DNA of 64,000 nucleotides from Solibacillus sp. FSL R7-0668. GTDB taxonomy: Bacteria; Bacillota; Bacilli; Bacillales_A; Planococcaceae. A program made the position numbers and the translations under genes. Shown here piece by piece: positions 1 through 64,000 of this stretch (positions are counted from its first letter, which is position 1; each line of letters opens with the position of its first letter). Below the pieces are notes generated by a model. The model did no database searches and was not told the origin of the DNA. It worked only from the letters and a program-made list of their open reading frames with translations. The stretch is from contig NZ_JBBOUU010000001.1 of assembly GCF_038006205.1 (NCBI RefSeq), positions 1,676,001 to 1,740,000 on the forward strand. The letters are read 5' to 3'.

Positions 1-860
1 CGGTCACAATTGAAAACGAAGGTGTGACAACGGTTTATGAGCAAGCACCAACAAAAGCGATTTCACTAAATCAACATGTAACGGAAATTATGTTAGCGCT
101 TGGCTTAGAAGATTCGATGGTAGGAACAGCTTTCTTAGATAATGAAATTTATGCACCTTTGCAAGAAGCGTATGAACAAGTTCCTGTTTTAGCAGAAGGC
201 TATCCTTCTAAAGAACAAGTGATTTCAGCAGAAGCTGATTTTTTATATGGTGGATGGGCAAGTGCATTTAATGAAAAAAATATTGCAACTCGTGATGAGC
301 TTGAAACATTAGGCATTAACAGCTATCTACAATCTTCTTCTGTTAAAGTAGCGCCAACATTAGAGGATGTGCAACAGGATATTACAAATATCGCTAAAAT
401 TTTCCGAGTAGAAGAGCGCGGCCAACAATTAATTAATGAAATGAATCAAGAGATTGAAGCGATTCAAGTAAAAATCCCAGAAGCAGAAAAGCCATTAGAA
501 GTATTAGTTTTTGATAGTGGCGAAACGGATATTTTTACTGCAACACAAAATTTCATGAATACACTCGTAACAATGGCAGGAGCTCATAATATTTTTGGTG
601 ACATTGAAGACAATTGGGCAACAGTTTCAAAAGAAGATACTGTGGACCGCGCACCAGATGCAATTGTAATTATTGATTATGGTTCAACAACAGCTGAAGA
701 AAAAATTGCTTTTTTGAAAGATGATCCTGCACTGAGTCAATTACCAGCCGTTAAAAATGAACATTTTGTTATTTTACCTTTATCTGCAGCATCAGAAGGA
801 GTTCGTGTAGCAGAGGCATTAGAAATTTTAGTAAAAGGCTTATATCCAGAGGCGTACTAA
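1..860 (+). CDS. ABC transporter substrate-binding protein (BtuF/FecB type), 5' partial
   Basis: The open frame runs in from before the window, so the N-terminus with signal peptide or lipobox is missing; a GTG at 24 lies inside the frame and is not the real start. The visible 285 or so residues look like the class III periplasmic-binding-protein fold of PF01497 that captures cobalamin, haem or ferric siderophores outside the membrane for a BtuCD/FecCD-type permease. The stop is followed after 18 nt by the next start, so it belongs to the operon with the siroheme-reductase-like gene and cbiX. That context suggests a cobalamin or corrinoid ligand, but an iron-siderophore ligand cannot be excluded. 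Family assignment is from overall sequence character; the ligand is inference. Confidence 0.75.
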   Translation, partial: VTIENEGVTTVYEQAPTKAISLNQHVTEIMLALGLEDSMVGTAFLDNEIYAPLQEAYEQVPVLAEGYPSKEQVISAEADFLYGGWASAFNEKNIATRDELETLGINSYLQSSSVKVAPTLEDVQQDITNIAKIFRVEERGQQLINEMNQEIEAIQVKIPEAEKPLEVLVFDSGETDIFTATQNFMNTLVTMAGAHNIFGDIEDNWATVSKEDTVDRAPDAIVIIDYGSTTAEEKIAFLKDDPALSQLPAVKNEHFVILPLSAASEGVRVAEALEILVKGLYPEAY

Positions 861-878
861 ACTGAAGGAGCAGTTGTG

Positions 879-1571
879 ATGAGACAAAAACAATTTGAAC
901 AAAATTTTGAAAAGGCAATGGCATTGCCAATGCCAACAAAAACATTTGCGAAGTTAAATGTAGAAAAGGAATTTGTCTCATTAACGATTCGTCCAGGTCT
1001 TATTAATAAGCATTTGACACAAGATCAATTAATCGCACTAAGTAGACTTGCATCCCACGGCGCAGTGAAATATTCGGCTGACCATGGGTTTATTGTATCA
1101 GTACATCAAGATTTTTTAGAAGAGGCATTAGAAAAATTGACAGTTGTGGGTTTATATGCTGTAAATCCGCAGCCTAGTGCCGTAGTGAAATGCTGTGATT
1201 TTTGTGATGGTGAACGATTAGAGGCACTTTCAATAACGGAAAAGTTTCTACAGGAAATTGAACAATTTCCATTGAAAAAACGAATTCGAATAGGTTTAAA
1301 TGCGTGTACATCTGCTTGTTATAATGCTGTACGTGATGATATTGCCCTTATTTATCATGATGGAAAATTCGATCTTTATGCAGGGGCTATTCAAATGGGG
1401 AGAAGAGCAAATTCAGGTGAATTATTAGTGAAAAAAATTGATGACTCTAAAATTATTCAAGTAGTTTACGAACTTTTGCAACTTTTTGAAAGGTCAACGT
1501 TCAAAGAATTTCATGGCTTTATTAGAAAAGAAAAGCTGAATATTCAACAAACGCTGGCACAATTATTATGA
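879..1571 (+). CDS. Small nitrite/sulfite reductase-like [4Fe-4S]/siroheme-domain protein
   Basis: A 230-residue protein. Residues about 25-95 resemble the ferredoxin-like half domain of nitrite/sulfite reductases and the rest the Fe-S/siroheme half. Cysteines that could hold a cluster are C105, C106, C109 and the C143-x3-C147 pair. It is about half the length of a true assimilatory sulfite or nitrite reductase. In the anaerobic cobalamin pathway of Bacillus megaterium a similar domain is fused to CbiH (CbiH60), and here the next gene is cbiX, so a role in cobalamin ring synthesis is the best guess. The start is ATG 879 (AAGGAG at 865-870, 8-nt spacing) rather than the GTG at 876. Function is inferred from context, not shown by the sequence. 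Confidence 0.65.
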   Translation: MRQKQFEQNFEKAMALPMPTKTFAKLNVEKEFVSLTIRPGLINKHLTQDQLIALSRLASHGAVKYSADHGFIVSVHQDFLEEALEKLTVVGLYAVNPQPSAVVKCCDFCDGERLEALSITEKFLQEIEQFPLKKRIRIGLNACTSACYNAVRDDIALIYHDGKFDLYAGAIQMGRRANSGELLVKKIDDSKIIQVVYELLQLFERSTFKEFHGFIRKEKLNIQQTLAQLL

Positions 1572-1584
1572 GGTAGGTAAAAAA

Positions 1585-2781
1585 ATGACAACTTGGAACT
1601 TAACAAACATGCAGCGCCATCTTTTGATTTGTAATGGTGCAACTTGCATGGGGGCGGGCGCAGAGGAAGTAACTAAACAAATCCGTGATGAAATTCGTCA
1701 ACATCGTCTGGATGAGCGCATTCATACATCGCGTACACGCTGTAATGGGCGTTGTAAAGATAAATGTGTCGTTATCGATTATCCAAAGGGGAGTTGGTAT
1801 TCTGTACAACAAGAGCAAACAGCACGTGCCATTGTCCATGAAAATGTAGAAGAAGAAGCGATTATTTATACGATGCAGGACGGCGAACGAAAACGACCAG
1901 ACAATCGTATTAAAGGCATCGAAAAATATAGAAAGGAGAAGGGGGCTGTGAAGAAAGCAATTCTTTTTGTGGGACATGGAAGTAGATTAGAAGCTGGAAA
2001 CGAGGAAGTACGTCAATTTATTCAGCAAATGAGACTGATGATTGATGCATCGTTACTTGTTGAAACTTGCTTTTTAGAATTTGCCTCACCGAATATTGAA
2101 GATGGTATTCAAAACTGTATCGAACAGGGTGCGGATGAAGTGCATGTTATTCCGATCATTTTACTACATGCAGGTCACTCAAAAATGCATATTCCTGCAG
2201 AAATTGAGCATGCAAAAGAGCATTTCCCAGATATTCGTTTTACATATGGACAAACAATTGGCATCCACGACGAGATTTTTGAAATATTAAAATCACGTTT
2301 ATCTGAAATTGGCTTTAATCCTGATGAAAAGCATGAAGACACGGCAATTTTATTAATCGCGCGTGGCGGTAGTGACCCATATGCGAACGGCGATTTTTAT
2401 AAAATTACGCGTTTACTGTGGGAACAACTCGATGTTCCGATTGTGGAAAGTGCCTTTATGGGGGTTACAACGCCTACAGTGGAACAGGGGATTAAACGCT
2501 GTGTTAAATTAGGTGCGAAAAAAATTATTATGCTGCCATATTTCCTATTTACGGGAATTTTAATGGAGCGCATGCATAAAATGGCCAACCAATTGACGGA
2601 GCAATATTCAGATGTAACCATTGATATTGCTGGTTATTTTGGCTATCATGATAAACTGAAAACGGTGCTGTTAGAACGTATGGAACAAGCGCTTGATGGC
2701 ACATCTACAGGCATGCAAGATTTAGAAAACTTTAGAATGTATGCGCAAGAGCATGGCTATGAGCATCATCACCATCATTAA
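1585..2781 (+). CDS. cbiX: CbiW-CbiX fusion: ferredoxin-like domain plus sirohydrochlorin cobaltochelatase
   Basis: A 398-residue protein. Residues 1-100 form a thioredoxin-like [2Fe-2S] ferredoxin domain with C16, C21, C53, C57 and C61, like CbiW. From residue 122 a CbiX chelatase follows, with the two-fold repeat typical of long CbiX: ILFVGHGSR near 126, the metal-site stretch LHAGHSKMHIP near 190-200, and a degenerate second half (LLIARGGSDP). It ends in a His-rich tail (HGYEHHHHH), as in B. megaterium CbiX. It would insert Co2+ into sirohydrochlorin in the early anaerobic B12 pathway. A strong AAAGGAG at 1932-1938 precedes an in-frame GTG at 1948, so free CbiX may also be made. The start ATG follows the upstream stop by 13 nt with GAGGTAGG. 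Confidence 0.85.
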   Translation: MTTWNLTNMQRHLLICNGATCMGAGAEEVTKQIRDEIRQHRLDERIHTSRTRCNGRCKDKCVVIDYPKGSWYSVQQEQTARAIVHENVEEEAIIYTMQDGERKRPDNRIKGIEKYRKEKGAVKKAILFVGHGSRLEAGNEEVRQFIQQMRLMIDASLLVETCFLEFASPNIEDGIQNCIEQGADEVHVIPIILLHAGHSKMHIPAEIEHAKEHFPDIRFTYGQTIGIHDEIFEILKSRLSEIGFNPDEKHEDTAILLIARGGSDPYANGDFYKITRLLWEQLDVPIVESAFMGVTTPTVEQGIKRCVKLGAKKIIMLPYFLFTGILMERMHKMANQLTEQYSDVTIDIAGYFGYHDKLKTVLLERMEQALDGTSTGMQDLENFRMYAQEHGYEHHHHH

Positions 2782-2788
2782 ACGAAAG

Positions 2789-2820
2789 AAGCAACTGTCC
2801 AATTTAGGAGACAGTTGCTT
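2789..2820. terminator. Convergent hairpin terminator between cbiX and nrdF
   Basis: An 11-bp perfect stem (2789-2799 with 2810-2820) lies between the convergent cbiX and nrdF stops. A short U-rich run follows on both strands, so it probably serves both operons. Confidence 0.7.
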
Positions 2821-2828
2821 TGTTGCGT

Positions 2829-3791
2829 TTAAAATTTAAATGTATCATCAGTAATCGGTGCTACTTTTGCGATAGCATAGGTAGCGCCTTTTTGACTGAA
2901 AAAATCATAGGTAGAGCCTGTATTCGAAATCCCGTTCATGACAACCGGATTTACTTCCTCCTCAGGGAACATCGTCTCAAAGCCTAAGTTCATCAGTGCT
3001 TTATTGGCATTGTAGCGCACGTATTTTTTTACTTCTGGGGAAAGACCTGTTTCGGCATAAAGGTCTTCAGTGTACTTCATTTCATTTTGGTAAAGATCCA
3101 GTAAATATTCATAGCCCCATAGTGTTAACTCTTGCTGTTTTTCTGCAGAAAACGTTTTGAAAATGTTTTGTGCGAAAAAGCCAACTGCTACACCGTGAAT
3201 TGATTCGTCGCGTAATATAAGTGAAATCACTTCAGCAGAGTTACGTAACGTTCCTTGCCCGCCTAAGTATAACGGGTAGAAAAAGCCAGAGTAAAATAGG
3301 AAACTTTCGAGCATTACGGAAGCAAACATCGCTTTCCATAAGCTTTCTGAATCATCTTCTTTGATCGCTTTATAAACATCCCCAATTCGGTTTGCTTTAT
3401 ATTGAAGAAACTCATTTTTTTGTACCCACTCGAAAATTTCATCGATTTCCGTGTTCGTACAAAGTGTGGTGAAAATGTACGAATACGATTTGGCATGGAT
3501 GGCTTCGAATGCGCCAAATACAGTTAGAACGGCCTTTTCTTGAAGGTCAGGTGTGAATTTGGCAATTTCGTTCATGCCAATATTTGTTTGAACGGTATCG
3601 AGTAAAGTTAAACCACCAAACACCTTCTTGTACGTATCCTGATGTTCGAATTCCTTCCATTGCTTGACATCCTTGCTGACTGCAATTTCTTCTGGGAACC
3701 AAATTTGTTTCCATTGCTGATCCCAAAAAATGCGTGCCAACTCACTTGTAGGCTTGTTCCAGTTGACGGCTTGGTAAGTTAAATTTGACAT
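2829..3791 (-). CDS. nrdF: Class Ib ribonucleotide reductase small subunit NrdF
   Basis: A 320-residue NrdF, the dimetal-tyrosyl radical subunit that starts radical transfer to NrdE so that ribonucleoside diphosphates are reduced. Metal-ligand motifs are visible: LLDTVQTN near residue 65, FEAIHAKSYS near 98 (E, H and the radical-type Y) and DESIHG near 197. The start chosen is ATG 3791, which has GAGGAG 9 nt upstream; the GTG three codons earlier has no room for a ribosome site. It overlaps the nrdE stop by 13 nt, a sign of translational coupling. It is the last gene of nrdHIEF under the cobalamin riboswitch, followed by a convergent terminator. Identity is secure. Confidence 0.96.
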   Translation of the reverse strand: MSNLTYQAVNWNKPTSELARIFWDQQWKQIWFPEEIAVSKDVKQWKEFEHQDTYKKVFGGLTLLDTVQTNIGMNEIAKFTPDLQEKAVLTVFGAFEAIHAKSYSYIFTTLCTNTEIDEIFEWVQKNEFLQYKANRIGDVYKAIKEDDSESLWKAMFASVMLESFLFYSGFFYPLYLGGQGTLRNSAEVISLILRDESIHGVAVGFFAQNIFKTFSAEKQQELTLWGYEYLLDLYQNEMKYTEDLYAETGLSPEVKKYVRYNANKALMNLGFETMFPEEEVNPVVMNGISNTGSTYDFFSQKGATYAIAKVAPITDDTFKF

Positions 3792-4141
3792 GCGACACAC
3801 TCCTCAATTGTCAGTAAACGTTGACGAACATAATACACTGATTTTATACCCTTCATCCAAGCATAAATATACACCTTTGCGAGCTGCTCAGTGTTCCATT
3901 GATCGGTTACGTATAACGTCATCGAGATACCTTGGTCGACATGCTGCTGCGCGGCTGCGTATAAATCAATCAGCTCATACGGATTGACGTCATAGGCCTC
4001 TGTATACAGTTCCTTGTTGTCATTCGTTAAAAATGGCATCGGATAAATCGTTCGTGAGTCTGCATAGTCACGTACCTCAACGCGTTCTGTAATCGGTGCA
4101 AGTGAAGCAGTGCAAGATCTTATATATGAAATACTACCAGT
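3779..4141 (-). CDS. nrdE: NrdE, exon 2 (C-terminal 120 residues)
   Basis: This is the 3' exon of nrdE. Read from 4141 it begins TGSISYIRSCTASLAP, which continues the RLAIAP ending of exon 1, as expected for the APTGSISY core of class I large subunits. It ends in ECVACQI, the C-terminal CxxC tail that is re-reduced by NrdH. No ribosome-binding site precedes it and the ATG at 4039 is internal, so it should only be translated after the intervening group I intron (4142-4467) is spliced out. Spliced NrdE is about 698 residues, the normal length for class Ib. It overlaps the nrdF start by 13 nt. Confidence 0.9.
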   Translation of the reverse strand, partial: TGSISYIRSCTASLAPITERVEVRDYADSRTIYPMPFLTNDNKELYTEAYDVNPYELIDLYAAAQQHVDQGISMTLYVTDQWNTEQLAKVYIYAWMKGIKSVYYVRQRLLTIEECVACQI

Positions 4142-4467
4142 CCTTGATACCCTCAGTTTCCTGATATTTTGTAGGGAGTAGACTATACAATATAGGTAAT
4201 GGCTTTTTACCTATCAAGTATTATAGTCGTTGAACCTTCACCATTTGATAGGTGCTTGGCTGCTGATTACCGATTCGATAAGCACTTAGGACATAGGATT
4301 TCAACTATGCTTTTTTTCACCTTATGCTATCCAAAAAATTTTTTCTGCTTTCGCCACATTCACGCATATCGTTTCCGATTACGTTGTAGTTTTTTTGGCT
4401 TTACGGCTTCCCAGCAATTTAACTTGTTTTGACACTGTTTTACAACAATGAAAGCCCTAGTTTGTTA
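4142..4467 (-). ncRNA. Self-splicing group I intron in nrdE, 326 nt, no ORF
   Basis: On the minus strand the nrdE frame hits TAA right after the codon for P in RLAIAP and resumes 326 nt later. The insert has group I hallmarks. The last exon bases GCCU plus the first intron U can pair with an internal guide AGGGC, giving the U-G wobble at the 5' splice site (P1). A P-element-like run with GCUGGGAAGCC pairs GCUG with CAGC of a Q-like AAUCAGCAGCCAAGC (P4). An R element GGUUCAACGACUAUA pairs GACUAUA with UAUAGUC of the S element (P7). The intron ends in G at 4142. Joining GCGCCT to ACTGGTAGT restores A-P-T-G-S. There is no homing endonuclease ORF, so this is a minimal, probably non-mobile intron. 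Boundaries rest on frame restoration and known group I rules. Confidence 0.92.
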
Positions 4468-6201
4468 AGGCGCAATGGCTAGTCGGTAGCTATGGAACAA
4501 GCCATATTTTTGTACATCCTCTTTTAACGCCTGCCACATTTTATTTGTAATGATTGGCGTTGACCCTAATGCACCTAAAACGATTGCATCAAGCTCGACT
4601 GTTTCTTTATTCATATATTTTTCAAAGTAAGCGCCTGAAGCATATTCGCTATCCTCATAGCGATAGAATGTTTCCTTCTTCTCTTTTGCGATTTCCATCG
4701 AAGCTTTTACCGAATAATAATTCAATGCTTCCATAAAGGCATCAACAAATGCAATGGATTCCTTTGAACCGTAGCGAATCCCGCTGCTTACTAAGTGCCC
4801 GTGCAAATTCATCACACCAAGTCCAACCGAGTGCATTACCTTATTGGCCTTTGAAACGGAAGGGACGTTGATGATATCAGTCATCGTCGATACATTCGTT
4901 AACAAGCGCATCGCTGTTTGCACTAATTGTTCAAAGCTTTGTACCTTTGTTGCCTCGTGAATATCAATGGAGCCGAGATTACAGGAAACATCTAGACCAT
5001 ATTCATTTGGCTGGTTTTGATCGGTAATGACGCTCGTTTGCTGATACTGAAGAATTTCCGTGCATAAATTTGACATTTTCACGCGCCCGATATTTTTCAA
5101 TGCATGATGATTATTAACATTATCATCCAGTATTTCGAAAGGATAGCCGGATTCAAATTGGGCTTTTTTCACTTCGGTATATAATTTTCGTGCATTAATA
5201 CGCTTGAGCTTGCGAATATTTGGATTATCCAATAATTCGTAATACATTTCAGACAACGAAATTTCAGACATGCGCTTCCCGTATTCTTTGTAAATATCGT
5301 AGGAACTAAATAGTACGATGTCTTTATCCCGGCGCATTAGTTCAAAGAAAATATCGGGTATAATAATGCCGGTAGAAAGGGTCGCTAAACGAATTTTGTC
5401 GTCGGCATTTGGCTTTTTCGATGAGATAAAGCTTTCAATATCCCCATGGAAAATATTCAAATAAACAACGCCTGAGCCATTACGCTGCCCAAGCTGATTC
5501 GAATAACTGAAGGAGTTTTCTAATAATTTGGCGACGGGCATAACCCCGCTAGCACGATTTAATATCCCTTTAATCGGATCACCGAGTGGACGTAAATCCG
5601 TTAAATTCACTCCAACACCGCCACCTAATCGAGATAGCTCCAAGCAGTAGCCGATATTTTCAGCGATTGAGTTCATCGTGTCATCCATCGTTAATTTAAA
5701 GCAGGAAACGAGCTCACCACGTGCTTTTTTCCCACTGTTTAGGGCAGTAGGGGTAGCAGGCTGGTAGGCAGTCATAATAGCTTCAATCGCCTGTTCGGCT
5801 AATGCTTCGTCACCTTGTGCAAGGTAGAGCGCAATAATAACAATGCGGTCTTCATATTTTTCTAAAATTTCTTTGCCATCACGGCTTTTCATCGCATAGC
5901 TATCATAAAATTTAGATGCACTCATAAATGAAGGGAAGCGGAATTTATAGGCATACGCCTTTTTGTACATACGCTTTATGAAATCCATAGCGTACAGCTC
6001 GATAAATTCCTTTTCATAGTAGCCTTCATCTACTAGGTAGCGTACTTTTTCTTCAATATCAATAAAATAGCGGAGACGGACATTGATCTCCTCTAAAAAG
6101 TAACGGCGTGTCGCGTCCTTATCCTTTTGTAAATCGATTTCACCTGTCGCGCGGTAGCGGTTAAGGATATCGTTATTAAGCGTTAAATAGTGTTTCATCA
6201 T
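4468..6201 (-). CDS. nrdE: Class Ib ribonucleotide reductase large subunit NrdE, exon 1
   Basis: Exon 1 codes for about 578 residues of the catalytic subunit that reduces NDPs to dNDPs. Active-site motifs are present: ELVSCFKL near residue 170 (first redox Cys), SNLCTE near 380 (thiyl radical Cys with Asn and Glu) and CNLGSID near 408 (second redox Cys). The reading frame ends with an intron-borne TAA, so an unspliced message would give a truncated, inactive protein lacking the C-terminal barrel strands and the CxxC tail. The start is ATG 6201 or 6198 (GAGG a few nt upstream); TTG at 6204 is too close to it. The A of the nrdI stop TGA is the A of the nrdE ATG, indicating coupling. It most resembles the enterobacterial/lactococcal NrdE type. 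Confidence 0.93.
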
Positions 6202-6563
6202 CAAGCCTCATTCCAAATGGAGTTATAAAATTGCTTTATTTGCTCATAATCGGCAGTCGTTCCTCGTAAATCTAGCTTTGCGATTAGTGGGAGCTCATAA
6301 TAATTTGCTAATAGATCACCGGCACGGCCAAACATCGAATGACCAAAATTGCGATTGCCACTGACAATAATGCCTTTACAAAGCATGTGGTGCTGCTGCA
6401 TATAGTCTTCTACGACAGCGGGAATCGAGCCTAGCCCATCTGTATAGGTGAATAGTAAAAATGGCTTCGTAATGGATGTAGCTTGTTCAATGGGAGTAGA
6501 CGGTAAACCAAGTTTTCCAATCACACTCTGAACATTGCCCGTGCGCGTAGCATAAACAATCAT
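6201..6563 (-). CDS. nrdI: NrdI flavodoxin-like activator of NrdF
   Basis: A 120-residue flavodoxin-like protein that binds FMN and supplies superoxide/peroxide to assemble the Mn(III)2-tyrosyl cofactor of NrdF. It starts MIVYATRTGNVQ, the FMN phosphate loop, and carries GNRNFGHSMF further on, typical of NrdI. The start is ATG 6563, overlapping the nrdH stop as ATGA, with no separate Shine-Dalgarno, so it is translationally coupled. Gene order H-I-E-F is the standard class Ib arrangement. Confidence 0.93.
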   Translation of the reverse strand: MIVYATRTGNVQSVIGKLGLPSTPIEQATSITKPFLLFTYTDGLGSIPAVVEDYMQQHHMLCKGIIVSGNRNFGHSMFGRAGDLLANYYELPLIAKLDLRGTTADYEQIKQFYNSIWNEA

Positions 6564-6784
6564 GCGCTGAATTCTGAAATACGATTCATAATGGAAGGAG
6601 TCTCCGCATACCATTCACTATCAATTTCCAGCACAGGAACCGATAAAAAACCTGCCTCCAAAATTGCTTGTTTTGCTGCTTCATTATGGTCGATGTTAAT
6701 GATCTCGACTTGTAAGTTTGCCGCATCCAATTCAGATTTTACCCATAAGCACTTTGGGCAGATTGTTTTTGTGTAAAGTTTCAT
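6560..6784 (-). CDS. nrdH: NrdH glutaredoxin-like redox protein
   Basis: A 74-residue glutaredoxin-fold electron donor with thioredoxin-like activity, reducing the C-terminal CxxC of NrdE. The active site is TICPKCLW near residues 7-14, and the C-terminal SVPVL with its cis-Pro loop is as expected. The open frame extends upstream into the leader, but the start is ATG 6784, preceded by GAGGG at 8-9 nt. It is the first gene after the cobalamin riboswitch and its terminator, so it is the direct target of that control. Confidence 0.92.
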   Translation of the reverse strand: MKLYTKTICPKCLWVKSELDAANLQVEIINIDHNEAAKQAILEAGFLSVPVLEIDSEWYAETPSIMNRISEFSA

Positions 6785-6837
6785 AATAAAATCCCTCGTT
6801 ATACATGTATTTATTGTGCACGCCATTTGATTTTGGG

Positions 6838-6870
6838 CAAAGAAAAAAGCCATCCGGTTAAAGGATAGCT
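6838..6870 (-). terminator. Attenuator terminator of the nrd cobalamin riboswitch
   Basis: On the minus strand an 8-bp stem (6863-6870 with 6849-6856, loop TTTAACC) is followed directly by TTTTTTCTTT. It lies between the B12 aptamer and the nrdH ribosome-binding site, so ligand binding probably controls read-through at this point. A competing antiterminator could not be drawn with confidence. Confidence 0.8.
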
Positions 6871-6934
6871 TGAAATGGAAACAAAAATAGAGCTTTCGTC
6901 TCCATTTCCTATTCCCCGAAGAAATGTACGTGAA

Positions 6935-7080
6935 TTTAGCGCGGCAGGTCTCCTGGCTTTGCGTCATCCGTCAGACACCTTCCCATGCATAAGCACAGTG
7001 GCAAACGTCTTCAGTCAGCATTTACAGTTGCGGGGACAGCGTTGGTTTTGCACCAAACTTCCCTATTAAACTACATTTAG
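6935..7080 (-). promoter_or_regulatory. Cobalamin riboswitch upstream of nrdHIEF
   Basis: The minus strand carries the cobalamin aptamer consensus in order: AATAGGGAAGTTTGGTGCAA, CCAACGCTGTCCCCGCAAC, TGTAAATGCTGAC, then the B12 box GCCACTGTGCTTATGCATGG, followed by GGAAGGTGTCTGACG, GATGACGCAAAGCCAGGAGA and CCTGCCG. The ligand is adenosylcobalamin or a related form. The downstream terminator (6838-6870) suggests transcription attenuation that turns the operon off when B12 is abundant. Using it to control a B12-independent ribonucleotide reductase is known from Streptomyces nrdABS; the logic here is by analogy. Confidence 0.95.
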
Positions 7081-7183
7081 TAGTACCGCGATAAATCAAC
7101 ACAATATCTAGTTATGAATATGAGTATAAGTGTTCGTATATAAAAAGTAAAGAGGAGATTTTAAAGTCGGACAACTGAAATGA

Positions 7184-7510
7184 CTAAACAGATTTCTTTT
7201 CTTCCTGCCATTTCACATAATTGTAGTAAGCCTGCACGACGCAAAGTAGCACAACAAAAATAACGTAGCCGATAAATAGGGGCGTTAAGCCAAATAAAAA
7301 ATACATAAATACAATCACCAAAAGTAAAAACGGAATTGAATAAATGGTGCGCCAAAATTTTCGACGGTAGGATAATGCAAAATAAGCCAATTTCTTTCCC
7401 TTGTCAACTTTTGGCTTGTTTTGATAATACTTTTTTAAGCCGAAAAATAAAAGCGAAATAATGGTCAAATTGATCAATAGGCTTACCCAAAAAACAGAAT
7501 TACCCAACAA
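7184..7510 (-). CDS. Small three-helix membrane protein, unknown function
   Basis: A 108-residue protein with an N-terminal hydrophobic helix (about 5-25), a basic cytoplasmic stretch rich in K and Y (26-52) and two further helices (about 56-92), ending in a charged tail. I do not recognise a family. The start is TTG 7510, with AGAGGTGG 6 nt upstream on the minus strand; no ATG or GTG fits the frame. It stands alone between the nrd leader and a divergent esterase gene. Confidence 0.6.
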   Translation of the reverse strand: MLGNSVFWVSLLINLTIISLLFFGLKKYYQNKPKVDKGKKLAYFALSYRRKFWRTIYSIPFLLLVIVFMYFLFGLTPLFIGYVIFVVLLCVVQAYYNYVKWQEEKKSV

Positions 7511-7597
7511 AGAAGTCCACCTCTATTAGAATAAAATTTTCGATATCCTGTATAATTATAACAATTAATAGAGGTGTGCAAAGTTGTGCCTCACTGA

Positions 7598-7693
7598 ATG
7601 ATACAACGTGTACAAGATGCATATGTTGTAAGACAAATGATTTTGGGTAATGTACCACAAATAAACTCGAATGAGGTGTCGAATTATGCGTAG
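7598..7693 (+). CDS. Possible 31-residue leader ORF overlapping the esterase start
   Basis: ATG 7598 opens a 31-codon frame (MIQRVQDAYVVRQ...) that stops at TAG 7693, 8 nt into the esterase gene. It has no well-placed ribosome-binding site (GAGGTG is over 20 nt upstream). It could be a coupling leader or a remnant of a longer gene. Existence as a real gene is doubtful. Confidence 0.2.
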   Translation: MIQRVQDAYVVRQMILGNVPQINSNEVSNYA

Positions 7694-8573
7694 CTGGCAA
7701 AGTGTAGCGTTTGAAAAGTTTTTATTGGTGCGAGGAACGAAGAGAAAGTTTCAAAATTCCAGATTAATGGATGAATATATAGCAAGTAAATATAATGAAG
7801 TACCATATCAATTAGATGAAACATTTCGATTAAAGAATGATATTTTGAAAAATGAAATCAATGGGATGCGCTTTTATACAATTAACGAACAGCGCAAACC
7901 GAAAAAGGTGATTTATTATTTTCACGGAGGCGCTTATATAAATGATCCGTTAAGCTTCCATTGGCGCTATTTAATAAAGCTTGCTAAGGCTACTGAGTTT
8001 ACAATTGTCGTGCCCATTTATCCAAAACTGCCCCGACATACGGTGCTGGAATGCTATGAGGCCATCCATGCATTATATGAGCAATTAGTTGAACAGTATG
8101 AGGCGCCATTTATTTTTATGGGAGATTCCGCAGGTGGAGGATTGGCCTTAGGGTTTGCGCAGGATGTCAAGCTACTGAATAAAAAACAGCCCGAGCATAT
8201 TATTATGCATTCACCGTGGTTAGATGTGACAGGAGTAGATCCACGCTACAAACAGCTTGAAAAACATGATCCGATGTTAGGCATTCAAGGGGCACAAGAG
8301 CTCGGTCGTTTGTGGGCAAAGAATGTCGGTATCCACGATTATAAGGTCAGTCCACTAAATGGGGATATACAAGATATTGGAAAACTCACACTATTTGTGG
8401 GAACAGGGGAGTTGCTGCTGGTAGACGCACAAATGCTACGTGAAAAAGCAAAGCAGCAATTTGTACCACTCAACTATTTTGAATATAATAAAATGAACCA
8501 TGTTTTCCCAGTATTCCCGGTTCCAGAGGCAAAAAAAGCGTTTAAAGAGCTGTTGAATATCATTCAAACATAA
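7686..8573 (+). CDS. Alpha/beta hydrolase, HSL-type esterase
   Basis: A 295-residue cytoplasmic esterase of the hormone-sensitive-lipase family, likely acting on short-chain esters. The oxyanion-hole motif HGGAY is at residues 80-84 and the nucleophile motif GDSAG at 146-150 (S148); a C-terminal NHVFPVFP holds the probable catalytic His near 268. The start is ATG 7686 (GAGGTG with 7-nt spacing), not the earlier ATG at 7671. It is followed 22 nt later by a methyltransferase gene and may be cotranscribed with it. The natural substrate is unknown. Confidence 0.85.
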   Translation: MRSWQSVAFEKFLLVRGTKRKFQNSRLMDEYIASKYNEVPYQLDETFRLKNDILKNEINGMRFYTINEQRKPKKVIYYFHGGAYINDPLSFHWRYLIKLAKATEFTIVVPIYPKLPRHTVLECYEAIHALYEQLVEQYEAPFIFMGDSAGGGLALGFAQDVKLLNKKQPEHIIMHSPWLDVTGVDPRYKQLEKHDPMLGIQGAQELGRLWAKNVGIHDYKVSPLNGDIQDIGKLTLFVGTGELLLVDAQMLREKAKQQFVPLNYFEYNKMNHVFPVFPVPEAKKAFKELLNIIQT

Positions 8574-8595
8574 GATTGGGTAGGAGGCATGAACG

Positions 8596-9348
8596 ATGAA
8601 ACATACAGAAAAATTTACAGGAAAAGCACAGCAATACGATCAAGGTCGCCCCTCGTATGCAGCAGAATTAATCGATGCATTCTATCAAAATGGCTATATA
8701 ACACCACATTCCATCATTGCTGATATCGGAGCAGGTACTGGCAAATTCACGGAGCAACTATTGAAGAAGGGGAATTTGGTATTTGCCGTAGAGCCGAACA
8801 ACGATATGCGCAAAGTGTTAACGGAGCGGATTCCGTATTTTTACAACGTGAAAATAGTAAATGGAACATGTGAAGCGACAACATTACAGGATTGCTCAGT
8901 AGATGTTATCACCGTCGCACAAGCCTTTCATTGGTTTGATGTTGAAAAATTTAAACAAGAAAGTAAGCGCATTTTAAAGCCAAATGGTCACGTTCTATTA
9001 ATTTGGAATATGCGTGATGAAGCGTCACCTGTTAATCAGGAGACGTATCGGATTTTTCAAAAGTATTGTAAGAACTTTACGGGATTTAGCGGGGACATTC
9101 AACAAAACGATGAGCAATTTTCAGCGTTCTTTGAGGGTGAGTTCATAGTTAAAAGTTTTTCAAACCCACTCCATTATTCAAAGGAGGACTTTATCGCACG
9201 CTGTTTATCTGCATCGTATTCGTTGAAGCAAGGCGACGAAAACTTTGAAGCGTATTTGCAGGAGTTAATGGATTTATATAATCGGTTTAAAGTAAATGAG
9301 GTATTTGAAGTCCCAAATCATAGTGTTGCTTATATTGGAAAATTATAA
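8596..9348 (+). CDS. Class I SAM-dependent methyltransferase
   Basis: A 250-residue methyltransferase with motif I IADIGAGTGKFTEQ at about residues 41-54, the acidic loop AVEPN near 73 and a post-I region AQAFHWFD typical of the UbiE/YcgJ-like methyltransf_11 group. The N-terminal KFTGKAQQYDQGRPSY is the usual entry of this subgroup. AGGAGG precedes the ATG by 8 nt. It ends at a clear terminator. Substrate unknown. Confidence 0.85.
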   Translation: MKHTEKFTGKAQQYDQGRPSYAAELIDAFYQNGYITPHSIIADIGAGTGKFTEQLLKKGNLVFAVEPNNDMRKVLTERIPYFYNVKIVNGTCEATTLQDCSVDVITVAQAFHWFDVEKFKQESKRILKPNGHVLLIWNMRDEASPVNQETYRIFQKYCKNFTGFSGDIQQNDEQFSAFFEGEFIVKSFSNPLHYSKEDFIARCLSASYSLKQGDENFEAYLQELMDLYNRFKVNEVFEVPNHSVAYIGKL

Positions 9349-9354
9349 GTAAAG

Positions 9355-9396
9355 GCATGCGTAGTGAATGATGATTCCTACGCATGGCTTATTTTT
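9355..9396 (+). terminator. Terminator after the methyltransferase gene
   Basis: Nine perfectly paired bases (9356-9364 with 9378-9386) are followed by GCTTATTTTTTT. It overlaps the 3' end of the convergent gene at 9389-9787. Confidence 0.75.
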
Positions 9397-9787
9397 TTAT
9401 CGATATTTCTGTGACAATTTTCGTTACTGGCAAATAAGTAATTTCACAATAATAAGTGCCATCTGCAATATTTTTGTAGCGCACCGATTTAATAGAGTAT
9501 GTCTTGTTCTCGATTGTCACTTTTGTTGTATCTATGCTATTTCCGCCCCCTCTAACAAACTCGAGCGTACAAGCACCTGCAGTTGACTTCGTTTGCTCGG
9601 TTTTTAAATAATAAAAGTCAATGCTATAAATACTAGCAACAATAAATGTAAATATCATTAGTACTCCAAGCATTATAACAGGCATCTTATTTTGATTTTT
9701 TGATTGTAAGGTTTTAATCCAAACAAAAAGCACTATGAAAAACAAAAGTACAAAAACGATGAGTCCACTATAATAACCAAGTAACAT
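9389..9787 (-). CDS. Hypothetical membrane-anchored protein
   Basis: A 132-residue protein with two N-terminal hydrophobic helices (about 4-26 and 36-58) and a C-terminal soluble domain of about 75 residues, probably extracytoplasmic and beta-rich, holding two Cys (one near 73, one near 114). No family recognised. ATG 9787 is preceded by AAGGGGG on the minus strand. It is monocistronic, convergent with the methyltransferase and divergent from the hisS leader. Confidence 0.55.
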   Translation of the reverse strand: MLLGYYSGLIVFVLLFFIVLFVWIKTLQSKNQNKMPVIMLGVLMIFTFIVASIYSIDFYYLKTEQTKSTAGACTLEFVRGGGNSIDTTKVTIENKTYSIKSVRYKNIADGTYYCEITYLPVTKIVTEISIKK

Positions 9788-9872
9788 AATCGCCGCCCCC
9801 TTAGTCGATAATAATTATACGGATTAATAATGAAGAATGTTTCGATGAATTGTGAATTTTATGTATTTTCTG

Positions 9873-9901
9873 TTGCAACTATAATTTTTTTGCTGTATAG
9901 T
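9873..9901 (+). promoter_or_regulatory. Sigma-A-type promoter of the hisS leader
   Basis: TTGCAA (9873-9878), 17-nt spacer, TATAGT (9896-9901). It lies just upstream of a short leader ORF and two hairpins that precede hisS. Confidence 0.65.
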
Positions 9902-9929
9902 CTCTAGTTAATTGAAAGGGGAAGATTAT

Positions 9930-9980
9930 ATGCCGCTGAATTTGTCGTCATTATTTACTACGAACCATCAACATAAATAA
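9930..9980 (+). CDS. Candidate 16-residue leader peptide ending N-H-Q-H-K
   Basis: A short frame of 17 codons, MPLNLSSLFTTNHQHK plus stop, has a strong Shine-Dalgarno (AAAGGGGAAG) and sits between a good promoter and a terminator-like hairpin upstream of a histidyl-tRNA synthetase gene. Two of its last four codons before the stop are or flank His (CAT CAA CAT AAA). This resembles an amino-acid leader peptide of a ribosome-mediated attenuator. Two His codons is few for such a device, so this is a hypothesis. Confidence 0.4.
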   Translation: MPLNLSSLFTTNHQHK

Positions 9981-9982
9981 AC

Positions 9983-10087
9983 GTCTTGCTATCTTTATTA
10001 AATTTTTTAATAACGAATAGGAAGACTTTTCGCCGTGAAATCGTATACATAAAGCCATTCGGAGCTTTATAGAAATACGATTTTTTT
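9983..10087 (+). promoter_or_regulatory. Two tandem hairpins before hisS: possible attenuator
   Basis: Hairpin A (GTCTT 9983-9987 pairs AAGAC 10022-10026, with inner stems CTAT/ATAG and TTATTAAA/TTTAATAA) is followed by hairpin B, an intrinsic terminator: AAATCGTAT 10038-10046 pairs ATACGATTT 10075-10083 with inner ATAAAGC/GCTTTAT, then T7. Hairpin B would stop transcription before hisS unless prevented. I see no T-box (GGTGGNACCGCG) motif, the usual control of aminoacyl-tRNA synthetase genes in this group. Confidence 0.6.
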
Positions 10088-10118
10088 ATTTGCCCAAAAT
10101 CGAGAGGAGCGAAAGATT

Positions 10119-11393
10119 ATGAAGAAAATGGATTATCAAAATGTACGAGGAACACAAGATTTTTTACCTGAACAGGAGGTCGTGCGTCGTAAAATTCGTA
10201 GAACGCTAGAAGATACCTTTATTTTATATGGCTGTAAACCACTTGAAACACCGATACTGAACTACACAGAGCTCATGGCATCTAAATATGCAGGGGGTGC
10301 CGAAATTTTACAGGAAATGTACACACTAACAGATCGCGGCGAACGTGACTTAGCATTACGCTATGATTTAACGATTCCATTTGCCAAAGTAGTGGCGATG
10401 AATCCTCATTTGGCTATGCCGTTTAAACGTTATGAAATCGGCAAAGTGTTTCGTGATGGACCGATCAAGGCGGGGCGTTTCCGTGAATTTACACAATGCG
10501 ATGTTGATATTGTTGGTGTTCAGTCTCAAATAGCTGAGGCAGAACTGATGATGATGGCGGTGGATGCCTTCGAAAAATTAGATGTGTCAATTCAAATTCA
10601 GTACAATAACCGCAAGCTTCTTTACGGCTTATTGCAAGTATTTGAAGTACCTGCGCAAGTGATGAATCGTGTTATTTTAATTTTAGATAAAATGGAGAAG
10701 GTTGACCGAGCTACCTTAGTGAAAGAGTTAACAGAACTAGCGCTCACAACCGATTCACTAACAAAAATAGAGCAATTTTTAAATGCAGAACCAACGCTTG
10801 CCTACTTTGAAAGCTACCGTACGGAAAATGACTTTGTGGCACAAGGGATGACAGAGGTTCAGGAACTGATGGGTTATTTACAGGCACTACAAATCGAACA
10901 ATATTGCATTTTCAATCCATTTTTAGCGCGCGGATTAGAAATTTATACCGGTACGATTTATGAACTGTTTTTAGCAGATGGGGCGATAAAATCGAGCATC
11001 GGTAGCGGGGGACGCTATGATAATGCGATTGGTGGTTTACTAGGCACAGACGAATCATTGGCGACAGTTGGCATCTCATTTGGCCTAGATGTGATTTACA
11101 CAGCCTTTGAATTAGCCAATAAAATCGAACAAAAACCACGTGAAATCGATGTGTACATTATACCAATCAATACCGAAAGACAAGCATTGCAACTGGCGAC
11201 AGCTTTGCGGAAATTGGGCAATCGTGTTGACGTCGAGCTATCGGGAAAAAAGCTTCGTAAGGCAATGGACAAGGCAAATCGCGAAAATGTAGGCAAAGTG
11301 ATTGTACTAGGGGAAAATGAAATTATTGCCAATCGAGTAGCCATAAAAGACATGGAAAGTGGTATGGTAGAGGAAATGAACTTTATTTTCTAA
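10119..11393 (+). CDS. hisS: Histidyl-tRNA synthetase (class II)
   Basis: A 424-residue class II synthetase charging tRNA-His. Visible motifs are: motif 1 region around PILNYTELM, motif 2 KRYEIGKVFRDGPIKAGRFREFTQCDVD (start near 103), the His-specific RGLEIYTGTIYE near 277 and motif 3 GSGGRYDNAIGGLLG near 297. An anticodon-binding domain (HGTP type) occupies about 335-424. The presence of RGLEIYTG argues for a true synthetase rather than HisZ. Bacillales often carry a main hisS next to aspS; this copy is elsewhere, so it may be a second HisRS. RBS GAGAGGAG precedes ATG. It sits behind a probable attenuator. Confidence 0.9.
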   Translation: MKKMDYQNVRGTQDFLPEQEVVRRKIRRTLEDTFILYGCKPLETPILNYTELMASKYAGGAEILQEMYTLTDRGERDLALRYDLTIPFAKVVAMNPHLAMPFKRYEIGKVFRDGPIKAGRFREFTQCDVDIVGVQSQIAEAELMMMAVDAFEKLDVSIQIQYNNRKLLYGLLQVFEVPAQVMNRVILILDKMEKVDRATLVKELTELALTTDSLTKIEQFLNAEPTLAYFESYRTENDFVAQGMTEVQELMGYLQALQIEQYCIFNPFLARGLEIYTGTIYELFLADGAIKSSIGSGGRYDNAIGGLLGTDESLATVGISFGLDVIYTAFELANKIEQKPREIDVYIIPINTERQALQLATALRKLGNRVDVELSGKKLRKAMDKANRENVGKVIVLGENEIIANRVAIKDMESGMVEEMNFIF

Positions 11394-11405
11394 TAGAAAC
11401 GGCAG

Positions 11406-12125
11406 ATGATTTTGGTGAGCAATATACTCATAGTAAGCGATATACATGGACATTTTAAGCAATTTGAAGAACTATTAACGTATTGGAATCAAGAGGATAC
11501 ATTAGTGATTTTGGGGGATTTAATCGATCGAGGACCAGATTCATTAAAGGTGATTGAAAAAGTAATTGAACTGAAGCAAATATATGAGGACAAAGTGATT
11601 TTTGTGAAAGGCAATCATGAGGAAATGCTGCTGAATTTTTTAAATAATCCGATTGAAAAGCAGGAGCATTATTATAAAAATGGTGGTCAAGAAACGATAC
11701 AAAGTCTACTTGTACATTTACCAAACGACATAGCGGATCAAACTTATACCGAGCAAGCCAATGAAATAAAACAGCATTATCAGGCACAGCTAGCTTTTTT
11801 AGAGTCAGCACCTACTTTTCAGATTATCGGCAATGTACTATGCACACATGCGGGCTTTAACTCCCAATTCGCTACACTTGAGGAAACAACGGAGCGGGAT
11901 TATATTTGGATTCGTAAGCATTATGAAACAATAAATAAAACACCGTACATTAATGTGTTTGGCCATACTCCAGTCACGTATATCCATGAATCCAATGATG
12001 TGTGGGTGAGTGAGGACAAGCGCTATATTGCGATTGATGGGGGTTGCTATATGAGCGGGCAGTTAAATGCGGTATTGTTGAATCAACAAGGGGAAGTGCT
12101 TTATGTCTATAAAGTTCAGTATTAA
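11406..12125 (+). CDS. Metallophosphoesterase, PrpE/bacterial Ser/Thr phosphatase-like
   Basis: A 239-residue calcineurin-like phosphoesterase with the di-metal motifs in order: SDIHGH near 11, GDLIDRGPDS near 37, GNHE near 69, THAGF near 147 and GHTP near 185. These match bacterial PrpE/PrpA-type protein phosphatases or Ap4A hydrolases. It follows hisS after 12 nt with little ribosome-site signal (an alternative GTG lies at 11415), so it may be read through from hisS. The true substrate is unknown. Confidence 0.85.
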   Translation: MILVSNILIVSDIHGHFKQFEELLTYWNQEDTLVILGDLIDRGPDSLKVIEKVIELKQIYEDKVIFVKGNHEEMLLNFLNNPIEKQEHYYKNGGQETIQSLLVHLPNDIADQTYTEQANEIKQHYQAQLAFLESAPTFQIIGNVLCTHAGFNSQFATLEETTERDYIWIRKHYETINKTPYINVFGHTPVTYIHESNDVWVSEDKRYIAIDGGCYMSGQLNAVLLNQQGEVLYVYKVQY

Positions 12126-12170
12126 ATGATGGCATTGAATCGACATAGCGTTACTTTGCTTGTGGTGAAT

Positions 12171-12265
12171 TTGAATTTATTTAATTTTTTGCTATAATAA
12201 ATATAAATTGCATGTTCGAGAGGTTATTCCTTTTCTTTTTTGAAAAGGGGTAGCCTCTTTCGTGT
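12171..12265 (+). promoter_or_regulatory. Promoter and long leader hairpin before the CDF exporter
   Basis: TTGAAT (12171-12176), 16-nt spacer and TATAAT (12193-12198) form a promoter. About 18 nt downstream a 16-bp stem with G-U pairs begins (from about 12220, GAGGTTATTCC, pairing GGGGTAGCCTC near 12246-12257), then TTTCGTGTTT. It looks like a terminator inside the 5' leader of the transporter gene, or the terminator of the upstream gene. It does not match the yybP-ykoY manganese riboswitch consensus. Confidence 0.5.
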
Positions 12266-12294
12266 TTACAGAAGTTTTTCGGGGAGGAAACATT

Positions 12295-13200
12295 GTGGAG
12301 CAGTATACAAATTTACGTGCGGGTGAAAAAGGCGCGTACATATCGATTATCGCCTATATTTTTTTAAGCTTACTTAAATTAATTGTCGGCTATTTAGGCG
12401 ATTCCGAGGCATTAAAAGCAGACGGTTTAAATAATACAACCGATATTATCGCATCGATTGCGGTATTAATTGGCTTAAAAATTTCACAGCGCCCACCTGA
12501 TGACGATCACCGCTACGGGCATTTTCGTGCAGAGACGATTGCTTCACTAATTGCCTCTTTCATTATGGTTTATGTAGGAATTGAAGTATTAAAGACGGCT
12601 GTTGAAAATATGATGCATCCGATTAATCAGGAGCCAAGTGTATTAACAATTGTCATTGCGATTTTCAGTGCGATTGTGATGTTTGCAGTATATAAATATA
12701 ATTTTGCACTGGCCCAAAAAATTAATAGTAGCGCGGTCAAAGCGGCCGCCTATGATAATCGTTCAGACGCCCTTGTTAGTATTGGAACCGCAATCGGGAT
12801 TACAGCTGCGATTTTAGGCTTCGCGATTATTGATACGATTACGGCGTTTGTCATTGGTATCATCATTATTAAAACCGCGATTGAAATATTTAAAGAAGCG
12901 GTCTTTTCCTTAACGGATGGCTTTGATACGGAGTTAATTTCATCGATTGAAGAACATGTTGCCGAAATTCCACGCGTTCGTGAAGTGGTAGAGGTTCGTG
13001 GACGTCAGCACGGCAGTTTGATTTTAGTGGATATTACCGTTTGTGTGAACCCGAATTTAAATGTTCGCGATTCGCATTCCATTACCGAGCAAATTGAAAA
13101 AGCGGTGCAGCAGCTTAATCCACATGCCATGACACTTGTGCATATAGAGCCATATGATCCGAAAGAAATGATTATTTGTGAAGATGATTATCATTTCTAA
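12295..13200 (+). CDS. Cation diffusion facilitator, probable manganese exporter (MneP/MneS type)
   Basis: A 301-residue CDF exporter with six membrane helices and a C-terminal cytoplasmic domain. Helix 2 carries ADGLNNTTD (N/D-x3-D) and helix 5 YDNRSD (D-x3-D), the pattern seen in Mn-exporting CDFs rather than the His-Asp site of Zn exporters; HRYGHFRAE after helix 2 is also typical. It would use the proton gradient to expel Mn2+ (or Fe2+). The start is GTG 12295 with GGGGAGG 7 nt upstream. It ends at a strong terminator. Mn specificity is inferred from motifs. Confidence 0.85.
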   Translation: MEQYTNLRAGEKGAYISIIAYIFLSLLKLIVGYLGDSEALKADGLNNTTDIIASIAVLIGLKISQRPPDDDHRYGHFRAETIASLIASFIMVYVGIEVLKTAVENMMHPINQEPSVLTIVIAIFSAIVMFAVYKYNFALAQKINSSAVKAAAYDNRSDALVSIGTAIGITAAILGFAIIDTITAFVIGIIIIKTAIEIFKEAVFSLTDGFDTELISSIEEHVAEIPRVREVVEVRGRQHGSLILVDITVCVNPNLNVRDSHSITEQIEKAVQQLNPHAMTLVHIEPYDPKEMIICEDDYHF

Positions 13201-13210
13201 ATTTAAAGAA

Positions 13211-13253
13211 AAGATATGCGTTGAACAATTTTGTTCAACGCATATCTTTTTTT
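13211..13253 (+). terminator. Strong terminator after the CDF gene
   Basis: An 18-bp perfect stem (13211-13228 with 13231-13248) with a 2-nt nominal loop is followed by a T-rich run. Confidence 0.9.
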
Positions 13254-13254
13254 A

Positions 13255-13308
13255 TTGACAATATACTGTTTGTAAGTTATAGTGTGTATACACAGTATAT
13301 ACACTATA
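13255..13308 (+). promoter_or_regulatory. Promoter with GntR operator
   Basis: TTGACA (13255-13260), 17-nt spacer, TATAGT (13278-13283). A 31-bp near-perfect palindrome at 13278-13308 (14-bp arms, one mismatch, centre ACA) starts on the -10 box. The palindrome lies just before the GntR gene, so it is most likely its autoregulatory operator. Confidence 0.8.
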
Positions 13309-13323
13309 AACATGAGGTGTGTT

Positions 13324-13701
13324 ATGAATATTATTATTAGTAATGCGAGTGAAAAACCAATTTATGAGCAAATTTCCTCGCAATTAAAAGCACAAATTAT
13401 GAACGGTCAGCTGCAGGAAGGTGAACTTTTACCCTCCATTCGTGTCATAGCAAAAGAGTTAAAGGTAAGTGTCATTACGACCAAAAGAGCATATGCCGAT
13501 CTTGAACGAGATGGTTTTATCGAAGTTGTTCAAGGAAAAGGTAGCTTTGTTGCTTCACGCAATATGGACTTTATTCGTGAAGAGCAGCTAAAAAATATAG
13601 AGCATCTATTACAAAAATCAGTAGATATCGCCAAAATGAGTGATATTTCGTTTGAAGAACTAAGTGAGATGCTGATGCTCATTTATAAAGGAGAAGACTA
13701 A
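13324..13701 (+). CDS. GntR-family regulator, YtrA subfamily
   Basis: A 125-residue YtrA-type repressor: a winged helix-turn-helix (about 10-78, with PIYEQISSQLKAQI and LLPSIRVIAKEL) and a short C-terminal helical tail. ATG 13324 has GAGGTG 5-6 nt upstream; the upstream in-frame ATG falls within the operator and is rejected. The stop and the ABC ATPase start overlap (TAATG), so the regulator is cotranscribed with the ABC exporter it probably controls. The inducer is unknown; YtrA relatives often respond to cell-wall antibiotics. Confidence 0.85.
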   Translation: MNIIISNASEKPIYEQISSQLKAQIMNGQLQEGELLPSIRVIAKELKVSVITTKRAYADLERDGFIEVVQGKGSFVASRNMDFIREEQLKNIEHLLQKSVDIAKMSDISFEELSEMLMLIYKGED

Positions 13702-14561
13702 TGGACTCAATTTTAGAAGTCAAGAATTTATCCAAGCATTACAATTCATTTTCATTAAATAAAGTGAATTTAAACATCCCAAAAGGAAGTATTGTAGGAT
13801 TAATTGGTGAAAATGGCGCGGGCAAAACGACGGCTATTAAAGCAATTATAGGGGCTATACAGAAAGATGCTGGCGAAGTTTCCTTATTTGGTCGACCATT
13901 TGACGCAACAAATAAAGAGGTAATGCAGCAAATCGCAATCGTGATGGAAGGAAGCTTCTTTCATGAGGAGCTTTCACCAAGGCAAATGGCAAAAGTGTTG
14001 AAAGGTTTGTATAAAAAGTGGAATGACGTAACATTTAACAGATATTTACAGCAATTCAATGTACCCAACACAAAAAAATTAAAAGAATTTTCTAAAGGGA
14101 TGCGTATGAAGTTGTCTATTGCAATTGCGTTATCGTACGATGCAAAGTTACTGATTTTAGACGAACCAACAAGTGGGCTAGATCCTGTTGTACGCAATGA
14201 AATTTTAAACATTTTCCAAGACTTTATAATAGATGAGGAGCGTGCTATTTTATTGTCCTCACATATTACAACTGACTTAGAAAAAATTGCGGATTATATT
14301 ACGTTTATTCATAATGGTGAAGTAATTTTAAACGAAATGAAGGATGATTTAATTTACAATTACGGTGTCGTAAAATGTAGCGAGCAGCAATTTAAAGCTT
14401 TAGACAAAACCTATGTGATTGGCTATGAAAAGAACCAATTTGCGGTGCTTGCATTAGTCAATCATAAACAGGAGGTACAGCAGAAGTTTCCTGAGCTAGT
14501 TATTGATACACCAACGATTGATGATATTATGCTGTATTATGTAAGGGGTGTAGCAAAATGA
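13701..14561 (+). CDS. ABC transporter ATP-binding protein
   Basis: A 286-residue single ATPase with Walker A GENGAGKTT (about 36-44), signature FSKGMRMKLSIA (about 133-144), Walker B LLILDEP (about 150-156) and H-loop SSHIT. A C-terminal extension of about 80 residues is as in YtrB/BcrA-like exporters. Overlaps the regulator stop by one base and the permease start by 4 nt. It energises the permease encoded next. Confidence 0.9.
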   Translation: MDSILEVKNLSKHYNSFSLNKVNLNIPKGSIVGLIGENGAGKTTAIKAIIGAIQKDAGEVSLFGRPFDATNKEVMQQIAIVMEGSFFHEELSPRQMAKVLKGLYKKWNDVTFNRYLQQFNVPNTKKLKEFSKGMRMKLSIAIALSYDAKLLILDEPTSGLDPVVRNEILNIFQDFIIDEERAILLSSHITTDLEKIADYITFIHNGEVILNEMKDDLIYNYGVVKCSEQQFKALDKTYVIGYEKNQFAVLALVNHKQEVQQKFPELVIDTPTIDDIMLYYVRGVAK

Positions 14562-15184
14562 TGAGTTTAGTATTGAAAGATTTATTAAATTTACAAAGCT
14601 ATTTAAAAACAATCATCGTGTTTGTAGTATTTTATAGTATGTTAAGTTTCACAATGGATGAGGTTAGTTTTGTGGCTGGTATGCTTATTGTTTTATTTGC
14701 AATGATTCCGATAGCTTCATTTACTTATGATAAGCAAGCAAAATGGGATGTGTTTGGTCAGACATTACCTGTTACAAGGAAACAAATGGTTCAAAGTAAA
14801 TACGTTATCGCACTAATATTTATAGTAATAGGCTTAGTCCTATCCTTTATCATTACAGCCATTGCTACTTTTATTAAAGAAAGCTCTGTAGAAGTTGTGG
14901 AGTTAATTGCGGCAAACAGTATGGTCGCTTCTGTTGGCATCATTTTACTGGCCATTATGCTACCCTTAATTTATAAATTCGGTGTGGAGAAAAGTCGCAT
15001 AATGCTACTGGCGATCAGTTCCATTCCGATAATCGCCTTGCTACTATTGTCGAAATTAGGTTTTACCGTTCCAAGTAATATAGATTGGCAAACGGTTGCC
15101 TCTATTATTCCAGTAGTTGCACTCCTTCTTTTTGGCATATCTTTCTTTATCTCTAATAAAATTTATGCAAGAAAAGATTTTTAA
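14558..15184 (+). CDS. ABC-2 type transporter permease
   Basis: A 208-residue membrane protein with about six hydrophobic helices and no recognisable soluble domain, the partner of the preceding ATPase. ATGA overlap with the ATPase gene shows tight coupling. Half-size ABC-2 permeases of this type probably work as dimers. The transported compound is unknown; the YtrA-type regulator suggests drug or lipid-II-targeting peptide stress. Confidence 0.8.
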   Translation: MMSLVLKDLLNLQSYLKTIIVFVVFYSMLSFTMDEVSFVAGMLIVLFAMIPIASFTYDKQAKWDVFGQTLPVTRKQMVQSKYVIALIFIVIGLVLSFIITAIATFIKESSVEVVELIAANSMVASVGIILLAIMLPLIYKFGVEKSRIMLLAISSIPIIALLLLSKLGFTVPSNIDWQTVASIIPVVALLLFGISFFISNKIYARKDF

Positions 15185-15214
15185 TCGTTTGAGGGCTATA
15201 ATTTTTAAAGAGTC

Positions 15215-15242
15215 GAGCGTCGCATTGTAGGCGCTCTTTTTT
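15215..15242 (+). terminator. Terminator after the GntR-ABC operon
   Basis: A 7-bp stem GAGCGTC/GGCGCTC (15215-15221 with 15230-15236) is followed by TTTTTT. Confidence 0.7.
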
Positions 15243-15298
15243 CGTCGTTAGAAATTATGCTATACTGACTTGAATGGCAAGGAAAGCGGTGATTTTTT

Positions 15299-17227
15299 TT
15301 GTACAAATCGATAGGCGTATTAGCACATGTAGACGCTGGAAAAACGACATTTTGTGAGCAATTACTTTTTCATACACAGGCAATCAAAAAACGAGGGCGC
15401 GTGGATCATCAGGATGCCCATTTAGATAATCATGCGATTGAGCGTGCGCGTGGCATTACCATTTTTGCGGAGCAGGGGCGCTTTCAATACAAAGGACATA
15501 CATATACTTTAATTGATACACCCGGTCACGTCGATTTTGCACCAGAAATGGAGCGAGCCATTCGTGTAATGGATGCGGCGATAATTATTGTAAGCGCGGT
15601 AGATGGCATTGAAGGACATACAGAAACCGTGTGGCAATTACTCCAGCAGCATAAGATCCCAACCTTTATATTTATTAACAAAGTCGATCGAGAAGGAGCG
15701 GATATTGACAAAGTCATGCAGGCGATTCAGCAAGAGCTTTCCCCTAATGCACTACTTTTAACAGATGGGATAGATGCTACCGTAAAGGAGTGGTTAGCCG
15801 AGCGTGACGAAACGTTAATGGAGTTATTTTTTAATGGAGAATTAACGGATGAGCAAAGTTTAGTAGGTTTACGTCAACTCGTACAAAATGGGCAAGCCAT
15901 TGTTTGCATGCCTGGCTCCGCATTAAAAGATGAAGGGATACTTGATTTTTTTAATGCTGTAGATACGCTGACAACAACCGAATTTAATAACAATGCCAAG
16001 TTTGGAGCGACAGTATTTAAAATTCGCCACGATCAGAAGCAACGTATAACTTTTATGAAATCAACTGCAGGTATATTGAAAGTGCGAGATGAGTTTACGT
16101 TTGGTCACGCAACAGATAAAGTAACAGAAATTCGTCTGTATAATGGCTCCAGCTTTACATCTGTACAGCAAGTGGAAGCAGGTGATATTTTTGCAGTGAA
16201 AGGACTATCTACACCGGTCATTGGTGATGTTTTAGGAAATGAACATGAAAAAGCAGCTTTTGATATGGTGCCAACCTTGCAGGCAAAGGTAAACTATGAT
16301 GGACCATTACACGTAAAGGAATTAACACGTATTTTCCGTGAGCTAGAAGCAGAGGAACCGAGTCTTCGCGTCTTGTGGAATGAGCAGTTTCAAGAAATAT
16401 CGGTTCATGTGATGGGCGTTATTCAGCTTGAGGTACTAGTGGAGGTGTTGAAAGAACGTTTTTCAATTGAAGTGACATTCGGCAAGCCACAAATCTTATA
16501 TAAAGAAACGATTAAAAATGCTGCGATTGGATACGGTCATTTTGAGCCATTAAAGCATTATGCGGAGGTGCATATAAAACTAGAGCCAAATCCACGTGGC
16601 AAGGGGATTACGTTTGCAAATGCTTGTCATGCGGATGATTTAACAATTGGACATCAACGCTTAATAGAGCAGCATCTATTCGAGCGTGATCATCATGGGA
16701 TTTTAACGGGCTTTCCAATAACCGACATTCACGTAACGCTTCTTACAGGGAGAGCACATAATAAGCATACAGCTGGCGGAGATTTTCGTGAGGCCACATT
16801 GCGTGCACTAAGACAAGGGCTCGAGCAAGTAGACAATCTTCTATTAGAGCCATTTTACCGTTTTAAAATGAAGGCGAGCAACGAACATATTGGCCGTATG
16901 ATGAGTGATGTTCAGCAAGCAAGTGGTACATTTGAAGCCCCTATACTAACGGAGCAAAGTGTGACGATTTTTGGTCGCGCACCCGTTGCAACATTCATGG
17001 ATTACAGTACCCAATTTGCGGCATTTACAAACGGAAAAGGGGCCTTGACACTGCAATTTGATGGCTACGATGTTTGTCATAATACGGAAGAAATTATCGA
17101 GCAAATCGCTTACAATAAAGATGTAGATCCAGCTTATTCATCTTCCAGCATCTTTTGTGCGAAGGGGAAGGGCTATAGTGTTCCATGGGACGAGGCTAAA
17201 GCTGCCATGCATTGCGATGTAGAGTAA
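15299..17227 (+). CDS. TetM/EF-G-like translational GTPase
   Basis: A 642-residue GTPase of the tetracycline ribosomal-protection type. G motifs: AHVDAGKTT (8-16), RGIT (about 50-53), DTPGHVD (about 73-79), NKVD (about 127-130). EF-G-like domains II-V follow. Real TetM-type proteins pull tetracycline off the ribosome; this one is flanked by ordinary chromosomal genes and has no mobile context of its own on the left side, so it may be an intrinsic, diverged relative. Resistance is not proven. The start appears to be TTG 15299 (AAGGAAAG about 12 nt upstream); an in-frame stop lies just before it. Confidence 0.8.
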   Translation: MYKSIGVLAHVDAGKTTFCEQLLFHTQAIKKRGRVDHQDAHLDNHAIERARGITIFAEQGRFQYKGHTYTLIDTPGHVDFAPEMERAIRVMDAAIIIVSAVDGIEGHTETVWQLLQQHKIPTFIFINKVDREGADIDKVMQAIQQELSPNALLLTDGIDATVKEWLAERDETLMELFFNGELTDEQSLVGLRQLVQNGQAIVCMPGSALKDEGILDFFNAVDTLTTTEFNNNAKFGATVFKIRHDQKQRITFMKSTAGILKVRDEFTFGHATDKVTEIRLYNGSSFTSVQQVEAGDIFAVKGLSTPVIGDVLGNEHEKAAFDMVPTLQAKVNYDGPLHVKELTRIFRELEAEEPSLRVLWNEQFQEISVHVMGVIQLEVLVEVLKERFSIEVTFGKPQILYKETIKNAAIGYGHFEPLKHYAEVHIKLEPNPRGKGITFANACHADDLTIGHQRLIEQHLFERDHHGILTGFPITDIHVTLLTGRAHNKHTAGGDFREATLRALRQGLEQVDNLLLEPFYRFKMKASNEHIGRMMSDVQQASGTFEAPILTEQSVTIFGRAPVATFMDYSTQFAAFTNGKGALTLQFDGYDVCHNTEEIIEQIAYNKDVDPAYSSSSIFCAKGKGYSVPWDEAKAAMHCDVE

Positions 17228-17321
17228 CGGTGCTTCGTTCGTGTATTATTGACTCGTAGTAGGCAGTTTTCCACGGTGGTTGAGGTGGGAATAAATGCTA
17301 AAATCATCACGCTTGGCAAAA

Positions 17322-17352
17322 AAGGAGTGTCCCTCTCAGACACTCCTTAGTT
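17322..17352 (+). terminator. Terminator after the TetM-like gene
   Basis: A 10-bp perfect stem (17322-17331 with 17339-17348) is followed by a short T-rich stretch, immediately before the IS200 left end. Confidence 0.7.
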
Positions 17353-17364
17353 CTTGTATGTTTT

Positions 17365-18057
17365 GAAAACCCCCTGCTATGCGGGGGGTTCCGGAAAGCT
17401 TTTAGCTATGGACAAGAAAAAAACTCCAGTCGTACAATAGAGTCAGGTCTGGACAACCGACTATGTACGAAAGGAGTATCCAAATGGATAATAAAAGTTT
17501 AGCACATACAACCTGGAATTGTAAGTATCACATCGTCTTCGCGCCAAAGTATAGAAGACAAGTCATTTATGGAAAGATCAAAGCAGATATCGGGCAAATT
17601 TTACGCCAGTTATGTGAACGAAAAGGTGTGGAAATTATTGAAGCTACAGCGTGCCCGGATCATATTCATATGTTAGTAAGTATCCCGCCCAAATTAAGTG
17701 TGTCACAATTTATGGGGTATTTAAAAGGGAAAAGTAGTTTAATGATTTTCGATCGACATGCCAATTTAAAGTATCGATATGGCAATCGTCAATTTTGGTG
17801 TAGAGGTTACTATGTAGATACAGTGGGACGAAATAAAAAAGTCATTCAGGCGTACATTCAAAACCAATTACAAGAGGACAGATTGCACGACCAAATGACG
17901 ATGAAAGAATTTATTGACCCGTTTACAGGGGAAGAAATGAAGCGTAGTAAAAAATAAATCAGCCGCTTTAGCGGTAGTAGGAAACGTAGTGCAGGTGCCA
18001 GACCGTTCAGTGCGTCTTTAGACGTGGGCCAGTAACAACGCGTTTCACGCGCAGTGC
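17365..18057 (+). mobile_element. IS200/IS605-family element (tnpA only)
   Basis: The element is about 690 bp. Its left end holds a hairpin of C-rich and G-rich arms (about 17367-17390), and its right end several small hairpins (17959-17976, around 18015-18030, and an ACGCG hairpin at 18037-18052), the subterminal structures expected for single-strand transposition. There is one tnpA and no tnpB. It abuts the IS1182 copy at 18058 with no spare sequence. Exact ends were not determined. Confidence 0.75.
17484..17957 (+). CDS. tnpA: IS200-type Y1 transposase TnpA
   Basis: A 157-residue HUH single-strand transposase. The metal-binding HUH is HIHM at about residue 62-65 (CPDHIHML), and the catalytic tyrosine is probably in QAYIQNQL near 130. 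Length is normal for IS200/IS605 TnpA. The start is ATG 17484 with AAAGGAG about 8 nt upstream, not the ATG seven codons earlier. The gene looks intact. Confidence 0.92.
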   Translation: MDNKSLAHTTWNCKYHIVFAPKYRRQVIYGKIKADIGQILRQLCERKGVEIIEATACPDHIHMLVSIPPKLSVSQFMGYLKGKSSLMIFDRHANLKYRYGNRQFWCRGYYVDTVGRNKKVIQAYIQNQLQEDRLHDQMTMKEFIDPFTGEEMKRSKK

Positions 18058-19981
18058 AAGGGGCTGTCTAATAAGTCCCTAAAATAAACAGGTGTAGAAA
18101 AACGAGTCGTTTTTCTACACCTGTTTTTGTGTTTTTATCCAGATCTCTTGAAAGTAGCTGGCGGATGCCCGCTACTTTCAAGAGATTGTGAGCCAATGCC
18201 ACTATCCCAAATTCTGTGGAAACCTTATCGATGCCCCGCAGTAAAAATCTGCGGAACGACCGATTGCCCTTGATGTGACCAAAAACACTTTCTACGTCGA
18301 TTTTACGTTGCGCGTAGATTCGTGATTTCTCTTCACATTCAAGGGCTACTTTTGCCTTTGCTTTCATTTCTTCAAAAATCGGATTCCATTGTACTTGGCG
18401 ATTGCCTTTGGCTTTTGTACAGAGCGCCTTCAATGGACATTCAGAACAGTCTTCACATTCATAAACTTTTAGACTTTGTTCAAAACCTGAGGCATTTTTT
18501 TTATTTAGATATTTTTTAAACGTAACTTTTTGCCCATTTGGACAAATAAAATGATCTTCTTGTTCGTTGTAAGCCCAATTTTTCGCATGCTTGATATTCT
18601 TTTTATAGCTACGTGATTTTTCTTTTAAATACATGCCATATGGGATTAAAAAATCGAATCGAGGTTCTATTTCGTCACCTATCGCATAAAGATAATTTTC
18701 TTCACTTCCATAACCAGCATCCGCTATGACTGTTTTCGGCATCGGCAAACTAGACGCTGCTAATTTCTCTAAGTGTGGAATAAAACAGCGCGTATCAGTT
18801 GGACGTTGATGCATGGAGTAAAATAAAATAAATTGATTTTCTGTAGCCATTTGAACATTGTAAGCTGCTTTTAGTTGCCCATTTTTCATGTGATCATCTT
18901 TCATCCGCATAAAAGTTGCGTCATGATCTGTTTTCGAAAAGCTATTACGGTCACCAAAGATTTCATGTTGTTTTTTGTATTTGTCCAAGCGAGGGAGGAA
19001 ATCTTCGCGAATTAATTTGAGTGGTTTCTTTAGTACACTACGCTGTGAACGGATTTCTTTACGTACAGTGACATTTTCTTCAGCTTCAATTGCGTCTGTT
19101 AAGGCATTTACTTGTGCTTCTAATTCCTGCGCTATCGTTTCTAATTGTGCTGGTGTCGCGTCTTCTTTCAAATTATCGACAGTAGATTGTATGCATTCAG
19201 ATTCTGTTATTTCTTGAATATGTAGAATGGTTTCTCGAATCTTTTCTTTTAGTTTCTCTTCAAAATTTTTAGTCGATTTCTTCCATACAAAAGAATACTT
19301 ATTGGCATCAGCTTCAATTTTTGTGCCATCCAAAAAGTAATTTTCCATTGTAATATAGTTTTGTTCGATAAGAAGGTGAATCATTTGTTCAAATAGCGAA
19401 TCCATCATATTTTTTAATTGATGTGAACGAAAACGATTAATTGTACGATGGTCTGGTTTCTGTCCTGCCGCCAACCACATTGCAGGTAAATTCTCATGAA
19501 GCAATTTTTCAATCCCACGAGAAGAGTACACCTTTTGTGAATACCCGTAGAGAATCACTTTCGTCATCATTTTTGGATGAAAAGAGCTACGACCGCCACC
19601 TTTGTAGTGAGAGAAAAAGACTTGGTCATCTATCAGTTCAATCATTTCGTCAATTACACGTGATATATGTTTTGTAGAAATCGTGTCTTGAATATCAAAA
19701 AGGGAAATCCCTTGTTTATTGTTATAAGGAATAAATGTAGGAATGGAATGACCTGTTTTAGGAACGGTAGTTTCTTCTGAAAGCTGGAGTGGAAGTGATG
19801 TTTGTTCAGTGTTATAATTTTGGTTAGTAGTTTTAGGATTACTCATAAAAATCGTCCTCTCTGTAAATGGTGTTGTGGTGACTTCATTTTACAATAACGG
19901 ACGATTTTTTTGTGCTTATTTTTAAATTTAAAATAGGGCTGCCACCAAAAGTCATTTCAATGACTTTTGGGACAGCCCCTT
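18058..19981 (-). mobile_element. IS1182-family insertion sequence, copy 1
   Basis: The element is 1924 bp counting its AAGGGGCTGTC...GACAGCCCCTT ends. It matches the copy at 54923-56846 in reverse orientation: the encoded transposase is identical and the terminal sequences inspected match base for base. The transposase stop lies only 10 bp from one end. No target duplication is seen (flanks CAGTGC and GATTTA). It inserted exactly at the hairpin-rich right end of the IS200 element. Confidence 0.9.
18068..19846 (-). CDS. IS1182-family transposase, copy 1
   Basis: A 592-residue DDE transposase with the DUF772-type N-terminal domain (about 45-165), an acidic coiled region (about 195-280) and a C-terminal DDE_Tnp_1_6-type catalytic part holding VIADAGYGSEENY near 385 and a Zn-like cluster with CEDCSECPLKALC near 475. 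Identical in protein sequence to the 55058-56836 copy. It starts at ATG 19846 with a GAGAGGA ribosome site. The frame is intact, so it is potentially active. Confidence 0.95.
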   Translation of the reverse strand: MSNPKTTNQNYNTEQTSLPLQLSEETTVPKTGHSIPTFIPYNNKQGISLFDIQDTISTKHISRVIDEMIELIDDQVFFSHYKGGGRSSFHPKMMTKVILYGYSQKVYSSRGIEKLLHENLPAMWLAAGQKPDHRTINRFRSHQLKNMMDSLFEQMIHLLIEQNYITMENYFLDGTKIEADANKYSFVWKKSTKNFEEKLKEKIRETILHIQEITESECIQSTVDNLKEDATPAQLETIAQELEAQVNALTDAIEAEENVTVRKEIRSQRSVLKKPLKLIREDFLPRLDKYKKQHEIFGDRNSFSKTDHDATFMRMKDDHMKNGQLKAAYNVQMATENQFILFYSMHQRPTDTRCFIPHLEKLAASSLPMPKTVIADAGYGSEENYLYAIGDEIEPRFDFLIPYGMYLKEKSRSYKKNIKHAKNWAYNEQEDHFICPNGQKVTFKKYLNKKNASGFEQSLKVYECEDCSECPLKALCTKAKGNRQVQWNPIFEEMKAKAKVALECEEKSRIYAQRKIDVESVFGHIKGNRSFRRFLLRGIDKVSTEFGIVALAHNLLKVAGIRQLLSRDLDKNTKTGVEKRLVFLHLFILGTY

Positions 19982-20025
19982 GATTTATGGGATAGTTGTA
20001 GTTAATGTAAGCTCACGCATCCAAA

Positions 20026-20871
20026 TTATTTAATGGTGCGCTTAAATAAAATACCTAGTGTACTTGGTCCGCAATGAGTGGAAACCGTACAGCCGGCATT
20101 GGTTACAAGAATTTCATCGAATTGGACTTCGCGATTAATCATCGCTTTTACTTGATCGACAAGTTCATCTGGGCAATCAGGGTGGGTAATGAAAATACGT
20201 GATGTATCAATATCTGTTCGATTTTCAAGGCGATCCTTGACATATTTTTCGAGGCAGCTTGCAAACTGCCCCCTGTATTTTTTGCCCACTTCCATTTTTC
20301 CTTGAACAACTTCAATAGAGGGTTTAATTTTTAAAAGGGTTGCGCCAAATGCTTCAAGGCTTGAGCAACGACCACCACGTTTTAAATAATCCATTTTATC
20401 GATTACAAAGCTCGCCTCGACCTCTGGAATAAGCGCTAAAATACGTGCTTCGATTTCCTGTGCACTACAACCCTTCTGCGCTAGTTCCGCAGCTTCAATG
20501 ACTAGCAAGCCACTGCCAGTTGATAAATTTTGAGAATCGATGACGATTAGGTTATCGAAGTTTTGAGCAGTTAATCGCGCGTTTTGGTAGCATGATGAAA
20601 ACGCGCTCCCCAAACTAATATGAATGACGGTATCAAAATCCTTTGTAAATGGCTCAAAAAACTGCTCGTATTCATATGTATTAATCGCAGCTGTCGAGCA
20701 AGTTTTATTTTCAACACTGACAAAATGGAAAATATCTTTGGGCGTAATATTGACGCCATCTAAAAAATCTTCTTCATTTACCAAAACATGCAAAGGTGCA
20801 AGTGAAATATCATACTTCGCCAGCAATTCTGGCGATAAATCACATGTACTATCCGCTGTTATTTTTATCAT
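20026..20871 (-). CDS. DegV family fatty-acid-binding protein
   Basis: A 281-residue DegV-fold protein of the FakB type, which binds a fatty acid and presents it to the kinase FakA for phospholipid synthesis. Typical motifs: ITADSTCDL at the start, CSTAAINTYEY near 58-68 (the Ser/Thr that holds the carboxylate), HISLGSAFSS near 91-100, and the C-terminal STHCGPSTLG. The start is ATG 20871 with AGGGGTG 6 nt upstream, not GTG 20880. It is monocistronic, next to IS1182 copy 1 whose end lies 45 bp past the stop. Confidence 0.9.
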   Translation of the reverse strand: MIKITADSTCDLSPELLAKYDISLAPLHVLVNEEDFLDGVNITPKDIFHFVSVENKTCSTAAINTYEYEQFFEPFTKDFDTVIHISLGSAFSSCYQNARLTAQNFDNLIVIDSQNLSTGSGLLVIEAAELAQKGCSAQEIEARILALIPEVEASFVIDKMDYLKRGGRCSSLEAFGATLLKIKPSIEVVQGKMEVGKKYRGQFASCLEKYVKDRLENRTDIDTSRIFITHPDCPDELVDQVKAMINREVQFDEILVTNAGCTVSTHCGPSTLGILFKRTIK

Positions 20872-21025
20872 AAAAGTCACCCCTAGCGTAAATTTCTATT
20901 AAATTGTATCATGGAATATTTTAGAAAATGAAGCGAAAAGTAAGACCTCCTTAAAAAGTGGTACTAGAGAAGGGCAAAATAGATGGAAGAAAAAAATAAT
21001 AGTGATATATATGCGAGGTGAACAT

Positions 21026-21445
21026 ATGTTAAGAACTCCATTAGGAAACATTGTGATAAACGTAAACGGTCAGCGCGTTCATTATGAAACTCACAAATTA
21101 ATGAATAATCGGCAAACATGCCCAGATGTCAATGGACGATTTATCGTTCAAATCGATCTCGATGTACCATGTGCAGAAGTGAACTGTATTCTGGACGGTG
21201 ATTTTGATTACAGTGATATCGAAAGTGGCGAGCATTTAGAGGCGCTATCGTTTTACACGAATGATACTAAATTAACGATTGGTGTAGAAGCGGATTTTAC
21301 CGTGCAACAGGGGGGCTATCTAGCAAACGGCATTATGCTACAAGCTGCTGGAACAATAAGCTTTGGTGTTTGCTGGTTAACACCGTATTCAGAGGTGAAT
21401 GAAGTACAAACTTGGTATGGTGCAGATTTATATCGAGTTAGATAA
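21026..21445 (+). CDS. Hypothetical protein, 139 residues
   Basis: A soluble acidic protein with no signal peptide or membrane segment and a beta-rich look; three Cys at around 32-60 and one near 116. No family recognised. The start is ATG 21026 (GAGGTG 6 nt upstream), eight codons after the first possible start. It is single-gene and convergent with the 21587-21928 gene across a strong terminator. Confidence 0.55.
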   Translation: MLRTPLGNIVINVNGQRVHYETHKLMNNRQTCPDVNGRFIVQIDLDVPCAEVNCILDGDFDYSDIESGEHLEALSFYTNDTKLTIGVEADFTVQQGGYLANGIMLQAAGTISFGVCWLTPYSEVNEVQTWYGADLYRVR

Positions 21446-21527
21446 AGGTTAAATAAGTTTGATCGAAAATCGCTATTAAGCCTAAAGTATACTTTTTTCA
21501 ATTTAGTTAACTTAAAAAGAAATTTGA

Positions 21528-21560
21528 AAAGCCTTATACTTAAGTATAAGGCTTTCAAGA
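21528..21560. terminator. Bidirectional terminator
   Basis: A 28-bp perfect palindrome (21528-21555) lies between two convergent genes. Flanking runs are only moderately T-rich on each strand. Confidence 0.75.
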
Positions 21561-21586
21561 TTTTAACTGTTAAAATCTATAGGAAA

Positions 21587-21928
21587 TTAAAGAATCGGTG
21601 TTAATTCTGAGTGCACAAACCGTTGGGCATCAATGATAACACCTGAAGCTGTTCGACCGTAAACGCTATACAATCCGCCAGTTTGGTTCGGAACAATTTC
21701 AACTTCATATTGAAACGCGCCCCCTACACCCGGAGTTACAAAAGTAGAAGCATTTGCATTTGCAGCAAATGGTGTAGTAGATACTAGTTGTCTTGTTCCG
21801 TTAAGTCTAAAAACTCGGACTACTCCAGTAAGCAAGCCCCCAGAAAGGTTGAGAACTTTAATACGAACGTTAGTCGCATTAGCTGGTTGATTTCCTTGAT
21901 TTTCAATTGGACCAGTAGTTAAAGGCAT
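21587..21928 (-). CDS. Hypothetical small beta-sandwich protein
   Basis: A 113-residue protein without Cys, rich in Asn, Thr, Val and Gly, beginning MPLTTGPIENQGNQPANAT. It has no signal peptide. Composition and length recall small surface or spore-coat-type proteins of Bacillales, but I cannot name a family. The ribosome site AAGGAGGTG is near perfect with 8-nt spacing, implying strong translation. Confidence 0.55.
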   Translation of the reverse strand: MPLTTGPIENQGNQPANATNVRIKVLNLSGGLLTGVVRVFRLNGTRQLVSTTPFAANANASTFVTPGVGGAFQYEVEIVPNQTGGLYSVYGRTASGVIIDAQRFVHSELTPIL

Positions 21929-22688
21929 GTGAAATTCACCTCCTTAAAAGTAAAAGTTCATAATCTGCAGATTATATTTTCATAGTATGCAGTACCTTGT
22001 TACATACTCTAGTCTTATTACTCATGTTTCTACAAAAAATAAAAATTTATGGTTTGTTTAGTAGACAATGTATCAATGGAAAAACTGTAAAAAAAGGTGA
22101 GCGAATATACCAAGACATATTACCGTAGTATATACACCTAATTTTGTAAGAGTAAATTAGGCAATCAAACAGTCTGAAAATTTCTATAGTCTACCTGATA
22201 AGATTTTGAAATTTTCTCCAAAGTAGCAGGGGAGGGCATTGATTTTGTCCCTCTATGTGGATCGTAGTCTTTTTTGATGTTCAGGTAGTAGTTGGGAGAA
22301 ATACCAATTCGTTTTGCAGCAGTAGGGATAGATTCTTCCCACGTAATTTAATCAGTAGTTCTTGTAGTTACATTTCCTTCACCTGGAAATGTATATGTTT
22401 TTTATTAAATGTATTTAAAGCTTCGCTGAATTACTATTCCAGTTCAGAATAGATTGTTTGTTTTGAATGTATTGAATTAGTCGCTTTACCACAAAAGTTT
22501 CATCAACCTGAAAGAGCTACTGAATCAGACGAATATTTTGTAACGTGCAATCGTAAATATTTTAGAAATCCAACATAAAAGTAGGGATGGCTGCATGAAA
22601 CGTGATTTGGTTGGTCTTATACGCTTGATATTCTACAACTAATTTAGGTGATTTCCTTTGTCATCCAGTACAGTATGTAATAATACGT
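21929..22688. other. 760-bp stretch without a convincing gene
   Basis: No frame here shows a ribosome site plus recognisable protein; the longest, at 22255-22452, looks like chance. Base composition is AT-rich and uneven. It probably holds the promoter of the divergent 21928 gene and decayed DNA continuous with the remnant at 22689-23146. Confidence 0.5.
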
Positions 22689-23146
22689 ATGTTAATTCAT
22701 GACAAATCTCTTGCCATTTTTATTGTGGTGTTAATGTTTTATTCATATAAAATGAATGCTTTATTACTTGTGAAAAGGGCTGGGGCATCGTGGGTTTCTG
22801 CCGGTAAAAGGTACCGAGCACATTTCGAGGTTAAGAGTAATTGGGTCATGTCGAAAGGGTACAAGCTAGGGGGAAAGGTAATTGTTACCTTCAACAGAAA
22901 GCTAAAAGTACAATTAATCGTCACAGATGATACAAAGGAGGCAGAAATTGTGCAAAAGAGGTAAACAAAAAAGAGGCAGTCCCATCAGCAAGGGCAAAAG
23001 ATACGGTTGAGTGGGCGAAAGCAAACGGTGTATCAGAGGGAACGTTTTTTAAGCGACCAGCCATACGAGAAGAAGTTTTTACGTGGCTTCATAATGTGTT
23101 TAATAAAAATAAAATTAAATTCAAAGCCCGTCATTACTGCAATTAA
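22689..23146 (+). pseudogene. Decayed, frameshifted ORFs, possibly prophage endolysin remnant
   Basis: A 91-codon frame (22689-22964) lacks a ribosome site and resembles nothing I know. Just after it, another frame (about 22930-23146) reads DTVEWAKANGVSEGTFFKRP followed by AIREEVFTWLH, which resembles the C-terminal repeat found after phage N-acetylmuramoyl-alanine amidases of Bacillus phages (WAxxNGISDGT...TREEV). It has no start codon in frame. I read this as leftover of a lost prophage or lysis gene. The assignment is weak. Confidence 0.35.
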
Positions 23147-23168
23147 ACAGTAATGACGGAATTTTTTT
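23128..23168. terminator. Terminator before the ridA 3' end
   Basis: A 12-bp perfect stem (23128-23139 with 23148-23159) is followed by ATTTTTTT on the plus strand; it also closes the minus-strand ridA gene. Confidence 0.8.
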
Positions 23169-23172
23169 CATT

Positions 23173-23556
23173 TTACTCTGTGTGTGCAATAGCGCTAATT
23201 TCGATAAATTGCTCTGGGAAAGCTAAATAATTAACTCCTATGAGGCTACCAGCTGGGCGATGCTGTCCCATATATTCCTTGAAAATTTGTAAAACTGACT
23301 CGGTATGCTCTTTTGCATTTGTCAAATAGATTTCGACATAAGCAAGGTTGGATTTAGTTACATCAAATCCCTCTAGTATCCGATCTAGATTTTCAAGTGT
23401 TTGTCTAGTCTGAGCTTGAATATCGTTCTCGCCAATAAAAGTACCCTCCGAATCATGGGAAAATTGCCCCGAAATATAGATTGTGTCATTGACGCTGTAA
23501 CCTTGGGTGATTCCGTGATCCCAAAGGTCATGATTGTAAGTTTTTACATTACTCAT
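23173..23556 (-). CDS. RidA family (YjgF/YER057c/UK114) protein
   Basis: A 127-residue trimeric RidA-fold protein. Family members deaminate reactive enamine/imine intermediates. Seen here are YISGQFSHD (about 27-35), the QTRQTLENL helix and YVEIYLTN. The usual C-terminal catalytic Arg region reads GQHRPAGSLIGVNYLAFPEQ, retaining R near 100. Some subgroup members lack deaminase activity, so exact role is open. Ribosome site AAAGGAGAG. It is divergent from a HxlR regulator that may control it. Confidence 0.85.
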   Translation of the reverse strand: MSNVKTYNHDLWDHGITQGYSVNDTIYISGQFSHDSEGTFIGENDIQAQTRQTLENLDRILEGFDVTKSNLAYVEIYLTNAKEHTESVLQIFKEYMGQHRPAGSLIGVNYLAFPEQFIEISAIAHTE

Positions 23557-23617
23557 TTCTTTCTCTCTCCTTTACTTGGAATTAAGCTAAGTATAAAATG
23601 AACACAACTAAATAAAT

Positions 23618-23642
23618 AGTACGCACTTTTTTGATAGGTACT
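23618..23642. promoter_or_regulatory. Possible HxlR operator
   Basis: AGTAC (23618-23622) and GTACT (23638-23642) form an interrupted inverted repeat in the ridA-hxlR divergent region. HxlR proteins commonly bind such spaced repeats. The evidence is only position and symmetry. Confidence 0.4.
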
Positions 23643-23665
23643 ACCAGAAAGGATAGTGTAAAAAC

Positions 23666-24004
23666 ATGGGGATGTCTGATTATATAGAAAAAGGAAATGT
23701 TCTTGAGACGCCATTTGGGTATACAATTTCAGTGATTGGGGGCAAGTGGAAAATGTTGATTCTTTATTTGTTGGCAGAAAATCAAATTGTTCGATTTAAT
23801 GAACTAAAGAGGAAAATTGGCTCTATTACCTTCAAAACATTAAGTGCACAACTTAAAGAATTGGAAGCAGATGGAATGATTATAAGGAAAGAATATCCTC
23901 AAATCCCCCCTAAAGTGGAATACAGTCTTACACATAAAGCGGAAGCTCTATTACCTGTATTGGAGCAATTATGTGATTGGGGAGTAAAAAATCATAATAA
24001 TTAG
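23666..24004 (+). CDS. HxlR-family winged-helix regulator
   Basis: A 112-residue MarR-like HxlR regulator: TISVIGGKWKMLILYLL (about 20-36), FNELKRKIGSITFKTLSAQL (recognition region) and EYSLTHKAEALLPVLEQL. There are no Cys, so it is not a YodB/HypR-type thiol redox sensor. A GAAAGGA ribosome site is upstream; MGM gives two possible starts. The divergent ridA-like gene is the likely target. Confidence 0.88.
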   Translation: MGMSDYIEKGNVLETPFGYTISVIGGKWKMLILYLLAENQIVRFNELKRKIGSITFKTLSAQLKELEADGMIIRKEYPQIPPKVEYSLTHKAEALLPVLEQLCDWGVKNHNN

Positions 24005-24088
24005 CTTTTTTTGTATTTAGGTGAGTTATATGGATTACAACTGTTCGAATACATGGTTGTAGTTGACGATCAATTAACTAAATGAAAC

Positions 24089-24123
24089 GAAGCCCATTAC
24101 CATTACAGTAGGGGGCTTTTTTC
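24089..24123 (+). terminator. Terminator after hxlR-like gene
   Basis: AGCCC...GGGCT hairpin with some mismatches (about 24091-24116) followed by TTTTTT. Confidence 0.6.
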
Positions 24124-24140
24124 ATTTATGTGAGTACTAA

Positions 24141-24467
24141 TTATGATTTCTTATTGTAATCGTTATTTTTTTTCTTTGCTATTTCAGAAAAATCTACTTC
24201 TTTACCAGCTTCCATGTTATAACTCGGGGTATTTACTCTTGTATGCGAGTTCGAAGCAATATCCTCTTCTTCATTTAATGGTTTCATAAGAATTGGTATT
24301 GAAATTAGTCCAGCAAGTCCAACTAGAGTATAAATAATCCTCGACAATACTGAAGTTTGCCCGCCAAATATATAAGCCACTAAATCAAATCTGAAAAATC
24401 CAATTAGTCCCCAGTTTATGGCACCAATAATTACTAGAACTAAGGCGATTCTATATAATGTTCCCAT
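24141..24467 (-). CDS. DUF378 family membrane protein (YuzA-like)
   Basis: A 108-residue protein with two membrane helices (about 5-27 and 38-62); GAINWGLIGFF and the SRIIYTLVGLAGL segment are the DUF378 signature, as in B. subtilis YuzA. The C-terminal 45 residues are hydrophilic and longer than usual for the family. GGAGGTG lies 9 nt before ATG 24467. Function is unknown; relatives are small envelope proteins. Confidence 0.85.
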   Translation of the reverse strand: MGTLYRIALVLVIIGAINWGLIGFFRFDLVAYIFGGQTSVLSRIIYTLVGLAGLISIPILMKPLNEEEDIASNSHTRVNTPSYNMEAGKEVDFSEIAKKKNNDYNKKS

Positions 24468-25016
24468 CCATGTGACACCTCCTTCATTTATAGATGATGC
24501 GAATCTTTATTGAAATTTTTAAAAACACATAGAGAGATATTTATTACAAAAAACATTCTATCTCTACCATCATTTTCACCTGCCATGGTTATTTTTATAC
24601 AAAGTATTAGACATAAAAATTGGGGCCTGAAGAACGGACATAAGATTTGTCACATTATCAGGTAAGGTTTCTTATCTGAAATACTATAAATAATTTCCAC
24701 TTCTAAATGGCTAAAGTGTATTTGCCAATACTCGATAAGCTATTAAAGAATATTTCGAATGATTGTTATAACTCCAAGAAGTTCTTGGCTAAGGATAAAA
24801 TTAAAATAGTCCGATGGGATAAAGCCTTCCGCAATTATTTATTCATGGAGGGTTATTTTTTAGCTAAATAATTCAGCAACGAAAAGCAACCAAAGCAACA
24901 TAAAAGCAACCAAAATTCCGAATAACTATGAATTATTATGAAGTTGAAATATTATACAACGTGATAAAACACTGATATAATAGCGTTTGTGAATATAAAC
25001 GAAAGAAGGCGAAAAG
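24468..25016. other. 549-bp intergenic region with only a doubtful 54-codon ORF
   Basis: A frame at 24707-24871 (MAKVYLPILDKLLKNIS...) has no ribosome site and is probably not a gene. Near 24898-24935 the motif AAAGCAACC/AAAGCAAC recurs three times in short order. The promoter of the brx gene must lie near the right end (TGATATAATAG around 24972-24982 gives a -10). Confidence 0.5.
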
Positions 25017-25448
25017 ATGAACGCTTACGATGAATATATGCGCGAGGTGACAAAACCGATGCGTACTGAACTTGAAAATGCAGGTTTTACACAGTTAACG
25101 ACAGCAGATAGCGTACATGAATTTATGGCAGAAACGAAGGGGACTTCACTTGTTGTCATTAACTCGGTTTGCGGCTGTGCAGCAGGTTTAGCACGTCCGG
25201 CAGCGCGTGAAGCAGTGGCAGAGGTGAAGCCAGATCAATTAGTGACGGTGTTTGCAGGGCAGGATCCAGAAGCAACAGCGGCAATGCGCGGTTATTTTGA
25301 TGAAGTGCCACCAAGCTCGCCGTCAATGGCTATTTTAAAGGACGGTCAATTAGCTTATTTCATCCCACGTGAGCAAATCGAGGGCTTCCCAATGGAGCAA
25401 ATTCGTGATCACTTAGCGGATGTATTAAAGCAAGTATGTGCCGAGTAA
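25017..25448 (+). CDS. Bacilliredoxin BrxA/BrxB family
   Basis: A 143-residue thioredoxin-like bacilliredoxin that removes bacillithiol from S-bacillithiolated proteins. The CGC active site is in NSVCGCAAG near residues 50-56, and the family-specific PPSSPSMAIL follows near 100. It corresponds to YphP/YqiW of B. subtilis; which of the two cannot be told here. GAAAGAAGGCGAAAAG precedes ATG. It overlaps the next gene by 13 nt. Confidence 0.93.
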   Translation: MNAYDEYMREVTKPMRTELENAGFTQLTTADSVHEFMAETKGTSLVVINSVCGCAAGLARPAAREAVAEVKPDQLVTVFAGQDPEATAAMRGYFDEVPPSSPSMAILKDGQLAYFIPREQIEGFPMEQIRDHLADVLKQVCAE

Positions 25449-26221
25449 CCATTGTCACAACGGCAGGGCGACCGGATGATGTGTCGCTCCAGCTTGCTCA
25501 GGATGCAAGCAAGGAATTAAACGCAAAGATCATCCCACGACAAAAAAGATCTGTGAAAAAGTTAGCTGAAATCTATGATGCTGATGTCGTCATAGCGGGG
25601 AAAAATCGGTATGAATATTATGCGAAAGGTGCTGCGTCGCCTTTCTTTTTTCATCCTAATTCCTCTGCTTTCCGCTTAAAACGTGTTGCTCGTGGTGAAC
25701 AGGAGCCGTTATTGACTGCATGTGAATTACAGCAGGGGGACTCGTTTTTAGATTGTACACTTGGTATTGGTTCGGATAGTTTACTCGCGGCTTATGTTGT
25801 AGGAAAGCAGGGAAAAGTGACCGGCTTAGAGGCCAATCAAAATGTTGCCTTTATCGTAAAGAAAGGTATGCAAACATATGATACGACTGAGTTACCATTA
25901 ACCGCATGCATGCGTAATATTGAAGTGATTCACGCAAATGCATTGGAATATTTGCAGCAACAATCTTCCAATAGCTATGATGTCGTCTATATGGACCCGA
26001 TGTTTGAGCAAGTCATTGAAGAATCTTCAAATTTTGAGGCGCTACGTCATGCAGGCAGTCATATTGCATTATCAGCGGAGTGGGTAGCTGAAGCAAAGCG
26101 TGTGGCCAAAAAGCGTGTCGTTTTGAAGGCGCATTATCAATCCGAATGGTTTGACCAATTTGGCTTTGAACGCGATGTGCGGCTTACTGCCAAATTTCAT
26201 TATGGTGTGATACAAAAATAA
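25436..26221 (+). CDS. SAM-dependent methyltransferase, RsmJ-like (YpiP-type)
   Basis: A 261-residue protein with an N-terminal domain of about 75 residues, then a Rossmann methyltransferase with motif I FLDCTLGIGSDSL (about 103-115), VTGLEAN and the DPMF motif of RNA/DNA N-methyltransferases (YMDPMFE near 192). The DPMF and overall form fit the RsmJ/YpiP group (16S rRNA m2G1516 methyltransferase in E. coli); activity in Bacillales is inferred. The start ATG lies inside the end of the brx gene, so translation is coupled. Confidence 0.8.
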   Translation: MCRVTIVTTAGRPDDVSLQLAQDASKELNAKIIPRQKRSVKKLAEIYDADVVIAGKNRYEYYAKGAASPFFFHPNSSAFRLKRVARGEQEPLLTACELQQGDSFLDCTLGIGSDSLLAAYVVGKQGKVTGLEANQNVAFIVKKGMQTYDTTELPLTACMRNIEVIHANALEYLQQQSSNSYDVVYMDPMFEQVIEESSNFEALRHAGSHIALSAEWVAEAKRVAKKRVVLKAHYQSEWFDQFGFERDVRLTAKFHYGVIQK

Positions 26222-26257
26222 AACCGTGCTGCCAGAATTATGGCGCACGGTTTTTGG
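26222..26257. terminator. Terminator between convergent genes
   Basis: AACCGTGCTGCC/GGCGCACGGTT stem (26222-26252) followed by TTTTT; flanked by A-rich sequence so it can work for both strands. Confidence 0.8.
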
Positions 26258-26258
26258 T

Positions 26259-27101
26259 TTAAACTTTTTGAGCTAATTCATCGATTTGCTCGGCCGCTTT
26301 TGTTAATTCACGAATGGAATTTGAAATGATATGAATGGTAGATGTTTGTGTTTCGGAGATTTCTGATGTTTTTTGTACAGCATCTGATACCTCATTTACT
26401 TTTTCCTTCATGGCATATAATAACTGGCGAATTTCATTTACCGCATCGCCACTTTGGTCAGCAAGCTTTGTGATTTCCTTTGCGACAACTGCGAAGCCTT
26501 TGCCATGTTCGCCTGAGCGCGCTGCCTCGATTCCTGCGTTGAAGCCTAAAATGCGAGTGCTTTTTGCGACGCTATTAATCATTTCTAAAATTTTTGCTGA
26601 ATCATTCACCTGGTTGGTTAAATTACTTTGAGCTGTTGCAATAGTGGACATATATGTAGAAAGGTGATCTGCAGAAGCTGATAATTGTAATGTAGAAGCG
26701 CCAATATCTGCCGAAGAAAGTGTGAATTTTTCAGCGATTTCTACTAGATCTACCCGATTTTTGATGCTAGAGCTAATCGCTAAGCTACCTACGACCTTGC
26801 CAGCGACATTGGTAATCGGTACAAGCGCCAACTTCAAATCGACACCATATAATTCTTTTGGGATCGTAAGGGATTGTGCGCGGTTATTACGCATTACACT
26901 TACCATGGGATCTTGTTCTGTTAAGCGTCGATTCAGAACACTATTATGCCCTAATTCTGTTGAAGGGATTTCAAATACGACCTTTTCTAAATCCGAAATG
27001 TCAACAGAAACATCGGCTGTGAATAATTTTTTTAGCATTGGTGCAAACCGAATAATATGTTGTAATGTTTCGTCGAGTTGGCTTACAATTGTATTACTCA
27101 T
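26259..27101 (-). CDS. Soluble methyl-accepting-type chemosensor (YfmS-like)
   Basis: A 280-residue cytoplasmic receptor without membrane helices. Residues 1-120 form a ligand or redox-sensing domain of unknown type; 130-280 is a short MCP signalling helical hairpin whose tip reads [29 protein letters not shown], the CheA/CheW contact. Length and layout match B. subtilis YfmS. No zinc-binding CZB motif is seen. GGAGG precedes ATG 27101. Confidence 0.85.
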   Translation of the reverse strand: MSNTIVSQLDETLQHIIRFAPMLKKLFTADVSVDISDLEKVVFEIPSTELGHNSVLNRRLTEQDPMVSVMRNNRAQSLTIPKELYGVDLKLALVPITNVAGKVVGSLAISSSIKNRVDLVEIAEKFTLSSADIGASTLQLSASADHLSTYMSTIATAQSNLTNQVNDSAKILEMINSVAKSTRILGFNAGIEAARSGEHGKGFAVVAKEITKLADQSGDAVNEIRQLLYAMKEKVNEVSDAVQKTSEISETQTSTIHIISNSIRELTKAAEQIDELAQKV

Positions 27102-27174
27102 AAAGTACCTCCTAAATATTCAGATAACTATATATTAACATAGATTATTGTAAAAAAATAGTAATTTTAGCCAC

Positions 27175-27204
27175 TTTACATACCCCTATAAGGTATGTTA
27201 AAAT
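27175..27204 (+). promoter_or_regulatory. csoR promoter and CsoR operator
   Basis: TTTACA (27175-27180) and TAAAAT (27199-27204) flank a perfect inverted repeat ACATACC-N7-GGTATGT at 27178-27198. The form TACCC-TATA-GGTA is the known CsoR operator type. Its location in the promoter spacer predicts repression when copper is absent. Confidence 0.85.
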
Positions 27205-27231
27205 AGAAGTAAGTTAGGAGGATTGATTTAC

Positions 27232-27555
27232 ATGCAAAATAATGATGCTGTACATGAAGCACATGAAACAAGCTGCCGAAAGAGTCATCATCCTGAGCAA
27301 ACAAAAAAGAATTTAACGACGAGGCTCAACCGAATAGAAGGCCAAATTCGTGGTATTAAAGGCATGATTGAAAAGGATGTATATTGTGATGATATTATTA
27401 CACAATTATCTGCTACACAATCGGCTTTAAATAGTGTGGCGAAAATTTTGCTTGAAGGGCATTTAAAAGGCTGTGTTGTCGATCGATTAAGTGAAGGCGA
27501 CACGGAAGTATTGGATGAACTTGTTGTCACAATTCAAAAACTAATGAAAAAATAA
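27232..27555 (+). CDS. csoR: Copper-sensing repressor CsoR
   Basis: A 107-residue CsoR/RcnR-family four-helix repressor. The Cu(I) ligand set C52-x24-H77-x3-C81 (YCDD, EGHLKGC) is complete, which distinguishes it from Ni/Co (RcnR) and formaldehyde (FrmR) sensors. An N-terminal His/Cys-rich stretch (HEAHETSCRKSHH) is longer than usual and may bind extra metal. The start is ATG 27232 with GGAGG upstream. Copper binding releases it from the operator above; copZ follows 10 nt later. Confidence 0.93.
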   Translation: MQNNDAVHEAHETSCRKSHHPEQTKKNLTTRLNRIEGQIRGIKGMIEKDVYCDDIITQLSATQSALNSVAKILLEGHLKGCVVDRLSEGDTEVLDELVVTIQKLMKK

Positions 27556-27565
27556 GGAGCGATTT

Positions 27566-27775
27566 ATGATGGAAAACGTAACATTAAATGTACAAGGGAT
27601 GTCTTGTGGTCACTGTGTGAAAGCTGTAGAAACAAGTGTAGGTGCTTTAACTGGTGTTCAGGAAGTAAAAGTTGATTTAGCAGAAGCAAAAGTAACTGTA
27701 GCTTTTGACGAAGCATCGGTTACCGTGGATCAAATTAAAGAAACAATCGACGAGCAAGGCTATGACGTCGTATAA
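27566..27775 (+). CDS. copZ: Copper chaperone CopZ
   Basis: A 69-residue ferredoxin-like heavy-metal-associated domain with the Cu(I) motif GMSCGHC (about 11-17) and the usual Tyr near the C-terminus. It carries Cu(I) to CopA or CsoR. AAGGAG lies 6 nt before ATG 27566; the second ATG is also possible. The usual partner copA does not follow: a terminator and a convergent gene come next. Confidence 0.95.
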   Translation: MMENVTLNVQGMSCGHCVKAVETSVGALTGVQEVKVDLAEAKVTVAFDEASVTVDQIKETIDEQGYDVV

Positions 27776-27791
27776 TTTTTTATAGTTAGAC

Positions 27792-27836
27792 AAAAGGGGG
27801 ATGTTCCAGAATTAATTCTAGGACGTCCCCCTTTCA
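27792..27836. terminator. Terminator after copZ
   Basis: A long GC-rich stem (AAAGGGGGATGTTCC with GGACGTCCCCCTTT, one mismatch, inner AGAATTAATTCT) closes csoR-copZ and the convergent pgeF gene. Confidence 0.85.
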
Positions 27837-27846
27837 AATGAATGCG

Positions 27847-28605
27847 TTATTTTCGCATTATAAAGCTTAAATGACGACCGGTGCCACGGTCTTGACGATA
27901 GGAAAAGCCGTCTTCATGATTAAACGTACACATCGGGTCAATGGTAATATTGGTACTTGGTACACCCGCCAATTCACATTGTTTTTTCACCGTTTGCTGA
28001 TTATCAATATGGTATTTATTTGTACGCTCATTGAAATACATAAAATCATCCGCATAGCCAAGCGCTTTAAATTTTTCGTAAACATCTGTATCGACCTCGA
28101 ATTTTTCCTGACTAATTGCCGGACCGATGATGATCTGCATATCTTCAGGCTGACAATTTTCGTGCGTCTTCAAATGTTGCAGCATCTTTCGAGTAATTTC
28201 CTTGATGGTTCCTTGCCAACCTGAATGAATGGCACCGATTAAATTCGTTTGATCATTATAAAACAAAACAGGTACGCAATCCGCGGTAAAGCTAGAAATA
28301 ACAACATTTCGTTCGTACGTGTAAAGTCCGTCTGTATCGGGAATGGCTGTTGAAAGTTCGAGCGCCCCATTTCCAACTTGCTGCTCTGTAATCTGTACGA
28401 AATTTGCGCTATGTGTTTGATTGGCACAAACGAAATTCGTCACATCTGTATGGAGCAATTGTGCGAGTTCTTCACGGTTAGAAATAATTTGTGCTGCATT
28501 TTGACAGATGTGCAACGCCATATTATTGTTTTCGGGTAAACGGGCATCCTTTAATGTAATGCCAAGTAGTCGTTGTTCATTATTTTCATAAAATTTTACA
28601 TTCAT
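27847..28605 (-). CDS. pgeF: Peptidoglycan editing factor PgeF (laccase-domain, YfiH/YlmD family)
   Basis: A 252-residue YfiH-family protein. Metal-site motifs: NQTHS (about 63), FTADCVPVLF (about 106) and AIHSGWQGT (about 125), giving the His-Cys-His ligand set. Family members are reported as purine nucleoside phosphorylase/adenosine deaminase or as correctors of peptidoglycan with misplaced Ser, so the name follows current usage. The start is ATG 28605 (AGGTGGTG, 7 nt), not GTG 28617. In many Bacillales this gene sits beside ylmE-sepF; here it stands alone, so it may be a second copy. Confidence 0.88.
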   Translation of the reverse strand: MNVKFYENNEQRLLGITLKDARLPENNNMALHICQNAAQIISNREELAQLLHTDVTNFVCANQTHSANFVQITEQQVGNGALELSTAIPDTDGLYTYERNVVISSFTADCVPVLFYNDQTNLIGAIHSGWQGTIKEITRKMLQHLKTHENCQPEDMQIIIGPAISQEKFEVDTDVYEKFKALGYADDFMYFNERTNKYHIDNQQTVKKQCELAGVPSTNITIDPMCTFNHEDGFSYRQDRGTGRHLSFIMRK

Positions 28606-28728
28606 AATAATCACCACCTGTACTATAGCGTATTCGTGGATTTTTGTATAGCAATACGTTGTTTGCTATAATTATGGGAAATGGGATGGAAAAGTTGGCA
28701 TTTGATTAATTTTTAAGGGGCGAATTAG

Positions 28729-29394
28729 TTGAAATTAATGATTGAGTGGGTATATGAAACACCGACAAAGCAGCAAATCACGTTTAAAAGTGAGGCAATT
28801 CCAGCAGCACATGCTTTTTTATTAATAGAAGATATGAAAAAAACAGGTCGTCTAAAATCTTACACAATGACGGATGAGCATGATAGCGACTGGACATGGA
28901 AGGAATTGAAGAAGTTTTTACAGGAACTTGAAATCGAGCCGCATAATGTTCAACTATATTTTGATGGTGGTTTTAATCGCGAGGAAAAATTAGCTGGGCT
29001 AGGTGTGGTCATCTATTTTGAGCAAAACAATCAATCCTATCGTTTGCGAATCAATCAACAAGCCCATTATTTAATTTCGAATAATGAGGCTGAATATGCA
29101 GCACTCTTATTGGCAATTGAGCAATTAGAGGAGCTTGGTGTTCATCACCAGACGATTGAAATTTTTGGTGATTCACAGGTAGTCATCAATGAAATGAACG
29201 GGGAATGGGCGGTATCGGATAATGCACTTGCTAGCTGGGCGGATAAAATCGATGCCAAGCTCCAAAAGTTAGGTTTAATTGCAGCCTATCATTATATAGA
29301 TCGTAAACAAAATGATGAGGCAGATCATTTAGCAAATCAAGCATTATCCGGAACAGCGATTATTGCCAAGCAGCCAGTAAAACGAAAAAAATGA
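28729..29394 (+). CDS. RNase H-like protein with N-terminal extension (YpeP/YpdQ type)
   Basis: A 221-residue protein: an N-terminal domain of about 70 residues and an RNase HI-type domain (about 76-215). Catalytic acids are in place: D in YFDGG (about 82), E in NNEAEY (about 125), D in GDSQV (about 147) and D in NDEADHLA (about 196). It probably cuts RNA in RNA-DNA hybrids. The start is TTG 28729 with AAGGGG 8 nt upstream; ATG 28738 is an alternative. Confidence 0.85.
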   Translation: MKLMIEWVYETPTKQQITFKSEAIPAAHAFLLIEDMKKTGRLKSYTMTDEHDSDWTWKELKKFLQELEIEPHNVQLYFDGGFNREEKLAGLGVVIYFEQNNQSYRLRINQQAHYLISNNEAEYAALLLAIEQLEELGVHHQTIEIFGDSQVVINEMNGEWAVSDNALASWADKIDAKLQKLGLIAAYHYIDRKQNDEADHLANQALSGTAIIAKQPVKRKK

Positions 29395-29478
29395 ATTCGC
29401 CAATTTTGACAAGGAAAAACGCAAAATATTGGGCAATTAGTAAAAAAGTAAGTCATGCGAAAGAAAAGAGGAATTGTT

Positions 29479-29604
29479 TTGGGTATGTGGGTAGTGATTT
29501 TAATCGTAGCAACCGTTATTTTTATGTTTGTTCAAGCGGAGTTGACGTTTCGACGTGCAGATAAAATAAAAAAACTGCAGCAACAAAAGGAGGGGCATGA
29601 ATGA
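29479..29604 (+). CDS. Small single-pass membrane protein, 41 residues
   Basis: TTG 29479, with AGAGGA 6 nt upstream, opens a 41-codon frame: a hydrophobic helix of about 17 residues (WVVILIVATVIFMFVQ) followed by a charged tail (FRRADKIKKLQQQKEGHE). Its TGA overlaps the next ATG (ATGA). The frame could also start at ATG 29455 or 29485. The membrane-like composition and coupling make it a credible small gene of unknown function. Confidence 0.55.
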   Translation: MGMWVVILIVATVIFMFVQAELTFRRADKIKKLQQQKEGHE

Positions 29605-29903
29605 TTCGTTCAGTTGGAGCAGGCAACACCGGTCTCAATAATCAAACACGACGAAAACCGCAGCCTGAAGCGAGCAGCCCATTTCCGAAAATCGGATTAG
29701 ATGGTCAAGTCGATTCGACACAGGAGCAGCCTAGTAAAATCAAACAAGACTCGCAACCAATGATGGTCGGGGTAAAGCCGAAAGCACAATTAAAATCTAT
29801 TTTTGATGAAACGTCGAGTGTTGTTAAATTGAACGCAGATGGTGATCGATTAGAAGTGAGTAAGCGTGCGATTACATTAGCAAAAGATAAGCTATTAGGA
29901 TAA
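29601..29903 (+). CDS. Hypothetical small hydrophilic protein, 100 residues
   Basis: The first 65 residues are rich in Q, P, S, K and probably disordered; the last 35 form a helix-like charged segment. No family recognised. AAAGGAGGGG upstream is a strong ribosome site, and the gene is coupled to the preceding membrane microprotein. Ends at a terminator shared with aspA. Confidence 0.55.
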   Translation: MIRSVGAGNTGLNNQTRRKPQPEASSPFPKIGLDGQVDSTQEQPSKIKQDSQPMMVGVKPKAQLKSIFDETSSVVKLNADGDRLEVSKRAITLAKDKLLG

Positions 29904-29904
29904 A

Positions 29905-29943
29905 AAAATGCTAGCCCTTGATTATAAGGACTAGCATTTTTTA
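29905..29943. terminator. Bidirectional terminator before aspA 3' end
   Basis: AAAATGCTAG/CTAGCATTTT stem with inner CCTT/AAGG (about 29906-29940), T-rich on both strands. Confidence 0.85.
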
Positions 29944-29951
29944 TATTAACA

Positions 29952-31367
29952 TTAGTTTTTCGCTAATTTTTTATCACCAGCAATACCTGGCTGTGTTAAT
30001 TCAAATGGATTTAAAATAATATCTAATTGCTCCTTTGTGAAGTATTCGTATTGTAAGCACAGTTCACGAACGGATTTACCGCTATGCAGTGCTTCTCGTG
30101 CGATTTGGCTTGAGCGTTCATAGCCTAAGTGCGGTGCTAATGCCGTAACAACACCGATTGAACGTTCAACAAAGTCATGCATACGTTCTTCATTTGCCTC
30201 GATATGATCTAAGCAAAGTTTTGTGAAGACCGTGAAGCCGTTTGTCATAATTTCGATCGATTGTAATAGGTTGAACACGAGTACTGGTTCCATTACGTTT
30301 AATTCGAATTGACCTGCTTCAGATGCAAGCGAAATCGTTAAGTCATTTCCGATTACTTGGAACGCAATTTGGTTGATTACTTCAGGCATTACTGGATTGA
30401 CCTTACCTGGCATAATAGAAGAACCTGGTTGGCGCTCTGGTAAACGAATTTCAGCAAAACCGGCTTTAGGGCCTGAAGCCATTAAGCGTAGGTCATTGGC
30501 GATTTTTGACATATTCATCATGGCGATTTTTAACATCGCTGACACTTCTGCATACGTATCTGTGTTTTGCGTACCATCTATTAAGTTGTCCACTTTAACG
30601 AATGGGAAGTTGCTGTATTTTGCAATGTTTTCAACCGCTAAGCTCATGTATTGTGGATCAGCATTTAGGCCAGTCCCAATTGCTGTAGCACCGATGTTAA
30701 TTTGAAGCATTGTTTGCTGTGCTTTTTTTACACGTGCGATATCACGAGCGACTACAGCTGCATAAGCACCAAATTCTTGTCCTAAACGTACAGGAACTGC
30801 ATCTTGTAGGTGAGTACGACCCATTTTAACGATGCCATCAAACTCTACTGATTTTTGGATGAAGCTATCGCGCATTACTTCCATTGCCATTACTAAGTTA
30901 TCTAATGTTGTAACAGTTGCGATGTGAATGGCTGATGGGAACGCATCATTTGTTGATTGCGCCATATTCACGTGGCTGTTTGGACTAATGATTGAATATG
31001 TTCCCTTTTCTTCTCCTAAAATTTCTAAAGCGCGGTTAGCGATGACTTCATTGGCATTCATATTCATCGAAGTACCAGCGCCACCTTGAATTGGGTCAAC
31101 TACAAATTGATCATGTAGGTTTCCTGCAATAATATCGTCGGCAGCCTGTGCGATGGCGTTGGCGATTTTCTCGTCTAATTTGCCAATAGCAGCGTTTGCT
31201 AAAGCAGAACTTTTCTTTACAATGGCAAATGCACGAATTAATTCAGGATGCATTGTCATTTTGGTAATCGGGAAGTTTTCTAATGCACGCGTCGTTTGAA
31301 CGCCATAATAAACGTCCTTTGGAATTTCTAATGTGCCTAAAAAGTCTTTTTCAATACGTGTACTCAT
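29952..31367 (-). CDS. aspA: Aspartate ammonia-lyase
   Basis: A 471-residue fumarase/aspartase-superfamily enzyme that converts aspartate to fumarate and ammonia. The superfamily signature GSSIMPGKVNP is near residue 317, with GGAGTSMNMNANEV near 96 and MGRTHLQDAVPV near 183. The MNMNANEV and SSIMPGKVNPV(M)PE form fits aspartase better than fumarase. The start is ATG 31367 (GGAGGGTT, 8 nt), since 20 upstream in-frame codons overlap the promoter region. It is monocistronic. Confidence 0.93.
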   Translation of the reverse strand: MSTRIEKDFLGTLEIPKDVYYGVQTTRALENFPITKMTMHPELIRAFAIVKKSSALANAAIGKLDEKIANAIAQAADDIIAGNLHDQFVVDPIQGGAGTSMNMNANEVIANRALEILGEEKGTYSIISPNSHVNMAQSTNDAFPSAIHIATVTTLDNLVMAMEVMRDSFIQKSVEFDGIVKMGRTHLQDAVPVRLGQEFGAYAAVVARDIARVKKAQQTMLQINIGATAIGTGLNADPQYMSLAVENIAKYSNFPFVKVDNLIDGTQNTDTYAEVSAMLKIAMMNMSKIANDLRLMASGPKAGFAEIRLPERQPGSSIMPGKVNPVMPEVINQIAFQVIGNDLTISLASEAGQFELNVMEPVLVFNLLQSIEIMTNGFTVFTKLCLDHIEANEERMHDFVERSIGVVTALAPHLGYERSSQIAREALHSGKSVRELCLQYEYFTKEQLDIILNPFELTQPGIAGDKKLAKN

Positions 31368-31704
31368 GTGTACGAACCCTCCAAGAGTTGGTGTAATAGT
31401 TATATAAACAATCCTATTATACGCCAAATTTCAACAAAAGCTTACTTGCTGAATTATTAGATAATTTGACGTATTCATGTGAAGTGTGAAAGTTTTAAAT
31501 ATTCACTTTAGTATAGTGACATATGCTCTTATTATCGTTTATTTTTATCTTTTTAGACAAAAAATTATGTCGTTTATTATTGGAAATGAATCTTTTAGCA
31601 TGATGTAGCGATAAGTTAATTCATTCTAGTATGTATCAATTAATCGTTTTACGTTATTATGATTAAAAAAAGGATTTATTTGTCATAGAAAGCAGGGGTT
31701 TATT
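31368..31704. other. Intergenic region between aspA and a GNAT gene
   Basis: About 337 bp, very AT-rich, between divergent genes. It must hold both promoters but no clear operator, riboswitch or small gene is seen. Confidence 0.5.
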
Positions 31705-32460
31705 ATGGAAGTATCTTTTCGAAATATCAATATATTTGCACAAGTTGAGCGTGAAACGGAACTTTATCGTCATTATCAGCTCGATGAAGTGAAAGATCGC
31801 TACGATAGTAATTTTATTGAATTTTTATCCACTCCGACGTTATCCGAACTACAGGAAGCGATGAATTATTTACAGCATAAGCATGGCCAAAGTGGTCGCC
31901 AGTTTTTAAAGGCTGTCTTTCCGCAGGATGAAGATATCCCACTTGAATTGCATCAATATTTATTGACAAATCAATTTGAAATTGGCTGTTTAGAGATGTA
32001 TGCTATTGAGCCGGAATTCTTTACGCGTGAATTGAGTCGCCCTGATGTGACAATTGAATTTGTGTCATCAAAAACAATGGAAGGCTATTTAGCAATTCAT
32101 TATCAAGATGCGCAGCAGTGGGGAGAAGGCTATGCTCAAGCGAAACAGGCCATGTTAAAAAGAGATTTCGAACAAAAGCGAAAAGCTCAAATTGTCGCCC
32201 TGTTGAATGGACAAGTGATTGGCTCGGTAGATGTGATCGAATCAGCAAATACAGCAGAAATCGATAATTTATTCGTATTGCCAGCCTATCAAAAACAAGG
32301 CGTAGGTACGAAATTGCAACAATTTGTTATGAAGCAATATGTGGAAAAAACCATTATTTTAGTAGCCGATGGGGATGATACACCGCGCGAAATGTATACA
32401 AAACAAGGCTATACCTATATAGGCAAGCAATTGAATGCATTAAAAACTTCATTAGACTAG
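31705..32460 (+). CDS. GNAT family N-acetyltransferase
   Basis: A 251-residue protein with an N-terminal GNAT-like half of unclear function (about 1-110) and a C-terminal GNAT domain (about 125-245) whose acetyl-CoA loop reads VLPAYQKQGVGTKLQ near 190-204. The double-length layout resembles other two-domain GNAT proteins. Substrate unknown. The ribosome site is weak-to-fair (GCAGGGG). It ends at a terminator-like hairpin near 32466-32503. Confidence 0.82.
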   Translation: MEVSFRNINIFAQVERETELYRHYQLDEVKDRYDSNFIEFLSTPTLSELQEAMNYLQHKHGQSGRQFLKAVFPQDEDIPLELHQYLLTNQFEIGCLEMYAIEPEFFTRELSRPDVTIEFVSSKTMEGYLAIHYQDAQQWGEGYAQAKQAMLKRDFEQKRKAQIVALLNGQVIGSVDVIESANTAEIDNLFVLPAYQKQGVGTKLQQFVMKQYVEKTIILVADGDDTPREMYTKQGYTYIGKQLNALKTSLD

Positions 32461-32591
32461 TAAATGTGCTTGAGATAACTTTAATTCTCAAGCATGTTTT
32501 AGTTATCAACAAACATGGGAAGTGTATGGAACGACGTAACTTTTTAGCGCTTCATGCGACTAATACATCACTAAAAAGGAGTTGATCAATT

Positions 32592-33119
32592 TTGAAGGGC
32601 CTCTACGTATTAATAAGTATATTGCTGGGAGCTTTTTTAGTAGGTTGTACAGAAAAGGAAAAAGCACCGGTTAAAGATGAAGAGACATCATCACCGATTG
32701 AACAGTCTGAAGATCCTAATAAACTGAATTACGAATTGCTTATACATTTGGAATTTATCCCGCATGAAGTGGGGTCTTCCATGACATTAATTCAAGATGA
32801 AAAGCTTTATCAAATTTGGGCAGAAATCTTCCAATTAGAAGATACACCTGTCATTGATTTTGCGACGGAAGAAGTTTTATTTATTACGGAATATTCAAAT
32901 GGCTGTGGGTTAGTATTTGATTCGCTGACACAGCAGGAAGATACATTGTATGCAAAACTTGATTTCCCTGAGGAGATTCGTAAACAAGAAACAAAGGCAT
33001 GTGAGGATATTGCAAAGCCTCATTCATTTGTCATCAAGCTTAAAAAAACAGGTGCGACAAAGGGGACATTAGAAGACCCATATGAAATACGTTTGGAAAA
33101 CATAAATATAATACTTTAA
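32592..33119 (+). CDS. Lipoprotein of unknown function
   Basis: A 175-residue lipoprotein: signal peptide with lipobox FLVGC (lipidated C19), a short acidic linker (20-42), then a domain of about 130 residues with Cys near 105 and 138 that could form a disulfide. I do not recognise the domain. The start is TTG 32592, AAGGAG about 10 nt upstream. Expected to be tethered to the outer face of the membrane. Ends at a strong terminator. Confidence 0.75.
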   Translation: MKGLYVLISILLGAFLVGCTEKEKAPVKDEETSSPIEQSEDPNKLNYELLIHLEFIPHEVGSSMTLIQDEKLYQIWAEIFQLEDTPVIDFATEEVLFITEYSNGCGLVFDSLTQQEDTLYAKLDFPEEIRKQETKACEDIAKPHSFVIKLKKTGATKGTLEDPYEIRLENINIIL

Positions 33120-33124
33120 ATGGC

Positions 33125-33172
33125 AATGTTACACAGAAGATGGAAAAGTTATTCTCTGTGTAACATTTTTTT
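33125..33172 (+). terminator. Terminator after the lipoprotein gene
   Basis: A 13-bp perfect stem (33125-33137 with 33154-33166) followed by TTTTTTT. Confidence 0.9.
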
Positions 33173-33413
33173 ACGTGAAATAATGCTTTTCGTTGAGCAG
33201 AAAATGTTGAAAAATCAGTATATTTGCTAATTTTGTACTAGTCATTTGAGCTGGTATTGTTGTAAAAGTGAGAAATCACTGGTAGTATTAGTTATCGTAC
33301 AATAATAGTATTGGCGCGAACAATTCTGTGGATGGAAGATGCCAGAAGCGAATTGTGTAATTAAATAGTATTAAGCAACGATCGCTGTGGATCATACTAC
33401 AGGCGGGAGCAGT

Positions 33414-33474
33414 TTCTGGAGAGAGCGCATAGAGCGTCGCCGAAGGGTTCATAATCTCAGGCAAAAGGACAGAA
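33414..33474 (+). promoter_or_regulatory. Glycine riboswitch (single aptamer)
   Basis: The sequence shows the glycine aptamer core: TTCTGGAGAGAGC at the 5' side, CGCCGAAGG in the middle and CTCAGGCAAAAGGACAGAA at the 3' side, with P1 formed by TTCTG (33414-33418) and CAGAA (33470-33474). Only one full aptamer is visible; the upstream part (about 33310-33400) lacks a second core. A terminator follows at 33509-33548, then an amino acid permease gene, so glycine should control transcription of the permease. Confidence 0.9.
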
Positions 33475-33508
33475 GGGTAATGAGAGACGTTATTATTCTT
33501 ACGTATAC

Positions 33509-33548
33509 AGGGACTAGTCATTGAACTAGTCCCTTTTCTTTTCATTTT
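33509..33548 (+). terminator. Expression-platform terminator of the glycine riboswitch
   Basis: A 10-bp perfect stem (33509-33518 with 33525-33534) followed by a T-rich run; it lies between the aptamer and the permease. Confidence 0.88.
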
Positions 33549-33684
33549 TTCGTAGAGGAAATACAAAATAAATGAATCGAGAGCCTCCAGTAGATATCGT
33601 AGCTTTTAACAATCGCGAAAATACCTATTATTTTTCGGATGCATTTAGCAGTACGTGAAGATCTATTATTTGGAGGAAATCGTC

Positions 33685-35022
33685 TTGGAACAACCAGAAT
33701 TAAAGCGCGACCTTAAAAATCGCCATGTGCAATTGATTGCAATAGGCGGAACAATTGGAACAGGTTTATTTTTAGGGTCAGGGAAAGCAATCTCACTCGC
33801 AGGTCCATCCATTATTTTTGCCTACTTAATTGTAGGAATTGCATTGTTTTTTGTCATGCGAGCATTAGGGGAGTTATTACTTTCAAAAGGTGGCTATTCA
33901 TCATTTACGGAATTCGCCACAGAATATTTAGGGGATTGGGCAGGCTATGTAACAGGCTGGACGTATTGGTTTTGCTGGATTATGACGGCAATGGCCGATA
34001 TTATTGCGGTCGGTATGTATACACAGTATTGGTTTGATGTCCCACAATGGGTGCCAGCCATTATCTGTTTAATCGTGTTATTAGCATTGAATTTATTAAC
34101 GGTTAAATTATTTGGTGAATTAGAGTTTTGGTTTGCCTTAATCAAAATTATTACGATTGTCGCATTAATCGTCATCGGGATTGTGTTATTAGTCATCGGG
34201 TTTGAAACAGATACAGGTAAGGTCGCCGTATCGAATCTTTGGGTGCATGGTGGATTATTCCCGAATGGTGCATTTGGCTTTTTAATGGCATTCCAAATGG
34301 TTGTCTTTGCCTTTGTAGGGGTAGAATTAGTAGGGGTCTCTGCAGCGGAAACAGCCAATCCACAAAAAAATATTCCTTCAGCTATTAACAAAATTCCAGT
34401 ACGTATTTTATTATTCTACGTCGGTGCGTTATTTATTATTTTAACGATCAACCCATGGGATACATTGAATGCAGCAAGCTCCCCATTTGTGCAAGTGTTT
34501 GCGTTAGTTGGAATACCGATTGCGGCTGGTTTAATTAATTTTGTTGTGCTAACTTCCGCAGCATCAGCAGGTAACAGTGGATTATTCTCGACAAGCCGTA
34601 TGTTATTTAGTTTAGGAAAAAATAAGCAGGCACCAAAACCATTTGCGAAGCTTAATAAAAATCACGTGCCTCAAAATGGTTTAGTCGTATCTGCAGTAGT
34701 TGTATCAGTTGGTGCATTATTAAGCTATTTAATGCCAGAGAATGCATTTAACGTCGTGACAACAATAAGTGCGATTTGTTTTATTTGGGTATGGAGCATT
34801 ATTTTGATTTCACATATTATCTATAAAAAACGCCACCCAGAATTACATCAAACGTCGATTTTTAAAGCACCATTAACGCCATTTGTGAACTATGTCGTTT
34901 TAGCGTTCTTTGCGTTTTTATTAGTCGTAATGGCTATTTCTGAAGAAACGCGCACAGCATTGTTATTAACACCGCTTTGGTTTGTTATGTTATTTGTAAT
35001 TTACTTTATGCGTAAAAAATAA
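33685..35022 (+). CDS. APC-family amino acid permease (probable glycine/alanine/serine type)
   Basis: A 445-residue permease with about 12 membrane helices. The opening stretch RDLKNRHVQLIAIGGTIGTG is the AAT-subfamily signature, as in CycA, AnsP and LysP-like carriers. The ribosome site GGAGG (33672-33676) fits TTG 33685 with 8-nt spacing, so the GTG at 33655 is rejected. Control by a glycine riboswitch points to glycine (or D-alanine/D-serine) as substrate, with uptake or export direction undecided. That specificity is inference from the leader. Confidence 0.88.
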   Translation: MEQPELKRDLKNRHVQLIAIGGTIGTGLFLGSGKAISLAGPSIIFAYLIVGIALFFVMRALGELLLSKGGYSSFTEFATEYLGDWAGYVTGWTYWFCWIMTAMADIIAVGMYTQYWFDVPQWVPAIICLIVLLALNLLTVKLFGELEFWFALIKIITIVALIVIGIVLLVIGFETDTGKVAVSNLWVHGGLFPNGAFGFLMAFQMVVFAFVGVELVGVSAAETANPQKNIPSAINKIPVRILLFYVGALFIILTINPWDTLNAASSPFVQVFALVGIPIAAGLINFVVLTSAASAGNSGLFSTSRMLFSLGKNKQAPKPFAKLNKNHVPQNGLVVSAVVVSVGALLSYLMPENAFNVVTTISAICFIWVWSIILISHIIYKKRHPELHQTSIFKAPLTPFVNYVVLAFFAFLLVVMAISEETRTALLLTPLWFVMLFVIYFMRKK

Positions 35023-35026
35023 ATTT

Positions 35027-35066
35027 AAGGATTGTCCTAGAAAATAAATAGGGCAATCCTTTTTTT
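35027..35066. terminator. Terminator between permease and TauE gene
   Basis: A stem AAGGATTGTCCT/AGGGCAATCCTT (35027-35061) followed by T7; shared by convergent genes. Confidence 0.88.
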
Positions 35067-35829
35067 AGAGCACATCTTTTAACATTTGAATGAATAAAAA
35101 GAAAAACAACACCGGCAACACCATTTGAATCCATCTTGATTTTAAATAAGGTGCGATTTTTAAGGCGAGCTGTGTTCCTACAATCGAGCCAATTGTAATG
35201 GGAACGGCGATGATTATGTCAAATACTCCGTATAACAAGTAAAAGAAAAATGCACTCATACAGCTTGAAAACATCATAAAACGTGTCAGCTGCACGGCTT
35301 TTAAATAGGGATAATTAGCTTTTAAAAAATACGAAATATTCATTGATCCAGAGCCTGGCCCTATTGCCCCGTCATACATACCAATGAAAAATGGTGGAAG
35401 GCGAGAAATTTTTTTGGTGACAGAAGAATCTGCAATTTCCATCCGCTTAAATTGTTGCTTTAGCACGATTAAAAAGGCAAATGCTAAAATAATACAAGCG
35501 ATAATATTGAGTGTGTTTTCGCTAATGTTAGCTGAGATAAATGCCCCAACGACACCACCAATCGCAGCAACCATCATAAATGGAAACATTGTTTTTAACT
35601 TAATTTGTCCTTTTATTAGTAACGACAGTACACTGACAAAAGAAGAAACACCCGTTGCAAATTTATTTACCGCTATCGTAGTATGAATGGGCACGCCAAC
35701 CATCAACATCGCAGGAAGCAATATAAAACCTGCTGCCCCAAGCAATACCCCAAAAATAGCCGCTATAGCCCCTATTACAAAAAGTACAAAACTATGGAAT
35801 GTGAACCATTGTTCCATGATAAATTGCAT
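35065..35829 (-). CDS. TauE/SafE family sulfite/organosulfonate exporter-like permease
   Basis: A 254-residue membrane protein with about eight helices; GVLLGAAGFILLPAML and the second-half repeat FFIGMYDGAIGPGSGSMN are typical of TauE/SafE (YfcA) proteins. It moves small anions such as sulfite or sulfoacetate in characterised cases. The start is ATG 35829 (AGAGGTG, 6 nt). It is divergent from a LysR regulator gene, the likely regulator. Confidence 0.88.
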   Translation of the reverse strand: MQFIMEQWFTFHSFVLFVIGAIAAIFGVLLGAAGFILLPAMLMVGVPIHTTIAVNKFATGVSSFVSVLSLLIKGQIKLKTMFPFMMVAAIGGVVGAFISANISENTLNIIACIILAFAFLIVLKQQFKRMEIADSSVTKKISRLPPFFIGMYDGAIGPGSGSMNISYFLKANYPYLKAVQLTRFMMFSSCMSAFFFYLLYGVFDIIIAVPITIGSIVGTQLALKIAPYLKSRWIQMVLPVLFFFLFIQMLKDVL

Positions 35830-35927
35830 GTCAATCACCTCTCTAACAAAGGTACAGTTTCTCATAAAATAAATCTAATATATAATTATTGAAGAATCAT
35901 AAAAAATATTTATAGGAGATACGTGAT

Positions 35928-36812
35928 ATGAATATTCATGCCTACCGAATTTTTATGAAAGTAGCAAAACATAAAAGCGTCACACTCGCAGCGCAAGATT
36001 TAACGATGACCCAACCAGCAGTAACGATTCAGCTTCGCAATTTAGAGCGAGAATTACAAATGAAGCTTATTCAAACAAGGGGGCGTGGAATCGAATTGAC
36101 GCTTGAAGGTGAATTTGTCTATAAACAGGGGTTGCGGTTATTTCAGCTTGAAGAGGAAATTGAACATAAAATTTTGCGAATGGCACATATGACAGAGACG
36201 AATCGAATCGCAACATCCTATATTCCGATGCATTATATGCTTCCTGAAATGATTGCTAAGTACAAACAGCATAAGCCACTTGCTGAATTTACAATCGAAC
36301 TGAGTAACGTGAAAACGGTTGTGCAAAAAGTGATGAATTATGAAGCAGACTATGGTTTTGTTGTGCAAAGTGAAGAGGAAGAAATGGACTTACAATATGA
36401 AAAATTAAATGAAATCGATTTTGGCATAGTCGTACATCCAACACATCACTTAGCTAATAAAACGGTAACACTACAAGCATTATCCGACGAAACGTTTATT
36501 TATCGGGAAAAGGGAAGTTCAACGAGAGATTTGTTAGAAGCGGTATTTTATGCGAATGATTGTCCGCTACCAAAGAAGGGATTGCAACTACAGGGGTTAT
36601 TCGAATCGATTCGGGTGGTACAGTCCGGCTATGGTATGATTTTGGCACCTAATTTGAGTGTAGAGCCTTTAATTGAACAGCAACAATTAGCAAGCATTAC
36701 GATTAAAGGTATACAAATCAAACAAAGCCTCTATCTTTGCATACGCAAAAATGAATTGGAAACCTATCCATTCGTAGATTTCGTTTTAGGAAAAATGAAA
36801 AGCGGAAAATAA
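35928..36812 (+). CDS. LysR-type transcriptional regulator
   Basis: A 294-residue LTTR with an N-terminal winged helix (1-60; the HTH covers KSVTLAAQDLTMTQPAVTIQ) and a C-terminal effector-binding domain (about 88-290). The resemblance to CysL/YeiE-like regulators is only general. Divergent with the TauE-like exporter, so sulfur-anion control is a reasonable inference. The ATG is preceded by TAGGAGA. Confidence 0.9.
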   Translation: MNIHAYRIFMKVAKHKSVTLAAQDLTMTQPAVTIQLRNLERELQMKLIQTRGRGIELTLEGEFVYKQGLRLFQLEEEIEHKILRMAHMTETNRIATSYIPMHYMLPEMIAKYKQHKPLAEFTIELSNVKTVVQKVMNYEADYGFVVQSEEEEMDLQYEKLNEIDFGIVVHPTHHLANKTVTLQALSDETFIYREKGSSTRDLLEAVFYANDCPLPKKGLQLQGLFESIRVVQSGYGMILAPNLSVEPLIEQQQLASITIKGIQIKQSLYLCIRKNELETYPFVDFVLGKMKSGK

Positions 36813-36996
36813 TTGTCCAGTTTTTCGCTCGAAATAGACTGATTTTGATTGATTGTGATGGAATGCTACTGAATCGCAAAATATACGCAAAAAAATGTTT
36901 TTTCGGCTATCGAAATTACTGATATGATGGTAACAGTTTTGTTACAGAGAGTCGTAACAATTTTGCATTTTGTTTCATTCCAAAGGAGTTTTATCG

Positions 36997-37877
36997 ATGA
37001 GTATAAAAAAAGCAAATTTCTTATTAGTGCTCGTTACGGTAGCGTGGGGGGCTTCGTATTTATTTACAAAAACAGCTGTGAAGGAGCTAGAGCCATTTAC
37101 ATTAATTGCCTACCGTTTTTTACTAGCATTTTTCATAACGGCAATAATCTTTTGGAAGCGTATTAAACAAGTAAATCGACAGACCATTTGGGCAAGTAGC
37201 TTGCTTGGCTTTGTCATGGCCGTCGTTTGTATTTTATTTGCCTATGCGCTGAGAATTACTGAAGCTTCAGTTGCTGGATTTTTAATAGCGACGACGGTTA
37301 TTATTGTGCCATTATTAATGATCGGTATTACTCGGAAATTGCCAACTCGACAAGTCGTAACGGGTGGAATCATTACCTTAGCGGGTCTAGCGCTTTTTTC
37401 ATTAAAGGGCTCGTTTTCGATTAGCTTTGGCATGGCGCTTTGCTTAATTACCGCATTTTTATATGCTGTACATATTATTTTAAATAATCATTTTGTTCAA
37501 CAGCATGATAGTTTACAGCTTGGTGTGTTTCAATTATTCTTCACCGGTTTCTTTAGTTTAATTGGCGCGGTGTTTACGGAGCCGATTGTGTTTCCGCAAA
37601 CTGTAAATGGATGGAGCTCGCTATTTATGCTGGCCATTTTTTGTTCGGCCTTTGCTATTATCTTGCAGTCTATTGCCCAAAAGCATACGAATGCCGTCTC
37701 AACAGGGTTCATTTTTCATTGGAGCCAATCTTCGCGGCCATGTTTGGGTTTATATTTTTAAGTGAGCGAATGGATTCACAAGAAATGCTAGGGGCTCTCT
37801 TTATTTTTGCAGGTGTGTTAGCAGCGAACTATACACCGTCAAAGGTTCGGAAGCTTCAAGGGAATATGCAAAATTAA
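36997..37877 (+). pseudogene. EamA/DMT-family transporter, frameshifted
   Basis: An about 293-residue ten-helix drug/metabolite transporter would be encoded if one base were added in the T5 tract at 37712-37716. The first frame is sound to NAVSTGFIF and then turns into HWSQSSRPCLG and a stop at 37761; the +1 frame continues SLEPIFAAMFGFIFLSERMD and ends normally at 37877. Losing one T from a homopolymer explains this. It may be a true mutation, a phase-variable tract or a sequencing error. The start is ATG 36997 with AAAGGAG 7 nt upstream. Confidence 0.88.
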
Positions 37878-38052
37878 GGCTCATCAATGAAATACGGGGT
37901 TGATGAACATACTCGCAGTTATTGCGTGGGGGAGATATTTTCCACTTATAGATTTTATTTGCGATTTTCAACGTATATTTGCTAATAGCCAAAAATATCC
38001 TTATTAATCAAAACCACTTATCATCTCTAGGATAGGGTGATGAACAATTATT

Positions 38053-38100
38053 TCGGGGTATGCTGAACGTCTTTGGACGAAGCACACCCCGATTTTTTTT
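38053..38100 (+). terminator. Terminator downstream of the EamA gene
   Basis: Stem TCGGGGTATGCT/AGCACACCCCGA with an inner CGTC/GACG (38053-38092), then T8. Confidence 0.85.
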
Positions 38101-38272
38101 AAGTCAATTTCCCAACTAATTGTGCGCGAGCTTCTTGATAAACTTTTGCATCACATGGCTCACATGAATATTTTCCGCGCATATTTTGCTTAAATAATCG
38201 ATATTTGTTCGAGCCTTCCTCAACGAAAAAGGTCTTTTTACAGCAATAACAAATCGTTTCGTAACGAATCAT
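38099..38272 (-). CDS. Small zinc-ribbon protein (YlaI/DUF2197-like)
   Basis: A 57-residue protein with two knuckles, CYCC near the N-terminus (residues 8-11) and CEPC about 25 residues later, likely binding one zinc. Size and spacing recall DUF2197 (YlaI). The start is ATG 38272, with GGAGG 10 nt upstream inside the end of the MFS gene, so it is the last gene of the regulator-MFS operon. Function unknown. Confidence 0.65.
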   Translation of the reverse strand: MIRYETICYCCKKTFFVEEGSNKYRLFKQNMRGKYSCEPCDAKVYQEARAQLVGKLT

Positions 38273-38277
38273 CGTAC

Positions 38278-39474
38278 TCAAGCCTCCATTGTTTTTTTAT
38301 TAACGACGACAAAGCGATATAACGCACTGACTAAAGCTAAGGCGAATAAAGAGAAAATGCTCGTCGCCAGTTGGATTGAAAACCACTGTGCACTTAGACC
38401 GATAACAAGTGTTAATGTGATTTGTAATACGCTCTCGAATAGTGTGAGCACACTTGTAAATCGCCCCATAATTTCTGTTGGCACCGATTTTTGATAGATC
38501 GTTGCATAGCCAGCATTGCTAAATGACATAAAGAAACCAAGTAAGATAAAGGCGATAATCGCTAGTGCTAAATTAGGAGAGGCATAAAAGGTCGTATAAC
38601 AAACGAGCGTCAATGACAGCCCAGCCCCAATATAAGTGGAGATGGATAGTCTTGTGACAAAGCTCGCCGCTGCAATTCCTCCAACAATCGCGCCAATCCC
38701 AGTAACCCCGACAATCACCCCATATGCAGCGTCAGAAACCTTATGAAAATCCTTCAAAAACGACATCTCTTGCGAATCCAGTGCATGGGTAATCATGAGG
38801 ACACAGCTATACAAAACGAAAAATTGGACGACACTTCGATGCTCTGACATCACGCGCCACACAGCTTGAAAATCTTGACGTAGGACAGATGGTGAGATGA
38901 TTTTTCGTCCGTCTGCGACACGCTGAGAAATATTCGGTAGCAAGTACATGAAAAAGGCACTAATGACAAGCGCACAGCTGTTAATCCATATCGTAATTGT
39001 CGTATTAGTCAGCGCAATGATGATACCGCTAAGTGCAGGACCAATCATAAAGCTACCTGAACTTACGATACTATTCACCGCATTGAAACGTAGCCGATCC
39101 TGTTTTGCAACTAGTTTTGTAATCATAAACGTACTGCTTGGTTGCGAAAAGCTTGTGGCAATATTGCTTAAAAATACTATGCCAAATATTAGCCAGATTG
39201 ATGGGGCAAAAGGTAGCATAAATACAAGGAGTGCGCGAGACAAATCGCTTAATACGAGCATTAAGCGTTTATTCGAACGATCCACTATCGAGCCGACAAA
39301 AAAGCTTGCGATAATGCGTGCAATCGGTCCAATCATATACAATCCAGCAACCATAGCAGGAGATTCGGTCATATGCCAAACGGTTAAATTTAGCGCCACT
39401 AAATAAATCCAGCTCCCAAGTCTTGAAATTCCTTGACCAATCCACAATAGAAAATACTCTTTTTTATAATTCAT
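38278..39474 (-). CDS. MFS transporter (macrolide-efflux/enterobactin-exporter-like)
   Basis: A 398-residue, 12-helix major facilitator protein; the opening NYKKEYFLLWIGQGISRLGSW and GSIVDRSNKR (motif A) fit the MFS_3 efflux group (MefA/EntS-like). It is 9 nt downstream of the RRNPP-type regulator, so it is likely its cotranscribed effector, exporting a drug, siderophore or peptide. Substrate not predictable from sequence. Confidence 0.87.
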   Translation of the reverse strand: MNYKKEYFLLWIGQGISRLGSWIYLVALNLTVWHMTESPAMVAGLYMIGPIARIIASFFVGSIVDRSNKRLMLVLSDLSRALLVFMLPFAPSIWLIFGIVFLSNIATSFSQPSSTFMITKLVAKQDRLRFNAVNSIVSSGSFMIGPALSGIIIALTNTTITIWINSCALVISAFFMYLLPNISQRVADGRKIISPSVLRQDFQAVWRVMSEHRSVVQFFVLYSCVLMITHALDSQEMSFLKDFHKVSDAAYGVIVGVTGIGAIVGGIAAASFVTRLSISTYIGAGLSLTLVCYTTFYASPNLALAIIAFILLGFFMSFSNAGYATIYQKSVPTEIMGRFTSVLTLFESVLQITLTLVIGLSAQWFSIQLATSIFSLFALALVSALYRFVVVNKKTMEA

Positions 39475-39483
39475 ATTTCACCT

Positions 39484-40755
39484 CTAACTGCTCATGCGTT
39501 TGCGCACTTTTTCACTTACCTGTAGTGCTAACCGGTAGCAATGACTCGCTTGTTTATAAGCATGTAAGTTTTCATAAAAGCCAGCCCACAGTGGTGCGTA
39601 GAAAAGGATGAGCTCAAAATACTGTTGCTGCTCAAAATGGGGGAAGGCCTGTTCCTCTAATTGCTTGAGCTCGGGTATTGATTTTTCACTTTCACATGCA
39701 TAGATAAGCAGTGCGCGTTGGTATAAATGATGGGGCACAGAAAATTGGTTTTTATCGTATGTAGTAAATAATTGGTGAAGCTGCGCGAAATCTTGCAACT
39801 GATAACATGCGCGCATCCAATTGATCACGGAATGTAAATCATGTTCATAGTGCTGTGCTAACGCATAATGCTCACAGGCTTTCGTAAAGTTTTTCTGGCA
39901 CTCATAGCAATAGGCGATATTGTTATGTAAGGAGCTATATTGCAAAGGCGTTTGAATCGACGTCACATGCTGCAATAAATTTAAACCAGCGTTATATTCA
40001 TTTAATGCTTCATTAAAATGATGAAGATCATTGAGAATGACACCTTTCATCGAGTAAAGCTTTAGTTGAAATAATGGTTTAAATAAATGTCTCATATGCT
40101 TTGTCGCAATTTCAATATGTGTGATGGCCTTTTGAAATTGATAGCTTCGATGATAAGAAAAGGCTAGGTGATAGTGATAATTGGCTTGCTCAAACGCATT
40201 AGCACGCATCATCAATTGCGCGTTAAAACCATCGAATTCTCGGTCTGCTAGCAGCTGAAATTCAGAAAATGATAAATGAGCATACGCCGTGATTGCAAGA
40301 TAGAGCGTGGTGATACGGTCCCCCTTATACGTAATAAACGGTTCCAGCTCTAGTAATAAGGCACGGGCTAACGAATCCTCCTTAATGGACAGTAAGTAGC
40401 GACTATAAATTAATTTGGCGATAAGCTGATGTTCGAACAGTTGAAATGCTTCATTAAAATGTTGGAGTAGTTCGATTTCCGCTTCAATCAGTACTTCATT
40501 CGAAAGGAGCTTTTCGTAAATCACTTCGAAGCTTTGTAAGGTGTGCGCTTCATTTTTCATGGTTTCAGCTAGGTCGAGTCCTAATCGCTCAAATAATTGC
40601 TCGTACAATGCCTGCTCGGCAATAACGACGCCGTTTTCGATTCGGCTTAAATACGACGGTGTACAAATGCCAATCGCAACATCATCTTGCTTTAGCTTTT
40701 TCTGCTGTCTACTATATTTAATGTATTTTCCCCATTGAAGCTCTTGTTTTTCCAA
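39484..40755 (-). CDS. XRE-HTH plus TPR regulator (RRNPP-like)
   Basis: A 423-residue regulator with an N-terminal XRE helix-turn-helix (about 10-65; KLKQDDVAIGICTPSYLSRIENG) and about ten helical TPR-like repeats (about 75-415). This is the architecture of PlcR/NprR-type proteins, which bind exported and re-imported signal peptides. No small secreted-peptide gene was found beside it. ATG 40755 has AGAGGTGAAC upstream. It heads an operon with an MFS exporter and a zinc-ribbon protein. Confidence 0.82.
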   Translation of the reverse strand: MEKQELQWGKYIKYSRQQKKLKQDDVAIGICTPSYLSRIENGVVIAEQALYEQLFERLGLDLAETMKNEAHTLQSFEVIYEKLLSNEVLIEAEIELLQHFNEAFQLFEHQLIAKLIYSRYLLSIKEDSLARALLLELEPFITYKGDRITTLYLAITAYAHLSFSEFQLLADREFDGFNAQLMMRANAFEQANYHYHLAFSYHRSYQFQKAITHIEIATKHMRHLFKPLFQLKLYSMKGVILNDLHHFNEALNEYNAGLNLLQHVTSIQTPLQYSSLHNNIAYCYECQKNFTKACEHYALAQHYEHDLHSVINWMRACYQLQDFAQLHQLFTTYDKNQFSVPHHLYQRALLIYACESEKSIPELKQLEEQAFPHFEQQQYFELILFYAPLWAGFYENLHAYKQASHCYRLALQVSEKVRKRMSS

Positions 40756-40971
40756 ATTTGTTCACCTCTAGGAACTATTTTAACAAAATAACCCAAGACA
40801 GTATTGTGAATTTGCTAGAAAACGAAGAGGACTCGTCTTGATTTTTGATTGTAACTTACACAAGTCACCGATTATAGCTGCAAATTTTCTATTGCATAAT
40901 AAACATTCGCTCTATATGATTAGTAAAAATAATATAGAAATTTTATGTTGGTAGAGTAGGGGTGAATGTGT

Positions 40972-41523
40972 ATGTTTTTTTATGAAGTGGATAATGAAAT
41001 CCAATTAAAATTAATTACGCAAAATGATGGTGAGGAAATTTTTGCATTTGTTGATCGTTCGCGTAGCTATTTACGTGAGTGGCTTGGCTGGATTGATAAT
41101 ACAAAAACAGTGGAAGATACGCGTGCATTTGCAGCCTATAATTTAGAGCGTTTTGCTAAGCGTGAGGGGTTAGACACAGCTATTTATTATAAAGGGCAAT
41201 TTGTTGGGAAGGTTTCGATCAATACAATCAATTGGACATTAAAAAAATGTGAAATTGGTTATTTCTTAGATGAAAAATTCCAAGGGGAAGGCATTATGAC
41301 ACGTGCGGTGAAAGGGATTATTGATATCGCCTTTCATGAATATAAATTGGAAAAAGTAGAGATTCGTGCTGCAGTTGACAATAAAAAAAGTCGCCATATT
41401 GCAGAACGTTTAGGCTTTATGCTTGAAGGCACGATTCGCAATGCAGAATGGCTATACGATCACTATGTAGACCATGCTGTGTATGGATTGCTAGCCAATG
41501 AATGGATTGGTGAATACAAGTAA
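40972..41523 (+). CDS. GNAT acetyltransferase, RimJ/RimL type
   Basis: A 183-residue acetyltransferase like B. subtilis YdaF/RimL, acting on ribosomal-protein N-termini or small amines. Seen: CEIGYFLDEKFQGEGIMTRA (acetyl-CoA loop near 91-110) and NKKSRHIAERLGFMLEG near 138. The start is ATG 40972 with AGGGGTG 7 nt upstream rather than ATG 40966. Single gene, ended by a terminator. Confidence 0.9.
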   Translation: MFFYEVDNEIQLKLITQNDGEEIFAFVDRSRSYLREWLGWIDNTKTVEDTRAFAAYNLERFAKREGLDTAIYYKGQFVGKVSINTINWTLKKCEIGYFLDEKFQGEGIMTRAVKGIIDIAFHEYKLEKVEIRAAVDNKKSRHIAERLGFMLEGTIRNAEWLYDHYVDHAVYGLLANEWIGEYK

Positions 41524-41567
41524 TTGATGTGTGTTTCTGCTAAATTAAACAACTTAATAAGATATCC

Positions 41568-41601
41568 AAACCTCGTCCGATTATTCAATGACGAGGTTTT
41601 T
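41568..41601 (+). terminator. Terminator after the RimL-like gene
   Basis: A 10-bp perfect stem (41568-41577 with 41590-41599), T-rich after. Confidence 0.88.
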
Positions 41602-41627
41602 TCAATGAAAAAATTTCCAAAAAAAAG

Positions 41628-41664
41628 TTGAAAGTAGTTTTGCTCTAGTGTAATATATGACTAG
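41628..41664 (+). promoter_or_regulatory. Promoter and possible GntR operator of the five-gene ABC operon
   Basis: TTGAAA (41628-41633), 17-nt spacer, TAATAT (41651-41656). CTAGT (41645-41649) and ACTAG (41660-41664) form an inverted repeat across the -10. The operon encodes its own YtrA-type GntR protein, the probable ligand of this site. Confidence 0.6.
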
Positions 41665-41685
41665 TACAGTGATACGGAGGGAATT

Positions 41686-42438
41686 ATGAAAAAAGTATTT
41701 GGCTTAATTATGAAAGAGCATATCCAATATAAGAAAACAATTGGTGTGCTTTTTCTATCAACCATTTTTATGATTGGCGTTTTACCTTATGCCATACATT
41801 ATTACCGCGATGTCATCCCTTTAAGTTCTATTCGTACTCCCTTGCTTTTTTTGGGGATTAGTTTGATTGTGCTCAACGCCATTAGCTCATTTTTTATAAG
41901 CTTAAATCGAGCCATTAAAATGAAAATGCTTTGGCTACATCACCCCAATTCAATTGTGCTGCTCGTTTTCGCAAAGTTTATTTATCAAATGGTGGCGATG
42001 CATTTGCTGTTAGCAGTTGCCCTAATTGGTTTATATTTTTTACCGGAAGTTATTATTGGCACAGCTGGACAGATTTTTATGCTATCGCTGTATGTACAGA
42101 TTATATGCAATGTTATTTATATTTTATTTACTGTACTATTGCTCGTTTTATTAGCGATTACACTTCAGCTAAAGCCCTATATCGGTAAATTTAGTTATGT
42201 AGTTAGCACGCTTTTATTTGTTGGCTTTTTTCTATCAGCTGATCCATTTACGCTTCAATTTTTAGAAATCGGTAGAATCCCAACCGAAAAAATTAGTACA
42301 TATTTGCCTACATTTACGAATGGTCTAACCATTACTGCGATGGATGTTTATGTCGTTTATGAACTGATTTCCTTTATCTTTTATGCGGCGTTATTTATTG
42401 TTGCATGTAAATGGATTGAAAGGGTGATAACGCGATGA
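41686..42438 (+). CDS. Membrane protein, ABC-2-like permease component
   Basis: A 250-residue protein with about six hydrophobic helices and no soluble domain. First gene of a five-gene operon, overlapping the GntR gene by 4 nt (ATGA). It probably pairs with the ATPase encoded at 42798, by position. CGGAGGG precedes ATG. Confidence 0.7.
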   Translation: MKKVFGLIMKEHIQYKKTIGVLFLSTIFMIGVLPYAIHYYRDVIPLSSIRTPLLFLGISLIVLNAISSFFISLNRAIKMKMLWLHHPNSIVLLVFAKFIYQMVAMHLLLAVALIGLYFLPEVIIGTAGQIFMLSLYVQIICNVIYILFTVLLLVLLAITLQLKPYIGKFSYVVSTLLFVGFFLSADPFTLQFLEIGRIPTEKISTYLPTFTNGLTITAMDVYVVYELISFIFYAALFIVACKWIERVITR

Positions 42439-42797
42439 CCGTTGATTTTGTAAAAGATCGCCCAATTTATTTGCAGCTTGTTGATAGGATTGCTGGAGAC
42501 GTTATTAAAGGGGAACGAATGCCTGGAGATAAATTACCCTCAGTTCGGGAATATGCACTTGAAACAGGGGTAAATGTCAATACAGTGCAGCGCGTTTATA
42601 AGGAGCTGGAACAAATGGGACTGACGGAAACAAAGCGTGGGCAAGGAACGTTTATTACGATGGACGGGGATATTATTCATCGTACACGGGAGCAAATGAA
42701 GGAGCAGGTAGCGCTACAGTTTATTTCTTCAATTGAATCATACGGGTTCACCATTGAGGAAGTCATTGATGTCTTAAAGAAGAAGGGTGGTAGCTAA
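42435..42797 (+). CDS. GntR-family regulator, YtrA subfamily
   Basis: A 120-residue YtrA-type repressor: winged helix (about 8-75; PIYLQLVDRIAGDVI, LPSVREYALETGVNVNTVQR) and a short C-terminal helical region. Placed second in the operon between permease and ATPase genes, overlapping the first by ATGA and abutting the next (TAAATG). It likely represses the operon through the palindrome at 41645-41664. Confidence 0.88.
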   Translation: MTVDFVKDRPIYLQLVDRIAGDVIKGERMPGDKLPSVREYALETGVNVNTVQRVYKELEQMGLTETKRGQGTFITMDGDIIHRTREQMKEQVALQFISSIESYGFTIEEVIDVLKKKGGS

Positions 42798-43487
42798 ATG
42801 CAAGTATCCGAGATAAGTTATAGCTATGGACGTACAACCATTTTAGAACGTATTAGCTTTTGTATTGAAAAGGGACAAATCGTAGGCTTAATTGGAGAAA
42901 ATGGCAGTGGGAAATCCACCCTCCTACAATTATTAGCCGGAATTTTACGTCCAACAGCTGGGCGTATTGAGTTGAATGGGCAAAAAATCACACGCAAAAG
43001 TGCTGACTTCATCTCCTATCAACCGGATATTGATTTATTTTATGAAAATATGACGGGTGACGAGGTATTTCGATTTTATCAATCCCAATTTGAAAACTTT
43101 TCGATTGAAAGGGCAAGGGAAATCGCTAAATTTTTACAGGTGCCAACCAATATATTGCTAGGCAAACTGTCAAAGGGCAATCGGGGCTGCATTAAGCTGG
43201 CGACATTTTTAGCGCGCAAGGCAGAGCTCTATTTATTAGATGAGCCTTTTGCAGGACTTGATCCATTAGCGCGGGAAAATTTAATGAAGGCCATTATCCG
43301 CTATATTGATATCGAACATTGTGCGGTTATTTTATCGACACATGAGGTCAATGAGGTGGAGGCAATATTAGATCATGTAATTTTACTAAAGGATGGTCAT
43401 ATCCGGGCAATGGATGAGCTTGAGCAAATCCGTGATGAACGCGGTGAAAATGCAGTGCAATGGATGAAAAATTTATATCGAGAGTAG
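42798..43487 (+). CDS. ABC transporter ATPase (first of two in the operon)
   Basis: A 229-residue ATPase with Walker A GENGSGKST (about 33-41) and Walker B LYLLDEP (about 146-152). The signature helix reads LSKGNRGCIKLA instead of LSGGQ, typical of YtrB-like exporter ATPases. Abuts the GntR stop. Partner permease is probably the product of the first gene. Confidence 0.88.
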   Translation: MQVSEISYSYGRTTILERISFCIEKGQIVGLIGENGSGKSTLLQLLAGILRPTAGRIELNGQKITRKSADFISYQPDIDLFYENMTGDEVFRFYQSQFENFSIERAREIAKFLQVPTNILLGKLSKGNRGCIKLATFLARKAELYLLDEPFAGLDPLARENLMKAIIRYIDIEHCAVILSTHEVNEVEAILDHVILLKDGHIRAMDELEQIRDERGENAVQWMKNLYRE

Positions 43488-43497
43488 GTGCGGTCAA

Positions 43498-44403
43498 TTG
43501 ACACAACCAATTGTAGAAATTAAAAATTTAAACAAAACGATTAAAGGGAAACACATCATTAAAAACTTGAATTTAACGTTTTATCCTGGTCAAATTACTG
43601 GATTTTTAGGGCCGAATGGTGCAGGGAAAACGACAACGATTCGTATGATGACGGGGCTTATGCATCCTTCAGAGGGTGAAGTGATTATTGCAGGACAATC
43701 GTTGGCTAAAAACTATGAGGAAGCCATCAGTCATGTCGGAGTTATTGTTGAAAATCCTGAAATGTATAAGTATATGACAGGCTATAAAAACTTGCAGCAT
43801 TTTGCACGTATGCATAAAGGTGTTACGAAGGAGCGCATCGATGAGGTTGTCGCACAAGTGGGACTCGAAAATCGAATTCATGAAAAAGTAAAGACCTATT
43901 CATTAGGGATGCGTCAACGCTTAGGCTTAGCACAAGCGATGCTTAACCGTCCGAAATTTTTAATTTTAGATGAGCCAACAAATGGGTTAGACCCGGCTGG
44001 TATTCGTGAATTCCGTATGTATTTACGTAAAATTGCAACAGAGGATAATGTGGCGATAGTTGTATCAAGTCACCTATTATCAGAAATTGAGCTAATGGTT
44101 GACCGAATTGCGGTTATTCAAAACGGTGAGCTCATTGATTTACGTGAACTGGAACAGCAGGAAGCAACGCAATATTATATTGAAATCGGTCAAGTTGAGA
44201 AGGTACCACAACAATTAGTGGATAAATTAACAAAGCAAAACGGCGGATATGTTGTGGATTTAACGAAGGATGAAGTACCCTCATTTGTTCGTCAATTAGT
44301 AGAAGCGGGCATTGATTTATATTCAATTCAGCCTGTACAAAAACGTTTAGAGGACCAATTTATTGAAATGACGGGTGGAGGTGCAATCGATGCAATACGT
44401 TAA
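43498..44403 (+). CDS. ABC transporter ATPase, BcrA type (second in operon)
   Basis: A 301-residue ATPase: Walker A GPNGAGKTT (about 38-46), signature YSLGMRQRLGLAQA (about 137-150), Walker B FLILDEP (about 157-163), H-loop SSHLL, plus a C-terminal 80-residue domain as in bacitracin-exporter BcrA. The start is TTG 43498 (GAGTAGGTG upstream). It overlaps the permease start by 14 nt, so both are made together. Confidence 0.9.
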   Translation: MTQPIVEIKNLNKTIKGKHIIKNLNLTFYPGQITGFLGPNGAGKTTTIRMMTGLMHPSEGEVIIAGQSLAKNYEEAISHVGVIVENPEMYKYMTGYKNLQHFARMHKGVTKERIDEVVAQVGLENRIHEKVKTYSLGMRQRLGLAQAMLNRPKFLILDEPTNGLDPAGIREFRMYLRKIATEDNVAIVVSSHLLSEIELMVDRIAVIQNGELIDLRELEQQEATQYYIEIGQVEKVPQQLVDKLTKQNGGYVVDLTKDEVPSFVRQLVEAGIDLYSIQPVQKRLEDQFIEMTGGGAIDAIR

Positions 44404-45328
44404 AAATGAATGGATTAAAATGTGGTCGCAAAAAAATGCCTGGATTATGCTTGTCATTGTACTGGGGATGCTTGCATTAGTGACGGGTATTAATAAATAC
44501 TACGAAACACCGTCTGCTACAACCGAAGAGCGACTTCAAGCAAATGAAGAGATGTTATCACATTATAAAGAAATGAGCATGATGGAAGATATGACAGTGG
44601 AGGATATTGCTTATTATAATGAAGAAATTTTGAAAGTCGAGTATCGCATTGCCAATGATCTTCCTGCTGAGCATACGAACACGATTTTAAGCCATATGAA
44701 TTTCGCGGTTACCCTTTCGATTATGATGGTCAGTATTTTTACAACGGTTATTGCAGCCGGGATTGTATCCAATGAATTTGGGACAGGCACAATTAAGATG
44801 CTATTAACACGTCCGGTTGCGCGTTGGAAAATCTTATTATCGAAATTAGTGACGTCTGTTTTATACGGACTAACATCACTAGCCGTTGCACTTATTTTTT
44901 CACTCGCTCTTGGCTTTATTTTATATAATAATGATGGCGCGGTGATGCTATCGGTAGTAGATGGGCAAGTGGTCGAACAGGTATTGGAAAACACGATTGC
45001 CGAAACGATTTTATACTCACTTGCAGCGCTTGTGATGACGACCATTTTTGCCTTTATGATTGGCTCATTATTTGGGTCAAGTACATTAGCTGTAAGTTTA
45101 TCGTTGTTCATTCTACTAATGGGTCAAACAGCGACAATGTTTTTAGCACAATATGATTTTGCCAAATACATTTGGTTTGCCAATGATTTAACGTATTACG
45201 CACCAGGAAATAGCCCGATGATTGAGGGTTTAACATTTGGCTTCTCGGTAGTAGTCAATATTGTATACGCCATTGTTTTCTTAGCAATTACATTTGGATA
45301 CTTTATGAAACGTGATGTAACGGCGTAA
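44390..45328 (+). CDS. ABC-2 permease, BcrB/NatB-like
   Basis: A 312-residue permease with one N-terminal helix, an extracytoplasmic loop of about 80 residues (acidic, 40-115), and five further helices; SNEFGTGTIKMLLTRPVARW near 132 is typical for ABC2_membrane_2/5 permeases of bacitracin-type exporters. The start is ATG 44390 with GGAGGTG 7 nt upstream, inside the preceding gene. Probable role: self-protection against a peptide or membrane-active drug, inferred. Confidence 0.88.
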   Translation: MQYVKNEWIKMWSQKNAWIMLVIVLGMLALVTGINKYYETPSATTEERLQANEEMLSHYKEMSMMEDMTVEDIAYYNEEILKVEYRIANDLPAEHTNTILSHMNFAVTLSIMMVSIFTTVIAAGIVSNEFGTGTIKMLLTRPVARWKILLSKLVTSVLYGLTSLAVALIFSLALGFILYNNDGAVMLSVVDGQVVEQVLENTIAETILYSLAALVMTTIFAFMIGSLFGSSTLAVSLSLFILLMGQTATMFLAQYDFAKYIWFANDLTYYAPGNSPMIEGLTFGFSVVVNIVYAIVFLAITFGYFMKRDVTA

Positions 45329-45335
45329 CATAACT

Positions 45336-45368
45336 GGAGTTTTCACCATGTGTGAAAACTCCTTTTTT
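45336..45368 (+). terminator. Terminator after the five-gene operon
   Basis: An 11-bp perfect stem (45336-45346 with 45352-45362), then TTTTTT. Confidence 0.9.
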
Positions 45369-45455
45369 GATGGGAGTATTTATGTTTTAGACGGTTCGAT
45401 AGTTTATTTTGATTGTCAGCAAATTACGTATTAAAATATAGATAACGGAGGTGGT

Positions 45456-46694
45456 ATGATGGCAGGACGCGTGATTTTTCATATTGATATGAATAGCTTT
45501 TATGCATCGGTGGAGCAGGCGCATGAACCAACGCTGAAAGGAAAGCCCATCGCGGTAGCAGGCAATGCGAAAGAGCGACGAGGCATTATTGTGACGAGCT
45601 CGTATGAAGCACGTGCGAAAGGGATTTATACGACGATGACGGTTGGTGAAGCAAAGCGGAAATGTCCAGATATCATCTTATTACCACCCGATTTCGCCAA
45701 ATATCGAGAGGCAAGTGCAGCGATGTTTGCGATATTACGCAGCTACACCGATTTAGTAGAGCCCGTTTCGATTGATGAAGGCTACTTAGATGTAACTGAA
45801 ATCGCAAAAACACAGCATCCAATGCAGCTTGCGGAGGAAATTCAACAGCGTATATTACATGAGCTTGATTTACCATGCTCCATTGGCATCGCTCCGAATA
45901 AATTTTTAGCCAAAACAGCATCAAATATGAAAAAGCCCCGAGGCATTACGGTCCTTCGAAAGCGCCAAGTACCGGAACTTTTATGGGCACTTCCTGTCAT
46001 CGACATGCATGGAATTGGAGCAAGTACATCCAAAAAATTACAGGCGCTTGGGATTCATACAATTGGCGACTTGGCAAATGCTCAAGAAAGAATACTGCAA
46101 AAGGAATTTGGTAAAAATGGTGTGCGACTGCATAAACGCGCAAATGGAGAGGATGGACGTGAGGTAGATCCCAATGCCATTTTTGATACAAAAAGTGTAG
46201 GCAACTCGACAACCTTGCCACGGGACGAAACGGAATATTATATTTTGAAGGAAACATTTGAAAAGCTGAGTCGAAGTGTTGCGGAACGCTTGAAAGTAAA
46301 ATATTTAGCGGGTACAACGGTTAGCATTCAAATTCGAAATTTTGAATGGCAAAATCAAACGCGCAGTAAATCACTAAAAACGGCCATACAGCAAGCCGAT
46401 GCAATATTTGACATTGCATGGCAGCTTTTTTTACAGCATTGGGACGAAACACCGGTGCGACTCATCGGGATTACCGTTTCAAATGTGGTCGATCAGGCGG
46501 ATTTAACCCAGCAGCTCAACTTATTTAATTTTGAACAGCATATTAAAGATGAGCCGATTGTGGCATTAGTTGATACAATGGAGAAAAAATTTGGCAAAGG
46601 TGTTATTCAGCGCGGCGTTCGTGTGAAAAGGAAAAGCTATGCCTCGAATACAAGTTTTAGTAAAGACTTTTTAGAAGATCATCAGCAAAAATGA
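45456..46694 (+). CDS. dinB: DNA polymerase IV
   Basis: A 412-residue Y-family translesion polymerase. Catalytic motifs: HIDMNSFYASVE (8-19; first Asp), VSIDEGYLD (about 103-111; Asp-Glu), then thumb HhH and little-finger domain. A beta-clamp binding motif QLNLF lies near 357, unusually far (about 55 residues) from the C-terminus because of a basic tail. Two adjacent ATGs fit GGAGGTGG; the second (45459) has better spacing. No LexA box is evident upstream. Corresponds to YqjH-type Pol IV. Confidence 0.94.
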   Translation: MMAGRVIFHIDMNSFYASVEQAHEPTLKGKPIAVAGNAKERRGIIVTSSYEARAKGIYTTMTVGEAKRKCPDIILLPPDFAKYREASAAMFAILRSYTDLVEPVSIDEGYLDVTEIAKTQHPMQLAEEIQQRILHELDLPCSIGIAPNKFLAKTASNMKKPRGITVLRKRQVPELLWALPVIDMHGIGASTSKKLQALGIHTIGDLANAQERILQKEFGKNGVRLHKRANGEDGREVDPNAIFDTKSVGNSTTLPRDETEYYILKETFEKLSRSVAERLKVKYLAGTTVSIQIRNFEWQNQTRSKSLKTAIQQADAIFDIAWQLFLQHWDETPVRLIGITVSNVVDQADLTQQLNLFNFEQHIKDEPIVALVDTMEKKFGKGVIQRGVRVKRKSYASNTSFSKDFLEDHQQK

Positions 46695-46726
46695 GCACAT
46701 GCCACATAGCATTTGTGCTCTTTTTG
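46693..46726 (+). terminator. Terminator after dinB
   Basis: GAGCACA/TGTGCTC stem (46693-46699 with 46714-46720) followed by TTTTT. Confidence 0.8.
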
Positions 46727-46827
46727 TAATAGATGACCGAACTTTATGAGAATTGCTATCATTTGTGTGGAGAATGGGTAAAATAGCGTGCTATAATAGA
46801 TAAGATTTATACTTAAAAGTTCGATTG

Positions 46828-46888
46828 GTGAAAGCTACTATTCGTTAGGGATGGGAAATAATCCTAGCGAGTAAAGATTCACTTTTTT
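46828..46888 (+). promoter_or_regulatory. Structured leader with terminator-like hairpin before the DUF3817-MFS gene
   Basis: GTGAA (46828-46832) pairs TTCAC (46878-46882), enclosing an inner hairpin (TTCGTTAGG with CCTAGCGAG type pairing through G-U), and TTTTTT follows at once. The ribosome site AGGAGG starts 6 nt later. It looks like an attenuator, but no known riboswitch class fits. Confidence 0.45.
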
Positions 46889-46904
46889 GTATCAGGAGGA
46901 TAAA

Positions 46905-48368
46905 ATGAAGATTCATCCGCTACGATTTTTACGTATAATAGGTGTTCTTGATGGACTTTCACTTATTACATTATTATTTATTTCAATGCCACTAAAATAT
47001 TTTGCAGATTTGCCGTTATTTGTGACTGTGAATGGTAGTATTCATGGGGGCATATTCATGCTATATGTAGTCGCTATTGCTATTGTACAGTTACGTATTC
47101 AATGGAGTGTTAGCTGGTCTTTACTTTCCGTATTCGTTGCCTTTATTCCATTTGGTAACTTTGTTTTGGACATGAAGCTGAAAAAAATGGAGAAAACAAT
47201 GCGTGTGAAACCATTTCCTACACATTGGTTAGTTTATGCGATCATCTTCTTTTCGTTTTTTGATTTATTTGTACAATTACCTATTATGAGTACATATGCG
47301 TTATCTGTCGGTGCGTCAACCTTTATAGCAGGTATTGTTGTGGGGATGTATTCGTTTATGAATACATTTGGTAATATTTTTTCTGGTGTATTTACCGATA
47401 AAATTGGGGCATTTCGAATTTTAGTATTTGGTCTTATTACATCATCACTCTCCCTTTTATGCTACCAACTCGTGGATAGCCCAGAAATTTTGTTAGTTGT
47501 CCGCTGTATTCATGGCTTTAGCAGTGGCTTTATTACACCTGCTGCATTTACGTTGCTGGCCAATATTCGACGTGCAGAGGAGCAGGGTAGTGGTAGTGCC
47601 ATTACAGGAGCATTTGTAGGAATTGCTGCCATCATTGGACCGGCATCCAGTGGTATTTTAGCAAGTAAAATTTCCGTACCAAATGTACTCAGTTTTGTAG
47701 CAGTGTATGGCATTATTTTATTAATTGGTTTGTTATTACTTTTGCGGAAATTTTCATTACCAAAACGTGTCAAGAAACAAGTGAAAGAAAAACTACAATG
47801 GAATATAGGAATTATGAAAGCTTATGGTGGGGCATTTTTCTTAATGTTTTCACAAGGAGTTTTAGCGTATTTACTGCCCATCCATATTCAGGATTTAGGA
47901 TATAGTTCACGAATGTCGGGTACATTATTAAGCGTGTTTGGTATTGTGGCGGTGCTAATTTTCATTTTGCCTACCAACCGAATTTTTGATTTTATTAATG
48001 CGCAAGTTACATTATTGGTTGGGGTAGTGCTTCTGGCTTTTGCACAAATTGGTATTGGTCTTGCGGAAGAAATCATCTGGTTGTATGGGATGTTAGCGTT
48101 ATATGGTGTAGGATTTGCGTTTTTATTCCCATCAATCAATGCGGTTTTAATTGAGGCTACTACCGAAAAAACGCGTGGTAAAGCATATGGCTATTTTTAC
48201 GCATTTTTCTCAATCGGTGTGGTTGCAGGGTCTGCTATTTTAGGCATGCTAGACTTAATTGGGACGCCAGGATTTATTTTTACCGGCGCCATTTTATTAA
48301 GCTTTAGTCTGTTTGTATTCATTACATTAGTGACGACCAAAGTATCGCTGTTAAAAGTGCGTACATAA
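46905..48368 (+). CDS. DUF3817-MFS transporter fusion
   Basis: A 487-residue membrane protein. Residues 1-95 are a DUF3817 (YdzA-like) three-helix domain: FLRIIGVLDGLSLITLLF, a SIHGGIF segment, then KLKKMEK. Residues about 105-480 form a 12-helix major facilitator carrier (GVFTDKIGAFR motif A; IRRAEEQGSGSAITGAFVG). The start is ATG 46905 (AGGAGG, 6 nt). DUF3817 usually is a stand-alone small membrane protein, so the fusion hints that it modulates MFS carriers. Substrate unknown. Confidence 0.82.
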   Translation: MKIHPLRFLRIIGVLDGLSLITLLFISMPLKYFADLPLFVTVNGSIHGGIFMLYVVAIAIVQLRIQWSVSWSLLSVFVAFIPFGNFVLDMKLKKMEKTMRVKPFPTHWLVYAIIFFSFFDLFVQLPIMSTYALSVGASTFIAGIVVGMYSFMNTFGNIFSGVFTDKIGAFRILVFGLITSSLSLLCYQLVDSPEILLVVRCIHGFSSGFITPAAFTLLANIRRAEEQGSGSAITGAFVGIAAIIGPASSGILASKISVPNVLSFVAVYGIILLIGLLLLLRKFSLPKRVKKQVKEKLQWNIGIMKAYGGAFFLMFSQGVLAYLLPIHIQDLGYSSRMSGTLLSVFGIVAVLIFILPTNRIFDFINAQVTLLVGVVLLAFAQIGIGLAEEIIWLYGMLALYGVGFAFLFPSINAVLIEATTEKTRGKAYGYFYAFFSIGVVAGSAILGMLDLIGTPGFIFTGAILLSFSLFVFITLVTTKVSLLKVRT

Positions 48369-48371
48369 ACG

Positions 48372-48406
48372 AAAGGGGGCACCATTCGATGTGGTAGCCC
48401 TCTTTT
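48372..48406 (+). terminator. Terminator after the DUF3817-MFS gene
   Basis: GC-rich stem AAAGGGGGCACCA/TGGTAGCCCTCTTTT with G-U pairs and one bulge, then T-rich. Confidence 0.65.
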
Positions 48407-48597
48407 CGTATGATGAGAAATAATGTCACACCTAAAAATCTCCATCATTTGCGGAGAAAATACAAAATGATTGCTATAAATACATTGTTCGATACGTGGA
48501 GAATTGTTCGTGTTTGTAATGCAACGAAATGAATTGTCGTGTATACTAAACAAGGTGAAAATTAGACACGTTGAACAAACTGAAAGGACTTAGAATC

Positions 48598-49047
48598 ATG
48601 GTTACGTTACATTTTGAAGTATTAGAACGTTGCAGTAAAGAAACAGAGGATACTATTACGGCTGAACAAAAAGCATTTGCAGCAACACCCATTTCTTATT
48701 TAAAGGAAAATCAAGGAGAATTTATTTATGTAGAATGCACGCAGTTTAACGATATTCGTGTCGATGCAGTAGCATTAGAATTTGATGATGCCTTTAATCT
48801 TTACACAGCATTATTTGGCTTAAAGCTGCAAAAGAAGCATAGCGAGGCGATTCGTAACTATTTAAAAGCGAATGTGAAATCCGTATTAGGCAGTAGCAGC
48901 GCGGCATTCTCTGGTCAAGAAGGCCTATGGGAATTAAATATTGCCGTAGACTGTATGGAAGGCTTTAAGGATTCCATGTCAATCGAGGAAGTATGTGAGT
49001 TATTGTATCAATTTGTTGCGCAATTATTAACGACAGTGGATCTATAA
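48598..49047 (+). CDS. Hypothetical protein, 149 residues
   Basis: A soluble acidic protein of mixed alpha/beta look with Cys near 12, 47 and 118. No family recognised. The start is ATG 48598 with AAAGGA upstream. Its stop is 1 nt from the next start, so it is translated together with the THUMP-type RNA methyltransferase and may assist it; that is inference from spacing only. Confidence 0.6.
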   Translation: MVTLHFEVLERCSKETEDTITAEQKAFAATPISYLKENQGEFIYVECTQFNDIRVDAVALEFDDAFNLYTALFGLKLQKKHSEAIRNYLKANVKSVLGSSSAAFSGQEGLWELNIAVDCMEGFKDSMSIEEVCELLYQFVAQLLTTVDL

Positions 49048-49048
49048 A

Positions 49049-49981
49049 ATGCAATATTTATATAGCTTTGCTTGTCAAAAGGGCGAATATGAGCTTTCAC
49101 GTTTAGAAATGCGCACATTTTTTAACTTTGATGTGGAAGGCAATGTTTTGATTAGCGAAAAGAAAATCGAACCAAGTCGTAGCCCGTATATGCGAAAGCG
49201 CTTAGATATTTGGGTACAGGGAACGACAATTGAGCAGCTTGTTGATGCTGCACAACAAATACAGCTTGGTGAGCGTTCATTTAAAATTCATGCTTTAAAT
49301 AATAGTGAAGATGCGATTTTACCAAAGCTGTCACGTACGGTTCGTAACGAGATGATGAAAAAAATCGGCTACGCTATTCATGCTGAGCCAGATTTAGAGA
49401 ATCCCGATGTGGTATTGGGCCTAGTGCTCTATGAAGGCATCTATTATTTAGGTGAGCTGGTGCAGGGCGAAGCAGTTTGGCTACACCATATGCAAAAGCC
49501 TGAAATGTATTCAACAGCACTCAGTACACGAGATGCACGAGCCATTGTTAATATTGCAGCTCCGTTTCCACAAGGCTTAAAAGTAATTGACCCGTGCTGT
49601 GGGATTGGTACCGTATTAGTTGAGGCGATGAGTATGGGCATATCTATTGAGGGACGAGACATCAATAAGCGAGTTGTTTGGGGATCGCGTATTAATTTAC
49701 GACACTTCGGATTTGAGCCAAAAGTGGAAATTGGCCCAATTGAAGAAGCAAGTGAGGGTTATGATGTCGCTATTATCGATATGCCGTATAATTTATTTAC
49801 GCATATATCGGAGGATTTACAGCAAAGCATAATTACCAATGCCCGACGTATTGCTAAGCGTGTCGTCATTGTAACAATCGAATCGATGGACGACAAAATT
49901 GCCAACGCTAATTTAACAATTATGGATCAGGCAATCGTAAAAAAAGGCACATTTGAACGCCATGTTTTAATATGTGAGTAA
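49049..49981 (+). CDS. RNA/DNA methyltransferase, Trm11/UPF0020-like
   Basis: A 310-residue methyltransferase: an N-terminal half of about 165 residues resembling the THUMP-linked part of Trm11/TrmN proteins, then a Rossmann core with motif I VIDPCCGIGTVLVEA (about 178-192) and catalytic motif IIDMPYN (about 238-244), a D-x-P-Y variant of the (D/N)PPY guanine/adenine N-methyl motif. It likely methylates tRNA guanosine at N2. M for P in the motif is a mild departure from consensus. Confidence 0.82.
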   Translation: MQYLYSFACQKGEYELSRLEMRTFFNFDVEGNVLISEKKIEPSRSPYMRKRLDIWVQGTTIEQLVDAAQQIQLGERSFKIHALNNSEDAILPKLSRTVRNEMMKKIGYAIHAEPDLENPDVVLGLVLYEGIYYLGELVQGEAVWLHHMQKPEMYSTALSTRDARAIVNIAAPFPQGLKVIDPCCGIGTVLVEAMSMGISIEGRDINKRVVWGSRINLRHFGFEPKVEIGPIEEASEGYDVAIIDMPYNLFTHISEDLQQSIITNARRIAKRVVIVTIESMDDKIANANLTIMDQAIVKKGTFERHVLICE

Positions 49982-49987
49982 TTAGGG

Positions 49988-50030
49988 AACACTTCATTCC
50001 AATGAGCGTTTGGATGAGGTGTTTTTCATT
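49988..50030 (+). terminator. Terminator after the methyltransferase gene
   Basis: A 14-bp stem with G-U pairs (49988-50002 with 50010-50023), followed by TTT. Confidence 0.75.
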
Positions 50031-50042
50031 ACATTGCATGAG

Positions 50043-50089
50043 TTGACATGAAATGAAATCCGTGTTATATTTATCTCGAATTAAAGATA
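50043..50089 (+). promoter_or_regulatory. mhqR promoter with MhqR-like operator
   Basis: TTGACA (50043-50048), 17-nt spacer, TATATT (50066-50071). TATCTCGAATTAAAGATA at 50072-50089 directly follows; its left half matches the MhqR box half-site (ATCTCGA) known from B. subtilis. Confidence 0.75.
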
Positions 50090-50122
50090 TTTGAAATCGG
50101 AATTAATGGGAAGGTAGGGGCA

Positions 50123-50560
50123 ATGATGAGTCAATACGCACCACAATTAAAGGCTTTTACCGTGTTGCATCGCGCAACTAATGCTAGTCAAGAGGTTACT
50201 AAAAAACAAATTTTAACGAGTAACTTAAATTTAACTGAATTTGCTGTAATGGAGCTGCTCTATCATAAAGGCGAGCAACCTATTCAAATAATTGGTAAAA
50301 AGGTGCTAATCGCAAGCAGTAGTATTACGTATGTCGTCGATAAGCTTGAACAAAAAGGCTTTGTCCATCGAAAATCATGTGCAAATGACCGACGTGTAAC
50401 CTATGCGGCACTCACAGATTTAGGGCATCAACAAATTAAAGCGATCTTTCCAGCACATGAGCAAAAAATTGCCGAAATTTTTGAGATTCTTTCAAACGAA
50501 GAACTCGAAATATTAACAGATTTGCTAAAACGAGTAGGACATCACGCAAGTCAAATTTAA
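50123..50560 (+). CDS. mhqR: MarR-type repressor MhqR
   Basis: A 145-residue MarR-family regulator (winged helix about 30-110: LTEFAVMELLYHKGEQPIQ, SSSITYVVDKLEQKGFVHRK). The two genes behind it are mhqO- and mhqD-like, as in the B. subtilis MhqR regulon that responds to methylhydroquinone, catechol and diamide. MhqR-type boxes lie before it and before mhqO. One Cys (near 95) is present. Name rests on synteny plus operator. Confidence 0.85.
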   Translation: MMSQYAPQLKAFTVLHRATNASQEVTKKQILTSNLNLTEFAVMELLYHKGEQPIQIIGKKVLIASSSITYVVDKLEQKGFVHRKSCANDRRVTYAALTDLGHQQIKAIFPAHEQKIAEIFEILSNEELEILTDLLKRVGHHASQI

Positions 50561-50576
50561 TTTTTTTACGTATATA

Positions 50577-50590
50577 TCTCGAAATCGAGA
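50577..50590 (+). promoter_or_regulatory. MhqR box before mhqO
   Basis: TCTCGA-AA-TCGAGA, a perfect inverted repeat, between mhqR and the dioxygenase gene; it matches the MhqR operator core. Confidence 0.8.
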
Positions 50591-50609
50591 AAAATTGGAG
50601 GAAATAATA

Positions 50610-51593
50610 ATGAACCATATTAAAGGAATTCACCACGTAACAGCAATTACAAGCAGTGCAGAAAAGAATTATGAGTTTTTCACGTATGTATTAGGGATGC
50701 GTCTTGTGAAAAAAACAGTTAACCAAGATGATATTCAAACATATCATTTATTCTTTGCGGATGATAAGGGCTCAGCAGGAACAGATATGACATTCTTTGA
50801 TTTCCCTGGCATTCCAAAAGGGGTACACGGAACAGATGAAATTTATAAAACAGCATTCCGCGTTCCAACAGATGCAGCGTTAGACTATTGGGTAAAACGT
50901 TTTGACCGCCTACAAGTTAAACATGACGGTATTCAAACACAATTTGGTAAGCAAACATTATCATTTGTAGACTTTGATGAGCAACAATATATGTTGATTT
51001 CAGATGAAAATAACAAAGGAATTGAATCCGGAACGCCTTGGCAAAACGGACCGATTCCATTAGAGTTTGCCATTACAGGCTTAGGTCCTGTGCATATCCG
51101 TATTTCGCGCTTTGATTATTTCAAAGAAGTGCTAGAAAAGGTAATGCTAATGCGTGAAGTGGCACAAGAAGGCCAATTACACTTATTTGAAGTAGGTGAA
51201 GGTGGTAATGGAGCTGCAGTAATTGTGGAAGAAAATACAGAGCTTGCGCAAGGTCGTCAAGGTTATGGTACAGTACACCATGCGGCATTCCGTGTTGAGG
51301 ATACAGCCGTATTACACGAATGGATTGACCGAATGGAAAGCTTTGGCTTCGGTACATCGGGCTATGTCGACCGTTTCTTCTTTGAATCGTTATATGCACG
51401 TGTTGCACCAGGGATTTTATTTGAGTGGGCTACAGATGGGCCTGGATTTATGGGCGACGAGCCGTATGAAACAGCCGGCGAAATTTTATCATTACCGCCA
51501 TTTTTAGAAGCAAAACGTGACTACATCGAAAGCGTTGTTCGCCCAATCGATACGGTGCGTTCAACAAAAACAATTGAAAAAGAATACGAGTAA
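50610..51593 (+). CDS. mhqO: Ring-cleaving dioxygenase, MhqO/MhqE type
   Basis: A 327-residue VOC-superfamily protein made of two glyoxalase-like halves; HHVTAITS at the N-terminus and VHHAAFRV near 222 supply metal-binding His, and E near 270 (FFESLYARVAPG) completes the type I extradiol set. It is thought to open quinone or catechol rings. The start is ATG 50610 (GGAGGA, 7 nt), not TTG 50595. It lies between mhqR and mhqD genes under an MhqR box. Confidence 0.88.
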   Translation: MNHIKGIHHVTAITSSAEKNYEFFTYVLGMRLVKKTVNQDDIQTYHLFFADDKGSAGTDMTFFDFPGIPKGVHGTDEIYKTAFRVPTDAALDYWVKRFDRLQVKHDGIQTQFGKQTLSFVDFDEQQYMLISDENNKGIESGTPWQNGPIPLEFAITGLGPVHIRISRFDYFKEVLEKVMLMREVAQEGQLHLFEVGEGGNGAAVIVEENTELAQGRQGYGTVHHAAFRVEDTAVLHEWIDRMESFGFGTSGYVDRFFFESLYARVAPGILFEWATDGPGFMGDEPYETAGEILSLPPFLEAKRDYIESVVRPIDTVRSTKTIEKEYE

Positions 51594-51616
51594 TTCAAAG
51601 ACAGGAGTGGCTAGAG

Positions 51617-52219
51617 ATGCATCACATTTTTAAACAAGGCGTTAAACAAAAGCCTGTACTCTTATTGTTACATGGGACAGGCGGTGACGAAAATAGCTTA
51701 CTTGCATTAGCTGAAATGATCGATCCAGAAGCCTCTGTATTAAGTGTTCGCGGAAATGTGTTAGAGCATGGTATGCCAAGATTTTTCCGTCGCATTGCAG
51801 AGGGGGTATTCGATATGGAGGATTTAGCTGCGCGCACAGAAGAGCTCTATGAATTTTTAACTACCGCCGCTACAAAATATGGCTTTGATCACAATCAAAT
51901 CATTGCCATTGGTTATTCAAATGGGGCGAATATTGCGGCAAACTTGCTATATGAATATAGCGATGCGTTAAAAGGCGCAATCTTACATCATCCTATGGTG
52001 CCGAATCGTCATGCTACGGTACCGGAGCAGCAAACAAACGTATTTATCGCTGCAGGGGTGAACGATCCAATGTGTCCGCAGCAAGAGGCGACAGATTTAC
52101 AAACTATGCTTGTACAAGCAGGGGCCGATGTAACACTGGAATGGGAAACGAATGGTCACCAGCTAACAATGAGTGAAGTTCAAAAAGCAAAAGCTTGGTA
52201 TGAACAATTATTTGTATAA
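51617..52219 (+). CDS. mhqD: Carboxylesterase/phospholipase family hydrolase MhqD
   Basis: A 200-residue alpha/beta hydrolase with LLLHGTGGDENSL near 13-25, nucleophile motif GYSNGA near 97-102 and the C-terminal catalytic His in NGHQLT near 183. Matches YkjP/MhqD-like predicted hydrolases co-regulated by MhqR. ACAGGAGTGG precedes ATG; 23 nt after mhqO, so same operon. Physiological substrate unknown. Confidence 0.87.
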   Translation: MHHIFKQGVKQKPVLLLLHGTGGDENSLLALAEMIDPEASVLSVRGNVLEHGMPRFFRRIAEGVFDMEDLAARTEELYEFLTTAATKYGFDHNQIIAIGYSNGANIAANLLYEYSDALKGAILHHPMVPNRHATVPEQQTNVFIAAGVNDPMCPQQEATDLQTMLVQAGADVTLEWETNGHQLTMSEVQKAKAWYEQLFV

Positions 52220-52227
52220 TATATTAG

Positions 52228-52262
52228 AGCTAATGCGGTTCATCCGTATTAGCTTTTTTTCG
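52228..52262 (+). terminator. Terminator of the mhq operon
   Basis: An 11-bp stem (52228-52238 with 52244-52254) followed by TTTTTTT. Confidence 0.88.
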
Positions 52263-52340
52263 TAGCCACATTTATAATAAGAAGAAAGAATCGCTCCATT
52301 CAGGAGGCACAATACATATTCTCGTGATTGGAGGAAGTCA

Positions 52341-53279
52341 ATGCAATTACATTTTTTGGGTACTGGTGCAGGGATGCCATCAAAGGACCGCAATACAAGT
52401 GCATTAGCAGTAAAGTTATTAGAAGAACGTGGCTCTATTTGGCTGTTTGATTGTGGTGAGGCTACACAGCACCAAATTTTACATACAACGATAAAACCAC
52501 GAAAGATTGACAAAATTTTCATTACGCATCTTCATGGCGACCATATTTTTGGCTTACCCGGCTTTTTAAGTTCCCGCTCTTTTTTAGGTGGCGATGAATT
52601 GCTAACAATATATGGGCCAAAAGGGTTGCAACAATGGGTTGAGCTAACGTTGAAGTTATCCAAGACACATGTCACGTATCCGATTACATTTGTAGAAGTA
52701 GAAGAAGGGATTGTTTTTGAGGATTCCCAATTTATCGTTCATGCAATGCCGCTTGAACATGTGATTGAATGCTTCGGTTATCGTATCGAACAAAAACCAT
52801 TACCGGGTGAACTACTAATCGACAAGGCCATTCAGCTCGGAGTGCCTAAAGGACCGTTATTAGGAAAGCTAAAGGCTGGCGATGATGTTATATTAGATGA
52901 TGGATCAGTAGTCCTGAGTCAACAGGTTACGAGTGAACAAAAGCAAGGATTTACCTTGACCATTCTAGGGGATACGAAGTTTTGTCGTAATGCGATTACA
53001 TTAGCAACGAACGCAGATATTGTTGTGCATGAAGCGACTTTTGACCATGCAACGATTGAGCTTGCGGCAAAGTACGGTCATGCAACAAATACCGAAGCGG
53101 CAAAAGTAGCGCAAATGGCAAATGCTAACTATTTAATCTTGAATCATATTAGTGCTCGCTTCTTAGCAAATGATTTAATTCCATTTTTAAAGCAAGCGCA
53201 GGAGCAATTCCCCCATACATTTATTGCTAATGATCAATCGCAATATGAATGGCGCCAACATCAATTACATGAGCTTTAA
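52341..53279 (+). CDS. rnz: Ribonuclease Z
   Basis: A 312-residue metallo-beta-lactamase-fold tRNA 3' endonuclease. The zinc motif THLHGDHIFGLPG is near residues 60-72, with H in PLEHV (about 139), D in GDTKF (about 212) and H in LNHISAR (about 270). It removes the 3' trailer of tRNA precursors lacking encoded CCA. The AGGAGGAAGTC-type site precedes ATG. In B. subtilis rnz (yqjK) lies between yqjH (pol IV) and proI, the same relative order as here. Confidence 0.95.
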   Translation: MQLHFLGTGAGMPSKDRNTSALAVKLLEERGSIWLFDCGEATQHQILHTTIKPRKIDKIFITHLHGDHIFGLPGFLSSRSFLGGDELLTIYGPKGLQQWVELTLKLSKTHVTYPITFVEVEEGIVFEDSQFIVHAMPLEHVIECFGYRIEQKPLPGELLIDKAIQLGVPKGPLLGKLKAGDDVILDDGSVVLSQQVTSEQKQGFTLTILGDTKFCRNAITLATNADIVVHEATFDHATIELAAKYGHATNTEAAKVAQMANANYLILNHISARFLANDLIPFLKQAQEQFPHTFIANDQSQYEWRQHQLHEL

Positions 53280-53529
53280 CCAATAAAAACATACTAACAT
53301 TAGTAGTACAAACCAAGGCCATGGTTTGTGCTACTATTTTTTATAGTAGAAGTGAAGGAAAGCCGAACAGCCCCTGGGATCATATCAGAATCCGTATTAA
53401 AAACCGGCTAACTTCACACCCTTATGTGAATCAGTTTAGTATGTTGGGTCCAAGAGATCGTGTATAAGAAAATGGAATCGATAAGGCAATGTGAAGACTT
53501 CTATGATTGGCTAAAAAGGAGAAATCTTA

Positions 53530-54756
53530 ATGAAACATGTTGTGGCGTTAGATGTAAGTAAAGGAAAAAGTACCGTTGCGATTTATGATCAATATCGACA
53601 ATGCGAGTTTGAAGGTGAACTCAATCATTCACGTATTGACTTTGAAAAATTGCATGAACAAATGAAGGAAATTAAAGTGCGAGATGGACAAGCTCCTGAA
53701 ATTGTTTTCGAAGCAACAGGTGTTTACTCAAAACCAGTGGAAACATTTTTAATTGATTATGGCTATACATATTGTCGGATGAATCCACTTGAAGCGAACC
53801 TACAAATGGCTTCAATGCGCCGAAATAAAACAGATATTAGTGACGCGCATGAGCTAGCGAAAACCCATTTTAAAATGGAACGTGAGCCAACTTATGTACA
53901 AGATGATTATTATGAACAGATGCGTGGACTTACACGTTATTATGACGAGATGGATGAGGAAATCACATTATTAAAAAGCAGAATGCATGCGCTTTTACAC
54001 CTTAGTTTTCCAGAGCTTGAACAATTGATCACACCACGTTCAGCGCTCTTTTTAAACATTGTTCAGTTGTATCCTCATCCAACTTTTTTATTAGCACATT
54101 CAAAAATGGTGATTAAAAATCGGTTAAAGGCCAATACACGAAAAAATTTGTCATTAGCACGTGCTGAGGAAAAAGCTGTGCTATTACTAGAGGCAGCTAG
54201 GAATAGTTATCCAGCGATTAAAGAGACCGATATTCGCTGCGATCAAATTCGTGATTACGCATCTCGTATATCCGATTTAGTGGAGAAAAAAGAATTACTT
54301 GTGAAACAAATGACGAAGATGTCGCAGGAACGTAATGAATATCAAGTGCTTCATTCAATTCCTGGTATTGGGGATACAACGGCCTGCCGAATCATTGGTG
54401 AACTAGGTGATATAAAACGCTTCAAAAACGCGAAACAATTGAATGCATATGTAGGGATTGATATTATGCGCTATCAGTCTGGTAACACACAGTATCGTGA
54501 CCGCATTAATAAGCGGGGCAATAAAAAGTTGCGAAAAATCCTTTTCTTTATGATTCAGACAATGATTACATTACGAAAAAAGACAAGGAATCACCTTGTA
54601 GATTATTACGATAAATTAAAAACGCAACCTCAGAGGAAGCCTCACAAGGTCGCGATTATTGCTTGTATCAATAAGTTTCTGAAAATGGCTTTTCAGTTAC
54701 TGACACAAAACATTCTGTACGATTATGAGTCCGCACTACCAGCTCAGAAATCGTAA
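53530..54756 (+). CDS. IS110-family transposase, copy 1
   Basis: A 408-residue DEDD recombinase of the IS110/IS1111 family: RuvC-like domain with D8 (ALDVSKGK), E61 (IVFEATG), D102 and D105 (TDISDAHELA), a coiled middle part, and a C-terminal Tnp domain with HSIPGIGDTTACRIIGELG and the Ser-bearing YQSGNTQYRDRINKRG. The long 5' noncoding stretch is where IS110-group elements encode a bridge RNA. Identical in protein to the copy at 57014-58240. AAAAGGAG lies upstream of ATG. Confidence 0.95.
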   Translation: MKHVVALDVSKGKSTVAIYDQYRQCEFEGELNHSRIDFEKLHEQMKEIKVRDGQAPEIVFEATGVYSKPVETFLIDYGYTYCRMNPLEANLQMASMRRNKTDISDAHELAKTHFKMEREPTYVQDDYYEQMRGLTRYYDEMDEEITLLKSRMHALLHLSFPELEQLITPRSALFLNIVQLYPHPTFLLAHSKMVIKNRLKANTRKNLSLARAEEKAVLLLEAARNSYPAIKETDIRCDQIRDYASRISDLVEKKELLVKQMTKMSQERNEYQVLHSIPGIGDTTACRIIGELGDIKRFKNAKQLNAYVGIDIMRYQSGNTQYRDRINKRGNKKLRKILFFMIQTMITLRKKTRNHLVDYYDKLKTQPQRKPHKVAIIACINKFLKMAFQLLTQNILYDYESALPAQKS

Positions 54757-54829
54757 CTACAGTAAATTAACTATAGCATACAGACCTTTCGAAAAAAAGA
54801 ACATTCGCTAGGTCTCTTTGGTATGCGCA

Positions 54830-54873
54830 ATTTTTTTGTGAGGGTGGGGGTACCCCCACCCTCACAAAAAAAT
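54830..54873. repeat. 44-bp perfect loopless palindrome (left copy)
   Basis: A-T7-GTGAGGGTGGGGGT followed directly by its reverse complement, centre at 54851/54852. It lies downstream of the IS110 transposase gene, in the noncoding part of the arm. Because T7 is at the 5' side and A7 at the 3' side on both strands, it is not a classical terminator. Confidence 0.9.
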
Positions 54874-54922
54874 CTATCCAACATACAAATTATTTTCATA
54901 AAAACTATTGACTGGAGGTAAG

Positions 54923-56846
54923 AAGGGGCTGTCCCAAAAGTCATTGAAATGACTTTTGGTGGCAGCCCTATTTTAAATTTAAAAATAAGCACAAAAAAAT
55001 CGTCCGTTATTGTAAAATGAAGTCACCACAACACCATTTACAGAGAGGACGATTTTTATGAGTAATCCTAAAACTACTAACCAAAATTATAACACTGAAC
55101 AAACATCACTTCCACTCCAGCTTTCAGAAGAAACTACCGTTCCTAAAACAGGTCATTCCATTCCTACATTTATTCCTTATAACAATAAACAAGGGATTTC
55201 CCTTTTTGATATTCAAGACACGATTTCTACAAAACATATATCACGTGTAATTGACGAAATGATTGAACTGATAGATGACCAAGTCTTTTTCTCTCACTAC
55301 AAAGGTGGCGGTCGTAGCTCTTTTCATCCAAAAATGATGACGAAAGTGATTCTCTACGGGTATTCACAAAAGGTGTACTCTTCTCGTGGGATTGAAAAAT
55401 TGCTTCATGAGAATTTACCTGCAATGTGGTTGGCGGCAGGACAGAAACCAGACCATCGTACAATTAATCGTTTTCGTTCACATCAATTAAAAAATATGAT
55501 GGATTCGCTATTTGAACAAATGATTCACCTTCTTATCGAACAAAACTATATTACAATGGAAAATTACTTTTTGGATGGCACAAAAATTGAAGCTGATGCC
55601 AATAAGTATTCTTTTGTATGGAAGAAATCGACTAAAAATTTTGAAGAGAAACTAAAAGAAAAGATTCGAGAAACCATTCTACATATTCAAGAAATAACAG
55701 AATCTGAATGCATACAATCTACTGTCGATAATTTGAAAGAAGACGCGACACCAGCACAATTAGAAACGATAGCGCAGGAATTAGAAGCACAAGTAAATGC
55801 CTTAACAGACGCAATTGAAGCTGAAGAAAATGTCACTGTACGTAAAGAAATCCGTTCACAGCGTAGTGTACTAAAGAAACCACTCAAATTAATTCGCGAA
55901 GATTTCCTCCCTCGCTTGGACAAATACAAAAAACAACATGAAATCTTTGGTGACCGTAATAGCTTTTCGAAAACAGATCATGACGCAACTTTTATGCGGA
56001 TGAAAGATGATCACATGAAAAATGGGCAACTAAAAGCAGCTTACAATGTTCAAATGGCTACAGAAAATCAATTTATTTTATTTTACTCCATGCATCAACG
56101 TCCAACTGATACGCGCTGTTTTATTCCACACTTAGAGAAATTAGCAGCGTCTAGTTTGCCGATGCCGAAAACAGTCATAGCGGATGCTGGTTATGGAAGT
56201 GAAGAAAATTATCTTTATGCGATAGGTGACGAAATAGAACCTCGATTCGATTTTTTAATCCCATATGGCATGTATTTAAAAGAAAAATCACGTAGCTATA
56301 AAAAGAATATCAAGCATGCGAAAAATTGGGCTTACAACGAACAAGAAGATCATTTTATTTGTCCAAATGGGCAAAAAGTTACGTTTAAAAAATATCTAAA
56401 TAAAAAAAATGCCTCAGGTTTTGAACAAAGTCTAAAAGTTTATGAATGTGAAGACTGTTCTGAATGTCCATTGAAGGCGCTCTGTACAAAAGCCAAAGGC
56501 AATCGCCAAGTACAATGGAATCCGATTTTTGAAGAAATGAAAGCAAAGGCAAAAGTAGCCCTTGAATGTGAAGAGAAATCACGAATCTACGCGCAACGTA
56601 AAATCGACGTAGAAAGTGTTTTTGGTCACATCAAGGGCAATCGGTCGTTCCGCAGATTTTTACTGCGGGGCATCGATAAGGTTTCCACAGAATTTGGGAT
56701 AGTGGCATTGGCTCACAATCTCTTGAAAGTAGCGGGCATCCGCCAGCTACTTTCAAGAGATCTGGATAAAAACACAAAAACAGGTGTAGAAAAACGACTC
56801 GTTTTTCTACACCTGTTTATTTTAGGGACTTATTAGACAGCCCCTT
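54923..56846 (+). mobile_element. IS1182-family insertion sequence, copy 2
   Basis: 1924 bp with the same AAGGGGCTGTC...GACAGCCCCTT ends as copy 1 (18058-19981) but in opposite orientation. It sits exactly in the middle of the inverted IS110 pair: the flanks GGAGGTAAG and TCTTACCTCC are reverse complements. No separate target duplication is seen. Confidence 0.9.
55058..56836 (+). CDS. IS1182-family transposase, copy 2
   Basis: A 592-residue DDE transposase identical in protein sequence to copy 1 at 18068-19846. Intact frame; ATG with GAGAGGA upstream, TAG 10 bp before the element end. The identity of the two copies indicates recent transposition or gene conversion. Confidence 0.95.
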   Translation: MSNPKTTNQNYNTEQTSLPLQLSEETTVPKTGHSIPTFIPYNNKQGISLFDIQDTISTKHISRVIDEMIELIDDQVFFSHYKGGGRSSFHPKMMTKVILYGYSQKVYSSRGIEKLLHENLPAMWLAAGQKPDHRTINRFRSHQLKNMMDSLFEQMIHLLIEQNYITMENYFLDGTKIEADANKYSFVWKKSTKNFEEKLKEKIRETILHIQEITESECIQSTVDNLKEDATPAQLETIAQELEAQVNALTDAIEAEENVTVRKEIRSQRSVLKKPLKLIREDFLPRLDKYKKQHEIFGDRNSFSKTDHDATFMRMKDDHMKNGQLKAAYNVQMATENQFILFYSMHQRPTDTRCFIPHLEKLAASSLPMPKTVIADAGYGSEENYLYAIGDEIEPRFDFLIPYGMYLKEKSRSYKKNIKHAKNWAYNEQEDHFICPNGQKVTFKKYLNKKNASGFEQSLKVYECEDCSECPLKALCTKAKGNRQVQWNPIFEEMKAKAKVALECEEKSRIYAQRKIDVESVFGHIKGNRSFRRFLLRGIDKVSTEFGIVALAHNLLKVAGIRQLLSRDLDKNTKTGVEKRLVFLHLFILGTY

Positions 56847-56896
56847 TCTTACCTCCAGTCAATAGTTTTTATGAAAATAATTTGTATGTTGGATAG

Positions 56897-56940
56897 ATTT
56901 TTTTGTGAGGGTGGGGGTACCCCCACCCTCACAAAAAAAT
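56897..56940. repeat. 44-bp perfect loopless palindrome (right copy)
   Basis: Same sequence as 54830-54873, in the mirrored position of the right arm. Confidence 0.9.
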
Positions 56941-57013
56941 TGCGCATACCAAAGAGACCTAGCGAATGTTCTTTTTTTCGAAAGGTCTGTATGCTATAGT
57001 TAATTTACTGTAG

Positions 57014-58240
57014 TTACGATTTCTGAGCTGGTAGTGCGGACTCATAATCGTACAGAATGTTTTGTGTCAGTAACTGAAAAGCCATTTTCAGAAACTTATT
57101 GATACAAGCAATAATCGCGACCTTGTGAGGCTTCCTCTGAGGTTGCGTTTTTAATTTATCGTAATAATCTACAAGGTGATTCCTTGTCTTTTTTCGTAAT
57201 GTAATCATTGTCTGAATCATAAAGAAAAGGATTTTTCGCAACTTTTTATTGCCCCGCTTATTAATGCGGTCACGATACTGTGTGTTACCAGACTGATAGC
57301 GCATAATATCAATCCCTACATATGCATTCAATTGTTTCGCGTTTTTGAAGCGTTTTATATCACCTAGTTCACCAATGATTCGGCAGGCCGTTGTATCCCC
57401 AATACCAGGAATTGAATGAAGCACTTGATATTCATTACGTTCCTGCGACATCTTCGTCATTTGTTTCACAAGTAATTCTTTTTTCTCCACTAAATCGGAT
57501 ATACGAGATGCGTAATCACGAATTTGATCGCAGCGAATATCGGTCTCTTTAATCGCTGGATAACTATTCCTAGCTGCCTCTAGTAATAGCACAGCTTTTT
57601 CCTCAGCACGTGCTAATGACAAATTTTTTCGTGTATTGGCCTTTAACCGATTTTTAATCACCATTTTTGAATGTGCTAATAAAAAAGTTGGATGAGGATA
57701 CAACTGAACAATGTTTAAAAAGAGCGCTGAACGTGGTGTGATCAATTGTTCAAGCTCTGGAAAACTAAGGTGTAAAAGCGCATGCATTCTGCTTTTTAAT
57801 AATGTGATTTCCTCATCCATCTCGTCATAATAACGTGTAAGTCCACGCATCTGTTCATAATAATCATCTTGTACATAAGTTGGCTCACGTTCCATTTTAA
57901 AATGGGTTTTCGCTAGCTCATGCGCGTCACTAATATCTGTTTTATTTCGGCGCATTGAAGCCATTTGTAGGTTCGCTTCAAGTGGATTCATCCGACAATA
58001 TGTATAGCCATAATCAATTAAAAATGTTTCCACTGGTTTTGAGTAAACACCTGTTGCTTCGAAAACAATTTCAGGAGCTTGTCCATCTCGCACTTTAATT
58101 TCCTTCATTTGTTCATGCAATTTTTCAAAGTCAATACGTGAATGATTGAGTTCACCTTCAAACTCGCATTGTCGATATTGATCATAAATCGCAACGGTAC
58201 TTTTTCCTTTACTTACATCTAACGCCACAACATGTTTCAT
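57014..58240 (-). CDS. IS110-family transposase, copy 2
   Basis: A 408-residue protein identical to the copy at 53530-54756, in opposite orientation so that the two genes are tail to tail. All four DEDD residues and the C-terminal Ser region are kept, so both copies could be active. IS110 transposases depend on the element's own noncoding RNA for target choice; that RNA region is also duplicated at 58241-58485. Confidence 0.95.
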   Translation of the reverse strand: MKHVVALDVSKGKSTVAIYDQYRQCEFEGELNHSRIDFEKLHEQMKEIKVRDGQAPEIVFEATGVYSKPVETFLIDYGYTYCRMNPLEANLQMASMRRNKTDISDAHELAKTHFKMEREPTYVQDDYYEQMRGLTRYYDEMDEEITLLKSRMHALLHLSFPELEQLITPRSALFLNIVQLYPHPTFLLAHSKMVIKNRLKANTRKNLSLARAEEKAVLLLEAARNSYPAIKETDIRCDQIRDYASRISDLVEKKELLVKQMTKMSQERNEYQVLHSIPGIGDTTACRIIGELGDIKRFKNAKQLNAYVGIDIMRYQSGNTQYRDRINKRGNKKLRKILFFMIQTMITLRKKTRNHLVDYYDKLKTQPQRKPHKVAIIACINKFLKMAFQLLTQNILYDYESALPAQKS

Positions 58241-58704
58241 TAAGATTTCTCCTTTTTAGCCAATCATAGAAGTCTTCACATTGCCTTATCGATTCCATTT
58301 TCTTATACACGATCTCTTGGACCCAACATACTAAACTGATTCACATAAGGGTGTGAAGTTAGCCGGTTTTTAATACGGATTCTGATATGATCCCAGGGGC
58401 TGTTCGGCTTTCCTTCACTTCTACTATAAAAAATAGTAGCACAAACCATGGCCTTGGTTTGTACTACTAATGTTAGTATGTTTTTCTTTTATTGAAATGA
58501 AAAATTTGTTTATTTTAACTAATGTTGTTATATCATTTTATTCAATAATTATCCTTGAAAATGAGTTGATTTATACTGAATTTTTTGTGACAAATATCCC
58601 TGTTTTTGTGTGACTTATCGAAATAACTAATCGAAAAGGCTTAAATCAATCTTGGAAATAAAGTACAATTATAGTAATAAATATACTATATAGGGGAAAT
58701 CAAT

Positions 58705-60693
58705 ATGTTGAAGTCAATGAAATGGAAAATGATGATACCGATTTTAATGGGTGTCGTACTGTTAATCGGGGGTTTTGCAGCTTATATATATCAAACGACG
58801 ATGGATAGTATACATAAGCAAGGGGAGGCATTGGTAGAATCCGTTAAACTTGGGCTAGAAGGTGCCATTTTATCACGTGAAGTATCCGAAGAAATTATGG
58901 AAACAGAAATGATTGCACAATCGATATTAATTTCTTGGATTATCGAAAATGGGGGAACTCATGAGGATTTAAAGGTATTAGCAGAGCGTGGAGGAATGGA
59001 CGAAATATGGAGCACGGATGCACAAGGAAATACAAAGCTAACCTCAATAGCACCTTCCGTTGATTTTAATTTTGGCTCAGATCCAAATGGACAAGCCTAT
59101 GAGTATATGCAATTATTAAAAAACTCGGTAGACGCGATTACACAACCCGCCCAAATCCGTGATGTTGATGGAGAATTTTATAAATTTGTTGGGACAGGCT
59201 CTTGGAATCCAGCAAACCCTAAAATTATTCAAGTTGCACGAAATGGTCAGCGTCTTTTAGATTTAGAAGCCCAAATTGGGAAAGAATTTTATATGAATGA
59301 ATTGCATAACTACTTGAATGATACGGTATTATACGCATCGGTTTTGACACAAAACGGTGATGTGTTAGCAAAAACAGAAGATGCAGAAGTCCACTTTGAT
59401 TTAGCAGACTTTAATGGTGCAGATATGGCATCGCAATCGACCTCATATAAAGGGGAAAAGGCGATGAATTATCTTGTGCCTTTATCAGATGGCAATATTT
59501 TAGCAATTACCATTTCAAATAAAGTATTATCTTCTATTTTAATCGCAACGATTATTGCGGCGATTGTGGCTGTGGCAATTGTCATGGGGATTACAGACTT
59601 TACGATATCAAAACAAATTCGTCGGATTAAGAGTGTACGTGATTCTTTAGACGACATTAGTAAGGGGGAAGCAGATTTAACGAAGCGTATTGAATTACAA
59701 TCGCGTGACGAAATTGGCCAGCTTGTGACAGCATCCAATGCCGTAATGGATAATTTTCAAAAGATTATGCTAGAGCTAAAGGAGCGTTCTGAAACTGTTC
59801 ACAGCACTTCGACGCAAATTCAAAGCTATTCGTCCGCAACGTCGATGGCTTCACTAGAAATTCAATGTGAATCTGTAGGTGTATCAGATGATTCAAAAGT
59901 TCAATTACGAAATATTGAGGAAAGTTCCTTAGCAATGGATGAGCTAGCCCGCAGTATTCAGCATGTAACAGAGTCTATTATGGAAATTTCAAGCCACGCA
60001 AATATGACGGAGCAAAATGCCCTAGCCGGTTCTAATGTCATGAATGAGCTGATGAAGGAGCTACAGCATTTACATGAAGAAACTAAAACATCCGTTGAAC
60101 GAACACAGCAATTAGTGAATTTATCCGATAAAATTGGCGAGTTTACAAATGTTATCACGGGAATTTCTGACCAGACGAATTTATTAGCATTAAATGCCTC
60201 GATTGAAGCAGCTCGTGCAGGTGAAGCTGGGAAGGGCTTTGCGGTGGTTGCGGAGGAAGTTCGAAAATTAGCTGAAGAATCCAAGGTGGCAGCAGATCGT
60301 ATTGCCCATGTTGTGTCAAGCGTACAAGACGAAACCGAACATATCGTGACAGCGATTTCGACGACAGCCAATGTATTAGAAGAGGGACGGAAAATCGCTG
60401 ATTTAGCCCATTCCTCATTTGGCGGCATTGTTGATGGTATTAAGCAAATAGCGGGTCAAGTGGATATTGTGTCAAGCTCCTCAGAGGAAATGGCCGCAAG
60501 TACAGAAGAAATCGCTGCTTCGTTTGATGATGTTGCACTATTATCCAAGCAAACTACCGGTCGTGTTGAAAATGTAGCGAACTTTGCGACCGAGCAAGTA
60601 AACGCGATGACGCAATTAAATCGCTCCGTAGAAACATTATTCGAGGTTTCAACTGAGCTACAAGAAATAACAGGACGCTATAAGCTATCATAA
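58705..60693 (+). CDS. Transmembrane methyl-accepting chemotaxis protein
   Basis: A 662-residue chemoreceptor: helix 1 (about 9-29), an extracytoplasmic Cache-like ligand domain (30-272), helix 2 (about 274-298), HAMP (about 300-355) and a signalling domain (about 370-660) with tip [20 protein letters not shown] (begins near 498). It should bind an unknown small molecule and signal through CheA/CheW. AGGGGAAATCA precedes ATG. Monocistronic; the upstream 220 bp separate it from the IS block. Confidence 0.92.
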
Positions 60694-60804
60694 AACTTAT
60701 CCTGATAGAGGTGCTTCTATATGGAAGTGCTTCTATTTTTCTGTTAGAAAATTATAGTAATATCGCGTAAATTTGCGTTATAATGAGTAAAAGGGGGATG
60801 GGGT

Positions 60805-61035
60805 ATGCAACAACCAACGATTACACCAAAGCTTTTGCGATTACTGGTGATTTTTCCAAATGTGATGAGCTATATTTTATTATTTGGCGTAGTTATTTAT
60901 ATACGTACGAATTTAGAATTTTTAAAGGCTACAGAGAGCTTAACATTTTGGCTAGTAATTGCTGCATTGCTTGGTCCTATTTCAATTTATACTACATATA
61001 GCATTGTCAAACGCATTCGCAATGGCTCGTTATAA
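60805..61035 (+). CDS. Small two-helix membrane protein
   Basis: A 76-residue protein with two membrane helices (about 14-33 and 44-66) and a basic C-terminus; no family recognised. The GGGGGATGGGG stretch upstream of ATG 60805 gives the ribosome site. An overlapping frame from 60783 is less hydrophobic and is rejected. Ended by a bidirectional terminator. Confidence 0.6.
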   Translation: MQQPTITPKLLRLLVIFPNVMSYILLFGVVIYIRTNLEFLKATESLTFWLVIAALLGPISIYTTYSIVKRIRNGSL

Positions 61036-61083
61036 AAAGAAGGCTTCATTCACTAATACATGTGAGTGAAGCCTTCTTTTTTA
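61035..61083. terminator. Bidirectional terminator between the small membrane gene and proC
   Basis: A stem of AAAGAAGGCTTCA.. with ..TGAAGCCTTCTTT (about 61036-61080), T-rich on both strands. Confidence 0.9.
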
Positions 61084-61887
61084 CTCTCCACGCGCTAATT
61101 CACGTGAACGATTTTCTGCACTACGAATGCAGTTGGCAATGGCATCTTTAAACGCCATCGCATCTAACGCTTTGATCCCCGCTTCAGTTGTACCACCTGG
61201 GCTCGTTACTTTTTTGCGTAATACTTCAGGTTCTTCATTGACCGATTTGAGCATTTCTGCTGAGCCTGCAATCGTTTGTACCATTAGTTCCCGGACAATT
61301 TCCTTGGTTAAGCCAAATTCTGTACCGACACGTTCGAAGGCTTCGATTAGATAATACAAGTAAGCAGGGCCACTGCCAGAGAGGGCGGTAACCGCATGTA
61401 ATTTATCTTCCTCGACTTCAATAACAATGCCGACCGCCTCCAGCATTTGAATATAAAGCGCATGCTGTGCATCGTTGACAAGTTGATTAAAGGCAATTCC
61501 AGAGGCGGACATTCCAATTGTTGCAGATGTATTCGGCATAACACGGGCAATTGGACGCGCACCTAGATGATCCTCGATGGTCGCAATGCTTATGCCCGCT
61601 AAAACAGAAAGAACAGCAACGTCCGGCTCAATATATGGTCGAATGGCATCCATCGCAAGACGCGCATCTTTTGGTTTCATCGCCAAAATGATTAAATCTG
61701 CATCTAATAATTGTTCATAGCCTTCTAATTGCTGAACACCGTATTTAGATGCTAATTCTTGTAAACGCTGTTGATTCGAACGATTAGATATATAAATAGA
61801 CTCAGATGTAATGACCTTATTTTCTACCCAACCATGAATTAGTGCTTCGGCAATGGAACCCGCACCGATAAAAACAATTTTTTGCAT
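61081..61887 (-). CDS. proC: Pyrroline-5-carboxylate reductase
   Basis: A 268-residue NAD(P)H-dependent enzyme of the last step of proline synthesis. Rossmann motif FIGAGSIAEALIHG (5-18), VMPNTSATIGMSASG near 114, and the C-terminal signature DKLHAVTALSGSGPAYLYYL / TSPGGTTEAG (near 160-180 and 226-235) are all present. GGAGGAAAT precedes ATG. The gene has a T-box leader, like proI of B. subtilis, and is followed across the leader by the yqjP-like gene as in that species (yqjO-yqjP). Confidence 0.95.
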   Translation of the reverse strand: MQKIVFIGAGSIAEALIHGWVENKVITSESIYISNRSNQQRLQELASKYGVQQLEGYEQLLDADLIILAMKPKDARLAMDAIRPYIEPDVAVLSVLAGISIATIEDHLGARPIARVMPNTSATIGMSASGIAFNQLVNDAQHALYIQMLEAVGIVIEVEEDKLHAVTALSGSGPAYLYYLIEAFERVGTEFGLTKEIVRELMVQTIAGSAEMLKSVNEEPEVLRKKVTSPGGTTEAGIKALDAMAFKDAIANCIRSAENRSRELARGE

Positions 61888-61916
61888 ACTATTTCCTCCA
61901 CTCTTTTTTCCAAAAT

Positions 61917-62140
61917 AAAAAGCGCTCTCGTCCTAGATCAAGGACGAAAACGCTACAAGTTTCCGCGGTACCACCTAAATTCACACGTAAAGTGTGCTGC
62001 TTTAACCTTCTTATCGCGAAGGGGACGGTTATGTTGTCATAACAGCTCAAAAGGAGGTTCGATTATTATAGCGGGCTATGCCGATTTCAGCAAAGACGGC
62101 ACTCTCTTGCAACCATAAAATAATGTACTTAGCTTTCTCA
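61917..62140 (-). promoter_or_regulatory. T-box riboswitch controlling proC
   Basis: On the minus strand AATTTAGGTGGTACCGCGG (61968-61986 region) is the T-box antiterminator, followed by a terminator whose arms AGCGTTTTCGTCCT and AGGACGAGAGCGCT end in TTTTT at about 61917. Stem I features (AGAGAGTGCCG, GCTGAAA) lie near 62080-62110. The specifier is tentatively CCT in CGAACCTCC (about 62053-62061), a proline codon. Uncharged tRNA-Pro would favour proC expression. The specifier call needs folding. Confidence 0.9.
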
Positions 62141-62278
62141 TTGCTTGTAAATTTAGAATTATCAAAATTATAGTTATGTAATGAAAAACTGTCAAGGGAT
62201 GACGTGACGAAACAAGAAAAAAGGTGTAGAATAAATGAATATTCATTCATTAGTGAGCAGTTCGAGGGGGATTATGAG

Positions 62279-63220
62279 ATGGAAGTACACAAACTGGTTA
62301 TTCCAACACCATATGCGGTGGGAGATGTAAATGCTTTTTTAGTAAAGGGAGATGCCCTAACGCTATTTGATGCAGGTCCAAAAACTGAAGAAGCATACGA
62401 AGCAATTAAGTGGGGGCTGCGCGGTGCAGGCTATGAAATGAAGGATGTCGAGCAAGTGGTTTTGACACATCACCACCCGGATCATGCAGGCTGGGTAGAT
62501 GCCTTTGTTGGGGCAGAAATTTTAGGGCATCGCTATGTGGATTATTGGATGCGCAAAACACAAGAGTTTTTCTCCTATTACGACCGCTTTTTTACAAAGC
62601 ATTTGCTTGAGCAGGGAGTGCCGGAAAAATATATTCCACGCATTTTAAAGGTAAAGGGCGAGGTAGAACTTTTTGGGTCAACCCCACTGACGCAATTTTT
62701 ACAAGAAGGGGATGAAGTACCGGGACATCCGGGCTTAAAAGTCTATGAAACACTGGGCCATGCGCAAAGTCATTTAATTTTTATCGATGAAAATACGCGC
62801 GACTGTATTGGGGGCGATCTGTTATTAGAGCGGACATCGTCAAATCCATTAGTGGAGCCACCCGTAGACCTTACAATGGAGCGACCAAAATCATTACTTC
62901 AATATAATGCTTCATTAAAGAGATTACAAGAATTAGAAGTTTCAAAGGTTTATACGGGGCATGGCGGAGAGGTGACGAATATTGTTCCGTTAATTGATGA
63001 GCGCCTAGAAAAGCAAAAGCAACGCGCATTAAAGGTACGTGAAATGATTGAACAGCCGAAAACAAACTTTGAAGCAACGACGCAACTTTTTGAACGAATT
63101 TATCAGCAGCAGCTAGGGCTGACACTTTCAGAAACACTTGGTCAAATGGATTATTTAGTGGATGAAGGGTTAGCTGAAGTTGAACTTCGCGACGGTGTTT
63201 ACTATTATAAAAAGGCATAA
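62279..63220 (+). CDS. MBL-fold metallo-hydrolase with C-terminal winged helix (YqjP-like)
   Basis: A 313-residue metallo-beta-lactamase-fold protein: zinc motif THHHPDHAGW near 62-71, H in LGHAQSH near 164-170, D in GGDLLLE near 182 and H in YTGHGGE near 228, then a C-terminal helical/winged domain (about 245-313) as in LACTB2-like proteins. The substrate (thioester or RNA) is unknown. The start is ATG 62279 (GAGGGGG, 8 nt), 25 codons after the first in-frame ATG. Synteny with proC matches B. subtilis yqjP. Confidence 0.88.
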   Translation: MEVHKLVIPTPYAVGDVNAFLVKGDALTLFDAGPKTEEAYEAIKWGLRGAGYEMKDVEQVVLTHHHPDHAGWVDAFVGAEILGHRYVDYWMRKTQEFFSYYDRFFTKHLLEQGVPEKYIPRILKVKGEVELFGSTPLTQFLQEGDEVPGHPGLKVYETLGHAQSHLIFIDENTRDCIGGDLLLERTSSNPLVEPPVDLTMERPKSLLQYNASLKRLQELEVSKVYTGHGGEVTNIVPLIDERLEKQKQRALKVREMIEQPKTNFEATTQLFERIYQQQLGLTLSETLGQMDYLVDEGLAEVELRDGVYYYKKA

Positions 63221-63226
63221 AAAAAG

Positions 63227-63257
63227 CGTGTTGAGCCCTCACTCAACACGTTTTTTT
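63227..63257. terminator. Terminator between yqjP-like gene and hmp
   Basis: CGTGTTGAG/CTCAACACG stem (63227-63235 with 63242-63250) with T7/A7 on either side, so it works for both genes. Confidence 0.9.
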
Positions 63258-63260
63258 AAA

Positions 63261-64000
63261 TTATTTTGCTGTTGGAATTTGTAATGCCATTGCAGCGCCA
63301 AAGAATTCGTAATGAATATTTTCAGAAGGGACATTTAATTCAACTAAGTTTGCAATAACTGCTTCCATGAAGGCGATTGGCCCACATACATACACTTCTG
63401 CGTCTTCTTCTAATAATGATGCAATTTGCTCTTTTGTTACATAGCCTTCTGTTTCACTAAATACAGCTGTGTAAGTTCCGCCTAAAGCATCCACCTTTTC
63501 TTCGATTGTTTCTGTGAATGCTGCCACATTGCGATTGCGAGCACATTGAAGGAATGAAGCTTTACGCCCTTCGATAGATTGTAGCATGCTTTGTAAAGGT
63601 GTTACACCAACACCACCAGCGATAAATAATACAGGGCGATTATTATCTGCTAATGTGAAGACACCAGCTGGGGCACTTAATTGTACTTTTGTGCCAACTT
63701 CCGAATCGTGTAAGTAATTTGAAACTACTCCGTTTGGTGTCGCATCGTTTTCACGTTTAACAGAAATGCGGAAATAATCTTCCGTTCCTTCTGTTACTGT
63801 GTATTGACGGTTCATTAAATATTCTTGTCCAGGTACTTGAACGCGAATCGAAATATATTGACCTGCAGAGAACTCCGGTAATTTCAAACCATCAGCTGCT
63901 TTTAAGTAGAATGATTTGACGATATCGCTTTCTTCCTCGATTTTTGCGATTTCGAAATCTTTGAATAAGCGCCATCCACCTTTATTTTCAGTAGCTTTGT
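63261..64000 (-). CDS. hmp: Flavohemoglobin (nitric oxide dioxygenase), 5' partial
   Basis: The C-terminal 246 residues or so of Hmp; the globin domain lies beyond the window edge. The frame enters from 64000 reading GGWRLFKDFEIAKIEEESDI, the start of the FAD domain, and continues through GQYISIRV and MNRQYTV (FAD), GGVGVTPLQSML (NAD) and VYVCGPIAFMEAV to a C-terminal YEFFGAA tail. It detoxifies nitric oxide to nitrate with NAD(P)H. Convergent with the yqjP-like gene; its promoter and any NsrR site are outside the window. Confidence 0.92.
   Translation of the reverse strand, partial: KATENKGGWRLFKDFEIAKIEEESDIVKSFYLKAADGLKLPEFSAGQYISIRVQVPGQEYLMNRQYTVTEGTEDYFRISVKRENDATPNGVVSNYLHDSEVGTKVQLSAPAGVFTLADNNRPVLFIAGGVGVTPLQSMLQSIEGRKASFLQCARNRNVAAFTETIEEKVDALGGTYTAVFSETEGYVTKEQIASLLEEDAEVYVCGPIAFMEAVIANLVELNVPSENIHYEFFGAAMALQIPTAK

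Follow-up and report, generated by a model that had tools for sequence, protein, structure and literature searches.

Group I introns in ribonucleotide reductase (RNR) genes have been described from both bacteria and phages. For example, a review (PMC3984707) covers Bacillus group I introns whose hosts are nrdE, nrdF and recA, and a second paper (PMC3653736) deals with split phage RNR genes, those of Staphylococcus phage Twort among them. The sequence-only reading of our locus had also noted that such introns occur in nrdE of Bacillus group bacteria and phages. Group I introns are described as preferring conserved sites (PMC2814812), and RNRdb reports more than 100 curated introns of this group from RNR genes (PMC2795772). 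The nrdE, nrdF and recA introns of the Bacillus cereus group and the nrdE intron of SPbeta are likewise group I introns, with bacterial or prophage RNR genes as their hosts. Our literature search found no paper pairing Solibacillus with a group I intron.

The window, i.e., the whole 64,000-nt stretch of DNA that we analyzed from Solibacillus sp. FSL R7-0668, carries on its minus strand a cobalamin riboswitch (6926 to 7105; RF00174, 114.4 bits, E 6.5e-28) followed by nrdH, nrdI, nrdE and nrdF. The open reading frames were named by reading, in the case of the nrdH-like glutaredoxin (MKLYTKTICPKC..., 6560 to 6784), or by reading and operon context, in the case of nrdI (6201 to 6614) and nrdF (2829 to 3791). 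The operon lies on a 4-Mb contig, which supports the chromosomal setting proposed earlier. A cobalamin riboswitch was also seen in loci L042, L043, L053, L054, L076, L077, L078 and L096, and elsewhere in the window there is a glycine riboswitch aptamer (33406 to 33482, 49.2 bits).

Within this operon, nrdE is split exactly between A-I-A-P and T-G-S by a 326-nt insert at 4142 to 4467. Exon 1 (4468 to 6204, with the first start of the open frame at 6204) matches PF02867, PF08343 and PF00317 and ends in GCGCCT at 4468, and exon 2 (3779 to 4141) begins with ACTGGTAGT at 4141, encoding T-G-S-I-S-Y. The Pfam profile PF02867 runs to position 388 in exon 1 and from 389 to 523 in exon 2, so no codon has been lost or gained at the junction. 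The insert opens with an in-frame TAA as its first codon and ends in G. Both the broken frame and the A-P-T-G-S frame restored by removing the insert had been proposed from the letters alone, and both were borne out, the former with exact coordinates and the latter also by unbroken relatives. An intein was considered and ruled out, since the insert opens with a stop, and no group II intron match was found in the insert at E <= 10.

We identify this insert as a group I intron, on the basis of a sub-threshold match to the Rfam group I model (RF00028), of helices P2 to P9, of covariation over 12 related sequences and of intron copies at the same place in 4 of 16 Solibacillus genomes. The core formed by P3, P4, P6, P7 and P8 is present, including the P3/P7 pseudoknot. 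P1 (4454 to 4471), as read from the sequence, pairs exon GCCU (4471-4468) and the first intron U with the guide AGGGC (4458-4454), with a U-G pair at the 5′ splice site, and both exon GCGCCT and guide CTAGGGC are identical across the four Solibacillus copies. Two-sided changes occur in 5 of 6 pairs of the P2 hairpin (4434 to 4449; 4449-4444 with 4439-4434), in 3 of 5 pairs of P3 (4215 to 4426; 4426-4422 with 4219-4215) and in 6 of 6 pairs of P8 (4214-4192), which lies inside the P7 span. The alignment also supplies P4 (4416-4411 with 4266-4261) and P5 (4407-4404 with 4272-4269), with peripheral hairpins between their strands (4261 to 4416), P6 with its extension and a short closing loop holding no open reading frame (ORF) (4235 to 4259), and P9 (4150 to 4176), whose inner hairpin is capped by GAAA. 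P7, the guanosine-binding helix (4181 to 4228; 4228-4223 with 4186-4181), is paired in all 12 sequences and hardly varies, and is therefore consistent with the structure but without covariation support of its own. The terminal guanosine at 4142 is a G in all four Solibacillus copies, and no P10 pairing of the 3′ exon with the guide is evident in the sequence. The P1 wobble, the P4 and P7 pairings and the terminal G had each been read beforehand, as had the lack of an ORF, and we find no sense-strand ORF of at least 60 amino acids inside the insert. To call the intron minimal is apt in this last respect, but not for its peripheral P5-side region of about 130 nt.

The RF00028 match reaches 40.3 bits (E 6.4e-9 when 511 nt were searched; E 1.3e-8 in the whole-genome search). 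A covariance-model search had been proposed as a check, and the match is present in the search of the whole genome, but the score falls under the gathering score of 50, and a gathering-threshold Rfam scan of the window did not return the insert among its matches. When the whole-genome search was run at E <= 1 on 14 control genomes, 8 also gave matches, which in 2 cases lay above the cut-off; weak RF00028 matches therefore mean little, and that of the nrdE insert is far stronger. Two weak matches lie elsewhere in the same genome (L004, E 0.0135; L005, E 0.161). The other three Solibacillus copies score 34.7-37.9 bits. The Twort nrdE region, both of whose introns are reportedly self-splicing, has no RF00028 match at E <= 1, so the model is not sensitive and a low score says little against the assignment.

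The predicted fold of 366 nt has a z score of -3.54, with 0 of 100 shuffles equally good. We aligned 12 sequences, namely the insert, the three other genus copies and 8 of 12 phage loci from our intron search (loci L114-L117, which matched the query only in part, were left out, and the G164 row lacks 3 nt at the 5′ end). RNAalifold predicted 71 pairs, of which 45 show compensating changes. The structure that we counted has 75 pairs, i.e., those of RNAalifold with five P3 pairs added by hand and one P7 pair removed; 98.1% of its 900 cells are paired, and two-sided changes are seen in 48 of the 75 pairs, across 12 rows that are not all independent (RNIID and Romulus are close, as are G159 and G156). 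None of 500 shuffles reached any of the five measures used; for slid structures the paired share is 34-40%.

The nearest described counterpart is the second nrdE intron of phage Twort (MT151386), which begins with TATATATTAGGGC and ends in G ahead of ACA. It interrupts the same AP|T codon boundary, shares the terminal G, has a similar guide (UAGGGC) and is 80% identical over 65 nt covering the P4-P5 side of the window's intron. In contrast, the Twort intron is 1087 nt long and contains a NUMOD4/HNH ORF, placed by reading in its P6 loop, whereas the Solibacillus intron is ORF-less, with a larger P5 side. This ORF and the different layout beyond P5 make the Twort intron a same-site cousin rather than simply the Solibacillus intron plus an ORF. 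A placement of the Twort ORF in the loop of a helix at intron nt 140-187 was dropped, since the P4 3′ strand precedes the ORF. Twort nrdE is also broken at about residue 233, as is the gene of two Solibacillus genomes (G160 and G163). The break in SPbetaL6 nrdE falls elsewhere than the intron of the window, at residue 374/375, and residue 375 is also broken in G160, L076 and L077 (both comparisons at tblastn resolution). Phage positions therefore recur in chromosomal genes.

Our search of phages with the intron returned 287 records at E <= 0.01, 82 of them spanning at least 80% of the query. For example, unannotated relatives separate the parts of a split DNA polymerase III alpha gene in Lactococcus phage AM1 and two lysin parts in Staphylococcus phage phiSA_BS2, and another is present in SEP1; all three have the same helices and 72-75% identity over 86-90% of the query, and differ from the window's intron in belonging to phage genomes, those of AM1 and phiSA_BS2 lying in or beside genes other than nrdE. 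Three other phage or viral-contig nrdE genes (L120, L121, L122) have no break at this site. A search of viral contigs for NrdE found a single locus, with no break at the site. Of two exact patterns run on viral contigs, one of 17 bases, taken from the 5′ part of the intron, hit two contigs, both rejected on inspection as chance matches outside nrdE, and the 3′-junction pattern hit none. Among plasmids, 28 records had partial intron matches and none covered 80% of the query. The Twort HNH endonuclease was found in 0 of 16 genus genomes, a count that shows little without a known positive genome.

Within Solibacillus, an intron at this codon boundary is present in 4 of 16 genomes (our own, G000, and G164, G159 and G156), with the other three copies 84-88% identical to the window's intron. 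The gene is unbroken in 8 of the 16, carries inserts elsewhere in two (G160 and G163), and is represented by only a distant relative in the remaining two (G157 and G162). The possibility that relatives carry the same sequence as coding DNA thus fails, since eight have unbroken nrdE lacking the intron and four have the intron in the same place. Among the intronless relatives is S. palustris, whose exon 1 protein is 95% identical to that of the window and whose nrdE groups with that of G150 at a branch length of 0.0.

Across the family, intron DNA gave some match in 111 of 261 genomes at E <= 0.001, and, among the matches listed (ordered by E), near-whole query was covered only in the same four Solibacillus genomes. 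Partial intron-core matches in family genomes (L022, L033, L010, L013; L011, L015, L019, L027, L035) adjoin flagellin or tape-measure-like genes or, in other genera, sit inside nrdJ (all gene names assigned by reading). A 340-amino-acid NrdE piece matched 63 of the 261 genomes at E <= 1e-60, with the gene looking interrupted in 10 of the 63: the six Solibacillus genomes named above and G060, G234, G240 and G244, these last four called from open-frame length or a split match alone; G257 (open frame 666) is uncertain and stands outside this count. None of 47 named loci has an insert at exactly this boundary, and 6 of the 47 have one elsewhere in nrdE. In L. yapensis (L042) and Niallia endozanthoxylica (L043) an insert sits within or behind the T-G codons, a few bases further downstream, with RF00028 scores of 84.1 and 99.3 bits, respectively. 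Other inserts are at residue 566 (L053, L054) and at residue 375 (L076, L077), and L078 is broken near 380, its exon 2 not found; of these five loci only L076 matches RF00028 at E <= 0.1. HNH and GIY-YIG ORFs are present in the inserts of L053 and L077. Downstream of nrdE, probably in nrdF, we also observed a group II intron match in G159 (L008 785-991) and group I matches in Niallia (L043 6948-7267), G163 (L095 321-589) and G160 (L100 322-638).

Taken as a self-splicing group I intron whose exons are joined to give intact NrdE, a reading that we hold with high confidence, the insert would work as follows. The guide AGGGC in the transcript would hold U(-1) of the 5′ exon in P1, a guanosine bound in P7 would attack after GCGCCU, and the freed exon would attack after the terminal G, joining the exons as A-I-A-P-T-G-S, with the TAA at the intron start expected to stop ribosomes ahead of the intron. 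Catalysis and splicing in vivo are here inferred rather than observed. Without splicing, exon 2 would be lost. Compared with its counterpart in intronless S. palustris, it has 39 synonymous and 4 non-synonymous changes in 121 codons, stop included, which argues that it is translated; judged by these changes, it is under purifying selection.

This gene is the sole class Ib nrdE found in this Solibacillus genome, and a group I fold that splices incompletely could act as a brake on class Ib RNR. The cobalamin riboswitch already heads the operon, perhaps turning class Ib off when cobalamin feeds NrdJ, and layered control is thus conceivable, but we saw no dedicated regulatory element and nrdE is unbroken in half of the genus genomes, so we consider a brake unlikely. 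Matches to PF02867 fall in two genes of the genome only, which are the RNR large-subunit genes found here, the second being class II nrdJ (G000:C1:2438600-2444200, L107), and no NRDD match, i.e., no class III enzyme, was found by a search that finds one in 6 of 14 control genomes. In comparison with an unbroken NrdJ from the genus, this nrdJ has three inserts, after residues 231, 447 and 619. RF00028 matches the first at 38.4 bits and the third at 48.9 and 31.0 bits; the second, of about 250 nt, has no match at E <= 1. Endonuclease-like ORFs occur in the first (DUF559 match) and the third (HNH and zf-FCS). Over our own genome and loci L124-L138, 8 of 16 Solibacillus genomes have an interrupted nrdJ, with inserts at about the same three sites in differing combinations. 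For G153, G159 and G160 the insert is deduced from a short open frame and from the absence of the part after residue 619, which lay outside the stretch examined. Inserts in both nrdE and nrdJ are found in 5 of 16 (G000, G156, G159, G160 and G163). Because only two RNR large-subunit genes, with one and three inserts, and no class III enzyme were found, all ribonucleotide reduction could pass through RNA splicing, and guanosine-dependent splicing could then be a common gate on dNTP supply, an idea to which we give only a slender chance.

Identity along each intron-bearing nrdE was measured against the closest intronless relatives of that gene, with 405 overlapping windows of sixty bases. In each of the six comparisons that involve G159 or G156, all of the eight windows of lowest identity start 49-99 bases upstream of the site, the minimum being 0.55-0.63 and the means 0.88-0.95. 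When the nrdE under study is set against G150 and G151, its least similar windows have their starts at -24 to +11 (except for one of the eight lowest against G150, at -164), with a minimum of 0.63-0.67 where the mean is 0.86. Of three intronless control pairs, two lack such a dip, save one G153-G155 window at -44, and the third (G158-G150) has a dip near -150; G164 compared with G150 has a dip near -149 and none at the site. We read the dips at the site as flank exchange accompanying homing in two lineages, G159 and G156 probably sharing one event, although local exchange from other causes could leave the same trace. As to the donor of the flanks, the last 60 bases of G159 exon 1 resemble those of the intron carriers G164 (0.78) and G000 (0.77) little more than those of intronless G158 and G150 (0.75). 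The intron has no endonuclease of its own and would most likely have spread between nrdE alleles through recombination where the site was cut or broken, perhaps helped by an endonuclease in trans. That it instead came with a whole phage nrdE that replaced the resident allele might be suggested by the 287 phage records and by the shared Twort site, but, except in the stretch beside the site, the exons are on average 0.86-0.95 identical to those of the nearest intronless relatives in the genus, neither exact pattern revealed a viral contig with the intron, and no break was seen at the site in one viral-contig and two phage nrdE genes, all of which makes replacement very improbable. Very improbable too is a dead insertion, with nrdE a pseudogene and class II NrdJ doing the work, as a second RNR gene and a frame that meets a stop at once would allow, given the 39 to 4 ratio in exon 2, a ribozyme core conserved in four genomes and an nrdJ that is itself split by three inserts.

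The group I intron described here, very probably self-splicing, is of a phage type and lies, outside the Bacillus cereus group, in a chromosomal RNR gene that is essential. Introns of this kind are known from phages and Bacillus; the setting of this one is unusually intron-loaded, both genes of the kind in this genome being interrupted. Automated pipelines would probably annotate such genes as broken. The insertion position is also used in a phage, and there is a trace of lateral movement even though the intron has no endonuclease. With nrdE and nrdJ interrupted in varied combinations, Solibacillus offers a natural set of genomes for the question of whether splicing limits dNTP supply.
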